From Owenia fusiformis (lineage: Eukaryota; Annelida; Polychaeta; Sabellida; Oweniidae), in the NCBI GenBank assembly GCA_903813345.2, contig CAIIXF020000011.1, positions 28,142,166 through 28,206,165 of the forward strand: a stretch of DNA of 64,000 nucleotides. Reading direction: 5' to 3'. A program made the position numbers and the translations under genes. Positions 1-64,000 of the stretch are shown one piece after another. Position 1 is the stretch's first letter. Every line of letters begins with the position of its first letter. The notes under the pieces are model-generated. The model searched no databases. It had not been told where the DNA came from and saw nothing but the letters and a program-made list of their open reading frames with translations.

Positions 1-929
1 TTAGCCCAATTTTGTGTACAACATAGATATCAGACAAATAATGAAATATTATCTTGTTTCAGGTTCACAGACCTAGAAATAAAGAACTAGTGAGAAAACT
101 AGAGAAAACTATGAAAATCATTGTATGTAGTTCTATTTTTATGTCATCACCACCTTACTCATAATGCATGCACGACTTCTACTCTCAGGAGTCACTGAGT
201 CAACTCACAATGCCCTTGTCAACTCAATAAAGTAACTCGTACAGTGTCTTCGAGTCAATGTGAGAGTCCGCAAGTAATTATCCCACCACTAAAGTGCATG
301 TCATCTGTAATTTTTTGGAAGGGAAGTACCTGAATTTTCATGTGGATGCCATTTGGAAACAAAGATGTGACATACTTCCTACTCTGAATGAGTTGTTCAA
401 AGCACTCGATGATTAGTAATTTATATAAACCTAGAAAATATCTTTGTTATTATAGAATTGTGTATTAAAAGGGCAATATAGACTAGAGTTGATGTTGGAA
501 TAACTTTCCAAATGAAATGTCACAGTTGTACAATGCGCTTTAATCAAAATATTCCTTGTCTCCTCTAGTTCACTTTATAACTAGACTGTGCGCAGGGTAT
601 TCGGAAGGTGGATGATTGATTAGATTATCATGACAATTTTGTAAAAATTAATTGAATATGCTACAAAACAGCGAAAACCATTCTATTCTTAGTATGTTTA
701 GGTGATGATAATCTAGTTATTTATTGACTTTGGTTAATGTCACCACAATTATGGTATGTGGGTTTGGATAATGTGGATGATACATTCTCAGAGGATTTTG
801 GAGTTTAGACCATGTACCCTTTCAGAAGACTTGGAAGGTTTTTAAATCGGTATATACCAAGTGTTTGGTCTCTGTGTGCTGCACTGAGCGTACAAGGTTT
901 TCTATCAGTATAGAACACTTTATTTTTAG
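1..929. other. No recognised feature
   Basis: AT-rich DNA with a few short open frames and no domain, splice pattern or clear repeat that I recognise. Confidence 0.5.
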
Positions 930-1025
930 GTGACCAGCAATCTTTGGCAGTTGGTGTTTGGCATCTGTAACAGCATTTGGTGGTCGGTGGCAGTTGGTGA
1001 CGTTTTGCATGTTAATCTCTGTATT
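930..1025 (+). repeat. Dispersed repeat, copy 1 (TTGGCAGTTGGTGTTTGGCA)
   Basis: The block from the TTGGCAGTTGG core to TTTTGCATGTTAAT recurs at 2183-2290 and, inverted, at 37866-37940. Confidence 0.6.
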
Positions 1026-2182
1026 CAGAAGACCAATGGGTTTTTTCTTGGTATAACAACGGTTTGGGTTTCTATTTGTGATACATAACAAATTAAGGAT
1101 AAGCAGAAAATGAATTGCATAAAAGAATTTCAAAATTAATTTCAAAAGTGTCTCTAAGGTATATAAATTTATATTACAATCTTAAGAAACTTCAGAGGCA
1201 CGTTGTGTATAATATGATACAATATCTATAGAACATAGATTCAATTTTCTGAAATATATGACAGTATCTTACACAAGTGCCTGGTCATATATTCAGAAAA
1301 CACTAATTTAAGTGTGAAATGTTTACGAAGCATGTGACAATTGATCCTATCTTCTTTATTAGATATCAAATGATTTTCTCCTGATTTGAGCGACAATATA
1401 GACTGTATATATTTACGTTTACACAAAAATTGTTTATAAAAACAAAAATATAACAATGAATAGTTTCAGTCACATGTCGTGAAACTAGATTTGACAAAGA
1501 TATGTGTGTATAGTAGTTGAAACATATGAGAAATTAAAGACGTCATGAGTTACACTAAAAATGACAAAATACATTGTTGTTGTTTTTACTGACAGGTTGT
1601 TGACTAATATTTATGAGGTATTCATTCTGATTATTTTTATTCTTTATACACGTCAAAATGATCAACTAACCTTTTCTTTTAATCCAAATGAATGAAGTTT
1701 GATTGGGATATTGTGAAACACTCCGTCTGTCTGTCTGTCAGTTAGTCTGTCCATAGGTAATATTGAAAACAGGAACTTATGATTTTAATATTAAAAGGAA
1801 TTAAAAACAAACTAAATCAGTCCTCAAAATAAGGTAAGGAGTACTTACTTTTTGTAAAAGCTTTACCCTCACATTTTCTGAAAAAGTTCTGAAAAAGCTA
1901 TTTTATCATGTTAAGGGCCATTCTGACCATGCATATTGTGATCCTGGTCATGTAAATGAAATGTGAAATTAGTAAAACTGAATGAAGGTCAAAACTGGAC
2001 TCTGTTATCTAAGATCAAAAAATTTCAAAAAATCCCAGCGTTTTTTGAGACTTCCTGTTTTTCAGTTCCTGTTAACTACCTCAGACTTTAAAATAGATCA
2101 CAGTTCTTATATCATTGTTTTTCAAAAAATCTACAATAATTGGATACGAGTATTATTTTATCTCCAACTTTTTATGGACAGT
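1026..2182. other. No recognised feature
   Basis: AT-rich DNA with a short GTCT microsatellite near 1725-1740; otherwise nothing recognised. Confidence 0.5.
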
Positions 2183-2290
2183 GCTTGGCAGTTGGTGTTT
2201 GGCATCTGGTGGTTGGTGTTTGGCTTTTGGTGGTTAGTGTTTGGCATCTGTAACAACTGGTAGGTGGTGACATTTTGCATGCTAATGCCT
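2183..2290 (+). repeat. Dispersed repeat, copy 2, with internal TTGGTGTTTGGC repeats
   Basis: Same order as copy 1 (TTGGCAGTTGG, CATCTGTAACA, TTTTGCATGCTAAT), with the TGGTGTTTGGC unit expanded to about four copies, which makes a spurious W-rich open frame. Confidence 0.6.
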
Positions 2291-2504
2291 TGTTTGATTT
2301 TATAAGTTCTTTAACAGAAAAATAGTTGGTTCAATGATAATCTGGTTTCAGTAATAGTAAAGGAACTCAGGGAGGTGTATTTCTAAGATGCCAGATTTCT
2401 CTATAACTCTGGATTTGGTTGTCATGACATGCCTAATATGCTAACTGAACACTAAAGACTATATTAGCTTATACATATTAAATATAATACAATAAAACAC
2501 TCTT

Positions 2505-2790
2505 CTGGCTGACAAAAAGTGTTCCTTGTTGACAGGTGTTTCATATGGAGAGGGTCCATGTTTTGGACCCACCACAAAATGAAATTCTGAATAAATATTA
2601 ATTCTATGTTCCTTGTGAATAGGTGAATTTTCAAGATTTGCCCAAAAGCACTGTTCCGTGTCCTTAGTAGACCGGTGTTCCTTACAGAGAGGGTCTGTTA
2701 ACATGTTAGTCAATGGAAGAATACTAGGTTCATTTAAAAACTGTTCCATGTGAACAGAAAGGTGTTGCATCAGAACATGCATATGTTGCA
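2505..2790. repeat. Degenerate GTGTTCC-rich repeat, possibly related to the CAGTAAAACCTG family
   Basis: Several GTGTTCCTT...GACAGGTGTT-like units are spaced irregularly and resemble the block at 36840-37016. The terminal motif itself is not clear here. Confidence 0.3.
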
Positions 2791-3039
2791 TGTGTATGTA
2801 TATTCACATGGCAGTATATATTGAACAAATAGATTATCACCTACCTCTGATGTAAGATTTTTTTGTTTTTATAATCATGTTCATCCTAGTTTTTTATGAG
2901 TAACATATAAAGAGAGTAGCACAAACCATATAGTTCTGGATATGGGGAATTTGTAATTTTTCGTAATGGGAAAAAGTCACAAATGTCATTTCATGAGACA
3001 AGATATTGAAACAAATGTAATTTCAGCAACAGGGCATCA

Positions 3040-3650
3040 CATATACATAGAGGATATCCTATGATTTTTGAGGGATATTGTTTTATCAATGAGTGGATAT
3101 AGCCCATATCCATGAGTGAGCTCAGCGAATGAGTGGAGAGGGGGCGATATACATGAGTGGATAAAAATAATAGCCTGAGAAAATCATAGGATATCTTATT
3201 TATCCTATGGTTGCAGATAATTGAAATTATTCAAATCCTTTGGGAAAATGGCCAACACATTTAGTTTTTCACTTTGGTTTAGAAATCAATTCATCTCTAG
3301 TTGTTTTATTGTGTTCGGGTTCTAAACCGAATAAAGTGATTGCATGAAAACATTTAAATCATTTTAATGAGCACATTATGCTTGGAACTATATTCTGGAA
3401 GTTCAATTAGGCAAGGCTGTTTTTTGTCAAACAATTTTCGGCGCTAAATTCAAAACTAATGAAAAAATAGTATCTGTCGGATATGATTAGATATCACTCC
3501 GGATCTCATACTTGAGTGGGTTTGGGGTAGATATCACCCGGGAATATAAATCGTATCTGAGGAGCGGGCAGGATATATTGTATATGTCCCGCTCCAGGCC
3601 AAATGCGGGCAGATATAATATATCCATCCCGCTCCCGGGAATTTTTCAAA
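3040..3650. repeat. Cluster of palindromic, GC-richer repeat DNA
   Basis: An inverted pair GGATATCCTATGATTTTT (3051) and AAAATCATAGGATATC (3179) encloses about 110 bp. A second part at 3560-3645 has two hairpins built on GAGCGGGC...GCCCGCTC. It looks like the remains of one or two fold-back transposons; no coding remnant was found. Confidence 0.5.
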
Positions 3651-4211
3651 AGTTTAAAAAAGTTTAAATATCAAAAGTTTTAATTTTTTAATTTTAAAAT
3701 TTAATTTTTTTAAGTTTAAATGTTACAATTTCATTGTATTGAACAAAAAAAAAATTATCTTGTGTCATTATCCCCATATATATTTCATATCCATAGGATA
3801 GATGTAGATATATGTTCACGTTAATATAGCAACCACAAAATTGTCTGTCTGTTAGACAGAATTAGCTACCTGAAACTTTGGGTTATAACATTTTGTATAA
3901 ATATGGATAATTCACATTATCTGAGAATGTAAAGAGAATTGTTTAATAAATGTTGAAATTGCAGGTACCTTACTTTTGGATCACCCCTCGTAGACTTGTA
4001 GACCTCAAAATGGAATATAACTTTAACATTGAATTTCCTTAGATAAAAGTTTATCATTTTTGTGGTTGCATCAGTGCGCATCTCACACGTCTGCTTTAAA
4101 CAGACCTCATTTTTGGACTATATCTTTTATTTATTTTTGCACTGTTAAATACAGTATTTATCATTTATTTTATTCATTGTAGTGGATAAATATATTAAAT
4201 ACAAATAAATA
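3651..4211. other. AT-rich DNA, no recognised feature
   Basis: Runs of A and T (3650-3760) and a TTGTCTGTCTG stretch; nothing else recognised. Confidence 0.5.
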
Positions 4212-4294
4212 TACACCCTCCTTCAAAGGTTTAGCATCTCTGGCTCCCTTTTAGATAAGTAGTTGGTGTTTCTAAGCATTTGGAGGGGAGTGTA
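4212..4294. mobile_element. Short MITE with ACACCCTCC-type inverted ends
   Basis: TACACCCTCC at the left and GGAGGGGAGTGTA at the right, with inner inverted AGCAT motifs. A related element lies at 21031-21135. TA at both outer ends suggests a Tc1/mariner-type target; the class is inference. Confidence 0.4.
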
Positions 4295-5970
4295 CGTTGT
4301 ATTTTATTCTGGGGGATCATAGCAAATTATATAACCACTTACATCATATCTTATTTTCAAATCTAATTGAAAACAAATAATGAAATATATGCTACCCATC
4401 CATGCAGTGTGAGAATAGCATAGTAAAATGTGGAGTGTGTATGAATAGGAGTATAATGTATTAGGTCAGGGTGACTCGGGGCATTCAGTTATTCAGGTAA
4501 AATATTTGTTATAATTGAATTTTTTCAATTATTCATTGTTTTTTAATTTATAGCATTTATTTTAAGTTTATAATTCTAAATCATAAAATAAATGTAGTTC
4601 AATAAATTGAAGTGGCAAGTACTTTTGAAGTTCATTCTATTAAGCTTTATAAGGTTGGTATATGAACAGATTTTAAAAATCCTGGAATTGAACTCTACGT
4701 TTTAAGAACCCCAGATGTATGATTTATAGCTCATTTATAAGTCAACAAGGTATGTAATAAAAACATGCCATTTCATGATTTTAAGGCAGATTAACATCTT
4801 ATGTACTAATTACGGAGTAATTATAACTAGACAATGATACATTTTGATGATGATTAAAGACTTATGAGATAAGTGTATAAGAAGTTTATTAAAGGGTTAG
4901 GTATTCCCCTACATTCCTTGTGGCACCTTTCAGCCTTTCTATGTCTCCTCTTTGTGTAAAAAATCAACCAACTATATCCCACTTCATACAAGTCAAAGTC
5001 TCATCTTCAAAAACATATTCCCAACCAGTCAGTGATTATTCAAAATGACAAATCACTACCTGTTTAACACCTGTTGATGCTGCATATCTGATTTAGATAC
5101 TTATTACCTGTAATCAGTATACAGGTATCAACAGGTGGGTTTTATATACCCAGGCACTCATGCAATTGACAGAGATAAATCCAAATATTGATCATCTTTT
5201 GAAAATTGCATTTATCAAAAAACATTTTCATAACTCAGTGGGGAAATGGCCTGAACCCAAAAGTTGGTTATCTTCTCATGAAATTGTTTGTACACTGTAG
5301 CAGCAGGGGTCAGCTCAGTGGACAGTACATATCATAGGGCCCCTCAGATCCTGACTGTGTCAAGGATTAAACATCAAACAATTCTGGTCATTTAGCTGTT
5401 CATTGAAAAAAAGTAAGTAAAATGTTTTTATTTCTTATATTAAACATTTTAGATTAATAGAGCTTTAATATTGTCAAGTGTTTTGAATAAATTTAAGAGG
5501 TACTTTTATGTATTTATTTTACTTTGGTCTTATTTTGAAATTCTTTGAAAATTTTTGAGTATTATTCAGTATGTTTAATACTTTGTCCTAAAAAGGGCAA
5601 GAAAGACTATATCTCATGTATATATGTTTGTCCCATACTTGGCGAATTTCAGGTACATAACTGTTTTTAAAAACAGGCAGATATACGATCTGTATCTGCC
5701 TGTTACGTCATAATTGCTGTTCGTATATTGGTTCATTTTTGTAAAATTCTGCCTCAGGATAATACCAATATCCTGAACCTCATATAGGATAATCTCTATA
5801 TATGCACTACAAGTTATTTGTAGAATTGTTGTATTTTAGCACGTTTTTCACTCATAATGATTTCATGTTTCTATTCTCTAAATATCTACCCTTTGCATTC
5901 GTTTGACTTCACTTCTTAAAAGAGAGCTTCGTCTTCACTCTTTCAAACTAAAATAAACCTGTGAACTCAC
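4295..5970. other. No gene; one hairpin
   Basis: The only clear structure is a perfect-arm hairpin at 5671-5704 (AACAGGCAGATA...TATCTGCCTGTT). Confidence 0.5.
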
Positions 5971-6192
5971 CGCGCCAATCAGTGTTCGTCGGCCAAATTT
6001 GACCGACGTTCTTTATATGGTCATTCCTTCTTACGTCATCGTTGAGCCCGGAATTGACCAATGACATGCGCATATTTAATTAGAACGCATTTGGCGCATG
6101 TTTCTTCAAGCTCGCTGATTGGTGGAAGGTCAGTGCGTAGGTCAAAAGTGATTTACCCAAACTGTCACCGGTACCAGTCGTGGGGGCGGGGC
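5971..6192. promoter_or_regulatory. GC-richer promoter-like block
   Basis: In otherwise AT-rich DNA this block has many CpGs. It has CCAAT boxes at 5975-5979 and 6058-6062, and a reverse one at 6118-6122. It also has TTACGTCA (CRE/ATF-like) at 6031-6038, TTTGGCGC (E2F-like) at 6090-6097 and GGGGGCGGGGC (GC box) at 6182-6192. A 22-bp near-perfect palindrome starting CGTCGGC lies at 5987-6008. The combination is typical of TATA-less promoters. No coding exon is visible near it. It may be an alternative promoter of the gene 8.4 kb downstream, of a neighbour, or of a non-coding transcript. Confidence 0.4.
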
Positions 6193-6223
6193 TACTAAAC
6201 TGTAATATGTTCTCTACTAGGCA

Positions 6224-6250
6224 GAGTGTAGTTTAACTAGACTCTGCAAG
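6224..6250. repeat. 27-bp palindrome GCAGAGT...ACTCTGC
   Basis: The arms GCAGAGTGTAGTT and AACTAGACTCTGC pair almost perfectly, immediately after the promoter-like block. It could be a transposon end or a hairpin. Confidence 0.4.
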
Positions 6251-7299
6251 CAGGGTACTAAATGTCCTACAGTTCTGATATTATTTAATGATAATCCTTT
6301 ACATTTTAGAATGTCTGGCAATTATTTTAAAGTAAACATCCCCAAGAAAGGCTAATAACATTTTTGTTGAGAAACTTCAATTTTAGGTAAAAAAAATACT
6401 CTGTTCATTTCTTTAATGCCCAGGGGCTATAGATAGAGCCAATGGCTGAATCATCAACAATCTTTTATGTTAACACAATTAAAACTCAAGTGAAAGTTTG
6501 AAAACCTTTAGGAATATATCTACATATTTGTGTCTTTATTGTATGTATATTTGCTTTTTAAATATTTTTATGGTTGAAAAAAATACCACCATGATGTGCT
6601 AATTGTCTCTTTTATTTTATGAATACTTTTCCTATTTTTTTACATCTTTTTTAGTTATAGAATAAGTCCAGGGTATGTTTTTAAGAGATAAATAGGGAAT
6701 TAATAAAAATGTCATTAAAGTTTGCAGTTTTTTATTGTCTCGTGTTTCTACAATCAGACAAGCCACGTGCTCCACAGAAGATATATATCTAAAAACATGC
6801 TGTATATGCTATTTTGTTCCAACAAGGTTCGGAAAGACATTTTATTTCATTCTCAAGAATTGGTAAAAAGGAGCAAAAACAATTGCACTAAAAAAACAAA
6901 ATGTTAACAAAAACAGTTATATAAAATATTTCTTAATAATTTTCTCATTAAATTGTTGTCGATCAGTCAACATTACATAAAATACCATATTTTTTACAGA
7001 ATGTTTTCAATGATTGGTTTAAGAGAAAAACATTGTTGAATTCAGTTCTCTATATCGATACCTATCCTTTTAAGGTGACCATTTTAGATTTGCTATATAT
7101 TCAGCCAAAGTGCTTGATGGTTGATTTAGAATTCTCAAGGATATTTCTTGAGAGAACTACAAGTGTTGACTAAGTACAGATATTTTTTAAATTAATTCTG
7201 TAAAATGATTCTTTTCAAAGTCATATTTTTCTGATTGTTCAGTGTTTGCTGAGTAATAATTTCCCATGAGATAAACAGACAATCCTATGGTTTTGAAAA

Positions 7300-7660
7300 G
7301 ATGGATTTTGTTCCAATTTTATATGCTGATGTCCAGGGAAGAAGGAGATCTGCTTCAAAAAAAATTTCAAAGGCTTCAGCTGAATTTCAAAATTTCCGCC
7401 GTTTTTCATTAAAGATAACTCAAATACCAGTGGACAGATTTAATTTAAATTTTATATACTGATGTCTAGAGATAAATGAGCTCTGCTGGTGAAGAAATTT
7501 TCAAGATGGCCGCTATTTATCAAAATCTCTGCCATTTTTAAGGTGGCAGCTGAATTTCAAAATAGCCACCATGTTTCATAAAAAACATAATTTTTAATAA
7601 CTCAAATACCAGTAGATAGATTTGGTTCAAATTTTATATGGCCACTATTTCTCAAAACAT
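7300..7660. repeat. About three degenerate tandem copies inside the long-arm element
   Basis: Each copy carries an ATTTTATATxCTGATGTC-like motif, then ATTTCAAAATxxCCxCC, then AACTCAAATACCAGT. The spacing is about 130-160 bp. Confidence 0.45.
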
Positions 7661-9010
7661 GTTTTGTTCAGTAGGATTTGCTACTCCGTGGAGTTGCTGT
7701 TTTTCTCGTTATAATATCCTGAGCATGGACTGAAATATTTGGTACACAAGTGTTGTTCCCTCTCCATTGTTGGCTAAAATTGTCACTTTTCTTGTCATTG
7801 CATTTTCAGACAAACTGTTTTATTTGAAGATTTATAGGTGATGTTTCTTGTTATGAAAATCAAGAACTCAAAACAAGTTCTTGGGCATTGTGGGTAAATC
7901 TCAAGGTAGCCATTTTTGATTTTTGGGTATGATTGGTCACCGTGTGCCTTGTCCTTTATGACGAATGACTACCATGAATGGGAACATCATCCGTGTGTGG
8001 TTGGTGGCCATCTTGGTTGGTGATATTGACTCTGTATGATGTGGGTATTATGTTTACCATTGGCACAGTAATTAGGCACATGTAGAGATCCTGTACATTT
8101 TAAATGACTTGTAAAAAATTGTGTGTCAATTGAATCAGTGAAATTGACAGAAACACAACTGTGTATTACAGATTATATACTTTTATATGACCTTCTTTTG
8201 CAGTACAGTTATGGTTCAGTTTGAATGTTTTGTATTGACATGATGTGATAACATCACCATGAGGACGTTTCATATTTGTACAATGCACTATAGTTTATTG
8301 TACATGCTGATATGCTGTTACCTTAGGGATCAAAATGAAACTTCTGCTCAGGAATAGATTTTCAAGATGGCCACTGTATTCAAAATGGCAAGCATCTTTT
8401 CTTGAAATATAATTCTGATATTTCAAACACCCGTTATCAGATTTACTCTATAACATTTGACAAAAAGTAGGACATTTTCAGGGAACTTCTCAAGTATAAA
8501 GTCAATGGCAGATTTTGTGATTGACAAGTTTCTCAAAGTTTTTACTCATACTTCATTATTTCTTGCGATGAATTTAATTGTTACTAGATTTAAGTATTCT
8601 CTACAAATTACTCAATATAATTTTTTTTTTGACATCAAAAGTGGTAAAAATAGGTTATTTTTCAGCTTGCTTCAATTGGATCAAATTCTTTTATTAAATC
8701 ATCTACAACTTCCCAGCCGTTCAAATCTGACCTGAGTTTTGAGATTTAATCTTAACTCGACCTCCAGTGAATGAGCTCTGAAAAAGTAAAATTTTCAAGG
8801 TCAAAGGTTCAAGGTCACCAAACTAGGTCACACATAAGTCTCAAAGTTCGAGAATACAAATCGATATTCTTGGTTGAAAGTCAGGATATGCATTCCTCTA
8901 AAGGTTCTACACCGTGTGAGCACAAAGCCGAAGGTCCTTTATAAAAATAAATTAATAAAAGGTAAAAAGTTATCACTTTTGCAATCTTCTTATTAAGTCC
9001 ACATAAGGCA

Positions 9011-9080
9011 TGAGGAATGTCACACAGGGAATGTCACACAGGGAATGTCATGTGGGGAATGTCATATTTTGGATGTCACC
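9011..9080. repeat. Short tandem GGGAATGTCACACA repeat
   Basis: About five imperfect units of 14-17 bp around GGAATGTCA. Confidence 0.55.
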
Positions 9081-9521
9081 TGGGCAAATTCTAAAAGATC
9101 ATTTTGAAGGTTAGATGACAAATGAATTCCTTAGAAAAAGTACTTCAATGATTAGGAGCAGCCTAAGCATTAACATTCTGACTCAGTAAGAATTATCCTG
9201 CATGAGGTTTGGGATATTGAAATTATTTTAAGGTGAAGGATAGGTATCGATATGGAGAACTGAATTCAACAATGTTTTTCTCTTTAACCAATCATTGAAA
9301 ACATTCTGTAAAAAAACATGGTATTTTATGTAATGTTGACTGATTGACAACAATATAATGCGAAAATTATTTAGAAATATTTTATATAGCTGTTTTTGTT
9401 AACATTTTTTGTTTTTTTAGTGCAATTGTTTTTGCTCCTTTTTACCAATTCTTGAGAATGAAATAAAATGTCTTTCCGAACCTTGTTGGAACAAAATAGC
9501 ATATACAACATGTTTTTAGAC

Positions 9522-9711
9522 CTCTCAATATTAAAGTTATACAAAGGAATTTTTGGTTGATTTTAAAAAAGTATTAAAACATTAAAACAAAATCCCCCCA
9601 AAATAGATAAAAATCAAGAAAAACTTTCATTTCATTAACAAGATACTTTTTTGAAATCAACCAAAATTTCCTTTGTACAATTACAATATTGAGAGACCTA
9701 AACATGTTGTG
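9522..9711. repeat. Palindrome at the end of the long-arm element
   Basis: AGACCTCTCAATATT...GGTTGATTTT on the left pairs with GAAATCAACC...AATATTGAGAGACCT on the right, about 50-bp arms around an A-rich centre. Confidence 0.5.
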
Positions 9712-9975
9712 TTTATGTCGTTTTGTTCCAATGAGGTTTGGTAAGATGTTTCATTTCACTCTGGAAACATGATACCAAGAACAAAACAAGTGTTTGATGT
9801 GTTTTTTTAAACAATATAGATGAAAGTATGTATATCTATTTCAAAATATATTGTTACCATTCAAAAGATGGCCATTAAATTGACAATTTATAAGATTTTC
9901 AGAAATCTTTGATGACTGGTTTAAGAGAAACGTGTGTTCAAAAAGTTCGCCATATCCATACCCATTCTTTTATTT
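9709..9975 (+). repeat. Third, diverged copy of the long-arm sequence
   Basis: It follows the order of the left arm: AAACATG, GTCGTTTTGTTCCAA, a TTTCATTTCACTCT stretch, ACTGGTTTAAGAGAAA and CCATACCCATTCTTTT. It is clearly more diverged than the other two. Confidence 0.45.
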
Positions 9976-12015
9976 AATTGTTCAAGGATAATCAGTTTCT
10001 GCTCATCAAAATATAGTGACGCATTGATGATGTTGATGGACTTATTTCTATGTACTACCAGCTGTTGAAAATAAAGTTTTTAAAACTTAAACCTGCCTCA
10101 AAAACATCAATACGTCTACTATGTCATATATTGCTAAATAAATGTTTTTTAAATAAAATTTCTAGTGTTTTCGGCAAGCACGTGGAACATACATGCAATT
10201 GATTCAATTTTTAATACTAATTGATTGTTTCTTTATATCCTTTTAGAGTACAAAGTCATAAAATAAGTGTCATTGACTCTTGTGCAAGTCTCGCGTAACA
10301 TTTTTCATATTTGCTGGCACACCTGACAATTAATTATTTCGATATCAGTTGACAATATAATATCCTGGTAGATAATGGAAATTCCTAGATAATTTTTGAT
10401 TTTCATTGTCCTATTCTCTCTTTGATTTGATAATACTTTAAATAAGTGTTTATTAATTGATAATTGGATATACTAAGAATTGAAAATGTTAACTGGGTTT
10501 GTTGCCTGATAATGGGATCTTGATAAGCAGGGTAAATAAATATAATACATTTTGTCTCCTGAAAACTTTAATATGAAATAACTATTAAAGGTGAGGACAA
10601 CACAGCTACCATTAAATATGTTCAGTTTGTCCCCTCTGATTGGTAAATCTAATGAAGCCTCTGTAATTTTTGTGTTCTTATTTTTGAGTTTATCATATTT
10701 TTGCAGGAGAGCTCTATGAACCATCATTATAATGATCAATATGATTAATGAACTGCTATTAAATTATACATGTTCAAGATTTTTACTAAAATGACAAAGT
10801 TGCCGATCTCCTCCCCAGTGTTATAGTGAGTTTACAACAAAACACTCCAATTAGAACCATTGTCATTTGAAAAAAATCTTTGGTATATTCAGTAAGCTTT
10901 TAAGTATTTAAAATCATTCATAAAATAGAATAAAATATTTTTCAGTGTGGTAAATTCACACTGGGGGATATGCTTCACATTTTTGGATTGTTTAATTATA
11001 TTTGGCCGCATGGTTAGCAATTGCAATCGGCCATATGTCTGTCTCGGTAACAGGAGGTGAGAATAGCCAAACATTGACCAACATAAGAATAGAGGAATCC
11101 ATCAATGTCTTAGAGTGTCTCTTAAATGAAAACCACCTCACCCTGTGAACCCATGAGAAATACATTGCCATTGTTTTTTCAGAAAAGTTACAAAAATATT
11201 TTTTGATTGAAATCATAAGACCAAAAGATTAGTCTTAATCCCTAAAACATATTAGGTATAATTATAATAGCATCCAACGTATAAGATAAGACCTCCAAAA
11301 AGGTGCATTTAATTTGTGTTTCTTCATTTTTTCGTGAGAATTAAAAATTCTCATAGATATATAAGTTGTGTCAAACAAGATAAGGTATAAGGCCTACTAA
11401 AACATAAAATAAAATATGAGGTCCAAAAGTAAAGGAATATTTGGTTGCCAAATAGACTTCCGTCTCTTACATGCTTTAAATTTTAACCTGTTTTCCAGTA
11501 TTTCATCATTTTATAGAAGACCATTAGAACTTTACGAAGTATAAATTTACATACAGTTGCGATATAGTTGTCTGAATAAATTTCATTTTACTTTTTTCAC
11601 ACAATTGCATTTAATGTGAATGTTTTAAGGCTTATGTGTTTTCTTCTTATGTGGTCTGTGGATACTTTGAAATATTTGCCTTCAGAAGGGACAGGTTTCC
11701 ACCCATAAACGTGTGGATATATGGTTTCTTAATTTGATTTGTCCGCCATTTTTATCATGCAGAAAGGGAGGAAATATTTTAGGGAGTTGTTTATCTTTAC
11801 ATTTCACTGATATTTTGGAATCCCAAATTTGACTTTCAACAATGTTAGAGACACACACATACCACATTTATACATTTCCCAGTAGCCTTTGAGTCTCTGT
11901 TTTAATCCCCGCCCTCTCCTCCTTACCTCTAGCTTCCCATAAAAGTCGAGGGAGGAGAAGAACGTAGTGGGAGGGAGATGGGGATGGACTAGAGCAATGA
12001 TATAATAGAATGACA
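9976..12015. other. No gene recognised
   Basis: Mostly unique AT-rich DNA. A somewhat GC-richer stretch at 11005-11140 begins GGCCGCATGGTTAGC, which resembles the A-box of tRNA-derived SINEs, but I cannot fold a tRNA from it. Confidence 0.45.
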
Positions 12016-12163
12016 CCTGTTAAACAGCAAGTTGAATTGCTTCATCACAAAGCATTCTTACAAAGGATTTTGCGCCTGTGTAACACCTAAATTCCTTTGT
12101 TACAAAACTTTTTTGTAAAAATGCTTCGTGATGAAGCAATCCAGCCTGCTGAGTTACTCTAAT
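12016..12163. repeat. Fold-back element of about 150 bp
   Basis: AATTGCTTCATCACAAAGC (about 12034) pairs with GCTTCGTGATGAAGCAAT (about 12123), with the pairing extended outward through GTTAAACAGC and GCTGAGTTAC and inward through ACAAAGG and CCTTTGT. Confidence 0.55.
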
Positions 12164-14236
12164 AAATGAAGTCAGCTTTCTTTACATATAAATTGTAAAG
12201 CTGAAAAGTTCAGCAATGTAGTTTCTAAAAAAGTTTAATGTTTAAAAAAAGTTTACTTTGATTAATCAAAATATTCCATATCGGATGCCTTTTTATAACA
12301 TGGTAATATCCAGAATATTGACTTCCACCGTTTTTAATTCTTTTGAACATTTCTTGGTAAGTGCTCCATTTAGCACGTAGAATCTGAAACATATGTTGTC
12401 TGCACGGAATGCATTCTATTACTTATAGTTTTTACATCAAAGCTATACTGAAGAAAATGAAAACGTAACTATTCCTTTAACACTATATAAGTCTCAAGTG
12501 TTTTGGTAAAGAGTGTGCGCATGTGGCCCGTTTGATCCTACACAAAACCCCTCTTATAAAAGTTGATGACTTTTATTCCTATTATCTATTTAAAAACTGA
12601 GACATCAGACAAATGTATATTTATATAATATTAATGACAGTGAATAATTTTGCTACTATCAAAAATGCAACAAAATAAGTTTTAATTTTTTTATGATAGA
12701 GTGTTTTGAATTTGTGATCTGTCATGGAAATTTTTATAAGGGGCCTTTAAATCTGTGAGGTCCATTGAGTTGCTACCCTAGTCTGGGGACATTAATAAAA
12801 CGATGTCAATATAAAATTTGAGGTAAGAAATTATTATGTTAACGTCCTCTATTTCTTAAAGAAATGTAATACTCTTATTAAATATTAAAGCGACATTGAT
12901 CATTAGCCATCAAGTCACCCTTTAAATTAAAAAACACTTACCTTGTTAAATTTTGCCTTTAAGAGAGAGAAAATGTTGTGGATCTTGGAAACGTGCCGAA
13001 AACATTTCTTGATTGAGACATCAGTGGAATACTCATATCTGGATGTTAAAAAATGAAGTATCCTAAATTGTGTTGATAGTGTATTATTTAACAAGGGCAG
13101 GGGCGCACATATTTTCTTTTGAATCTATGTTTGTGGACCATTATGCTCACACTTAATTCTCTATAGAAAAACACATTTCAACATTCTATAGTGAATCCTT
13201 ACTGTTTTTACTCAACTTTTAAAAATTCCATGCAATTTAGGGAAATAACCAAGGAATCTGGTGAAATTTTCCATAGGTTTCTCTTTAAAGTTTCTATATT
13301 GATGTGTATTGAATTGAGCATCGTGTTTTGTACTGATAAAAAGGAATTTTAAGATATGTGAATTTTTTGCAAGGGGGTTTATATATTTAGGTCTTCAGGA
13401 TGATGTATGTTTTTATCGTGTACTTTCAGATTCAGATGTGTGTGATTGAATCGTCACAAAAGCAGTATAAAAACACCATGGAGTCAACAAGTTACACGGA
13501 AATAAATAATTTGGATTTTGGATATTTTATGGCCACAGTTTAATTAAATATATATAAAATAAATCAGAGAGCCTAGTGTGGATACATAACTAAGTGAGAA
13601 TTGGGGGAATGATCAAGGTTCACTACAAGAATGGATTAATAATTACAGGGAGACCACTAAAAATTGAAATATCAACATTTGGACAATAGCTGAACCATTG
13701 GAATAAATTTTAAGTGTACAGTTATTAATGAGGAAGTACAGCGAGTCTGCTATACAGCAACAGATATAGACTAAAATACATCCAAACATTTTTTTATTTA
13801 AAAGGATACAAGTGATAATTAGAGTATTTTTGGTCATCCAATAAGGGGCTAGAGTGTTGAGTATATAAAGTTCTACATGAACATAATTACCCACAAGAGC
13901 TTTAAGTTTGGTGTAAAGAGGGCAGTGATAGCTTATACACCTGCAGTATTTACAGATCTGAAGCTAAGACTTAATAAAAACTCCAAGCACTGGATAAGTG
14001 ATTTAGTAAAGGTTTAGATTACAATATAGCAAGACTTCTTACACAGAGTTACTAAAAGTTTATTTCAAAGACGGATTTTATTCCATTACGCAACTACGCT
14101 ACTGCGGTGTATTGAAATGCCTGATATCTGATTGAACCAGCAGTTTCTGTTAAGGTTCATCCTATTCTATTGTAAAAGGCAGTTTCACTTGCTGCTTTAG
14201 CGTGGGAGTCACTCGAGGACTATTAAGACAGGATCT
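12164..14236. other. No recognised feature upstream of the gene
   Basis: AT-rich sequence with short open frames only; it may hold regulatory DNA that I cannot identify. Confidence 0.45.
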
Positions 14237-14245
14237 CTATAAAAT
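14237..14245 (+). promoter_or_regulatory. Candidate TATA box of the LDLa precursor gene
   Basis: CTATAAAAT lies about 365 bp before the start codon. A start site near 14268 would give a single-exon 5' leader of about 330 nt containing short upstream ATGs. A more distant non-coding first exon is equally possible. Confidence 0.3.
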
Positions 14246-14287
14246 GGCCAGAAGACACACAATCGCCTGCTGCCATCAAGCCACATG

Positions 14288-14312
14288 AGATGACATCAGA
14301 TGACATCAGATG
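14288..14312 (+). promoter_or_regulatory. Tandem TGACATCA motifs
   Basis: GATGACATCA occurs twice in a row about 290 bp before the start codon. TGACATCA resembles CRE/AP-1 class sites. It lies just after the possible start site, so it could instead be leader sequence with tiny upstream frames (ATG AGA TGA). Confidence 0.25.
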
Positions 14313-14602
14313 AATATTACAACTTTTAAAGTTAGCATACTATCATAGAAACAAAAATAATTTTTAATACAAGAACTTTAAAACTTTATTTATCAGTCAT
14401 AGAGATAGATACATGATGGACTTTTTTTCTTATTGAGTTATTGGTACAATGCTAGCAAGATGAGCCAAGCTACCTAGCAAGAACGTAAAAAGAGACTAGA
14501 AAACTACAGAAGCAGAACGATCAAATCACCCATACCAAAAAAGGAGCAAAAAGTACTTGTTTCAACACAAGTACTGTCTCAATATCATAAAAACTCAAAG
14601 AC

Positions 14603-14918
14603 ATGAATATCAAAATTTTAGTTTTAGTGTTACATATTGCGTTACTGTTCATAGCAGTTGGATATTCCAAATCAGTGGGTGGAACAAAAAGACATAAGGA
14701 TAATAAAAAACATCATAGGCACCGGACTAACAAAAAAATGGGTAATAGTAATAAACGAACGGGTGGAAAAAAACAATTGAAATTCTTAAGAAAAATTTTA
14801 AGTAGGCTCACACCAGCTCAGGTTCTCAGCTTGAGTAGGAATAAAAAATCTGATGATGCAGAATTTGGAAAATTTATAGAAAAAACAGAAAAGACTGATA
14901 TAAGTATTCCAGAAATTG
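14603..14918 (+). CDS. Exon 1 of a secreted LDLa-domain peptide precursor (signal peptide and basic region)
   Basis: This is the first coding exon, 105 codons plus one base. Seen: the ATG at 14603 has a G at -3 and is followed by a hydrophobic stretch (residues about 4-20), a classic signal peptide likely cleaved near residues 21-24. The mature start is very basic, with dibasic sites KR 29-30, KK 35-36, KK 44-45, KR 51-52, KK 56-57, RK 63-64 and KK 81-82, and a histidine-rich patch at 31-40. Residues 58-80 could form an amphipathic helix. The exon ends at a strong donor (G|GTAAGT), leaving phase 1, which matches the phase 1 acceptor of the LDLa exon at 43024 and creates an Asp codon. Known: basic, dibasic-rich secreted precursors are often cut by furin or prohormone convertases. 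Inference: a neuropeptide-like or growth-factor-like precursor. An extra cassette exon between the two cannot be excluded. Confidence 0.8.
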
Positions 14919-15526
14919 GTAAGTGTCATTTTATTTAATATCTTTATACATGTACTGGTACACCCTTGCATAGCTCATCTGCTTTGTCTTTGCTTTGTAT
15001 ATACTTTGTAATGCGTAACAAAATGCAAATTGTGAAGTGAGTTCCATGTACTTTAAAAGTTTTGCCACCATACTGCATGCGTTACACTTCTCGAATTCAT
15101 TTTCCTTTTTTTGTTCTGAAAAATAAGCAAAACTGTGCAAATATTATTATTATCACTCTGAATAGATTACTTGACAAAGGTGTTATGAATATACAGTACT
15201 GTGATAGATCGCATGTTTGTCTGTTGATTTCATTCACCGTTTATTCCTCTAAAGCTAATATTTGTGTGAGGTATGTTTTCATATGTTTAGCATGCTGGCA
15301 TTTCATTTGTGGGTAGCCGGTAGCATTCCTCTAAGTGTTGTATATAATTTTATAATTTACAATAAGTGCAGTTAAACTGAAAAACATCCAATTGTTGGAT
15401 CTGAAGTTTATATCTTGAAAGAATTTGTAGCCAATTAGTTAAAGAACCAACAGCTTGTTTAGAGTTAAGTGATGGATTTGCATTTACTCCAAGAGATTTT
15501 GGCTTCATTCTTGAACAGATCAAAAT

Positions 15527-15873
15527 TACTATTGTTAAAGGCTCAATCAGCTCTTTTGTTAAAGGCTCATCGCTATTTTTAAAGGCACGTGGATATTTTA
15601 AGAGTTATTATTGTTAAAGGCTCTTCACTATTGTTATAGGCTCACTGTTGTTATTGTTAAAGACTAACCGTTATTGTTAAAGACACATTGTTCTTATTGT
15701 TAAAGGCTCACGGCTAATGCCAAAGACTCATTGCTATTGTTAAAGGCTCATCACTATTGTAAAAAGCTCTTTACTATTGTCAAAGGCTCATTGCTAATGT
15801 CAAAATCTCACTGCTATTTTCAAAAGCTCATGACTATTGTTAAAGTTCATGACTGCATTATTGTTAAAGGCTC
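15527..15873 (+). repeat. Tandem array TATTGTTAAAGGCTCA (about 20-30 bp units)
   Basis: TTGTTAAAGGCTCA and variants recur about 14 times with irregular spacing, within 600 bp of the exon 1 donor. Confidence 0.7.
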
Positions 15874-16522
15874 AACTTAATCTCCTCCCATTTTTCCAAA
15901 AATATTCTAGTTCATGTCATATATCATTATGCGGATAACTTAACAAGGTTGTCTTCATTGTATAGCTGTCATCATTCAGTAAAGCCAGTAAACTTAGCAG
16001 TGTTCTGTAGCTGCTTATAGTTTGAGTTAAAGATCTTAATCATGTAGTTATTATTTAAGTTTTACCCATATATTAAATTCCCTTAGTCAAGAGAAGTCAA
16101 CTAACTTTATCATAATAGTAATGATATGAAAATCAGGCCAAGTACTAATTCCAGCTTTGTATAAAATAGGTTAGGCAAAGGAAAACTATCTCTATGGTTA
16201 CCATCTCATTGTTTGATTAATTCAGATTAATTGAGAAAAGGCAAATATACGCAAATGTAACAAGTGAAATATCAGTTGCTGAGGATTGGAAGTACAAAAA
16301 CAAGAGTTTCAAATTCATTTAATTCTGTAGACTTAATTTGACAAGTTTTGTGACTAAAAACATATAGTAACCTTCCAATGTCCTTAAGGCTGTATGACAC
16401 TTGTATAACGTGTATAATATCTTAAAGTACAAATCAATTGCATTCTTTTTGTTGGATCATCTCCTGTAATAAGTGGCAAGAGAAATTTTAAATCTGGATT
16501 TATTATTATACATTAAGATATA

Positions 16523-16703
16523 GAGGTTATTTAATGGGAGGGATGGAATATGGATTTTATTCCGAGGGAAAATATGATATTGGCCAAGGAAAATATCATA
16601 TTGACCGAGGGCGATAGCCCGAGTGTCAATATGATATTTTCTGAGGCCAATATCATATTTTCTCAAGGAATAAATCCATATTCCATCACGACCATCAATA
16701 ACC
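16523..16703. repeat. Large 181-bp palindrome
   Basis: Nearly the whole block is its own reverse complement, from AGGTTATT to AATAACCT. Internal paired motifs are GGAATATGGATTT/AAATCCATATTCC, AAAATATGATATTGGCC/GGCCAATATCATATTTT and a central GAGGGCGATAGCCCGAG. It forms one end of the Crypton-like remnant region. Confidence 0.7.
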
Positions 16704-16779
16704 TATTTATTTCATAATATTTTTTTTCAATTTTTGTATGTCATCATCCAATGATTGTGACATAAAATTATACAATTTA

Positions 16780-17007
16780 TCATATAAGATCATTAAGATC
16801 ATGGGGATCTATCTCCTCGATCGGTCTGAGTTCATTCCTCTCACTCCGTAAAAAATCTACTAGGATTTTTATGTCACTTTTAGTTTTCTTCGAAGTATTG
16901 ATATTTTCTTGACCTTTAATGAAGTCATCAACATCCTCTGTTGCATACCTAGACATATTTGTCACTAATAGACGTAAACTAGATGATAATAATTTCAATA
17001 ATTTCAA
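16780..17007 (-). pseudogene. Crypton-type (KIAA1958/ZMYM-like) N-terminal fragment
   Basis: A 75-residue open frame. Seen: RYATEDVDDFIKGQENINT followed by SKKTKSDIKILVDFLRSE, then PIEEIDPHDLNDLI and a stop. Known, from memory: the N-terminal region of Crypton-derived tyrosine-recombinase proteins and their KIAA1958/QRICH1/ZMYM relatives has the same order (R-F/Y-A, a helix with QENxNTKKKTxSD, then R-P-IEEIPxxxLD). The catalytic recombinase domain is missing; the frame stops just before it, and palindrome DNA follows. The fragment therefore looks like coding sequence carried in a non-autonomous deletion derivative, about 16.52-17.26 kb. The copy cannot be active on its own. Confidence 0.6.
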
Positions 17008-17084
17008 TTTTCCAAACGATTTTTTTACTTCCTGTAGAGATGTGCTAGACGAAAAGCGTAAAACTCAAGAGAAATTACCGGGAA

Positions 17085-17190
17085 TATTTCTGATACGGGA
17101 TCTGATACGGGATTTTTGCTGATACGGGATCCAATACGGGATCTGATACGGGATTTTGGCTGATACGGGATCTGATACGGGATTTTTCAA
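17085..17190 (+). repeat. GATACGGGATCT minisatellite
   Basis: GATACGGGAT occurs about eight times with CT or TTTTTGCT spacers. It sits between the Crypton-type fragment and a GGAATAAATCCATA end at 17240 that repeats the palindrome motif. Confidence 0.7.
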
Positions 17191-17811
17191 ATAACACTTT
17201 TATTCCCTGTTATTTTCCCAGGGAAAACATGTTATTATGGAATAAATCCATATATTTGTACGGAAATTTGATATTTACTATGGTATACACATTATGCCTT
17301 TCATATCAATGGAGACAACTCAAATAGAAAACAATGTGATTTAGTTCACTTTTATTAACACAAAAATGTTCCAGGTTTACTGTGAAGACTACAAGGCAGG
17401 AGAATGTATAGCAGTTGGTGTTTGTTTCGTTATACTGTATGGTGTTTGGTGTTTGTTTTTTTATACTGTATGTCATTTGAAATAAAATAAAAAAAATAGC
17501 CTGGAGAGAGGATAGAAAAACAGTCTCCTTGTAAAACTCAATATTGAGTGGGAACATTTCTTTAAATAAACAATTTGTTTATGCAGAATCCGGTCTGCTC
17601 TTCTGAATAGGAGGTGATTGGCATGGTATTAAGATGTAAAAGTGAGGAATCGGCAAGGAATCGAGTCGAGGAAATGTTCTACGATGAGGCACCTCTGGTT
17701 TAAACCCTGATTTGCTTCAGAATGCATGGACCGAATCAACTTGCCAAAGTATTGTTTCTTTGTGTTATATCTATCCTTGAATTTGTTATTGAACATTGAA
17801 CATTATATTTA

Positions 17812-17833
17812 GGGGGGGGGGGGGGGGGGGGGG
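17812..17833 (+). repeat. Poly(G) run of 22
   Basis: Uninterrupted G homopolymer in intron 1; its length is likely variable or uncertain in assembly. Confidence 0.8.
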
Positions 17834-18467
17834 CGTTACAAATAATGTACCTCTGTCTAGTTTTTTCAGTGTTTTGTTTTGGTATGTTAAATTTTGAATC
17901 CCTGATAGAAAATATATTTTAATTCAATATTTGTTTTTAGAAATACCAGGATCATTACAATTGAAGTTAGAAAGATATATGTTATTTGTAAATGTATACT
18001 TATTGTTTGTATTCTTAATACAAAATGTTCTTTGTTCAATTTAAACATTTGTGGGCTGGTTTTCGCCGTCTCCAAGTCTCGATGTATAAATGGTGTGTAC
18101 TTAGCCTGAATCTTGCTATACAACAATACACACATGTATTGTATGCGCCACACCGAACCTAAATTGACTTCACATGTCAAGGGGTTCACTCCAACCTTTT
18201 AGTATTCATCAAGGTGAAACTGTGAAAACAAGCACCTCATTGAAGAATAATTAAATTTCTTTAAATTCATCATCTAAGCCTTTTTATTGTTGTATTTCTT
18301 TTGAAAGTGTTAAACAGGAATTTTATAGTCAAGATGGGACTTCATCTCATTCAAAAGTTTATTATTCTAAGAACATGAGATAAGGAAGAAACAGTTTATT
18401 GTCTGTGTGTTGTTATCCTCAATAGATGGGTTGTTAAAAACAATTTGCTATAAAAGTAGGCTGCCCC

Positions 18468-18660
18468 GGAGGTAAAATGTCCGTCTGCTCATTCATATTT
18501 CACTCAATTTCTCTCTAAAATTTGAATAAACTTGATCATTTTTCCACATTTTTGTACAATTTCGAGCATCATCTACAAGTCTGTTTGCTTTATTTCTTCC
18601 TAATTCTATTATTTCCCACTTTATTTTTCATTTCAAAATTTCACTCACATTTTTTTGATA
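18468..18660 (+). repeat. Dispersed repeat, copy 1 (CTCTCTAAAATTTGAAT core)
   Basis: Matches 29925-30095 over about 180 bp with many substitutions: GTCxGTCTGCTCAT, TTTCTCTCTAAAATTTGAAT, TACAATTTxGAG and CTACAxGTCT in the same order. Confidence 0.5.
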
Positions 18661-19479
18661 CAGGGCGTTGTATTAGACTGTGCAAGTGAATAAGACAGAT
18701 ACAACTTGGTTTAGTCTGAATCTGTGGTGAAAGCTACCTGATAAATCACTAAACTTTAACCTGAAGAGATTACCCTGAGTTAAAAGACAGAGTTGTCATG
18801 ATTTGAAATGCAAACGAGGCTAAACATTGAAGCAATTCACTATTAAAGGATCTATATGAGACTTGAGAGTTCATAAAAGTGGGGGAAATTAAGAGTAAGT
18901 TAGGTTTTAAGTGAAATAGCCAAGGAATAGACATTTACATAAATGTATTTTTAGCCAGGGTAACACTGTTCCCAATTCTGAGAATTATTCATTCATTCTT
19001 GTTACAAAACTTGAACTAGACAATTGTAACTTTCTCTATTTCTTAAAAGTACACAACTATTGGTTTTTTCTTTCTCAGTGACTCCAATTTTCGCAACTTC
19101 GTAGCTTGTTAAAATGATTTATCGGTTGTAATATTATGATATAAAACGCATCTTCAAATTTGAGTCTTACTACCACTAACGGAAAATCCTATATAGTACA
19201 TAGACTTTTACTCATTCATTGAAAATCCCTTTTATGACAGCACAGCTCTACAGGGAACTAATGATTTGATTATATGAGAAATTCAAAAAGTCTAAGTGAC
19301 CACCGCAGTTACTTCATCTTTGGAGGTTGGGGTATAGTTAGCCTCTAGTTTCCCATTGCATGTAAGGGGAATCATTTTCTAGAAAACAGTTCCAGTGTGT
19401 ATTGAAATATTAGCTGATAACACTGATAAATATTGCCATAAGTAGAACTCCCAGAAAAGTTCAAGTCTTGAATAAATGT

Positions 19480-20415
19480 TACAAGTAAATTGGATGTATC
19501 TTTTATGTTATGAAGTTTATGACTTAAATGATATGTTGCATGTAAAAGATTGGACATATCTTTCGTGTTATGAAGTTTATGACTTAAGAATGATATGTTA
19601 CATGTAAAAGATTGGACATATCTTTCGTGTTATGAAGTTTATGACTTAAGAATGATATGTTACATGTAAAAGATTGGACATATCTTTCGTGTTATGAAGT
19701 TTATGACTTAAGAATGATATGTTACATGTAAAAGATTGGACATATCTTTCGTGTTATGAAGTTTATGACTTAAGAATGATATGTTACATGTAGGAGATTG
19801 AAATATCTTTCATGTTATGAAGTTTATGACTTAAGAATGATATGTTACATGTAGGAGATTGAAATATCTTTCATGTTATGAAGTTTATGACTTTAGAAAT
19901 GATATGTTACATGTAAAAGATTGGACATATCTTTTATGTTATGAAGTTTATGACTGAAGAAATGATATGTTACATGTAAAAGATTGGACATATCTTTTGT
20001 CTTATGAAGTTTATGACTTAAGAAATGATATGTTACATGTAAAAGATTGGACATATCTTTTCTGTTATGAAGTTTATGACTTTTGAAATGATATGTTACA
20101 TGTAAGATTAGACATATCTATCTTGTTAAGAAGTTTTTGAAGAAATGATATGTTACATGTAAGATTAGACATATCTATCTTGTTATGAAGTTTTTGACTT
20201 AAGAAATGAATGTTTCATGTAAGATTGGACATATATTTCGTGTTATGAAGTTTTCGACTTAAGAAATGAATGTTTCATGTAAGATTGGACATATCTTTCG
20301 TGTTATGAAGTTTTCGACTTAAGAACTGATATATTACATGTAAAAGATTGGCCATATCTTTTTTGTTATGAAGTCTTTGATTTTAAGAATCATATGTAAC
20401 ATGTTAAATGTATCT
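19480..20415 (+). repeat. 62-bp minisatellite, about 15 copies
   Basis: The unit contains GATTGGACATATCTTTCGTG, then TTATGAAGTTTATGACTTAA, then GATATGTTACATGTAA. The period is exactly 62 in the central copies, with divergence and short deletions toward the right edge. Confidence 0.85.
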
Positions 20416-21030
20416 TATATTATGATGTCTGACTATTAAAATGATAATATTGTTTTGTAAATTTCTCAGTCAGTAACCCAGTTATGTCTGATTGGCCATG
20501 TATCTCTCAAGCCAGATATATGGAGAGCCAAGCTTTATTCTTGCAAAAGTAATGCTTTAAAAATACTTTTCCAGTTCTATTGTTATATGCGTAATAAAAA
20601 CATTTCAGTACAAATATATATTTAGCAGTTGAGCCCTAAAATAGTCTGGCATTGTATCAGATTCTGATATGTGGACATTTCCTTACGGGAATTCAATTAT
20701 CTAAGACCCATGTATTTTTTTCCATTTCATCAAAATTTCATTTCACAAAAGTTTTATAATTTTGACAGATCTTTCTGTTTACATTTGAGAGTTTAAATCT
20801 ATATGTTAATTAAAAGTTACTTTATTTATGGATTTCAAGGGTGATAAAACTCTTTGTAAGGGCTGATATGACTCTTATAAGGGTTTTGCTCTGGGTCTCC
20901 CAGTCATTTTCTATTGAATGTTATACATGTTGGACTTGAAGACTGGATATATTATTACAATGCATTATATGTTATGAAGATTGAACACAATTTTACTAGA
21001 CATTGTTGATTCCTGAGTTTACCCTTGAAG

Positions 21031-21135
21031 TACAGTCCCCACCAAAAAGTCCCTCGCAAAAGTTTTGCAGATAGGTATTCTAATATTGACAGTACAATTG
21101 GGATTTAGGTTTCTAAACTTTTGGATGGGAGTGTA
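21031..21135. mobile_element. Short MITE related to that at 4212
   Basis: TACAGTCCCCACCAAAAAGT at the left, ACTTTTGGATGGGAGTGTA at the right. The match to the 4.2-kb element is limited to the ends. Confidence 0.35.
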
Positions 21136-22164
21136 TATTCAATTTGGTATAATTCAGTAATTCAATAATTCAAACCAGTCTTAAAGATTCCACTTCACAG
21201 GTTCCTGTCTGTGTGTTAGAATTCACTTTGGGCAATATAGAAAAACAAGGCATTAACACGACAAAATCCCACCACCAGTTATTGAAAGTTGTAAGAATTT
21301 GCCATAGAAAAAGACTGACAATTTGTCACCACTTCGTCACCACTTCTGGTTGTGACATAAAAACAACATACAAAAGGCTTCAGATTTCATTTGAATTACA
21401 ATATTTGTACTTACCTACAAAAAAGGTCGTGACATTAGAAAATAAGATTTAGGCATTAAAATCTTACACAGTGGTAATATCACATAATATTCAAATTGAT
21501 CCTCTTCATAATGATGAATTAGCGAGCAACTGGTAACTCGTTGGTCATGACTTCTAAAGTGTCTCATGGGTTACCATTACTCCAAAGCAGTCTCTTTGGA
21601 ATTTTAAATGAATTACCTAACCTTTCGGCATTTCTATTAAATTTAGAGTGCTAAATTAAAGTCAATTTATTTCGATCATTGGTAATTCAGTTTCCGTTGA
21701 GATATTTTGTTTGAGAACATGTTACCTCCCCCGTCACCCATGGGATTTCCCTAACAACTTGTTTGAGTGTATGTCACGCTATGTATATAATAAGAATATT
21801 ACTCTCACATAAGTGCATTAAAATCCAAACAAATATTAATCGGTGTTCACGTCATAGAAACTCTAACTCATCATAAAAGTATTACAAATGCCTATTTAGA
21901 TGATAACGCTATCATAATTGCCAAAATGACTGAGTATTTATTAATAAGGTAAAATCCTTTGTGATCAGCTAGCTGGAAGTTCACTTTTTGCGTGCAGCAT
22001 ATGAATTAGTTTAACACTGTGGAGAAGTATTTAAGTTATCGTGGTATATTTACTAATTGAATAACACGTTATTTCAAACTGCAATCTCTAAAGCTAGTCC
22101 CACTTACCTCTCACAGTCAAATTAGTACTAGCTATTAATATTTTTGTGTCCTTGAATTAGGGAC

Positions 22165-22825
22165 AACACATTTGATATTGCCCAATACATTTGATATAAG
22201 TCAATATATTTGATATTAGTCAGTACATTTGATATTAGGCAATATATTTTATATTAGTCAGTACATTTGATATTAGGCAATATATTTGATATTAGTCAGT
22301 ACATTTGATATGATTCAGTATGTTTAATACAAATCAATACCAAATCAATTTGATATAAGCTAGGCAGTACTTTGGATATTAGTCAGTATATTTGATATTA
22401 GTCAGTACATTATTTTGATATTAGTCACTATTTTTGATAAAAGTCTATACCTTTTATAAAAGTCAATACATTTGATATTAGTCATTATATTTGATAGTAA
22501 GCAATATATTTGATATTAGTCAATACATTTGATATGAGTCAGTATATTTAGTACAAGTCAATATATTTTTTGATATTAGCTAGTCAGTACATTTGATATT
22601 AGCCAGTACATTTGTAATTAGTCAATACATTTGATATTAGTCAAAATATGTTATATTAGCTAGTTAGTAAACTTGGTATTAGTCCATACAGTTGATATTA
22701 GCTTGTCAGCATATTTGATATTAGTCAATATATTTGATATTAGCTTGTCAGCATATTTGATATTAGTCAATACATTTGATATTAGCTTGTCAGCATATTT
22801 GATATTAGTCAATATATTTGAGAAG
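22165..22825 (+). repeat. TTTGATATTAGTCA array
   Basis: About 30 imperfect units of 19-24 bp. From 22690 to 22815 the units group into a clean 48-bp higher-order repeat containing GCTTGTCAGCATATTTGATA, which opens frames on both strands. Confidence 0.8.
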
Positions 22826-24825
22826 TCTGCCTTCAAGTCAAACATCAATGACTATGTAAGTTTAGGTAACCAACAGTAGACTAAAAATTGATTATTGGTC
22901 AGTAACAGGTATAAGTAATTTTAGTAAATGTCAAAAACAATCAACGCATCTGTGTATGGGACATAAGTTGATATACTCCTGCATGTTGTTGCTTGTTATC
23001 TGTTCTTCATGTGTTTAATTTTAGCTTTGGTCTAATTATACTTCCTTTTTACAATAATAATAAAGCATAGCAGGAGACATCAAACATTTGTTGATTTATG
23101 ATTATCATTAACACTTTCAATATTGATAATTAAAAATACATGCTATCTATGGGAAAAACATGCCCTTTATAGCCTTGTACTTGGCAGCATTTTCATCAAC
23201 CTTTTCAAGGTGATAATGTTAAGGACTCCTTTATAAATGCATGGGAGCTAAAGTCATCCATACATGTTATTGGACTTATAGAGCAAACTTCAGACAACTG
23301 TCTTGATTCTGATCAAAAGCCTATACTTTCACTCAGAATTTTTCCAAAACTTCATCTAAGAGCAGCGTGGCTTACATATCATTCTGTCTTTTTTTATTGT
23401 ATTTTTAATGCTTGTATACAAATTATTTTACTTTATAGTATAAAATTATATTTCAAAACAAGTGCACACAATAGTTATACTCAAAGGTTAATTGATGTAC
23501 ATCAATGTAATCTGTTTTTATATTTATTTACCAATTAAGAATAAAGGAGCGTGGGTGTTTTATTGGTTAGAGCTACAGGTGGCAACTTGGGTAAAGTACG
23601 TCTTGTTGAGATCTTACTATTGAAGATACCACCCACATAAAGAGACCAGGTACTGTGATATCAAAGAATTGATCACCCAGAACCTCTAAACCCACAATCT
23701 CTCAAAACATCTAGTATATTGATTCTAATATAGGAGTTCTACATGCAAATTCTACATCTGTTTGTGGGCGAACTACTTTCTTTAGAGGGGGAAGTGTTGT
23801 GACCACTCCAGATTGAATGAGAAGAGCATGCATTTTAGCAGTGAAGTTTTTCGCTAAGAACCTGTTAGTTAAATTCTACTTTTATAAATAGTCAATTTAA
23901 ATCTCCGTTTCTAAATATAATCCAACCCTAGATCTTTTCTCAAAACTTCAACATTGTCATAACTAATTGTACTTTTGTGAATTTATTTGAAAATATTGCG
24001 TCATGCCCATACTTGTAAATATAATATGGAAATAAATATAATATAACATAACATAAAATACTATAAAAAAAATTAACATATCGAAAAGAATCTTTTTTTA
24101 AACTTTCTAGGGAAAATGCCTAGAGAAAATAAAAAGTCAGCAAAATAATTTTAGAACCAATTGTAATTAGGACTCTTTGCAGCATTCTTGTATATAAGAA
24201 GTGATTTGAACTATAAGTACAAGTACTAGAATGCAAAATAATAGGTAAAGCAAAAGGGAAAAAATAAAAAATAAAAATATTCTGATTCTTGTTTTTGTTA
24301 TAGCTCTTAATATTTTCATACTTGACTTCTGATTCAATACTTGCAGTGAGATGTACTTGTTTATCTCATTGTGTGACATAACTGTTAGATCTATAAGCTT
24401 CATTATAAACAGGCTAGGGTGGGATCACTTTGGCAAATTTGTCCAAAAATCACTCAAAAAATAATCATGGGTATCACATGTTGATGCTTTGGAGCATGTA
24501 CTCTCTGAACAAAACCACATGTTCCTCTTTATACAAGAGGTGAAAATTTGTGATCACCTGCTTGTATATAAGTTCAGAATGTCTAGGACAAGAATTTATG
24601 AGACTAAACTAGACAAGATTGAATGTAGGATATGTAGTGGCTTGGTGGGCTTTTTAATGAAACTGCTATATGTGAAATAATGATGGGACTTGAGTTTTAT
24701 GAGGAAATTCTTGGCGGTCTATCACTGCGATAAACCCTTGATAATATACACTCTGGTTGCCTACAGTTATTTATTTCTACTAGGGTTATTTACGAAGGCA
24801 TCATATTTTATATACTGTGTAGAAG

Positions 24826-24910
24826 TGATTTTGGCAATTTTTGGTCAAAATTGTCAAAAGTGAACACCTGCCCCTGGAATTTTTGATAAAGTGAACCCCC
24901 TTGGGAACCT
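24826..24910 (-). mobile_element. Truncated copy of the 60357-60542 MITE
   Basis: In reverse orientation it matches the inner part of that element: AGTGATTTTGGxxATTTTTG, AAxTTGTCAAAxGTGAAC, then CCCCTGGAAT. No terminal repeats remain, so it is a relic. Confidence 0.5.
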
Positions 24911-25445
24911 GTGTATCAAATTTATTTATTAATGCAATAAAATCAATTGCCTTTTTAGGTGTTGTTGATAAGCCAATAATTGTTGGGTGTGTAAACTATG
25001 TCCTTTCAATGTCCTTTCAACTAAAAGATATAATATTAAAACTTTTGCTCCAGTAACAGTCTAAGAATTAATTACTATTAAGATATTTTCGAAGGTGGTG
25101 ATAAATATCAAATTGATTTGTATCTTCTTTCATTTCTTATATATCAATGTAATGTTTTTCAGGTAAAATGTCAAATTGCTGTTTTAAGGGCAGTTTTGAA
25201 TGAAGGCTCTTTAGGTCAGCTTCAACCCTCTTGGATAGCTCTATATTTTACTAAGAATCAACACTTAGTTGTTAAGTCGTCATAAAGTACTGGGTTGTGC
25301 CCTTAATATGAAATATTATGATAAACATTGCACATTTGAATTTATCACATTTTCCCAGAAATTATCATGATATTATTTATGTACTAGAGTCTGAGCAAGA
25401 GTATAGTCATTTAGACAAACTGTTACTAGTATAGTTGTATGTGTA

Positions 25446-25960
25446 CAGTCAAACCTGTATATAGTGAACACTGTTGAAACCTACAGAAAGTGTTCAATAA
25501 AGAGATGTTTGTTTAAAGTGGCAGCAAAAGAAAGACAAAAATGTTACAAATTTCAAAATATGCATACGGTACATGTGTACATTGGGATCCCATTAATTCA
25601 TGAAGGAATCAAAATTGATCAAATATGAAAGTAATGGAAGATTTAAACAAAGAAATGTTCAATTAAGAAACCTGAACACACACTAAAATAGAAAATATAT
25701 AACTGCAGTTATTTCATGTCAGCGTGAACTTGCCTAAACTTGCAAAAATAACATGCAGTAAAACCTGCAACTTGAACTGGTCAGAAGTGTTCGAATTAGC
25801 AGGTGTTCACATTTTAAGAAGTGTTCGAATTAGCAGATGTTCACATTTTAAGGTTTCTGAATATGTGGATCAATTGGAGATAACAACATTGTGATAGAAA
25901 AAGTGTTCACATTAAGATATTCAAATTATTAAGGTATAAGGATATACAGGTGTTTTATTG
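25446..25960 (+). mobile_element. CAGTAAAACCTG-family repeat, two units
   Basis: CAGTCAAACCTG at 25446 and CAGTAAAACCTG at 25756, each followed by GTGTTC-containing sequence (AAGTGTTCGAATTAGCAG twice). The ends resemble pogo/Tigger-type termini, with TA next to the first; this assignment is inference. Confidence 0.45.
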
Positions 25961-27065
25961 AATGACAAAAAGGTTTCTAGGCTTACGACATAGAGAAACA
26001 TCTATGGCATTCAAAGTGACAAGTCAATATATCATTTAGTTAATATCTTGCATTTTAGAAGTTTAATCCCAACCCACCCCTTGAATCAACATATCAGGCC
26101 CCCACTCTGCTATTAAGAGCTCAAGACAAATCCCATCCTTTTGTGGAAATGTGTATTTTACATGGGGGCGCAAAGATGAATTTGTGCGTATACAGTAAAG
26201 GGTGGAGAAATTGGGGATTAAAAACATTCATAATGACGGTTTGATTGATTAAAGACTTTTCAACAAATATAGCTGGCTGATCAACTTTTAAGCACCTGGG
26301 CTCCCCTGTAACAATCCTCCACATTGCAATAAATCATAAAATGGTCATCTATATCAAAAATATGACGAAAAATCAAGATAATACAAATATTCATTAAGAT
26401 GTTACTCTTAATTAGGAAATAACATGAGGTTGACTCTTGCACCAAAATAGAATAAAAAAAAAATCAAACAAGAATTTTTTGAACTGTGTTTGACCAGATA
26501 GAGAGGGGAATTTAATTTTAAGGGGTTGACTCAGGTGGTCTGAGGTGAGTGGGTAGAATAATGCTTGATATATGGGTGGAGCTCATAGTTTGAAATAAAG
26601 ATAGAAATAAAAACATTGATTCAATTGATTTTTATTATTCTATGTGTCTAGATGCTTGAAAATTGCAGAAAGTGAAATCTACTTTGCAAATTCATTATAA
26701 TGTTCATGAACTTTAAAAGTGGAGATGATATTTTTTTCATTTCACTTAATTATACCTATACTAAGAGTACTTACAAACAATATACTACTTTGACATATTT
26801 TACATACTCACGTTCACCGTGGCTTCATATCGTAATAGATACCCTTGAATTTAATTATTTAAGTGTCACATTTATTATCATGGTGTGCTTATGACCTTGA
26901 CCTTGACACCATTTCTGAATTCCATATCACTTACCTTTCCACAGCTACCCTTTCTAGACTTGAATGAACTGCCTTATTTCCCAGTATTTCTAAATGATCT
27001 AATATCACTTTCATGTCTGGATTTTGTTATTTTTTCTCATTCCTCTCATTGGTAATTTCTCAGTT

Positions 27066-27478
27066 CATCATATGAATGTTGTGATATATCTATCTTTCAG
27101 GGATTGTATTCATCCAGGAGGATATTTTGAAATATGAATGTTGTGATATTTCTTTCAGGGGATGGTATTCATCCAGGGGCATATCATGAAATATGAATGT
27201 TGTGATATTTCTTTCAGGGAATGGTATTCATCCAGGGGCATATCATGAAATATGAATGTTGTCTTATTTCTTTCAGGGAATGGTATTCATCCAGGGGCAT
27301 ATCATGAAATATGAATGTTGTGATATTTCTTTCAGGGAATGGTATTCATCCAGGGGCATATCATGAAATATGAATGTTGTGATATTTCTTTCAGGGAATG
27401 GTATTCATCCAGGGGCATGCCATGAAATATGAATGTTGTGATATTTCTTTCAGGGGATGTCATTCATCCAGGGGCATG
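27066..27478 (+). repeat. 59-bp minisatellite carrying an acceptor-like TTTCTTTCAG in each unit
   Basis: About seven units of ATGAATGTTGTGATATTTCT, then TTCAGGGAATGG, then TATTCATCCAGGGGCATA. Each unit includes a pyrimidine tract followed by CAG|GG, a good 3' splice site shape, in the transcribed orientation. Confidence 0.85.
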
Positions 27479-29459
27479 CATGAGATCAGGAAATCACAAC
27501 TAAATGTAGCAAATAATTGCTGAAGTTTCCACTGATGCAAATATTCTGTCTTTGCTCATTAGCAAAGTTCTTAGATTGGTTGCTGGAGGGCTTCTATTGT
27601 CATTTTACAATATTGTGTTTGCAATATCATTAATCATACCATTTTGAATATCATATTCAGAATTCCACAAATCCAAGATATTTATTGATGAGAATATACC
27701 TTATTGTTATTATGAATGTTAATCTTCATTGCAATACCATTTATGAGTCTCTAATACAGTTCTTTAGTTGGTAAAATTACGAATGTGAAAGAATACCACA
27801 TTAAATGAAAGGACTGATGAAATAGACAAACTTAATTTTTTAAGTACTCTAACAAACTTTATATAGTTCTACATCACTAGAAATGTGTAATTTTCACAAA
27901 ATTTCTTCTACAACCTGTGTATATATTGTCTAACTTTTGGAACAGTCCTTGTAGATTTTGGCACTATTCCATATCTAGAACTCTAAATTCCTACTTGAAA
28001 TCAATTTATAGTAAAATAGTTTGACTTTTGTAAATGTCAATTTCTCATCCATTACAATATTGGCTATGTTTATTTATAAATTGTTCTCTGCATTTCACCC
28101 TGTTAATTGATAATTAGCAACTCTAGTAAATTCTGTCAAATGTTTGTGTAATAGAAAAAATAATTGAAGTTCATTTAAGTTGAAATGTTTTCTCCAGTGC
28201 ATTTCTATAAATTCCAATTAGAGATTGTTATAAGAAGAAGAATGTTTGAATAATTGTAAATGAGAAGTCATGTTTGCAATACTAAATAGCGCTAATTCTG
28301 GTGGAAAAGATGTAAAAAGTGCTATTAAAGAACCGTTTGTGATAGCAATGTAAATCACGGCACTTTTGATTATCCAAAAGTCAACCTTTGCTTTGGTTAA
28401 AGTGCCAATGACGTCCTTTAACTTTAAACAAACCTACCAAAAAACAATATATTCTAACCCCCAGTAGATATCAAAGTTGTGTATTGTATGTATTTTCGTT
28501 TGTTTCATATACATTCTTTCTTGTAATTATCACCTTAAATCGTCCCCTACTGAGAACGAGTTTGTTTTTCGCTCGCTTCTCTTAAAATAGTCTCTCTGTC
28601 TTGATTATAGGTCAACTATGTGTGATATTGTATGCATAGTTGATTTCTTGACACATTCAGATGGGCCCTTTAGGACGGGTCATGGTGATTTTGTTTTAAA
28701 CTTGAACTCCCATGGCAGTGTCTCAGAATAGACACCCCAGTAGGCAGATAGAGAAAAAGTCAAAATTTGTAGAAAATAGTCCCAATCATGTGACACTAGC
28801 ATGGAACAAGAACCAAACACGTCAATTGCTATGGGGTATGTAGTTTAGTTAGGTATAATTAGATAGGATTGTCTCGAATCAAGACGTATAAGCCTGTACA
28901 TACATGTAGACTTTAATGTGTCCTGTTTTGATACAATTTTCAATAAAAGAAATAAATACATATAGTATATAATAGAGTGTGTGAGTAACATGTTTCAGTG
29001 ATTATTATTTTTTTTTTATTCTAAATTAAGTATAGTGGGCCTTTAATATATTAAAATATTATAAAAATAGAAAAGAAGAGATTCAGTATGTCTGGATCAA
29101 CACTTTATTCCAAAAAAACTTTTTTGGGATAAAAACCACATTTTCATGATGTTAACAAAACAAAATCTGATAAAAGGTCACCTGAATTGATATCCTTCAA
29201 ATCTGTTATACTCTTCCCCTTGTATTGGCAGGCTTAACATTTTTATAGTAACCAAATATCCAGCTTCCTTTAACATTTCAATTGTTCAATAAATTACATC
29301 ACTTCTTCTGATTACTTTTAAAAAGATTGGAAATACTGCATTATATATGCATTTCAGTTAATACATTCTCATGTATTGTTATCTGCAAAATATATTTGAT
29401 TATATGTATTTCTTTTGTTAATTTCCCGAGAATGCATCTGAAATTTCCTGGAAGGGGTT

Positions 29460-29760
29460 ATTTGATGATAGACTTGTAGGCGGAATTAGCATAATTAGCT
29501 CAATCTCATTGTAGAAACAATGGCTCTTGAAATAAGTAACCTTCGCTTTAAGGCGCTACTTTAACTGCTTTACATGCGGCAATTCTCACGTCACAAGTTA
29601 CAATCAGAGACAAATATTTTCATTTGCGCTAAATTGTTTTTATAATGAGGCAATCAGTTGAATGAGTCGAGGTTATTGCAAATTGGTCAAAGATTGTTGG
29701 AAAGCGCAAAAAGAGCAATTTTATCAAAGCATAATTGAAATTTTTTATAATACTATGGCT
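29460..29760. other. Possible conserved non-coding block
   Basis: High-complexity, non-repetitive DNA with several homeodomain-type TAATTA sites, AACAATGG and ATTGCAAAT motifs. Only a comparison with other genomes could tell whether it is an enhancer. Confidence 0.2.
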
Positions 29761-29924
29761 TATGGATTGCAGAATATTCTCCGAGTTTAAGACCACTCTG
29801 ATTTCTTGAATGATTAATAACCCTATTGTTTTAGAAATTCCTCACCTGGAGGAGGAGATTTTGCCTTAGGGTGGTTTAAGGTTGCAGTATAACTTTACCT
29901 ATACCGGAGATCCTTTTATATTTT

Positions 29925-30095
29925 CCGAAACTTTAAATGTCGTCTGCTCATGCTTTTTTCACACCACTTCTCTCTAAAATTTGAATGAAGTTTTCAATTT
30001 TCTGACATTTCTATACAATTTAGAGTATTCACTACATGTCTATAGGTTATATTCCTCACCATTACCTCTATATCTTGTCATATTTCATGTTTGAA
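29925..30095 (+). repeat. Dispersed repeat, copy 2 (see 18468)
   Basis: Same order of motifs as copy 1, diverged, same orientation; class unknown. Confidence 0.5.
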
Positions 30096-33006
30096 AACTT
30101 GACAGGGATGATATGTGACTATGGGTGATGCCCCTCGGGTCTCCTATATTCTCACATAGAAACATCCCAAGAGCACGAACCGACAGCTTTATGAATGAAA
30201 TTCTACGTCATCTTTTATTGATCAATGTATTAAAATATCAGCTCGGTTAACAAAGTTATTGCTCTAATATCATAATCTCTTTCAGTCACATTTTGGTAAA
30301 TAAACGAGCCCAATCCAATATTCTAGCGACGAATTTCGAGAGAGGTTGTTAGTTCATCATAATTTGATTAAGTCAAAAATAGCTGGAGTCTATAAATAAA
30401 TCATTGGATTGATCGTTACTAAGTAGTTAATACATAGGTCATGCATGGAGGTTTGAATCTGAAAATTAATTACACGATTGTCGGTTAATAAGAGAAAATA
30501 TTTTGAATTTAGGGCACACAAAGGCACAATGGGCAACAGTTGCAAAAAGCAACCAAATAAAATAGCTTTCAAGAATTGTAAAAATAATTCAAATGTACTT
30601 TTAGGTAAGATTACAATTCCCAAAATAAAACCCTGGGAAACACTAGACATAATTTTAAACATAAAGCAGCCCCTTATTCTAATTCCTGTAGAAGCCTCTA
30701 TTATTGAATTTCTGCACTATTGTGGGAGACCTTTATTCATCATTTTCGGAATGGATTACCATGGTTGAAATTAAATCCAGAGATCTAAGATTTTTAGAAA
30801 GCAAATAATCGTTCTGATTGAGGGTTTTAATTTGCAAATTCGTTCATGTCTATACAGATGAAAGTGTTTTATATAGAGCCAGACTAGACCCTTTATAGTT
30901 GTACAGTTGATATTAGGGGGCCTCTCATGCCCTTATATAACAACCCAGGACGGTTTAACTGTTGTGCATTTCTAATACATACCCTTTGATAATTAGATAT
31001 CTTGTTATTTTTAAAACAAGTAAAAACATAGAATAATGTTAAATACAGTCATTTATCTCAGTACTAGTTCAATTAATTATTATACTGTATAGGATTAAAT
31101 AACCTTTTAAATCACCAACAATACTTTCAGTTGTAAGTGGTGTATATTGACATCAAACAAAAATATATAATCATTGTTGCGCTTAACAGGTAGCTTATAT
31201 AGCGACTTTGAAGAAATCTACATTGTAGTATTACCTCATTAAGACTGCATTAAAATATTGATGTAAGCTTTATTTGGATGTATTGAGGAACGCTAGTAAG
31301 AGATGCGTCATGCCAGGGGCCACATTCGCCCCCTGCATCTATAGATTTTACAATGTAAAAATACTCAGCTCTGTCAAAACAATGCACAAATCGTCATGTT
31401 ATTGTCTCTTATTCTTCAATGCAGGGAAAAAAATACAAATATACAACCAATGCGATGGTCTTGTTATTATGTGAATATTGCGCTAAAAAGTTGAGCATGT
31501 GATTCAGATTATGAGTTTTTGAAAAAATAAGAATGAGTTGAACCTTTTGGGGGAGTAGCTTATATATGATGTATATCATGTCGAAAATAAGAATCAGAAG
31601 GACGTCACGACAAAAAACTAATTCGTTAATTGTTACTTATTGATAAACACTATTTTTGTGATTATTGATAGAATGATAATGATTTATGGATTATATCAAT
31701 GGGCTTTGGATTATGTCAAGGGGTCTTTTGATCAGGATATCGTGGGAGAACGGGATCAGACATCTCACTAGGCACACGCAGCTTAACTCATTGAATTAAC
31801 AGACAAATGAAGTCAGAATAATGAATGATAATATACAGCGTTAAACCGTGTGAGAAAGTCCTGGGGTGGCAACTTGAACAGGCTTAGCATTGTTCAAAAT
31901 TATGTTGCACCTATTGACTTTTGACTGGCAAAATATGATTATGTTTTCATCCATAATCTTCGACTATCAGTTGGTTAGCGGTACAACCAGGGGGCCAAGA
32001 AACCATAGAAAATTTTATGAATAAAAGCATGAGGAGGTAAAGTTAATAGAACACGAGAGGATAGTAGCCAAAATTCCGACTCTTTCCTACCCCCCTTGGT
32101 AATACCACGTAGGTAGTGCATACAACCAAGGGCAAAATACAACAAATTTCAAGCTTAGATCTTTTTCATATGTTTAAATATTTATTTAAGATCTCACATC
32201 TGAGTAAAATACTCTAAATATTTTCTTCCCCGTTGGGAGTTAGAATTTCAGTTTGTTTTCATTGGCCGATTTATATGCAATATGACATCATCAATGGGCT
32301 TGTAGATGCTCTACTATATTATAGTCACAAGTTGCGTTGGTTTATGTGTGGTCAGTTTGTGGTTAATAACTTTGATTGGATGTCAAAATAGATTTTATTG
32401 AGTGATTTCTAGTTTCATATATGTAACATTTAATCATTTAATCCCAGGCCTGTTTTAATAACATTTATACAACATGTTAAGTGAAGCAAATGTTATTTTG
32501 AAATGCTGCTTATTTGTAATTTAAACTCTGTTCTGAAGGTGAAGAAAGAAAATGATTCTGATTATCAACTTTATTTATGACTTAATACACTAGAATGTAT
32601 ATAAATAAGTCAACTTAATAAGGGTCATTGTTGGAAGTCCAAGTCCAGGACACAATTTTAAGTCATATGATCTGTTTAAAGGCCCTGGATGAAGGCAGGG
32701 GAACTGATCAATCTTATATCTTCATATTACATCAGAGACTTTCTATAAATGATGAAGTACTTAGCATAAAACAATAGGATTATACTTTCTCATATCCTGA
32801 AAATACACACCCTACTACATAAGGTCCTCACCTGAGAAATTTCTTCATCCTAGGTCCTTACCTAACATGTTTACGAATATCTGACCTGTTGCATCCAGGA
32901 CAATGCATGTTACACAAACAAGAAGAGCTACCTATATATATGAACTATTATTGCATTAACTTTGAGTTAATCAAGGATTGGTGACTTATAACATATAATT
33001 CATCAT

Positions 33007-33420
33007 AAACAGATGATAACAGACAATTGATAACGCCTAATTCATAACAAACAATTTATAACCAAACAATTGATAACTAAAAATTGATAACACATACATG
33101 TAATTTATAACAAACGCTTGATCAAGTGATATCGCAGAATTCATAACAAATAATTTATTGCATATAATTTATAACAAGTAATTGATAACAAAATTGATTA
33201 CAAACAATTGATAACACAAAATTGATAACAAACAATGGATAACACAAAATTGATAACAAACAAGTGATCGTACAAAATTGATAACAAACAATTGATAACA
33301 CAAAATTGATAACAAACAATGGATAACACAAAATTCATAACAAACAAGTGATCGCACAAAATTGATAACAAACATTTGATAACACAAAATTGATAACAAA
33401 TAATTGATAACAGAGACAAA
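33007..33420 (-). repeat. ATTGATAACAAA array
   Basis: About 28 imperfect units of 14-16 bp (AACAATTGATAACACAAA). It keeps two frames open on the - strand, which makes false proteins rich in L, S, Y and C. Confidence 0.8.
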
Positions 33421-34376
33421 ACAAGTTAAATTCCTTTGCTTGTTCTCATTACAGTCAGAACAAACCAACAATGATGCACATCCATAAAACACACATAGCC
33501 ATATTTTTATTTTAAAAGTCATTAAGTGTGTTCAGTGTGTCTGATATGTCTGTCTGCTATAATGAGGCAACACGGGTGGGAGGTTCGCGTTACATATGTT
33601 ATATCTAAATACTCTCTGATCCCAGGATCCCCCTGTGTGTTACATGTTGCTAAAATCTACTAAACTGGCAATTATGAACCTTCAGTTATGATTAGTATTT
33701 TACTTGAGGGATTAGCATATGACCAGTCAGATCACCGTGGTAATTGTAGACAGGTGTAATTTGATAGAATATATCACCCTGAATATCTTCTTTGATGATC
33801 AGAGAGTTCCAGGGGTTTTATGTCATGTCTCAATGTTGGTTTTGTAATTTGCTCATATGCTGCATATTCAAAGAAAATTCTGGGCTAAATTTTTATATTT
33901 TGGTAACTTATTCGGGATTTGGTCCTTTACATTGAAAATTGAAGACCCCCAAAGCAATACTTTAGTTCAATATTCAGATTTACCTATTTACAGTGTAGTT
34001 CGTTCAAAATATACCAAAAGACCCTATTTTTGTTCAATCTTTACAGATTTCCGTGATGGCCATCCATTGATCCCAAAAAGTCCTATTTTCACCTTAATTT
34101 CCTCACCCTGTAGTTAAAGTCACCCAGTATTTAGGAAGGAGCCTGTAATGGCCACCCATTGATATGTGAGCATGTGTGATCTAGGGTCTCTAATACTCTA
34201 ATATGATAGATTAGAGACAGTTGGTTATAATTTTCAATAATCTTGTTTTGTCACAGCAAGAACAAGTCTTTCCTACTGAGCGCTGGGCAGATCTCATTCA
34301 TCATGAGCATAAAATGAATATTTTTTTACCAACCATTATAACTAACTGACTTTGTCCTAGAATGTGTAGACATATA

Positions 34377-34525
34377 CACTGGCGGATCTGGCCCCCCCCC
34401 CCCCCCTTGGATGGGCCCAGAAAAAAAATTGGGCCTAAAAAAATTTGAGCCAAAAAATGCCTTAAGTTTTTTTCTCAGACCAGAAGTTTGGTCCCCCCCT
34501 TTGTTGGTTCCCAGATCCGCCCTTG
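34377..34525. mobile_element. 149-bp MITE with GGCGGATCTGG ends and a poly(C) run
   Basis: CACTGGCGGATCTGG at the left and CCAGATCCGCCCTTG at the right, flanked on both sides by ATATA (34372-34376 and 34526-34530), a likely 5-bp target duplication. Fifteen C's follow the left end. Confidence 0.6.
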
Positions 34526-36839
34526 ATATAGGTCATAGTGGCTAGTATATTGAATATCATTTATTTAAAACTAGCCTTATTTGTCTAACTTGCTTATATC
34601 AGATCTCAACAAATTATTCTTTTTATTTTGAGCCTAATTTAAGATAATTAAAATACTAACATATATTTTATTTGTAATCAAGCAAAATTAAATTTGAATA
34701 GTAGAAAAAAAAAATCTTTTTTTAATAGGGTGAGTCTACTCCTTTTAGTTACACATACCTTGAACTTGGGTAGTTGGGCAAATAATAAACCAGGTCTAGT
34801 TTCATCAATCATTCTTAAGAAGTTTCTCCAAACAAATAGTCAGAAATCTTGTCTAAAAGTACATTTGTTTATTTGCTAGGATAATTAATACATCAATTAA
34901 TTAGTGTAAGTTTACCAAAAGTGAATTCTTCACAAATACTTCCAAACTGGTATTCTCTGTGCTTAATACATTTGCGTTAGATTTCTCCTAACTCCATCTT
35001 TCTGAAGTTAAAAAGGAACAGTTTATTTTGCTTGAAATGGTTCGCCCTTTCTCTATTGATTTCTCTGGGATTGGTGCAAAATGATGCAAATTTGAAAACA
35101 CTTGCACCTACTCAAAATCACTGCACCCAGTTGGTGTTTTGAAGTTTTTCAATTTTTCAAAAGATGCTTATTAAAAGAAATAATAAAATCACAATCTGAT
35201 TTCATTTCGGCTTCATTGGAGTGTTTTATAAAGCTTATATGATCAACTTCTTTGAAAAATTCATAAAGAATTAAATTGTATCTTGTTTCAATACAAATAC
35301 TCCCTCCCATTCGTTTGAATCATTTGAAGTAACGAGAGCAAGAAATACTCTATTTTCTCTATCAGGGAAACAATTTAAACTTGTGGGACATTTGTTGTTA
35401 TGAATGGGACAGAATAAGCTGAAACAATTGTTCCATAGTAACGGAGATAAATAGCCAAGTAGCCAAAAGTCTGCTCTGTTTAGACGTGATTTGGTTGGTG
35501 ATCTTGGCAACCCATTGTTTTAAATGATATACACGAACGAAATAAACAGATTTACATGAGTTAAATTGGTTTGTGGGTACATTTCCTCATTAATGCGTGG
35601 GATGATCAAATGGCTCAAAATCTGGTAATTGAACTAATGAAATGAATTACAATTTGCAATAGTATATGATACAAGGGCTTAATGGTTGTTGCAGTACATA
35701 CAAATTTGGCAAATAAATGACATTATAAAAAAGTGGGAATAGTCATGATTTTGGAAGTTCGGTATATTTTAATCTCTGCTGCAATATTGGGAATTTGTCT
35801 AAGAGCCCGTGGGCATTTACAAGAATGTATTTTCACTCATTTTAAACATCTATGGTTGTTTCATAATTAACAGAAAGTGCTTTCGATCCAGGGGCTTATT
35901 TTAGGCACTTAGTGGGAATTTAAAAATAAAATTAAATACACTGAAATATTTATATTCTTTATATGCATAATGCTGATTTAAGCCAGTTCGAAAGAGAACC
36001 TTTAATTATATTTCTCTTGCTTTGTATACCAAGGGTAGCAAAAATTAATAATTTCATTTTGAATAAATGCCCATTTATATATTTTTGTCCAATGAACGAG
36101 TTTTGTGTGGGAGGAGGGACGCTTACTTCTGCAAGTCTTCATCGGGTTTCTGCCCTCATTTTTCTGAGCTTGTTCTTGAGTAAGTCTAGCTGTAATGTTA
36201 GAGAACATAGGAGAATTGATACGAGACTTGAGAGTCAAGTACCTCACAAGGGAGAGTTTTTGATACATTCTAAGTGTTAGAGTCTTTAGTATATGTTTGG
36301 AATCCCAATGACTTGGTTATGGGCAGTCTGAGACACCCTAAAATCAAATCACTTTTTCAAATTTCTGAAATTGTTCCGAAAAAAAACATCCCGATTTTAT
36401 TTCAGCTGCTTTTCAAAGGCAAGATTTGGGATATTGTCATTATTTTTTTATCGTTTCTTAATTTATTTGGTAACTGGATCTTTAATATTTGACAAATCAG
36501 CAAAATATTTAAGAAGGGGCCTCCAATAAAAACCATTAGTAGTTCCAGCAAATAAGGCGGGGGTGTACACTAAATGGAATAACTGAATAATCAGATAAAT
36601 TTGACATTTCACTTCTCTCAGTCGATTTGGTTTTATTAAATCAAAAGTCAAATAGCCCATAAGTTACTTGAACATGTTTAATCACATCTACTCAATAGTG
36701 TAAGTGAAATATTGGATAACTCCTTTCATGTTCCTTTTGTTTATTATGAGGCTTTGTGATGAAATTATATCAACATCTCCCAATATCTCCTTTGGGGGTA
36801 CCTTATTCAAGACCAGCTTTCACTGTATAAATATGAAAT

Positions 36840-37016
36840 GTTGAGGTCCTTAGAAATGTAGAACCTGTCTTAAGTGTTCCACTTGGGAAGTGACCTACTT
36901 ACAGAGGTTCATTTAACATAAAGTCAGTTGGTCTTGGGACTCTGAAAAGTGTTCCACTAACAGAGGTGTTCCACTTCTAGATGTGTTCCACTTTACAGGT
37001 TTCACTGTATTTTCAA
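36840..37016 (-). mobile_element. CAGTAAAACCTG-family repeat, inverted
   Basis: Ends in ACAGGTTTCACTGTA and contains GTGTTCCACTT-like units; it is the reverse-oriented relative of the 25.4-kb and 50.9-kb copies. Confidence 0.4.
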
Positions 37017-37865
37017 AAACACTGTGTTCAATATTGAGTCTGACTTTATTTCTAATTTTGTTAGCTGACTGAGAGATTTCTCCTTTAGGATACCTGTTGA
37101 TTACTTTATTGTGACATCACCCACATAACATCATCAAATCACAATACAATGCATATATAACACTCCATATACAAATACAAATAATGCATTCTATTCTTGA
37201 ATCTTATTCAAGTTTTTATTGAGCAAAAGCACTAGTAGAAATATCTACTATAATAAATAATCTGAAGCTATGTGAAAAATCACCTTTACATTAAAACTAT
37301 ATAGTTCAAGTAGGAATACTTCAAGTTGTATTTTTAGTTTAGTTGTGTTACAGAGTTATTCATTTCCGTATATTTCTCTAGCCAATCAGAAAGAGGAACT
37401 AATGTTTACGATTATTGTTGAGGTTTCAGATAGCCAATAACATTTTGAGAAATGTCACCAATAAAATATATCTCACATTTTTACAAGCAGAACGTGTTTT
37501 TATTCAATTGAATGATTGTTTATGACCATTGAACATATTTTACTTTATATACAGTTTGTTTACCCTAATTGAACTTAAAGTAACACAACAAAAACAACAA
37601 AAAATCAACATTTTAGTATTTTATCCAAATTTCAAATTTGTCAAAATATATTATAATCAATCATGCCATGAATCTGTTGTAGATTAAAGATGGCAATATG
37701 TACTTCATTAAAAATTATTCAAAGTGGCAATTCAATAATTTTCAATAATGGCCTAGTCTGATTGTATGTAAAGTATCATCATGTTATACATTGATAATGT
37801 CTCCAAGATATGTTGTTTTTAAGAGTAATGATCACAAATTAAATATATGAAAATATCATAATATA

Positions 37866-37940
37866 ACATGACAAGGCATTAACATGCAAAATGTCACTAC
37901 CTGCCATTTGTTACAGATACCAACCACCAAATGCCAAACA
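37866..37940 (-). repeat. Dispersed repeat, copy 3 (see 930 and 2183)
   Basis: Reverse complement of the other two: AGGCATTAACATGCAAAATG, TGTTACAGATxCCAACCACC, AAATGCCAAAC. Confidence 0.6.
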
Positions 37941-38525
37941 TGATTATTTTAAAGGATTTTTGTAGGAGATGGGGTCTTAAGGAGATTTCCTTCATGGGCA
38001 ATGAACTATTCAATGTGTTGATTCAGTTAGATTACCTTATTTGTCCAAGTAGTGAGTCCATTTTCTTAAAATAGACAAGAAAATATGATGAAGTAGTATT
38101 CTGACGTCAAACTGATGGAGATTTCATCCTCTCAAAAATACAACGTGAAATTGAATAAATAGATGATAGGTTGTTCAGAAGATTAGTTTTATTATATATG
38201 TTTACAATTATTTAATACAATTATTAAAGATCAATACCTTAATCAATTGAGAAGATAATTTTAGAATAAAACAAAGCTTGCCTCTGTTCAAACAAAGTTA
38301 TCGCTCAGTATTAGGTCCCTAGGTGTAAAATGTCATATGAGGCGGTCATATCTTTAACTGTTTCTCTTTGAAAGTGTACTATAATTTTCATTCTTGCGTG
38401 TTCCTGCACAGTTAAGGCCTCAAGCTATATGCTGTTTGCGTCATTTATTGCATTTTCAATGTTTTAAACTGTATTTTCCCTTTAAAAAAAGAACTCGGGG
38501 GTTGCTATATCTCCGGGTTGACTTA

Positions 38526-39154
38526 CAGGGTGTCAAAAAACAACGGCACCCCCCTCTACAGCAAAAAGTACTTAATATAACATGGTGTGTCATATCTCAT
38601 TTTAAAGACAATTTAATTCTGGAGTTACCTGAGAAATTTCAGCTTTATATCATATAATTTTACAGATTTACAGCTGATTCTTAGTAGTTGGTATGACCAC
38701 CAGTTGCTGCTCAAACAGCAGCTTATCTGGACAGATATGATTTCAATGAAAATTCAAATAAATGTGTAGCATTGCATAATCCTCTAAGCACTTTCCTCAA
38801 ATTCTTCAGAAATACATCCTCACCATATCTTTTTTCAAGAGGCTCTTCGTCCATCAATTCCTATACCCTGTTTTTCAGAACTGAACCCATATGTTCAGTG
38901 CAGTTGAAATCTGAGTTAATTCTTTCATATTCCACTTTCTGAAGATTTGACCTTTAACCAGTAACAGAGCAGCAAATAAAGTACCAAAGTAGCAAATTTA
39001 AAAACAATGTAGCTTTTTTAATATAAAATTTTATTAAATGAAATTTGAGGAGTAACTCCAGAATTAAATTATCTTTCAAATGATGTATGACACAATATGG
39101 AACATTCAGGACTGTTTGCTGTAGAGGGGGGTGCCGTTGTTTTTTGACACCCTG
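38526..39154 (-). mobile_element. Mariner-like element with perfect 40-bp terminal repeats
   Basis: Both ends are identical for 40 bp, starting CAGGGTGTCAAAAAACAACG and continuing through a C6 run. They are flanked by TA on each side. Weaker pairing extends the arms to about 110 bp (a GAATTAAATT/AATTTAATTC pair). Inside, on the - strand around 38685-38735, the reading A-A-V-stop-A-A-T-G-G-H-T-N-Y recalls the C-terminal end of Tc1/mariner transposases, here broken by stops. The element is non-autonomous. Confidence 0.6.
38680..38880 (-). pseudogene. Decayed mariner-type transposase C-terminus
   Basis: Only a short stretch reads as transposase-like (A-x-GGHTNY near the end), with in-frame stops before and after. 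The upstream 150 bp keeps an ATGGTGAGGATGTATTTCTG stretch without clear catalytic motifs. The call rests on the short motif and on the mariner-like ends around it. Confidence 0.35.
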
Positions 39155-39699
39155 TATATTTGAGCTTAAACAAATGACTGTATTTACCTTCTACATCTAG
39201 TTAACACATCTTGATTAGCTTTTAAGTCTTCTTCATCTTATAGGATTTATCAATGCTAAGAGGGGACAAATAGAAACTGATCATCTCTCACAGCTAAATA
39301 TTTATTACTGCCCCGTACTGTCACATTGGTCTCAAAGCGGGGGAGTTTTGAGTTCCTATATCTTTGGCAGTCTTCTTTTACCTTATTACATAATTTACCA
39401 AGAGAATCAACAATTAGTTCAGTAATTTCAAAAGCTTTAACTTTTTAAGATCTGAGAATGGTTTGATTATCGTCAAGAAATAATTAAAATCTTATATTGT
39501 GCTGATATAGAATGATAGGGATTTTTATTGTGTTGTTTCATTAAGTGTTCATTTTGTGCTTTTTTTGTTTAGTTGGTTTGCATTCATTTGTCCCGTGCTG
39601 CTTTTAACATATGGACCCCATTGCTACTTATCTGCCAAAACATTTTCTTAAGTCTTAAGCCATACAATATGTTGTTTAGCTATACCATACACATTTACA

Positions 39700-39815
39700 A
39701 TTCACTTGCACCTTTGACATTGCATGATTGACACTTGCACAATTGACACTTGCGCCATTGTCATTTGCTCCATTGATGGTTGCACCATAGACATGTGCAT
39801 CATTAGCATTTGGCA
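39700..39815 (-). repeat. Degenerate 18-bp CATTGACACTTGCAC array
   Basis: About six imperfect units; it makes an N- and A-rich false frame. Confidence 0.6.
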
Positions 39816-40719
39816 CATATTGGATAATACACTTGTATGATGCATTTGCAGATTTTAAAATTACACGATTGCCATCAATATTAGCGTATGCTTGACATTG
39901 TATATAAACATATTGCACCTCCAAAAATCCCCTCAAAATATCACGTAGCTACGAGCCTTGCTGAATATATAAGGAAGGAAGCAATAGAAATGGAGAGATC
40001 ATTTCCTCATAATATAAAACTGAACAATGTTGAATCATGAAGTAAATTCCAGTAAGTGCACAAAGAATGGAATGATGAGATATACAAGCTTAATTGCACT
40101 AGTACAAGCTTAAAATACACCAAAAACAACTAATTATAGCCGTTACTATGCCAACCAATTTGCAATACAGGTATTTATGCACATTTTCACAAATTTTTGG
40201 CTTGAGTCATTTTTTAATTTTGGAGGTCTGACATTGATGTCGGGAATAATGTTAGGAATATAGTCATATAATAGCGTACATAAGTACTAACACATGCTTT
40301 CAAAGTCAGTTCTTGAGGGCCACTTGGCTAAGTTTCGCTAATTTTCCTATTGCGAACTTTACCCGCTAACTCGTTGTTGTTTTGAATCATCATGCTGATA
40401 TCACCCAAAATAAAAAATGATGCATATGAAGGACATTCATCGTTCAATTCAATTTAAATTTGTTGATTTCATTTTGACATATCAGTTTAAGTCGGTATAT
40501 TTTTGTAAAATGCAGAGAAATTTGGAGGTGAGTTTGCGAGGGGACCTGTTAGGTGCTTTGTTGTTTTGGTTGCAAATCTGACAGAAATACATTGTCTTAT
40601 TTAATACTTACTCCAACTACACTTCCACAAGTGGCTAGCGGTCTCTTTATGAGAGTTTCCTACAACAAGGATATGACATTGTGTTCTAAAAGGGCCTTCT
40701 GGTACATTGCACTAAATAT

Positions 40720-41190
40720 GCTTTTTCATTTTGTACATTGCACTGCATTTTAACATTACAATATAAACTATATACATTGCACTGTATTTTTTAAATTGGG
40801 ATGTATATTATTATATATACTGCACTGTAATTAGACATTTCACAGCATATTGAAATATTGCACAACATATTGTTGGACATTGTACTGCATTTTGTAAACT
40901 ATATTGTATATTGATGGGTATTGTACTACATATTATATTGCATAGCATAATGGATATTGCATAGCATATTGGATATTGCATAGCATATATGATATTGCAC
41001 AGCATATTGGATATTGCATAGCATATTGGATATTTCACAGCATATTAGATATTGCATAGCATATTGAATATTTCACAGCATATTGAGTATTGCATAGCAT
41101 ATTGAATATTGTGCAGCATATTGAATATTGTGCATCATATTAGGGATTGAACTTCATATCAGACATTGCACTATATATGTTTGGCATTGC
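40720..41190 (-). repeat. ATTGCATAGCATATTGGAT array
   Basis: About 20 imperfect 19-bp units, cleanest at 40940-41110. Confidence 0.8.
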
Positions 41191-41407
41191 ACTCTTTTTG
41201 CACTGATCACCAGAGTCAAGCTATGACAAAGTCTAGAACTCAACCTTTAAGATAAGAATGTAATAAGTGATCATCCAAAATATGTTATACAATTCTATGA
41301 CTAGACTATGAGTAAGAGAATAATCAGATTATTCTCTGACACAAATACCAAAGAATGGCTTACTCATGTTAGTGTTAACTAAGAAAATATAATATTAATT
41401 AATTTAT

Positions 41408-41525
41408 TGATTATGAATCTATTTCAATCAGTATTAATTTAGAGTAGAAATTGTAAATACTGACTTTGTCATCTATTTCAATCTGATTGAATTTAGTTAA
41501 GAAATTGTAGAAACTGACTTTGTGC
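41408..41525 (+). repeat. Two-copy ~63-bp direct repeat
   Basis: ATCTATTTCAATCxG, AATTTAGxxxAGAAATTGTA and ACTGACTTTGT each occur twice in order. Confidence 0.6.
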
Positions 41526-41734
41526 ATTTTGTGTGATTGTACATTTTAATGTTTGCTTTGTGTTCTGTTTGAATTGATACCTGATTGGAAATAGGTCCTT
41601 GGTACCTAATCAACAAACAAAGTGAAAATGAATATTATGTACTGATTCGGCTTGATGGATTTGGTGTAATTTTGTTTTCGGCATGTTGTCAATTTTGATT
41701 TCTTTTTTTGTAATAGACCAGTCACTGATTTTGA

Positions 41735-41945
41735 ATATGCTTATTTTTGTATCTCAATATATTTTGCCAAGAGTGTATTAAATTGTAATATGTTTATTTT
41801 TTGTCTGTATTTAGCCAAGAGTGCATTGTATAAGGAATATTTGTGTTTTGTATCTCAATATATTTTGTCAAGAGTGTATTGAATTTGGAAAATGATTATT
41901 TTTGTATCTCAATCTATTTTGCCAAGAGTGTATTGTAATTGGAGT
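41735..41945 (+). repeat. Four-copy TATTTTGCCAAGAGTGTATT repeat
   Basis: Units of about 60 bp with TTTTTGTATCTCAATATATT and CAAGAGTGxATT cores. Confidence 0.7.
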
Positions 41946-43023
41946 TTATTGGCCATAGCAGTGTAACCAGCAAAATGATCAATAGCATATCAATTGAGTT
42001 GCCTTCCTTGTAAACTAGCTGTGTATTCTAATATTCTTGATAATAAGTTAATCCCGAAGTGGCTCAGCGTGCCCATTGAGACATCCTTACTCCCCCGCAA
42101 TTTCAATTCTACTTCATTCTGCTACAGTTTGACAAGCCACTAAAGCAAGAAAATACCAAATCAATTTTTTGTCATAAAAGAAGGAGACAATTTAATCAAA
42201 ATTATTTTTATTTCTATCAAAGGACTGCATAGTTCACTAGACTAGACTTCCAGGATTTTGTAAGACGCCAAACAAAAATGTTTTTTATGTTATAATTATC
42301 GTATTGCCTCTCCCTCCATGGCTACATCCCTTTTTCCGTGGCCCAACACAAAATGAACTCTTCCATTATGAGTGCAACCAACCATGGGATTGAAATTTAG
42401 AGGGGTGTCAGCCTAACTATCAACGTCATACATGTCATAATTAATATCATCTCTATCAAATCGCTCATTAATTAAACCCAAGTTATCTCCCGTGGGACTC
42501 TCATAAGGGCATCATTTAGATGCATCAAGACTTACTGGAATGAGACATTAGTATAGAATAAATGGGATTGTCTGGTTTTAATACCAAATTAAACATATTT
42601 TATAAGATTCGATCATATAAAGCCATTCCAGAGATGTTTGTAGCTAATAAAATGGATTTATGACTCTTACTTTTACTATCGGCTTATTTGGTTTTCATTG
42701 ATCGAATAAGTTGTCATTCATGAGGATTGTCCAGGTGTGAATGTATCATTATGCCCAATCATTTTAATGATGATTTGTTTTGAAATTGGATGATTTTGCA
42801 ATGATGAATCACAGCATTTCATTAAGTAAAATATTTGCATCCTTGTTTGTTAAGTTGTGACATGGGACAAAAATCGTTATCAAAAGTTTCAAGTGTGACT
42901 TCTCAAAGATATACCATTGCATGTAACTTGACTGTGGGTCTTAAATCTAAGACACAATTGTGTGTCAAACCCATGCTCATTAAATAAAACAAATTGAGAA
43001 CATGTTTCATTTTCTGTTTCCAG

Positions 43024-43184
43024 ACTGCCCATCAGCGGAAGATGGAATGAAACTATTCCCATGCCCAAGCCCCGATGATTATGGCAGATATGTATGTATA
43101 GACGATCATGCACTATGCGATAAAAAGAAACAGTGTCCGAAAGGTGAAGATGAGGACCCTACTGTTTGCATGTTCCATACCATG
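43024..43184 (+). CDS. Exon 2: LDL-receptor class A (LDLa) module
   Basis: This exon continues the precursor as residues 106-159. Seen: it follows a pyrimidine-rich AG acceptor (TTTCTGTTTCCAG) and ends at CATG|GTAAGT, in phase 1 and out phase 0. It has exactly six cysteines, at predicted residues 107, 119, 130, 137, 143 and 154. They sit in the LDLa order F-x-C, C-I, L-C-D, C-P-x-G-E-D-E and C. The acidic cluster GEDED and the CD pair correspond to the calcium-binding positions of the family, so the module looks intact. Known: LDLa modules are secreted or extracellular calcium-stabilised folds of about 40 residues. From memory, arthropods have a short secreted protein with one such module ending in C-M-F and a helical tail; this exon also ends C-M-F. 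The in-frame extension past 43184 is intronic. No frameshift or stop is seen. Confidence 0.85.
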
Positions 43185-43289
43185 GTAAGTGGACCTTCAG
43201 TACCAGGACATTACATTGTAAAAGTTATAATGATTCTGTATTATAGACCTTGCATTTTTCTATGATGGGAGTGCAATGCAATATGTGAA

Positions 43290-43765
43290 AACTAAATCAT
43301 ACAACAATTTATACAATATGTTATGGTATACAAAAAAATATCATACAATATACTGTTATATAATGCAAAACAAGACACTACAGTTAACTATATATATAAT
43401 GCAAAACAAAACAATACAATACATTGTTATATGATAAAAAAAAAAACAGGATACAATACACTGTTATCTAATATAAAGCAACATAATAAAATACACTCTT
43501 ATATATACAAAACAATACAATACAATATAAACAATATAATAAACTGTTATATTATCCAAAAATAACAAAATACAATACAACATAATATAATAAACGTAAT
43601 CTGTATGACAATACAAAGCATGAAATGCAGTACAACCAATAAATACAATGCAATATAAAACAATGTAAAACAATGCAATAATAATGTTATACAGTAGGAG
43701 TTATAATATCATGTTATGCTATGCAATATAGTGCAATGCAATACAATACAATACAACTCATGCCC
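43290..43765 (+). repeat. ATACAATACA-rich degenerate array directly after exon 2
   Basis: A long A/T-rich low-complexity stretch built from ATACA, GCAAAACA and ACTGTTATAT units. It creates several false open frames on both strands. Confidence 0.75.
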
Positions 43766-46700
43766 CTTTGATTCACTTACACTTGATATAAGCCGCATAC
43801 CTAAGTTACAACCTAGTAAATAAATAGACATACGAGAGTTAGAATGCCTGAAATTAATAGTTGTTTAATTGCTCACTCCCCCACACATTTTCACCTGTGA
43901 TTTTATGGATTGTTTGAACCTAAAATGGTAAACTCCCTTATGGAGTCTTCTATTGTTGGAACATGATATTGTATTTGTTCACAAGTTGAATGTTTGTATA
44001 ATAGGATGAAGGAAGGGGGATAATTGAAATCTCCTCAGAATATTGTTATCTTCCCTGTCTTGATAACATTGTCATTGATATAGCAAATTGCAATAGAAGA
44101 TTACGTCGATCTTCAGAAATATTTCTCAATCTTTATCTCACCTTTTAATTATGAGATCTTCTATTTGATAATTTAGAACCTCGAAGAGACTGCATTTTAT
44201 TGCGAAGTGGTCATCTTCCAATTTGTAGTGAATTGAATCAGACAATAATTAGCTGTTAGCTCATCTATAACCCCGCGGGGGAGTAATAGGGAATGGCATA
44301 TACAATGATCTCTTGCAACTTTATTAAGCTTGTTTTATCTATAATTGAAATAATAAAGTCTGTAAATTCATCTGAATTCAATTTGGATCTTCGATTATAT
44401 CTGTTTGTGAGAATAAATGTAAAAATGCCAGTTCTCTTTTGAAATGAACTTTCGCATAATTGTTGATGTCATTGAATATAAACTACAAAAGTCTACCATG
44501 TCACGGCTATTCATTTTTGGGAAGTAATCATTTTATGTACTATAAATAAATGTTCGTTAGAAATTGAGTCGTTAAGACGAAGAAAAGGAAATGTCAATAG
44601 ATATTTTAAATAATTCAATCAAATAATGTAGAAATAGGCTATAAACCATCGGTTTTCTTTATTGAATTTCACAGTATCTGGAGATTTGAATTTCTTTATA
44701 TTTCTCCATTGTTTTCGACTTAACAAGTAATTCGATAAGTATTCGCAATTCTAGAATCTAACATAGAAATTTTACAAAGTTGAAATCAACTACAAGCTGG
44801 TGGATGAATTGGAAATTGAGAAATTACGTCATCCTATGTTCTTATTTTGACCCAAGATCAGTAAAATCGTAATTAATTAAAAACTCTCCGAGAAATTCAG
44901 TGAAGTGTAAGACTGGAGTTCTATACATCTTCATCGAAAAGATTGCGTTAACTCAACTGCTTGTTTATTTGGTAAACTTGTTAATGTATTTTCCACCATC
45001 AAATGTACAGACTTGCCTTTCATTTTCACACCTTTAAGACCATCTGTTAGAATAATTGTAATCTATACTATTTAAAAGTCTGCTTTTTGAGAAAGTCGGC
45101 CATCCTTCCTTAGCATCAGCAGGGTTTATTCCCTTAAATAAAATGTCAGGGTCATTCTGCACGTTTTGAAATGGAGTTCATTAGACATAGTTGAATGGCC
45201 AAGAAACAAAGTTGCTAAATAAAATCGATGCTCTAAATATATAGAAATACAGAAAATTAAGTACTTTTTTAGTTTAATTTTTTAAAAATGAAGCTGAATC
45301 GAAATATATCTAAGATGGGTAACCTACTATGAAGAACCAATTGTTGGTCTGCTTTATACTCATTAATACATAAAATAGAATTTAATTGAGAATATTAAAC
45401 AGATTACTAAAGATGGAATGTTGAACATCTTGTATATACTTCTTTTGTTTTATTTTGGAAAAAACATATATCTAGTTCCTCAACCATGTTGAAGAATTAT
45501 CCAAAAATGAATGTTACATGTGGATGTAAACAATACAGGTGTTGGCAAATGCATCTTATAAACCTGGCCCTAAATATGTATTTCAAGATGAAATATATAT
45601 CAGTGTTATTTCATCACTTGTCTCCTTTAAACCTTTTATACATTGAGGTAGTGAAATCTTAGCCGTTGCATGCAGAAAAATACACACATCAAGGTTTACT
45701 AGAAACTTTTATTTCAACAAATCTTTATTACCCAGCTTAGATATTTTGTGAGCTAATTAATTAGCGTATAGACATCAATATAAAATAACCTTAAAGCACC
45801 TTTGTGAATCGTTATAAGATTTACAGAGATGAAAAGTATACTTCTTAACTTTATGATGTATCCTTGCTATTGGCTATATATTCATTTCACTCATTCATAG
45901 AACATCCTTGCCATAACGTAGCTTATAACTTAAAGTACACTGAATTTACTGTTTAAAGGGTAAGGTTTGTCATATGGGGTGTGACCGAATTGCAATTATT
46001 GTTAAATTTTTTTACAGCTTTCATTATCTATAATTAAGTTATTTACAACCATCCCAAACATTATCTTAAAAAAAACATGGGAATTTAATAATTTCAATAA
46101 GGTTTCAATTTCTTTTCATCAGAATATATAAATCTAGAATTTATTTCAAACGTAAAGATTGAATAAATCTATTTCCCAAAATACACCTAGCATCTGCATT
46201 TATTCTCTGGTTTGTTACAGAATGGATTATGTTCTATGTTTTGACATTTGGGTGCAGTACCTCAGTATTCTTGATATGTTTAAATTGATAAATAAATGAT
46301 TGATTCTGTTCCTTAACATAAAATGTTATATTGCTTTCTGGCTGCCCTTGATCTTATCCAATGAAAATAACATATTAAAACATATGTAAATATCAACATG
46401 TCTAGGTAGAAATGTTTACATGTCTAGAATTTCAGTAAATGAGCTCAATATAGTTTTCAAATCAAATCAGCTGTCAGGATTTGAATGGGACTTATCCTCT
46501 GGGTGAGAATGTTCACTTGAGTTAGATTTTCAGTAGAGGTTAAATTTACCATATCCAAATGGAAATTAGTGAATTGATACTTTCCAAGTTCATTTAGGTG
46601 AATGACGTACTGAGGAGGGTAAACAAGGACCCTTGATATGTCATTGTCAATTTTGATTATTTGCATGTAATCCTATGTGGCTACCAGTCTACATGTGGAA

Positions 46701-47059
46701 CTACCTATTTGGGTCCAGCTTGTTTCATTTAACGTGTTTCATTTAATCTCTCTACAGCCAAAATATTGAATTATCAGACCATCCAATTGGCTATGTTTAG
46801 CTCCTTTAGTATAATAAGGTCAGAGAAATCAAATTAGCTCACTTTAGAGATGTTCGTCATCTTATACAGGATTTAAATCACATTCTCAAAGAGTGCCTTT
46901 TCTTATTACCTCAGGGCATTGGTCTTAACCTTGCTCTTAAATCCTGACATGCATGACATTACAAGCATCCTTTACTGTATCTAAAGTATCATTGAATTTA
47001 ATATGTAATTTTACCATTGCTAACTTCATTCACTGTCTTTATGAGTAACCATGTTCATT

Positions 47060-47375
47060 GATTGATTCATCATTGATTTAGAACAGCCTTTAAGAATCTG
47101 TTTCAACATCATTGATTTGCAACAGCTTTTAAGAATCTGTGTTCAACCTCATTGATTTGCAACAGTCTTTAAGAAACTATGTTCACCATCATTGATTTGC
47201 AACAGCCTTTAAGAATCTGTGTTCAACATCATTGATTTGCAACAGTCTTTAAGAAACTATGTTCACCATCATTGATTTGCAACAGCCTTTAATTAACTGT
47301 GTTCAACATCATTGATTTACAGCAGCCTTTAAGAATCTGAGTTCGACATCATTGATTTACAACAGCCTTTAAATA
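47060..47375 (+). repeat. 40-bp array ATTGATTTGCAACAGCCTTT
   Basis: About eight units including AAGAATCTGTGTTCAACATC. An alternation of AAGAATCTGTG and AAGAAACTATG variants suggests a two-unit higher order. Confidence 0.8.
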
Positions 47376-47689
47376 ATGATTGATTACATAAAAGGAGATT
47401 GATATTGTCATTATTATTTAACTACAATAATATATATTTGTTTTTTAATTATCAAGTTGCAGTGCTAGGGGTAGAAAACAAATTATTTTAAGAAACGTGT
47501 GCTGTTTTCATAAAAAAATTCGAAAAATCAAATCATCTGGCTCCCACACATCCAACATTAATGAAATACTAAATATTTAAAAATGAAATTTTCAGTCAGG
47601 TGATGATTAAAGAAATTAAAGAACATGCTAATTTTTTTACTACAGTATGTAGAGTAATAGTTCAATCCAGTATAGCACAATGTAGGGCA

Positions 47690-48690
47690 GTTAAGTACAG
47701 TACAGTGTAATACAGTACAGTGCAGTGCAGTGTGGTACAGTACAGTATATTACAGTACAGTGCAGTGCAGTGTGGAACAGTACCGTATAATACAGTACAG
47801 TGCAGTGTGGTACAGTACAGTATATTACTGTACAGTGCAGTGTGGTACAGTACGGTATATTACAGTACAGTGCAGTGTGGTACAGTACAGTATGTTACAG
47901 TACAGTGCAGTGTGGTACAGTATAGTATAAATCAGTACAGTGCAGTGTGGTACAGTACAGTATATTATCGTATGATCTGTAAAATGAAGCCTTCTGATTG
48001 GTCAGTTCTTGTGCTGTACCAATCTGTATTGCTACTGAGATTGTCCCCGTTGATCATCTCCGTCGCAATACAGAAAATATTGGTACGGAGGGGACAATCT
48101 CAGTAGCAATACAGAGGATCACACGATAAAAACGTTATTGAATGATTTGAAGTGCAATACAGGATATATTCTGTCTCGATATTCTATATTGGCACTCGAC
48201 TTCGTCTCGTTCCAATACGGAATTTCTCGAGCAGAATATATCCTGTATTGCACTTCAAATCATTCAATAACTTATAATACAGTACAGTTCAGTGTGGTAC
48301 AGTACAGTATAATACAGTACAGTGTAGTGTGGTACAGTGCAGTATATTACAGTACAGTGCAGTGTGGTACAGTACAGTATAATACAGTACAGTGCAGTGT
48401 GGTACAGTACAGTATATTACTGTACAGTGCAATGTGGTACAGTACGGTATATTACAGTACAGTGCAGTATGGTACAGTGCAGTATATTACAGTACAGTGC
48501 AGTGTGGTACAGTACAGTATGTTACAGTGCAGTGCAGTGTGGTACAGTATTGTATAAATCAGTACAGTGCAGTGTGGAACAGTACAGTATAATACAGTAC
48601 AATGCAGTGTGGTACAGTACAGTATAATACAGTACAGTGTAGTGTGGTACAGTACAGTATATTACAGTACAGTGCAGTGTACTGTACAGG
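47690..48690 (+). repeat. GTACAGTGCAGTGTGGTACA minisatellite, about 1 kb
   Basis: Units of about 45 bp made from the words TACAGTACAG, TGCAGTGTGG and TATATTACAG. It is split by unrelated fold-back DNA at 47969-48271. Absence of stops keeps several false frames open. Confidence 0.85.
47969..48271. mobile_element. Fold-back insert inside the GTACAGT minisatellite
   Basis: Two consecutive hairpins. The first has perfect 25-bp arms at 48024-48048 and 48090-48114. The second has perfect 40-bp arms at 48134-48173 and 48232-48271. TTAT flanks both sides (47965-47968 and 48272-48275), a possible target duplication. No coding capacity. Confidence 0.6.
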
Positions 48691-50930
48691 AAAATGAAGT
48701 GTAGTATAGTCAGAAATTGTCATTCTGATTTATCAGAGTCCCTCTTTACCTAACGCTTTTGAGAGAACTATTCCAAAAGGATAGTAAAGGCTGTGGATCC
48801 CACAATGAGAAATAGTGCATTACATGTATTTATATTACAAATAAGTTTAATTAAACGGGTTTACCATTTGACTCAATCAAATATTTTGTGTAAACAATTT
48901 CCCCCAAATCAAATCAAATGAGAACAGTAAAGCACAAAATAAAAGCACAAATTGGGATAGATACACCAGTGATCTTCTAGGAATAATATGATATTATTTA
49001 CAATTGAGAAAAATCAGAATTAAATATTTGATTCAAGAGAGGGAAGGCATGCTATTGTTGAGAATGATATTTCAAACTTAGGACATCGGCATATCATATG
49101 AAGTGAGCAGTTTTCAAAGCTTTAAAGTGGTACTTATAAATGTCTCTACAACTGAAATATTTTGATTGTGTGTGAAAAAGTCGACACATCAATTGAACTT
49201 GGGTTAATACAACTTGTGAGAATTACTCTTTGGAAGTTCTCTACGACAGAAGAGTACCCGTTATATCAAATGATTGTTTTTAGTTACGATAACATTGAGG
49301 AAGGAATTATTAACCTCCTGTACTTAATATGTTTGTTTTAATTTATGATAACATGTGTGTTACCATGACAACATAACAATTTAGACTTCGAATTCGACTT
49401 TCAGTGTTTGAAGGGTCAAAATCAGGTAACTATTTGTATATGTTTATAATATGTTAAATAGCTTTCATGATTTTAGAAACATGTATACTATGATAGTTAA
49501 ACATGGTCATAGGGTGGTAAACACCTGTTATTGGGTGGTAAACTGGATTGTACATCTAAGACAATATAAGTTGTAGGAGGGGCCATACCAACGTGATAAA
49601 ACAAGCCTTATCAATGAGAACAACAAAGTCAATAAAATCTATACCTGTACACAAAGAAATCATATACTCTGTATTTGAATTCATATTGTTTATATGGCTT
49701 GCTTTGAGTTTTGAAATGTTGCCCATTGTGGTTTTACCTTTGTGACTGGAGATATAGTATCACAATGTATTTTGAGAGATCCTATGTCATGGGTTTTGAA
49801 GGCTCTATTTAGTTAAAATGTTGTTTACTAATCATAAGGGCTCTTGGTGACTGTATACCATGTTAACAAGCTTTGCTATTTCGAGTGATTTGAACTGTAT
49901 TATTTCCTTATTATCAAACTGATAGGTTAAGTCTAGAAACCTAAGAAAATGTCGAGTTGAACTTGTTAATTTTTTAAACAAATCAAAATAGATAATTGAC
50001 AATGAGCCGGTACTGTATTGATAGGATGATAGAGAAAACGAAACAATTCGAAATATTTGAAAGAAAAATGTAAGAGTTTGGAAGGTTCTTTGATAACCCA
50101 GGACAACGACTTGAAGACCGTGTTGAGTAAAGGGGTGTGTCAATTTTTGACACCTTGCTATTTGTAATTTTGGTAGTAATATGAAGTAAGTAAACAAATC
50201 CACGCTTGCGCTTTACTCAGATTTATATCTCTAATACTCACGTTTAGTCGGTTTAATACCCTATTTAGTTGATTTGTAACAAAAATGGAATGTTCCTTCC
50301 ATTTGAAAGGAATTTCTGTATACATGTATAAGCATTTAGATATTTATTGAAAACTTCCAATAAAAGCACATTCCTTTTTGACAGACTTACAGTATGTACT
50401 GACATGCTTTATATTCAGAACAGAAATGCATTATTTTGCTTGTTATGATTTTCGTTCTCAAAGACGGAGGGTGTGGGAACTAATCTTAAGCTCTGATTGG
50501 CAACTAGTGCCTCTTGACCACTTCAATTGGAGATAATTCAGTTAAATAATTGTTTTTATTTTTTTGTTTTAGTGCTTTATCTATTAACAAACTGAATACA
50601 TTGAGTTAAAGCAAGCAAGTAACAGTGACATCTATATGAGTTGACAATGTTTATTGTGTTAATTGCAACATTTTTTCTCAGTTTACTTAAGTGATGGAAA
50701 TTGTCGAAATCTTCAAAAATTCTCCTCCAATACAAACCATAAGCTTTCAATTATTTGATCATAGCCCATATCAGAGCAAATAATTTTTAACAAATTTTTA
50801 GTCCAAAGATTAAAATGCAACCATCCTAATTCACTTTGCTTATCTCTCCCCCTGGACTCCAATGTAATGTAATTACATCTGCCTTTTGTTAACCAATACA
50901 TCTTATCAAAAATCACAAAATAACTATATA

Positions 50931-51050
50931 CAGTAAAACCTGTCTTATCCAAATGCCAGTGAAACCAGCCAAGTGTTTTGATTGGCAGCTGTTCACATCT
51001 TGACTTTCATTTTTCAACGTGAGGTATTTTGATATACAGGTGTTGCTGTA
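50931..51050 (+). mobile_element. CAGTAAAACCTG-family repeat
   Basis: Starts TATACAGTAAAACCTGTC and ends near ATACAGGTGTTGCTGTA, about 120 bp. Confidence 0.45.
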
Positions 51051-51571
51051 TGTATTGATATGGTCACAATAACATTTTAGGGAATAAAGGCGAATGGAAT
51101 GGAGATAATTACATGCAGGGGTCCAGGGGGAAGAGATAAGCTGAATGCACCGAGAGAAACACTCTTAAAGTACTAAGAATTGATCCTTCATCAAATCGCA
51201 ATCCCACACATAAATCCATAAAAGGAACCCGAAACACTAAAGCATTTATTATTCACGTAACATGAATGCTTCTTAAAAAATTGGCAGGAAATATTTCCAA
51301 ACACCACCTCTTCTGCACTTCGGAAATATAAACCAACCTTAAAGACAAATGTTTTATTTTATAGCTACAAACCATACATATGAAAGTAAATTTCTGCCTG
51401 ATAAAATCTATTGGCATTAATATCTGGATATGGGTATGAAAGATAAGGTTCTTAATTCATATATCTGTAAGCTCATACATATGGGACCAATTTAACAGTG
51501 GCATTATGTGAAGTTACCGTTTGTTTTATGTGCATTTTTTAAACTTTAAATCTTCACCTTAATACGTATAC

Positions 51572-51596
51572 ATATACATGTACTGTACATGTATAT
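51572..51596. repeat. 25-bp perfect palindrome
   Basis: ATATACATGTAC, one central T, then GTACATGTATAT. Confidence 0.75.
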
Positions 51597-54500
51597 TGTA
51601 ATGAACATTAGCTGTAAAATAAAACTGTGTGGGGTACTAATTGCTGCCTTTGCCTTTTATATATTCTGAGTAGGATGCACTGATTCCTGTTTTCCATAAA
51701 GAGGTAAAGGTCCTTCCTTTGCCCACATTTATTACTTAAAGTTGTAGCAAAGACTTGAGAGTGTAAGATGTTCGAGGCAATCTTTTTCAAAAATTATGCC
51801 AATTTTATTACACTTATTAATTTTTCTGAAAATAATTGAGATATCTGGTCAACGATGGAATTTTCTCATAGAAATTCTATTAAAATTGAAAAGGGGATCC
51901 TTTTGGGCAGAGAACTTTAAAGATGATGACAGCAAAGAACATTGCAAAATTGTGACAATTTTTTCAAAACTCATCCAATCTTTGTTACTCCTTTAAAGTC
52001 TCCTCTAAAATGAATGGCTCATTCATGTTAGCCATGTATTGTTTCATGAGACTATTCAAGCTGATGTCAATATGATTCTCTCTAAATAGCTGATGGTGTA
52101 AACCAATCATCATGAATTCGAAATCGTGAGATCATGAAACCTCCTGGATACAACTTAGTTAGTGAACTCTATAAGATATTCATTTTGTACAGATTAACTG
52201 TTTGTTCCCTGGTAATCCTTCAGGAATAAGATTTTTTAATGTGACGTTTCTGTAAAGATTTTGATCATTTGGGTCACTCTCATAAATATTTATGAAAATA
52301 AGGTGTAGGAGTAATTGTAATAGAGTGGCTATGTAAATGTTGAGTTAATCTGGGAAAATTAACGATTTGGGAATAACATTTGTTCCTTTATGAAATTATG
52401 ATGCATTCTGGGACTTAATCTGTGATTAATCCGCAATGGTATAAACTTTAGAATCGACAATGCTTGAGCATGTTGATATTTGGAAAAAAAATTCTTCAGA
52501 CAAAAATTTGAAAACAATGTAGAAAGATGTGAACATAATATTATTGATTAATTATATTTATTTAATAATATTTTCGTTTGTTATTATTGTTACTTTGGAG
52601 ACTAAATTAAAATGCAATAAGTAAATGTAAAAAAAGTTCAAGAAACTATAATTTTTGTATTTCATATACGGTAACATACAATTTAATAAACATTTATTTC
52701 TTCCCATGAGGTAATTAAGTCATCCCAAAATTTCATGGTAGAACAGCATTGTCATAGCAACCAAAACAAACATCACATATCTTGGGTGGTGCTTAGATAC
52801 CATAGCATTGTCATAGCAACTGCTGCATTACAATGCCAGAGGTCTGTAGTATCAGTTGAGAGGAACTCGCATAACTACATTTTAATGAAGCACAGAGGGC
52901 AACAAAGGAAAACACAAACAGTACAAACCATATTGACCCAATAAATAGTTACTAAAAATATGAAGTATTGCCGGAAGAGACAAAATGATTGCATCAAATA
53001 CCTATGTACTTAATAAGGAATGTTCATTTACCTATATGCACTGAATGTTGGCATTTCAGTAAAAAGAACCATATTGCATAATATCCTAAGGAGTTTTATT
53101 GGCATTTTCTGTATACTACTGTATTTCCACAGTATCAAAAGACCCTATATATATAATATATATATAGTGGCTGTAAACCTATATCATAAATTTACTTCAT
53201 GCTTGATTTATGAAAGAAAACTATACCAATATTATTTTGCAGTAGATTGTCTGCCTCAGTATGAAGGTATCACATACACGGCTCTCATATTGACAGCTCC
53301 ATAAGTGTGTGTGGGAGGCTTATTAACATCCCGGAGGTGATCTCCTTCAAGTCCAATCCGAGCAATTAAAACGAATCTTCATCAGGCCAACACAATTAAT
53401 ACACTGTAGATTGCGGTTAATTCTTCAGTATACTAAGTTTAGTAAGGAATGTTATAAGATGCCTATATTAGAAAGAAACAATGCGCTGTATCATACGCAA
53501 TTAATGAAATATTGTAATTCAAATTTTTCTTGCTGTGTTTTTGATTTAAGATGTTGTTAGGTCAACTTTTTTGATGGACTATGGAAAATATATTAGGGTT
53601 TAGATTTGATTGGATCTATTGTTTTACCCAAAGAGGTGAATCAAACTTTTATTTTAAAGGCTATAGATTATGTGTGCTTAGTTTGGGTGTCAATTACGAG
53701 AAAGTAGTGGAGCCTTTCATCTTATTAAAGTCAAGCATTAGTCTTTTATCAAGGGATTCAAAGTAAATAGCAAAGATCTCATGTTAAACTTTATTCAGTA
53801 ATCTGAGCCACAACTACTCAATTGAAGTGAACACTGAATGAGTAGTTAAATTACTTATATTTTTATTATCCTATTGATCTGTGAATGCACCTCCAAGTAG
53901 AATAACGAATTGTACAAATATGAAACAATAACATACAAGCGTGGTTGTACCATTATATTATTTTAGATTTATCGGATTTGGTGTCAGAGTTGCAATAATA
54001 ACACGAAAGCGTGTGCTGGATTTATGGAATCATTCATATGCAATTAGAGCTTAACGAGTTTGAGATATCGGTCAGATTATGTTTATTGTAAAATGATCTG
54101 ATCAACAAAAATTATACAATAAGATTGAAGTTTTGAAAAGACACACTTCAGGTAATCATAATTATTTCAAAGCGTGCCTTGATATAAATTTATATATGGA
54201 CAGCAGATAAAAGAAACAATTTGGGTTAATACCAAAGTAAATAGTTCTTGTATTATTTGGAAAAGATGAATCATTGATTTGGTTTTGAGCAAAATGATCC
54301 TTAATCTTACAACTGAACAGCTGAAAACAAACTATGTAGATTGCAAAAGTTTTTTTCTCATTGAATTATTCTTCCCTTAGGAAAAATACTCTTTTCCCTT
54401 TAAATCTTGATGATGTGTGTCAAGTTCTTGGGGTTGGCTTGTCTTATAGTTTTGCACAAAGATATGTTACCAAAAACAATAAATCTTACATTCAGTTGAA

Positions 54501-55227
54501 TTCAGCCACAATATTCCCAAGTAATATAATACAGGGTAACTTAAGTCCATATAATTCTTAAATTGCCACAGTGTTCACCAAGTGATACAGGGTAACCATA
54601 CACCCAGAATCATAGAAATGATATGTACAGGTATTCATTTCTACAACTTACCCATGAATAAACCATCACCTTGTAATACCCCAAAAATTGAAAATTGGTA
54701 GGAATATGTAGAAATGACCATTAGATAAGGAAAACAGGTCTTGAAACCTTTGCATAGAGTTCCAAAACTAAGTAAAATCCACTTAAACAGCTAAAAACTC
54801 TAGAGAATGTCTTAGAATAAACAGACCCCGATTGATACTTAAAGTACAAGGAAGATAAAAGTTTTTTAGCCCTTGATTTCCGGGTATCCAGCATGCTTAA
54901 TAGTAACCATAGTGTTAAAGTAGGAAACACCTGCATATCATATCACCCTAACATAACAAACCATGAAATAACCCACTCTCACTCCACTAGGAATAATTGT
55001 TTATTCAAAAAGAAAAGATACACTCCTTGAGTAAATAAACAAAACTAGAGTAGAACTCCTATTATAAACATTGAAAAACTGATTTGGGTTCCGGGTTATA
55101 GATTTCATACTACTGGATACAATATGATATTAAAATCATTTGATTATGGTTGTCAGATTTTTTTCTGTTTCAGTGTAAATTCTGGATATTGCATGAAATC
55201 CATAAATCAAATCCATTTCTACAACAC

Positions 55228-55960
55228 ATACAGCTGTATACGTACAACAAAACATACAGCTGTGCATGTATACCAGCAAATACAGCTATACATCAACACA
55301 TACATCTGTACATGTACTCAAACACTTACAGCTGTACATGTTTATCAACACTTACAGCTGTGCATATATACCAACACATACAGCTGTATGTGTACACCAA
55401 CACGTACAGCTGTACATGTACACCAACACATACAACTGTACATGTTTACCAAAACATACAGCTGTACATGTACATCAACATATACAGCTGTACATGTACA
55501 CCAACACATACAGCATGTGCATCAACACATACAGATGTACACCAACACATTCAGCTATACATGTACACCAACACATACAGCTGAACATGTACATCAACAT
55601 ATACAGCTGTACATGTATACCAACACATACAGCATGTGCATCAACACATACAGATGTACACCAACACATTCAGCTATACATGTACACCAACACATACAGC
55701 TGAACATGTACACCAACATATACACCTATAAATGTATATCAACACATACAGCTGTACATGTACATCAACACATACAGTTGTACATGTATAACAACACATA
55801 CAGCTGTACATGTACATCAATACATATACAGCTGTACATGTATATCAACACATACAGCTGCACGTCTACATCAACACATATGACTGTACATTTTGCTGTG
55901 AGCATCAACACATATAGCTGTACTTGCACTTCAACATATATGGAAACATCTTGTACTGAT
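55228..55960 (+). repeat. 26-bp minisatellite ACATACAGCTGTACATGTAC, about 28 copies
   Basis: Each unit has the E-box CAGCTG and the palindrome TGTACATGTACA followed by CCAACAC. A 26-bp period shifts the frame by one each unit, and no frame meets a stop. The same Y-S-C-T, T-A-V-H and I-Q-L-Y words therefore rotate through all three forward frames, giving a false 290-codon ORF. Confidence 0.85.
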
Positions 55961-56099
55961 TTAAATACAAAAATGAAAATAAAAGATATAATGTAACTGT
56001 ATTTATTTGTGTATATGTTCATGTTGCTTTTACCCTGACCCCTAAGGTTATAGCTTTACATGTGTTCATATTAAATACCCCTCCACACTGAGTACAACC

Positions 56100-56245
56100 T
56101 AATAATATATTTGCACATTCAAAGTACAACCAAACAAGCACAACAACATATCAGCACTACCAAACCAGTGCAATACTAGAACAACCAAACAAGCACAACC
56201 AAATACCAACACAACCAAATATCAGCACAACCAGCTAAACACCCA
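56100..56245 (+). repeat. CAACCAAACAAGCACAACC low-complexity repeat
   Basis: About ten irregular units of ACAACCAAA and ATCAGCACAACC. Confidence 0.6.
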
Positions 56246-57328
56246 ATATAAAATGTATATGTTCCCATGACAATATACTAGCAATCATGAAGTTGTAAAG
56301 ACATTATTCAAGTGGATCTGACTATTAGAGGGATTATCTAGAGGATAATCTGGAGGATTAACATCATAAAAGAACAGATTATTCCTGTAAATAATCTACT
56401 TAAATTGTTACATAATATTCTAGTTGTCTTTTTTTATTTAAAGGGAGAATCAATCATAAATAGAATTTTTTCTTTAAATTGTCATTTAATTAAGTTTTTT
56501 GGATCTTACCTCTATTAAATTTAGAATTTTCATGAATTGCAAAATTTTGTCAAAAGTTCTCCCTTTAGAAAAATATATGCATGCTTCATATTATTGTAGA
56601 ATCAGTTTATAATTATTAATTAAGTATAATGTTATTTTTATTTTAATAAATATAGTAATTAAAACTATAATTTATTTAATTATTACTAGCTTAGAATATG
56701 TACTTCTTTCATTTAAATTTTCTAATTCAAATTTTCTTAATTTAACGTGCATGTTTAGATATAATGAATGTACAGTAATGATTATGTATAATTTTATTAT
56801 GTTAATTATTATTAATTATAATTCAAACCTGCCTAGTTGTATTCTACATGTAGATAGAACAATTAAAGGCTCTTCTGTTGCATATACACACCATAATGCT
56901 CTTTTGATTAAAGCCTCTGGGTTGTGAAATCCACATTTAGCCAAACAGTTGTGGCTGTGTGTATTTGGAATAGAGGATCCTACCTTTCCTTGGTTAATGG
57001 AGCTATTTTAATATTTAAACCAAAATCTTTCTTTTTGGATCTTATTTAAGTCTTCTAGCTTTCAGTATTTTATACATTGCCGTAATTATTCTTTTCCATT
57101 TATTTATTGATTGTTGAACATTCAATGTCACTTTTTTGTCTGTACAAAAGATGTCACTTTTCTTCACCAGCTTCAAAAATAGCTTTGATTAAAAGTGATT
57201 TATAATTTTGTAAAGGAATTGCCATTATTTAATTATTCAATATATAAAGCCATTGTTTCTATGTATTTGAATTTTTGTTGATCACTTCTTTTAATTTCCA
57301 ATTCCCAGCCACGTGACAAGCATTCTCT

Positions 57329-57343
57329 GTTGCTATGGTAACC
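57329..57343. promoter_or_regulatory. X-box-like palindrome GTTGCTATGGTAACC
   Basis: Matches the RFX X-box shape, GTTGCC-AT-GGTAAC, as two half sites meeting at AT. It is about 470 bp before last exon A. A related weaker site, GGTTACTATAGTGAC, lies at 57361-57375. Confidence 0.4.
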
Positions 57344-57808
57344 ATATCATTTTGGATCGTGGTTACTATAGTGACAGGAAGACTTCCATCACAAACCTCA
57401 TGCTTCCTATCCTCTGTAAGACACCATCACTTTATTTTTTACAACCTGACCTGAGGTGGATTATGTCATAGTGAATAAAGAAACATTCTACTTGAGATGA
57501 AATGTTTAAATTGAATAAAGAAGCATTCAGATGAAATAAAAAAGCACTCAGATACCAGAGAAAAAAATGATAGAAAAATTATAAATTTTATGGAATAGAA
57601 AAATTCAAATCCACCCGGGTTAGCATTTCATTTGCTAAAATTTTCTCATTCTTCTGTCTTTGTCACGCTCATTTTTGAAATTTGACATCATGAGGTTTGA
57701 AAATTGTTGGTGTCTATGCCATTAGCTCCCTCTATACCTGTAGAATAGCTAGTGTCTGGTTCTGTTCCGTTGTTGATTTTGTATAGCTTATTAACTTATG
57801 TTTTTCAG

Positions 57809-57877
57809 ACAATGAATTACTTCAGATCCACTTTGGATGTTGTCATTAAACTCTCTCGCCAAGTACACGTAGGCTAG
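57809..57877 (+). CDS. Alternative last coding exon A of the LDLa precursor
   Basis: Twenty-two codons and a TAG stop, following an AG acceptor with a T-rich tract (ATGTTTTTCAG). Joined in phase 0 to exon 2 it gives a 181-residue precursor. The tail starts TMNYFRSTLDVV and ends in a basic stretch with Gly last. It shares the first five residues, the acceptor position and a spaced D-x-V and S-R pattern with exon B, 195 bp downstream (about 9 of 20 residues identical by eye). No AATAAA lies between its stop and exon B, so a transcript using this acceptor probably continues through exon B as 3' UTR. The choice would then be between two 3' splice sites rather than two poly(A) sites. The C-terminal Gly after His-Val could in principle be amidated, but there is no dibasic site beside it; that is speculation. 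Confidence 0.65.
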   Translation, partial: TMNYFRSTLDVVIKLSRQVHVG

Positions 57878-57941
57878 CACTAGTTAATAACACACACATG
57901 GGGAATTCTGTTGCACATCCGACCACCATAGCGACTAACCT

Positions 57942-57955
57942 GTTACCATGGTAAC
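57942..57955. promoter_or_regulatory. Perfect X-box palindrome GTTACCATGGTAAC between the two last exons
   Basis: A perfect 14-bp palindrome with two RFX half sites, placed between the stop of exon A and the acceptor of exon B. It could be a DNA site, an RNA hairpin affecting acceptor choice, or a trace of a repeat. Confidence 0.4.
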
Positions 57956-58003
57956 CGTTCACACGCTGGTAACTGAAGCAGTTTTGTCTGGTTTCATTTT
58001 CAG

Positions 58004-58066
58004 ACGATGAATTACTTCAAAGTGTTAATGGACGCTGTATTTGGTATTTCCCGCTCGATTGTATAG
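58004..58066 (+). CDS. Alternative last coding exon B of the LDLa precursor
   Basis: Twenty codons and a TAG stop directly after the acceptor TTTCATTTTCAG, phase 0, giving a 179-residue precursor when joined to exon 2. The tail begins TMNYFKVLMDAVFG and reads as an amphipathic helix with hydrophobic residues every three to four positions. Its V-L-x-D-A core resembles, from memory, the C-terminal helix of arthropod LDLa peptides better than exon A does, so B may be the ancestral version and A the diverged duplicate; this is inference. The polypyrimidine tract is stronger than that of exon A. An antisense open frame crosses this exon but has no support as a gene. Confidence 0.7.
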   Translation, partial: TMNYFKVLMDAVFGISRSIV

Positions 58067-58247
58067 CGGTAACTCTGGGCTGTATCGTCGCAGCCTCATT
58101 CTGGTGGCCAGCGTCAACTGACTGACCAATCACAACCAAACACACATCCTGCATAGGCAGACGTAACAAACAATGTAGTGATTGGTTACTGATTGACACA
58201 CCTTCAAATATCAAGCCTGAACTGACAGGTCAACATCACTAAGTCAT

Positions 58248-58263
58248 GGTATCCATAGCAACC
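58248..58263. promoter_or_regulatory. X-box-like site GGTATCCATAGCAACC
   Basis: Third member of the cluster, 180 bp after exon B. Another, GTAACCATAGCAAC, lies at 58408-58421. Confidence 0.35.
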
Positions 58264-58294
58264 AGTTAGTCATGGTCCCCATGACGACTGGGTG

Positions 58295-58300
58295 ATTAAA
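58295..58300 (+). terminator. Possible poly(A) signal ATTAAA of the LDLa precursor gene
   Basis: It is the first acceptable variant signal after exon B, about 230 nt past the stop. No canonical AATAAA is seen close downstream, so the true 3' end is uncertain. Confidence 0.25.
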
Positions 58301-59354
58301 ATATCAGAGGGAGGAGATGGAATGGCAGCAATGGATATAGACAGAACAGCCAAAAAAGAGTCCAAAATACCCTAATTTTTCAAAGTGCTGCAATAACGAT
58401 CATTGCAGTAACCATAGCAACTGGTACAAAACCTATCCAATGCATCATCTGCCATGTTTGATGAGAATTTAAAGAACGGCTTAAAATCAAGAATTGCTAC
58501 AAGTTCACCTTTGTAAGTGGGCTTGGTGGCATATATCAGAACATGATGAAAAATTGGGAAATCATAGTAACTGATTCATTTAATGCCTTTTTCTTAAGAT
58601 AAAACATATGGTTCGCTTTCCGTGTGCGGAAGTATTGACTGCATTCCATCAGATTGTAAATCAGATCATGAAAAACATGCTTTTTATCAAGTAGTCTAAA
58701 CTTTTAAAGAAACATTATTCTAGCGAGAGTCATGATAACTGAGTTGAGCTGGTGCACCCAAGGATAAATGTTGGAGTAAAACTCCACCAAAATATGTTCA
58801 ATACATTATCCCTCCTCCAGAAATTGGTAGTGATATTGAAAGTAAAACATTTTTATTTAATTTTAAAGACATCCTTAATCCTTGATGTGACCCACTCATA
58901 TGATAAAATGATAATTAGAAATACTTTTGGTTTGAGATTACACTCTTTGGATGTTCAGTTTAAACAATTTTGGTTTGGATGCTGATATGTCTAATTTCCG
59001 CTTTATTGCAGTGGTCAATTGAACTTATATCACTGGCAGATGATAGCACATATTGGAATAGTACAATACCAGATTTAAGAGCTGAAACTTTAATAGTTTC
59101 TACATCTAAGGGTATTTTAACACATTTTTGGTAGCCACAAAATTCTAACTTTTAGGAACCTCCCGGTTTCTACATGAAGATTGCTGTATGAATGACAAGA
59201 AGCAATTGAAAGTCACTTATTTATAAATATTATATATATGAAATTGTAATTTATTTTTTAAAGAAACTCGTAATTTATGTGTAATCTCAACGACATTGAA
59301 TGATACCTGGTTGTCATAGTTATGGGTGATTATGAAAATTCTATTTATTATCCC

Positions 59355-59369
59355 GTTGCCATGGTAACC
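59355..59369. promoter_or_regulatory. X-box-like site GTTGCCATGGTAACC
   Basis: Near-perfect RFX-type palindrome 1.3 kb after exon B. A weaker GGTTGTCATAGTTA is at 59309-59322. Half-site versions (TTGTCATAGCAAC) also occur at about 52750 and 52808. Confidence 0.35.
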
Positions 59370-59976
59370 AGGTATTGTTTGACAATTTTGTTGTATATTG
59401 GCCTTTCTTTCAACAGCCCGTCACCTGAGATTATATATATAACAATATTCTAACATTAATTGACATAATAACTGATTCACTCTGTACTGTGTAGTTTAGT
59501 CCATGACACCCTTTGTTCTCGACATTATGGCTTTTATCATTATAGCCATTTAAAGTATTCAAATCATCTAATTTTACAGTGAAGGAGTTATGTATTGTTA
59601 GACTCCATGATCTTCAGATTCTAGAGTTCCTGCCATGTTGGGAAAATATTTGTAAGTAGGTTGCAAAATTGGGTCAAATCAATTTTTCTGTTTCTGCCAT
59701 AGAGAGGATTTTGTGAAATGCTGGAAAATTTGGGGAAGAAAATTCAGTGCTTTGGCATTTTAAAAAGGGGCAGCTATAACATCTAAAGGTCAAAATTTTG
59801 GTCAAAGAAATTTTCCTTGATACTGGCCGTATTATTTAATGACTTTGATTTTCTAGAATCTGGAATTAATCATGTTCTGGATTAGTTTAGTTGTAATTGT
59901 AAATCACTAATTGATACCATTAGATGACATGTCCTATGTGTAGGCTCTAAGTCAAGTCAAGGATGGTACACATATC

Positions 59977-60021
59977 CCATGATGCAACTGTTTTGTCACC
60001 TATTCCTAATGCATTATGGGA
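59977..60021. repeat. Inverted pair CCCATGATGCA / TGCATTATGGG
   Basis: Both arms look like the ZNF143/Staf-type word TCCCATxATGCA, 22 bp apart in opposite orientation. Confidence 0.35.
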
Positions 60022-60169
60022 TTGTGTGATACCATCCATTGGATGAGTCTAAACTATAAAGGTACTGAAACATTTCTAATGTACTAATTGTTATTCATGT
60101 ACATGTATATATATCTAGGATGTTCTGTTCAGTCCCACATAGACATCCCATACCCACAATCCTCTCAGA

Positions 60170-60182
60170 ACCCCCCCCCCCC
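60170..60182 (+). repeat. Poly(C) run
   Basis: About 13 C's followed by ACCTCCTAATATCAC; a homopolymer of uncertain length. Confidence 0.7.
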
Positions 60183-60259
60183 ACCTCCTAATATCACAAT
60201 GCACTTATTCTTGTATTAGGTATTGGTGTCGGTAGTTGTATTATCTAATGTTTTGACAT

Positions 60260-60312
60260 AAGGATAAGTGTCAGGTGTATGGTGTCAGGTATATGGTGTC
60301 AGGTGTAGGGGA
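60260..60312 (+). repeat. GTATGGTGTCAGGT triplicate
   Basis: About three and a half units of 14-15 bp. Confidence 0.7.
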
Positions 60313-60356
60313 GTGTGCCAAAAACGCAGCATGGTGGCTTGTTATTGAATTGAGAA

Positions 60357-60542
60357 CAGACCCGTAGCCAGGATTTGCCAAGGGGGATTCACTTTTAAAA
60401 AAGATTCCAGGGGGTTCACCTTTGACAACTTTGGCTCAAAAATGCCCAAAATCACTTGAAAAGTGCTCAGAATGTTGAAAAACTGCATGATTTTGAAATA
60501 ACTTTGGCTCAAACCCATCGAACCCCCCTGGCTACGGGTCTG
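60357..60542. mobile_element. 186-bp MITE with perfect 16-bp terminal repeats
   Basis: Starts CAGACCCGTAGCCAGG and ends with its exact reverse complement. GAGAA flanks both sides (60352-60356 and 60543-60547). No coding capacity. The ends resemble hAT-like MITEs, from memory, but a 5-bp duplication is shorter than the usual 8. Confidence 0.75.
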
Positions 60543-60974
60543 GAGAACATCCTCAGGGATTAAAGTTGTTTAAGAATATTGACTCTAAAGCAGACCTGAA
60601 GGAAAAGATTATGATTGAATTAGAATTCTGACAAAAAATTGGAAACACTTTAATCCCTGATCTTGTTTCAGATCTTGTATTTGAACAACAATAGATTTAG
60701 TTATTCATGCACACAGTAGGCCTACAGTATGTTGCATTGTAACTCATTCATTCAAATGACTCGATTAGGAAATGTTTTATAGAATATGTAAATTAACAAT
60801 AGTCATTTTTATTTGACCAATTTGCATCACCAGAAAATTAAAGAGGCAACAAATGATAGAAACAAGTTGAAACTTTTTGAAAAATCATAGTTTAACAATA
60901 TATTTTGCTCATGGCATTGTCATACCTATTTCCAAAAACAAGTCTTGGAGGCAAGACTTTGTTACATGAAAATG

Positions 60975-61130
60975 ACTTGAAAGATGTTTGGCATCCTTGC
61001 CTAAAAGTCTTTTTGACATCGTTACCTGAAAGTCTTTTTGACACCATTGCCTGAAAGTCTTTTTGACATCATTGCCTAAAAGTCTTTGTGACATCATTGC
61101 CTGAAAGTCTCTATGATACCATTACCTACA
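60975..61130 (-). repeat. 25-bp array CTGAAAGTCTTTTTGACATC
   Basis: About six units, cleanest at 61000-61110. Confidence 0.8.
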
Positions 61131-61431
61131 TATTGTAAACTGGAAACCTTGTGGTAAATGTTGTCTTAGAATAATAGAAAGTCTACTTATGTAGAATCCT
61201 AATTTTGATAATCATTAATTCCAACATTATCTACTTGTTGATTATACCCAAATGTTGATAACTTCAACTTGTAGATAATAGCGAATTCCTTTCACATATG
61301 CCAAACCAGGATTTTCCGAAGATTTAAACACATAAAAGTCAAAAGTATTCCCTAGCATAGTGTTTGAGTTCTCTTGAATCTGACTTTTCATAGATAATGT
61401 ACAGGATGGAATTATTCTTTTTTGCTAAAAA

Positions 61432-61622
61432 AAGGTAAAATGATTTTTGAAACAGATTCTTGCAGATTTTCTTATCAGTATAATAAGCCAGATATTTAAA
61501 TCTCAAATTTTTGCTGAGAAATGGTAAATTGGTTGTTGAAACGGGTTCTTGCAGATTTTCTCCTCAGTATAATAAGCCAGATATTGAAATCTCAGATTTT
61601 GCTGAAAAATGGCAAAATGATT
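61432..61622 (+). repeat. Two-copy ~105-bp direct repeat
   Basis: GATTCTTGCAGATTTTCTTA and ATAATAAGCCAGATATTxAA occur twice in the same order. Confidence 0.75.
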
Positions 61623-61938
61623 TTTTGAGAAATTTAGTTTAAGATTTTATGGCCAGTGTTTGGTGACATCAATATTCCATTTATGGCATTTTTCAACATA
61701 AATGTAATTCTATGATAGATTCCGACTTTCTTGACAAAATGGTATTTGATGTAGTTTATGTGAGTGCATGTGGATGTATATCTATTGACAAATGTGCCAA
61801 TATTATGTGAACATACATTGATGTTATGTAAACAAACACATGTGTGATGTAAACAAACATACATGTTTTGTAAACAATTACATGCGCAGAAAAAACATTA
61901 ATGTTATTCTTAAAAATAAAAAAAAACATGAATACATA

Positions 61939-62019
61939 CAGGGTGTTGCAAAAGTACAAGAGAAATTCTAAAATACTATCTAAAATGTTACATTTAATAA
62001 TAAAAAATGTGACACCCTG
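61939..62019. mobile_element. 81-bp MITE with CAGGGTGT ends
   Basis: CAGGGTGT at the left, ACACCCTG at the right, TA on both sides. It shares its first eight bases with the mariner-like element at 38526 and may be cross-mobilised by the same transposase. Confidence 0.55.
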
Positions 62020-62899
62020 TATATGACATGGATAAAAATAAAATCATACTAGGTTTATATTTTCAAATGTTGAATTATCTCAAAAATGCATCATTGAATT
62101 ATTTGAAGCATTTTTGTTTCTATGTTTAGATCAAAATAATGTGTCTCATTTTATGATATCATTTTCTTCAATTTTTTCCATTTTCTTTAAAAACAAATGT
62201 AATATTGTGTCTGAGAATTCTATTATTGAACTATACACATGTACCTTTCGTTCAAAGATTAGTTGGATATTCAAAATGTATAGGTACACAAGCACCTAGA
62301 TGTTGATATATTAATTAAAACCATCACTAAATTAATTGTCAATGTATGGAGTAAATACTAGAAATCTTTGCAATTACTGCATTAGTTGTAAAATTTTTGA
62401 ATCGTTCAAGATACAGTCAAATTTTGAAGGTAATTTTTGAATCCTGTCAATGTGTAAAATATTCAGTGGTCAACTTAACAAAAACTAGTGGCAAACATTG
62501 GAATTATCAAAATTTAAACGATAAAAGCTATCTAGTTTTTAAAGACCAAGTGACATTTTGGGCATTGGTTCATATTGGAATGTGTATTTGAAGTTAAGAT
62601 ATGGACTGTGTGTGTAGAGTTGTATCACACACGATGTAAACAAGGTGTAAAGTATTATAATAACGTATTGCATTTGGTGTAAACTAAATTCTATAATGTA
62701 CAAAATCTATGTACATAATGCAAGGAATCTCAACATAAGAATAAACAATATGAAAACCTATTTCAAAATTGAGAATTTTTAGTTTTTTTATTATTGAGTT
62801 GCTTGTTACTGTTTAAAAGTCTCATAGCTACTGTATATGGTTATGATGGACCTTGTGTGTTGCCATTAAATTGAAAACAGAAACCGAAGGAAATATATG

Positions 62900-63075
62900 A
62901 TGGAATAGAGAAATAGAGAGTTTGGGAAATGGAGACATGGAAAGTATTGAATTCGTAATACGAATAGAGAATTGAAAAATTTAGAATAAGAGAAATAGAA
63001 AATTGGGGAAATGGACAGATTTGGACAATAGAGAATTTGGGAAATGGCAATGGAAAATATAGAATTGGAAGAAAG
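62900..63075 (+). repeat. Purine-rich GAATAGAGAATTTGGGAAATGG repeats
   Basis: Degenerate units of about 20-40 bp made from AGAGAATTTGGG and GAAATGGA. They make several false - strand frames rich in F, S, L and I. Confidence 0.65.
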
Positions 63076-63621
63076 AGACTTTGGTAAAGAAATAATTTGC
63101 TGCAACACTGGTTTCATCCAAAAATGAGCAAGATGACAAAGTAGCACTTTCACGTACAATACAATACCTCCAAGATATCCCATCCCAAAAATTTTCAGCC
63201 ACAATCCAGCATAGCTCTGCTATTATTCCATAGCTTCCTTAAGAAAACCCCCTTAGTCAAAATGAAGTAGACGCTCAAATATTTCAGTACAGGGTATTTG
63301 TAAACCATGAGCTTTATAAACCAAATCAAAACATAATGTAGTTATTTTGGTCAAAAACTGAATAGGACCAACCAACCAAAACAATCATTTAATCGGAAAA
63401 ATCATCAATTGTGAAACTACATTTGTAGCATAACTTATGGAGGGGAGTGTAGCATAACCCTGGGCCAAATTACCTTCAAAGTTGAATGACTTGCAAAGGA
63501 CCACAAGTTGTATGTAGAATGAATAGGGAAAAGTTTTTTCATGCCATTTTGCTTATGATTCCATCTAAAAACATCAATACAATATGGAACGTTTCTTGGC
63601 TATAAGATAACATAATTTTAT

Positions 63622-63807
63622 TCAAGGATAATTCATAGAGATGACACCAGGTATTTTTATGTTTCGAACTTCAGGGAGCCACATCACAATAACCACACCA
63701 CCTTTGTCTTGATCTTTTGCAAACAACAGATAATAGGGGTCTGGTGAACAAGATTGAGGGAGCCATGGATCATTGAAAAATAAAGCTTTTGAACGAGATG
63801 AGTGCTG
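63622..63807 (-). CDS. Unrecognised 61-codon open stretch, possible terminal exon
   Basis: Reading on the - strand from an in-frame TAA at 63808-63810 to a TGA at 63622-63624, the stretch has no start codon near its 5' end. It contains FNDPWLPQSCSPDPYYLLFA, then KDQDKGGVVIVMWLPEV. Its mixed composition looks more protein-like than the other small frames here. TAACAG|CAC at the upstream edge could be a weak acceptor, and AATAAA overlaps the stop. I do not recognise the family. It might be the last exon of a - strand gene beyond the window, a transposon fragment, or chance. Confidence 0.25.
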   Translation of the reverse strand, partial: QHSSRSKALFFNDPWLPQSCSPDPYYLLFAKDQDKGGVVIVMWLPEVRNIKIPGVISMNYP

Positions 63808-63837
63808 TTATCATAGGACTGTTTAAACTACAGAGTG

Positions 63838-64000
63838 AGACAAAAAATGCAACACACAATTTTTATTATATTTGTCAAAAATAATCCAATTCTCTTCATA
63901 TCTCTGCCTAAACAAACAATGAAGTGTGAAATTCATATACTGTAGAAATAATGTATATTTCAATCATTATTCCAAATATAGAAGATTGCATTTTTTGGGG
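63838..64000. mobile_element. Edge of a transposon-like element cut by the window end
   Basis: CTACAGAGTGAGACAAAAAATGCAAC looks like a TA-flanked inverted end, and the window finishes with TGCATTTTTTGGGG, a partial inverted match. The class is a guess. Confidence 0.25.

Follow-up and report, generated by a model that had tools for sequence, protein, structure and literature searches.

Can a single gene of this locus give a secreted precursor two different C-termini? The question is raised by two short open frames, here called tail A and tail B, in the window, i.e. the whole stretch of 64,000 nucleotides that was analyzed (C11:28142166-28206165). A sequence-only reading had placed them right after AG dinucleotides at 57809 and 58004, 195 bp apart, and both coordinates and the distance were confirmed. 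The frames also end in TAG, as had been stated, and fit the phase required by the LDLa exon, whose donor at 43184 has phase 0. The gene can be read on the forward strand as three coding exons, namely exon 1, the LDLa exon and a tail that starts at either of the two positions (Table 1), and the joined exons stay open with intron phases 1 and 0, giving 181 residues with tail A and 179 with tail B. The translation of exon 1 opens with the hydrophobic stretch MNIKILVLVLHIALLFIAVGYS, read from the sequence, and this start is likely a signal peptide.

Table 1. Coordinates of the gene, its tails and the other features discussed (window positions unless preceded by C1 or C11)
Feature	Position	Strand	Remark
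Exon 1, coding part	14603..14918	+	likely signal peptide, then a long basic pro-region without Cys; phase-1 donor G/GTAAGT
Tandem array	about 27159-27395	+	~59-bp units, repeated frames GMVFIQGHIMKYECC after AG
LDLa exon, 161 nt	43024..43184	+	six cysteines; phase-1 acceptor TTTCCAG, phase-0 donor ATG/GTAAGT
Palindromic boxes GTNNCYATRGNNAC, six	57329, 57362, 57942, 58249, 58408, 59355	+	
23-nt block, copy 1	57802..57824	+	spans acceptor A
Tail A, 22 residues	57809..57877	+	TMNYFRSTLDVVIKLSRQVHVG then TAG; opens after TTTTCAG/ACA
ATTAAA inside tail A	57845..57850	+	chance hexamer most likely
23-nt block, copy 2	57997..58019	+	spans acceptor B
Tail B, 20 residues	58004..58066	+	TMNYFKVLMDAVFGISRSIV then TAG; opens after TTTTCAG/ACG
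ATTAAA, first after both tails	58295..58300	+	candidate shared poly(A) signal
Paralogous gene	C11:26759220-26760655	-	likely signal peptide, then YLLGS, KR site and short piece (exon 1) up to LDLa exon
LDLa exon of the paralog	C11:26759220-26759381	-	
Six weak LDLa-type matches, within 48 kb	C1:29364820-29412466	-	E 0.1 to 1.6

Splice sites were scored throughout with simple matrices not trained on this genome. A phase-keeping internal exon of 30-240 bases was sought between 43184 and 57800, and none was found at an acceptor threshold of 3 and a donor threshold of 4.5, values that would miss the exon 1 donor and acceptor A. The lower thresholds 2.8/4.0 and 2/3 again gave none (0 and 1 on the opposite strand), and since the most relaxed scan, at 1/2, gave two candidates compared with one on the opposite strand, there is no sign of an extra internal exon.

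A short open frame of about 20 codons behind an AG is unremarkable by itself, and the window has many pairs of frames, no more than 500 bp apart, that begin with the same five residues (103 on the forward and 15 on the reverse strand), most of those seen sitting in tandem repeats. When both acceptors were required to score at least 0, there were 11 pairs on the forward strand and none on the reverse, ten of the 11 in one array near 27.2 kb; when both were required to score at least 2.8 (47 frames on the forward strand and 40 on the reverse), tails A and B were the sole pair. Tandem Repeats Finder gave no array across the two tail frames. Elsewhere in the window, at 55049-55996 and 47711-48627, there are long open frames built from short units in tandem that resemble TAVHVHQHIQLYM and VQYSILQYSAVW; these frames are probably not genes.

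The two tails have in common the block TTTTCAGACnATGAATTACTTCA, which crosses the splice site and is identical between the copies in 22 of 23 bases. A search of the window that tolerated up to three mismatches found these two copies only, and 100 shuffles gave none. Across the whole genome (498 Mb, covered by all genome-wide searches) it has six matches at this level, two of them here, and the four others are at chance level because the reversed control also gives four. Its local DNA score of 41 was reached twice when 490 length-matched random pairs were drawn from this repeat-rich window. On the protein level, the 20 ungapped residue pairs of the tails score 49 with BLOSUM62, a value reached in none of 200,000 permutations, and the next best among 2,395 post-AG frames of 12-40 residues from both strands reach 14 when compared with tail B and 18 when compared with tail A. 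Genome searches with the DNA of 57700-58150 and with tail B as protein (E up to 10) each returned the query itself only; the protein search is a weak one for tails, since tail A stayed undetected too.

It had been proposed that the tails share their first five residues and then diverge. The first five are indeed shared, but the likeness continues: in the ungapped alignment D10, V12, S16 and R17 are common to both tails, the pairs R/K, L/M, L/I and V/I are conservative, and residues 6-20 have a BLOSUM score of 20, which was reached in 116 of 200,000 permutations. A neutral simulation, in which codons 6-20 received the same 26 changes in 45 bases as are seen between the tails, reached this score in 136 of 30,000 runs from A to B and in 93 from B to A, and for residues 6-17, an end point picked after the alignment was seen, the corresponding counts were 495 and 375 of 30,000. 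Identity alone is not unusual, either in residues 6-20 (4 of 15; 5,219 and 4,440 of 30,000 neutral runs) or in residues 6-17 (7,997 and 5,647 of 30,000). The NG86 method gives dN 0.52 and dS 2.18 for 20 codons, dN 0.39 and dS 1.32 for 17 codons, and thus a dN/dS of roughly 0.24-0.30, a rough value for tails that are very short and near saturation.

One could also suppose that only some 23 bp around the acceptor were copied and that the frames behind them are unrelated, the tails having been recruited from intron or UTR. Nucleotide identity does end sharply at the block, more than half of the bases of codons 6-20 differ, and the flanks resemble each other no more than random stretches of the window do (local scores of 18 upstream and 16 downstream, matched in 224 and 377 of 487). 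Residues 6-20, however, still score as high as few permutations did, and we consider a copy restricted to the acceptor improbable. Given this lack of likeness in the flanks, the duplication would be an old one of which only the coding part is still visible. The proposal that a 3'-terminal coding exon was duplicated with its frame kept is well supported by the block, by the score of the whole tails and by the dN/dS ratio, and the tail frames are likely homologous coding exons.

How the two tails would be chosen depends on what lies between them. A search for 12 poly(A)-type hexamers found none that begins in 57846-58294. The earlier statement that there is no poly(A) signal between the frames is true for 57851-58294 over these 12 hexamers, but tail A itself holds an ATTAAA at 57845. 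Since no poly(A) hexamer separates the frames, the layout is that of a single terminal exon with two 3' splice sites in competition, and the description as tandem alternative last exons should be replaced accordingly. The same lack of a hexamer implies that a transcript spliced at acceptor A would run through tail B and leave it as 3' UTR.

From these results we favor, with moderate confidence, a three-exon secreted precursor with an old tandem duplication of its terminal exon, in which the donor at 43184 joins either acceptor. The terminal coding exon would have been duplicated in tandem long ago, and the LDLa donor would now be joined at 57808/57809 or at 58003/58004. Use of acceptor A would yield the 22-residue tail A, with tail B staying in the 3' UTR, use of acceptor B would yield the 20-residue tail B, and both mRNAs would end at one downstream poly(A) site. 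As a common poly(A) site is possible, the C-terminus would depend only on which acceptor is chosen. It is plausible that a single gene yields two C-termini in this way.

It may be, though, that just one tail is used, most likely tail B, and that the other, left over from the duplication as a relic, is still open because it is short. Acceptor B, with a score of 5.66, ranks 5th among the 843 AGs between 43185 and 59000 and acceptor A, with 2.84, ranks 17th, and tail B may be the default since its acceptor outscores the other. Besides, a short frame behind an AG easily stays open, and identity past residue five is not significant alone. A relic would nevertheless have to have kept its acceptor, phase and stop, all of which are intact in both tails; D10, V12 and S16 are kept although the third codon base differs between the tails at each of them, and the similarity past residue five was seldom reached in the neutral runs. 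We therefore regard the use of a single tail as rather unlikely. Tail A could also be an internal exon spliced to tail B, in a protein with two consecutive tail units, and it does contain two phase-0 GT sites before its stop, at 57863 and 57869. They are poor donors (-2.72 and 0.97, compared with 5.78 for the LDLa exon and 4.32 for exon 1), so that the joining of both tails in one protein is disfavored and, in our estimate, very improbable.

The six palindromic boxes GTNNCYATRGNNAC are confined to about 2 kb around the tails, with none elsewhere in the window and 0.18 expected per window, and the box at 57942 sits between tail A and tail B. We take these boxes to resemble RFX X-box sites. They might pair in the RNA and aid the choice of acceptor, but the fold of 57760-58080 gave no support for this, being ordinary (z 0.46; 66 of 100 shuffles fold equally well or better). 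As a separate observation, GTTRCCATRGYAAC has 3,897 forward and 4,021 reverse matches genome-wide (palindromic sites counted twice), with 17 and 13 for the reversed control, and several of the matches listed are spaced in pairs by exactly 159 bp, the distance that also separates the related window boxes at 58249 and 58408. GTTRCCATRGYAAC possibly marks a family of repeats or a very large collection of regulatory sites. A genome search with 58060-58600 of the window found itself only.

The products themselves offer a few hints. Both tails are free of Cys, but they are short. Their helical moments are raised, 0.45 each (equalled in 511 and 266 of 20,000 shuffles), which suggests that the tails are possible amphipathic helices; they may differ in function. 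The LDLa exon gave 18.7 bits (E 0.0021) with Pfam Ldl_recept_a, below the cut-off of 24.1, and the whole protein brought no Pfam family above a cut-off. A search of solved structures returned weak matches only, the best at E 0.026 (LRP1), and an AlphaFold prediction of the LDLa exon alone, from a single sequence, was too poor for use (pLDDT 50.6).

The genome holds a paralogous gene about 1.4 Mb from the window gene, whose introns likewise have phases 1 and 0 and whose LDLa exon is 45% identical. Its LDLa exon gave 22.2 bits with Pfam Ldl_recept_a (E 0.00017), also below 24.1, and found 14 matches in the genome, 12 of which, beyond the two genes, are weak (best E 0.0013). A search for the tail of the paralog in the 59 kb behind its LDLa exon gave nothing above the opposite strand (best 25 vs 27, and 20 vs 20.5). 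Judged by architecture, the paralog looks like the canonical prohormone-4 class and the window gene like the prohormone-4-like class of Conus, and of the two the paralog is the stronger candidate for this genome's canonical prohormone-4.

According to passages of PMC8398477 and PMC6891753, prohormone-4 has a signal peptide, followed by short peptides flanked by basic sites, then an LDLa module and finally a tail free of Cys, which has so far been described as part of a "precursor-related peptide" (passage of PMC6891753). The window gene resembles such prohormone-4-like precursors, which the sequence-only reading had not named, as they appear there, in its likely signal peptide, its abundant basic sites, its six-cysteine LDLa module and the Cys-free C-terminus that either tail would give. 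Its longer part before the LDLa module recalls the Conus prohormone-4-like class, for which a longer pre-LDLa part and a different mature sequence are described in a passage of PMC6891753, or, according to PMC5450551, no apparent mature peptide. Unlike prohormone-4 as presented in those passages, it lacks an evident equivalent of the short mature peptide: inspection by eye of the window gene revealed nothing between its basic sites that clearly resembles IDLSRFYGHFNT, MSVDFSRL or PYLLS, and for this reason we do not assign it to the prohormone-4 family. Its tail of 20-22 residues also differs from the long tail of the oyster precursor in the passages covered. Possibly the gene is instead Jeb-like (Jeb/HEN-1, LDLa ligands of ALK), Jeb being reported from most protostomes in a passage of PMC7851593.

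A second tail, such as the window gene has, goes unmentioned for prohormone-4 in the passages of PMC8398477 and PMC6891753, and no report of a two-tailed prohormone-4 was noticed in the literature passages covered. The sole "splice" passage found in PMC4018349 concerns CHH, words starting with "splic" or "isoform" are absent from the main text of PMC6425005, and among the listed papers matched on short sequence strings none looked like a relative as judged by title and abstract. Should both junctions prove to be in use, a hormone-like gene that has been little studied would give two products distinguished by their C-terminus alone, which would point to the Cys-free tail, besides the short N-terminal peptides, as a site where activity or targeting is set. 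A bolder and doubtful extension, which we offer tentatively, is that competition of 3' splice sites lets a prohormone-4-like hormone, in what is probably an annelid, alternate between two amphipathic C-terminal tails, as an independent counterpart of the CHH/ITP isoform switch; if this is true, the tail would be a functional and regulated piece of the precursor. An annelid is probable since the genome has three matches above the cut-off to PF16915, the annelid haemoglobin-linker family, one of them with an internal stop, compared with none in 14 control genomes.

Tails A and B are adjacent, equal in phase and apparently homologous, as tandem-duplicated exons are. In Drosophila pip, mutually exclusive clusters of terminal exons are described in passages of PMC9013439, and the window gene likewise appears to have tandemly duplicated terminal exons within one gene. 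In these passages pip has eight clusters, serves as a UTR example and is linked to competing RNA structures, whereas the copies of the window gene are two in number and coding, and the fold of 57760-58080 is not unusual. The neurohormone genes CHH/ITP of crustaceans and insects, in the passage of PMC2841656, have a tandemly duplicated exon, and alternative splicing swaps the C-terminal part of the product. CHH/ITP is another peptide family, whose isoforms are shown there by cDNAs; the copies of the window gene lie 195 bp apart, and neither a poly(A) hexamer nor a good donor was found between them. Both have, as far as that passage goes, a tandem-duplicated exon that changes, or in the window gene would change, the C-terminus of a secreted product, and since CHH/ITP and pip have it, the arrangement of duplicated alternative exons is of an already known kind.
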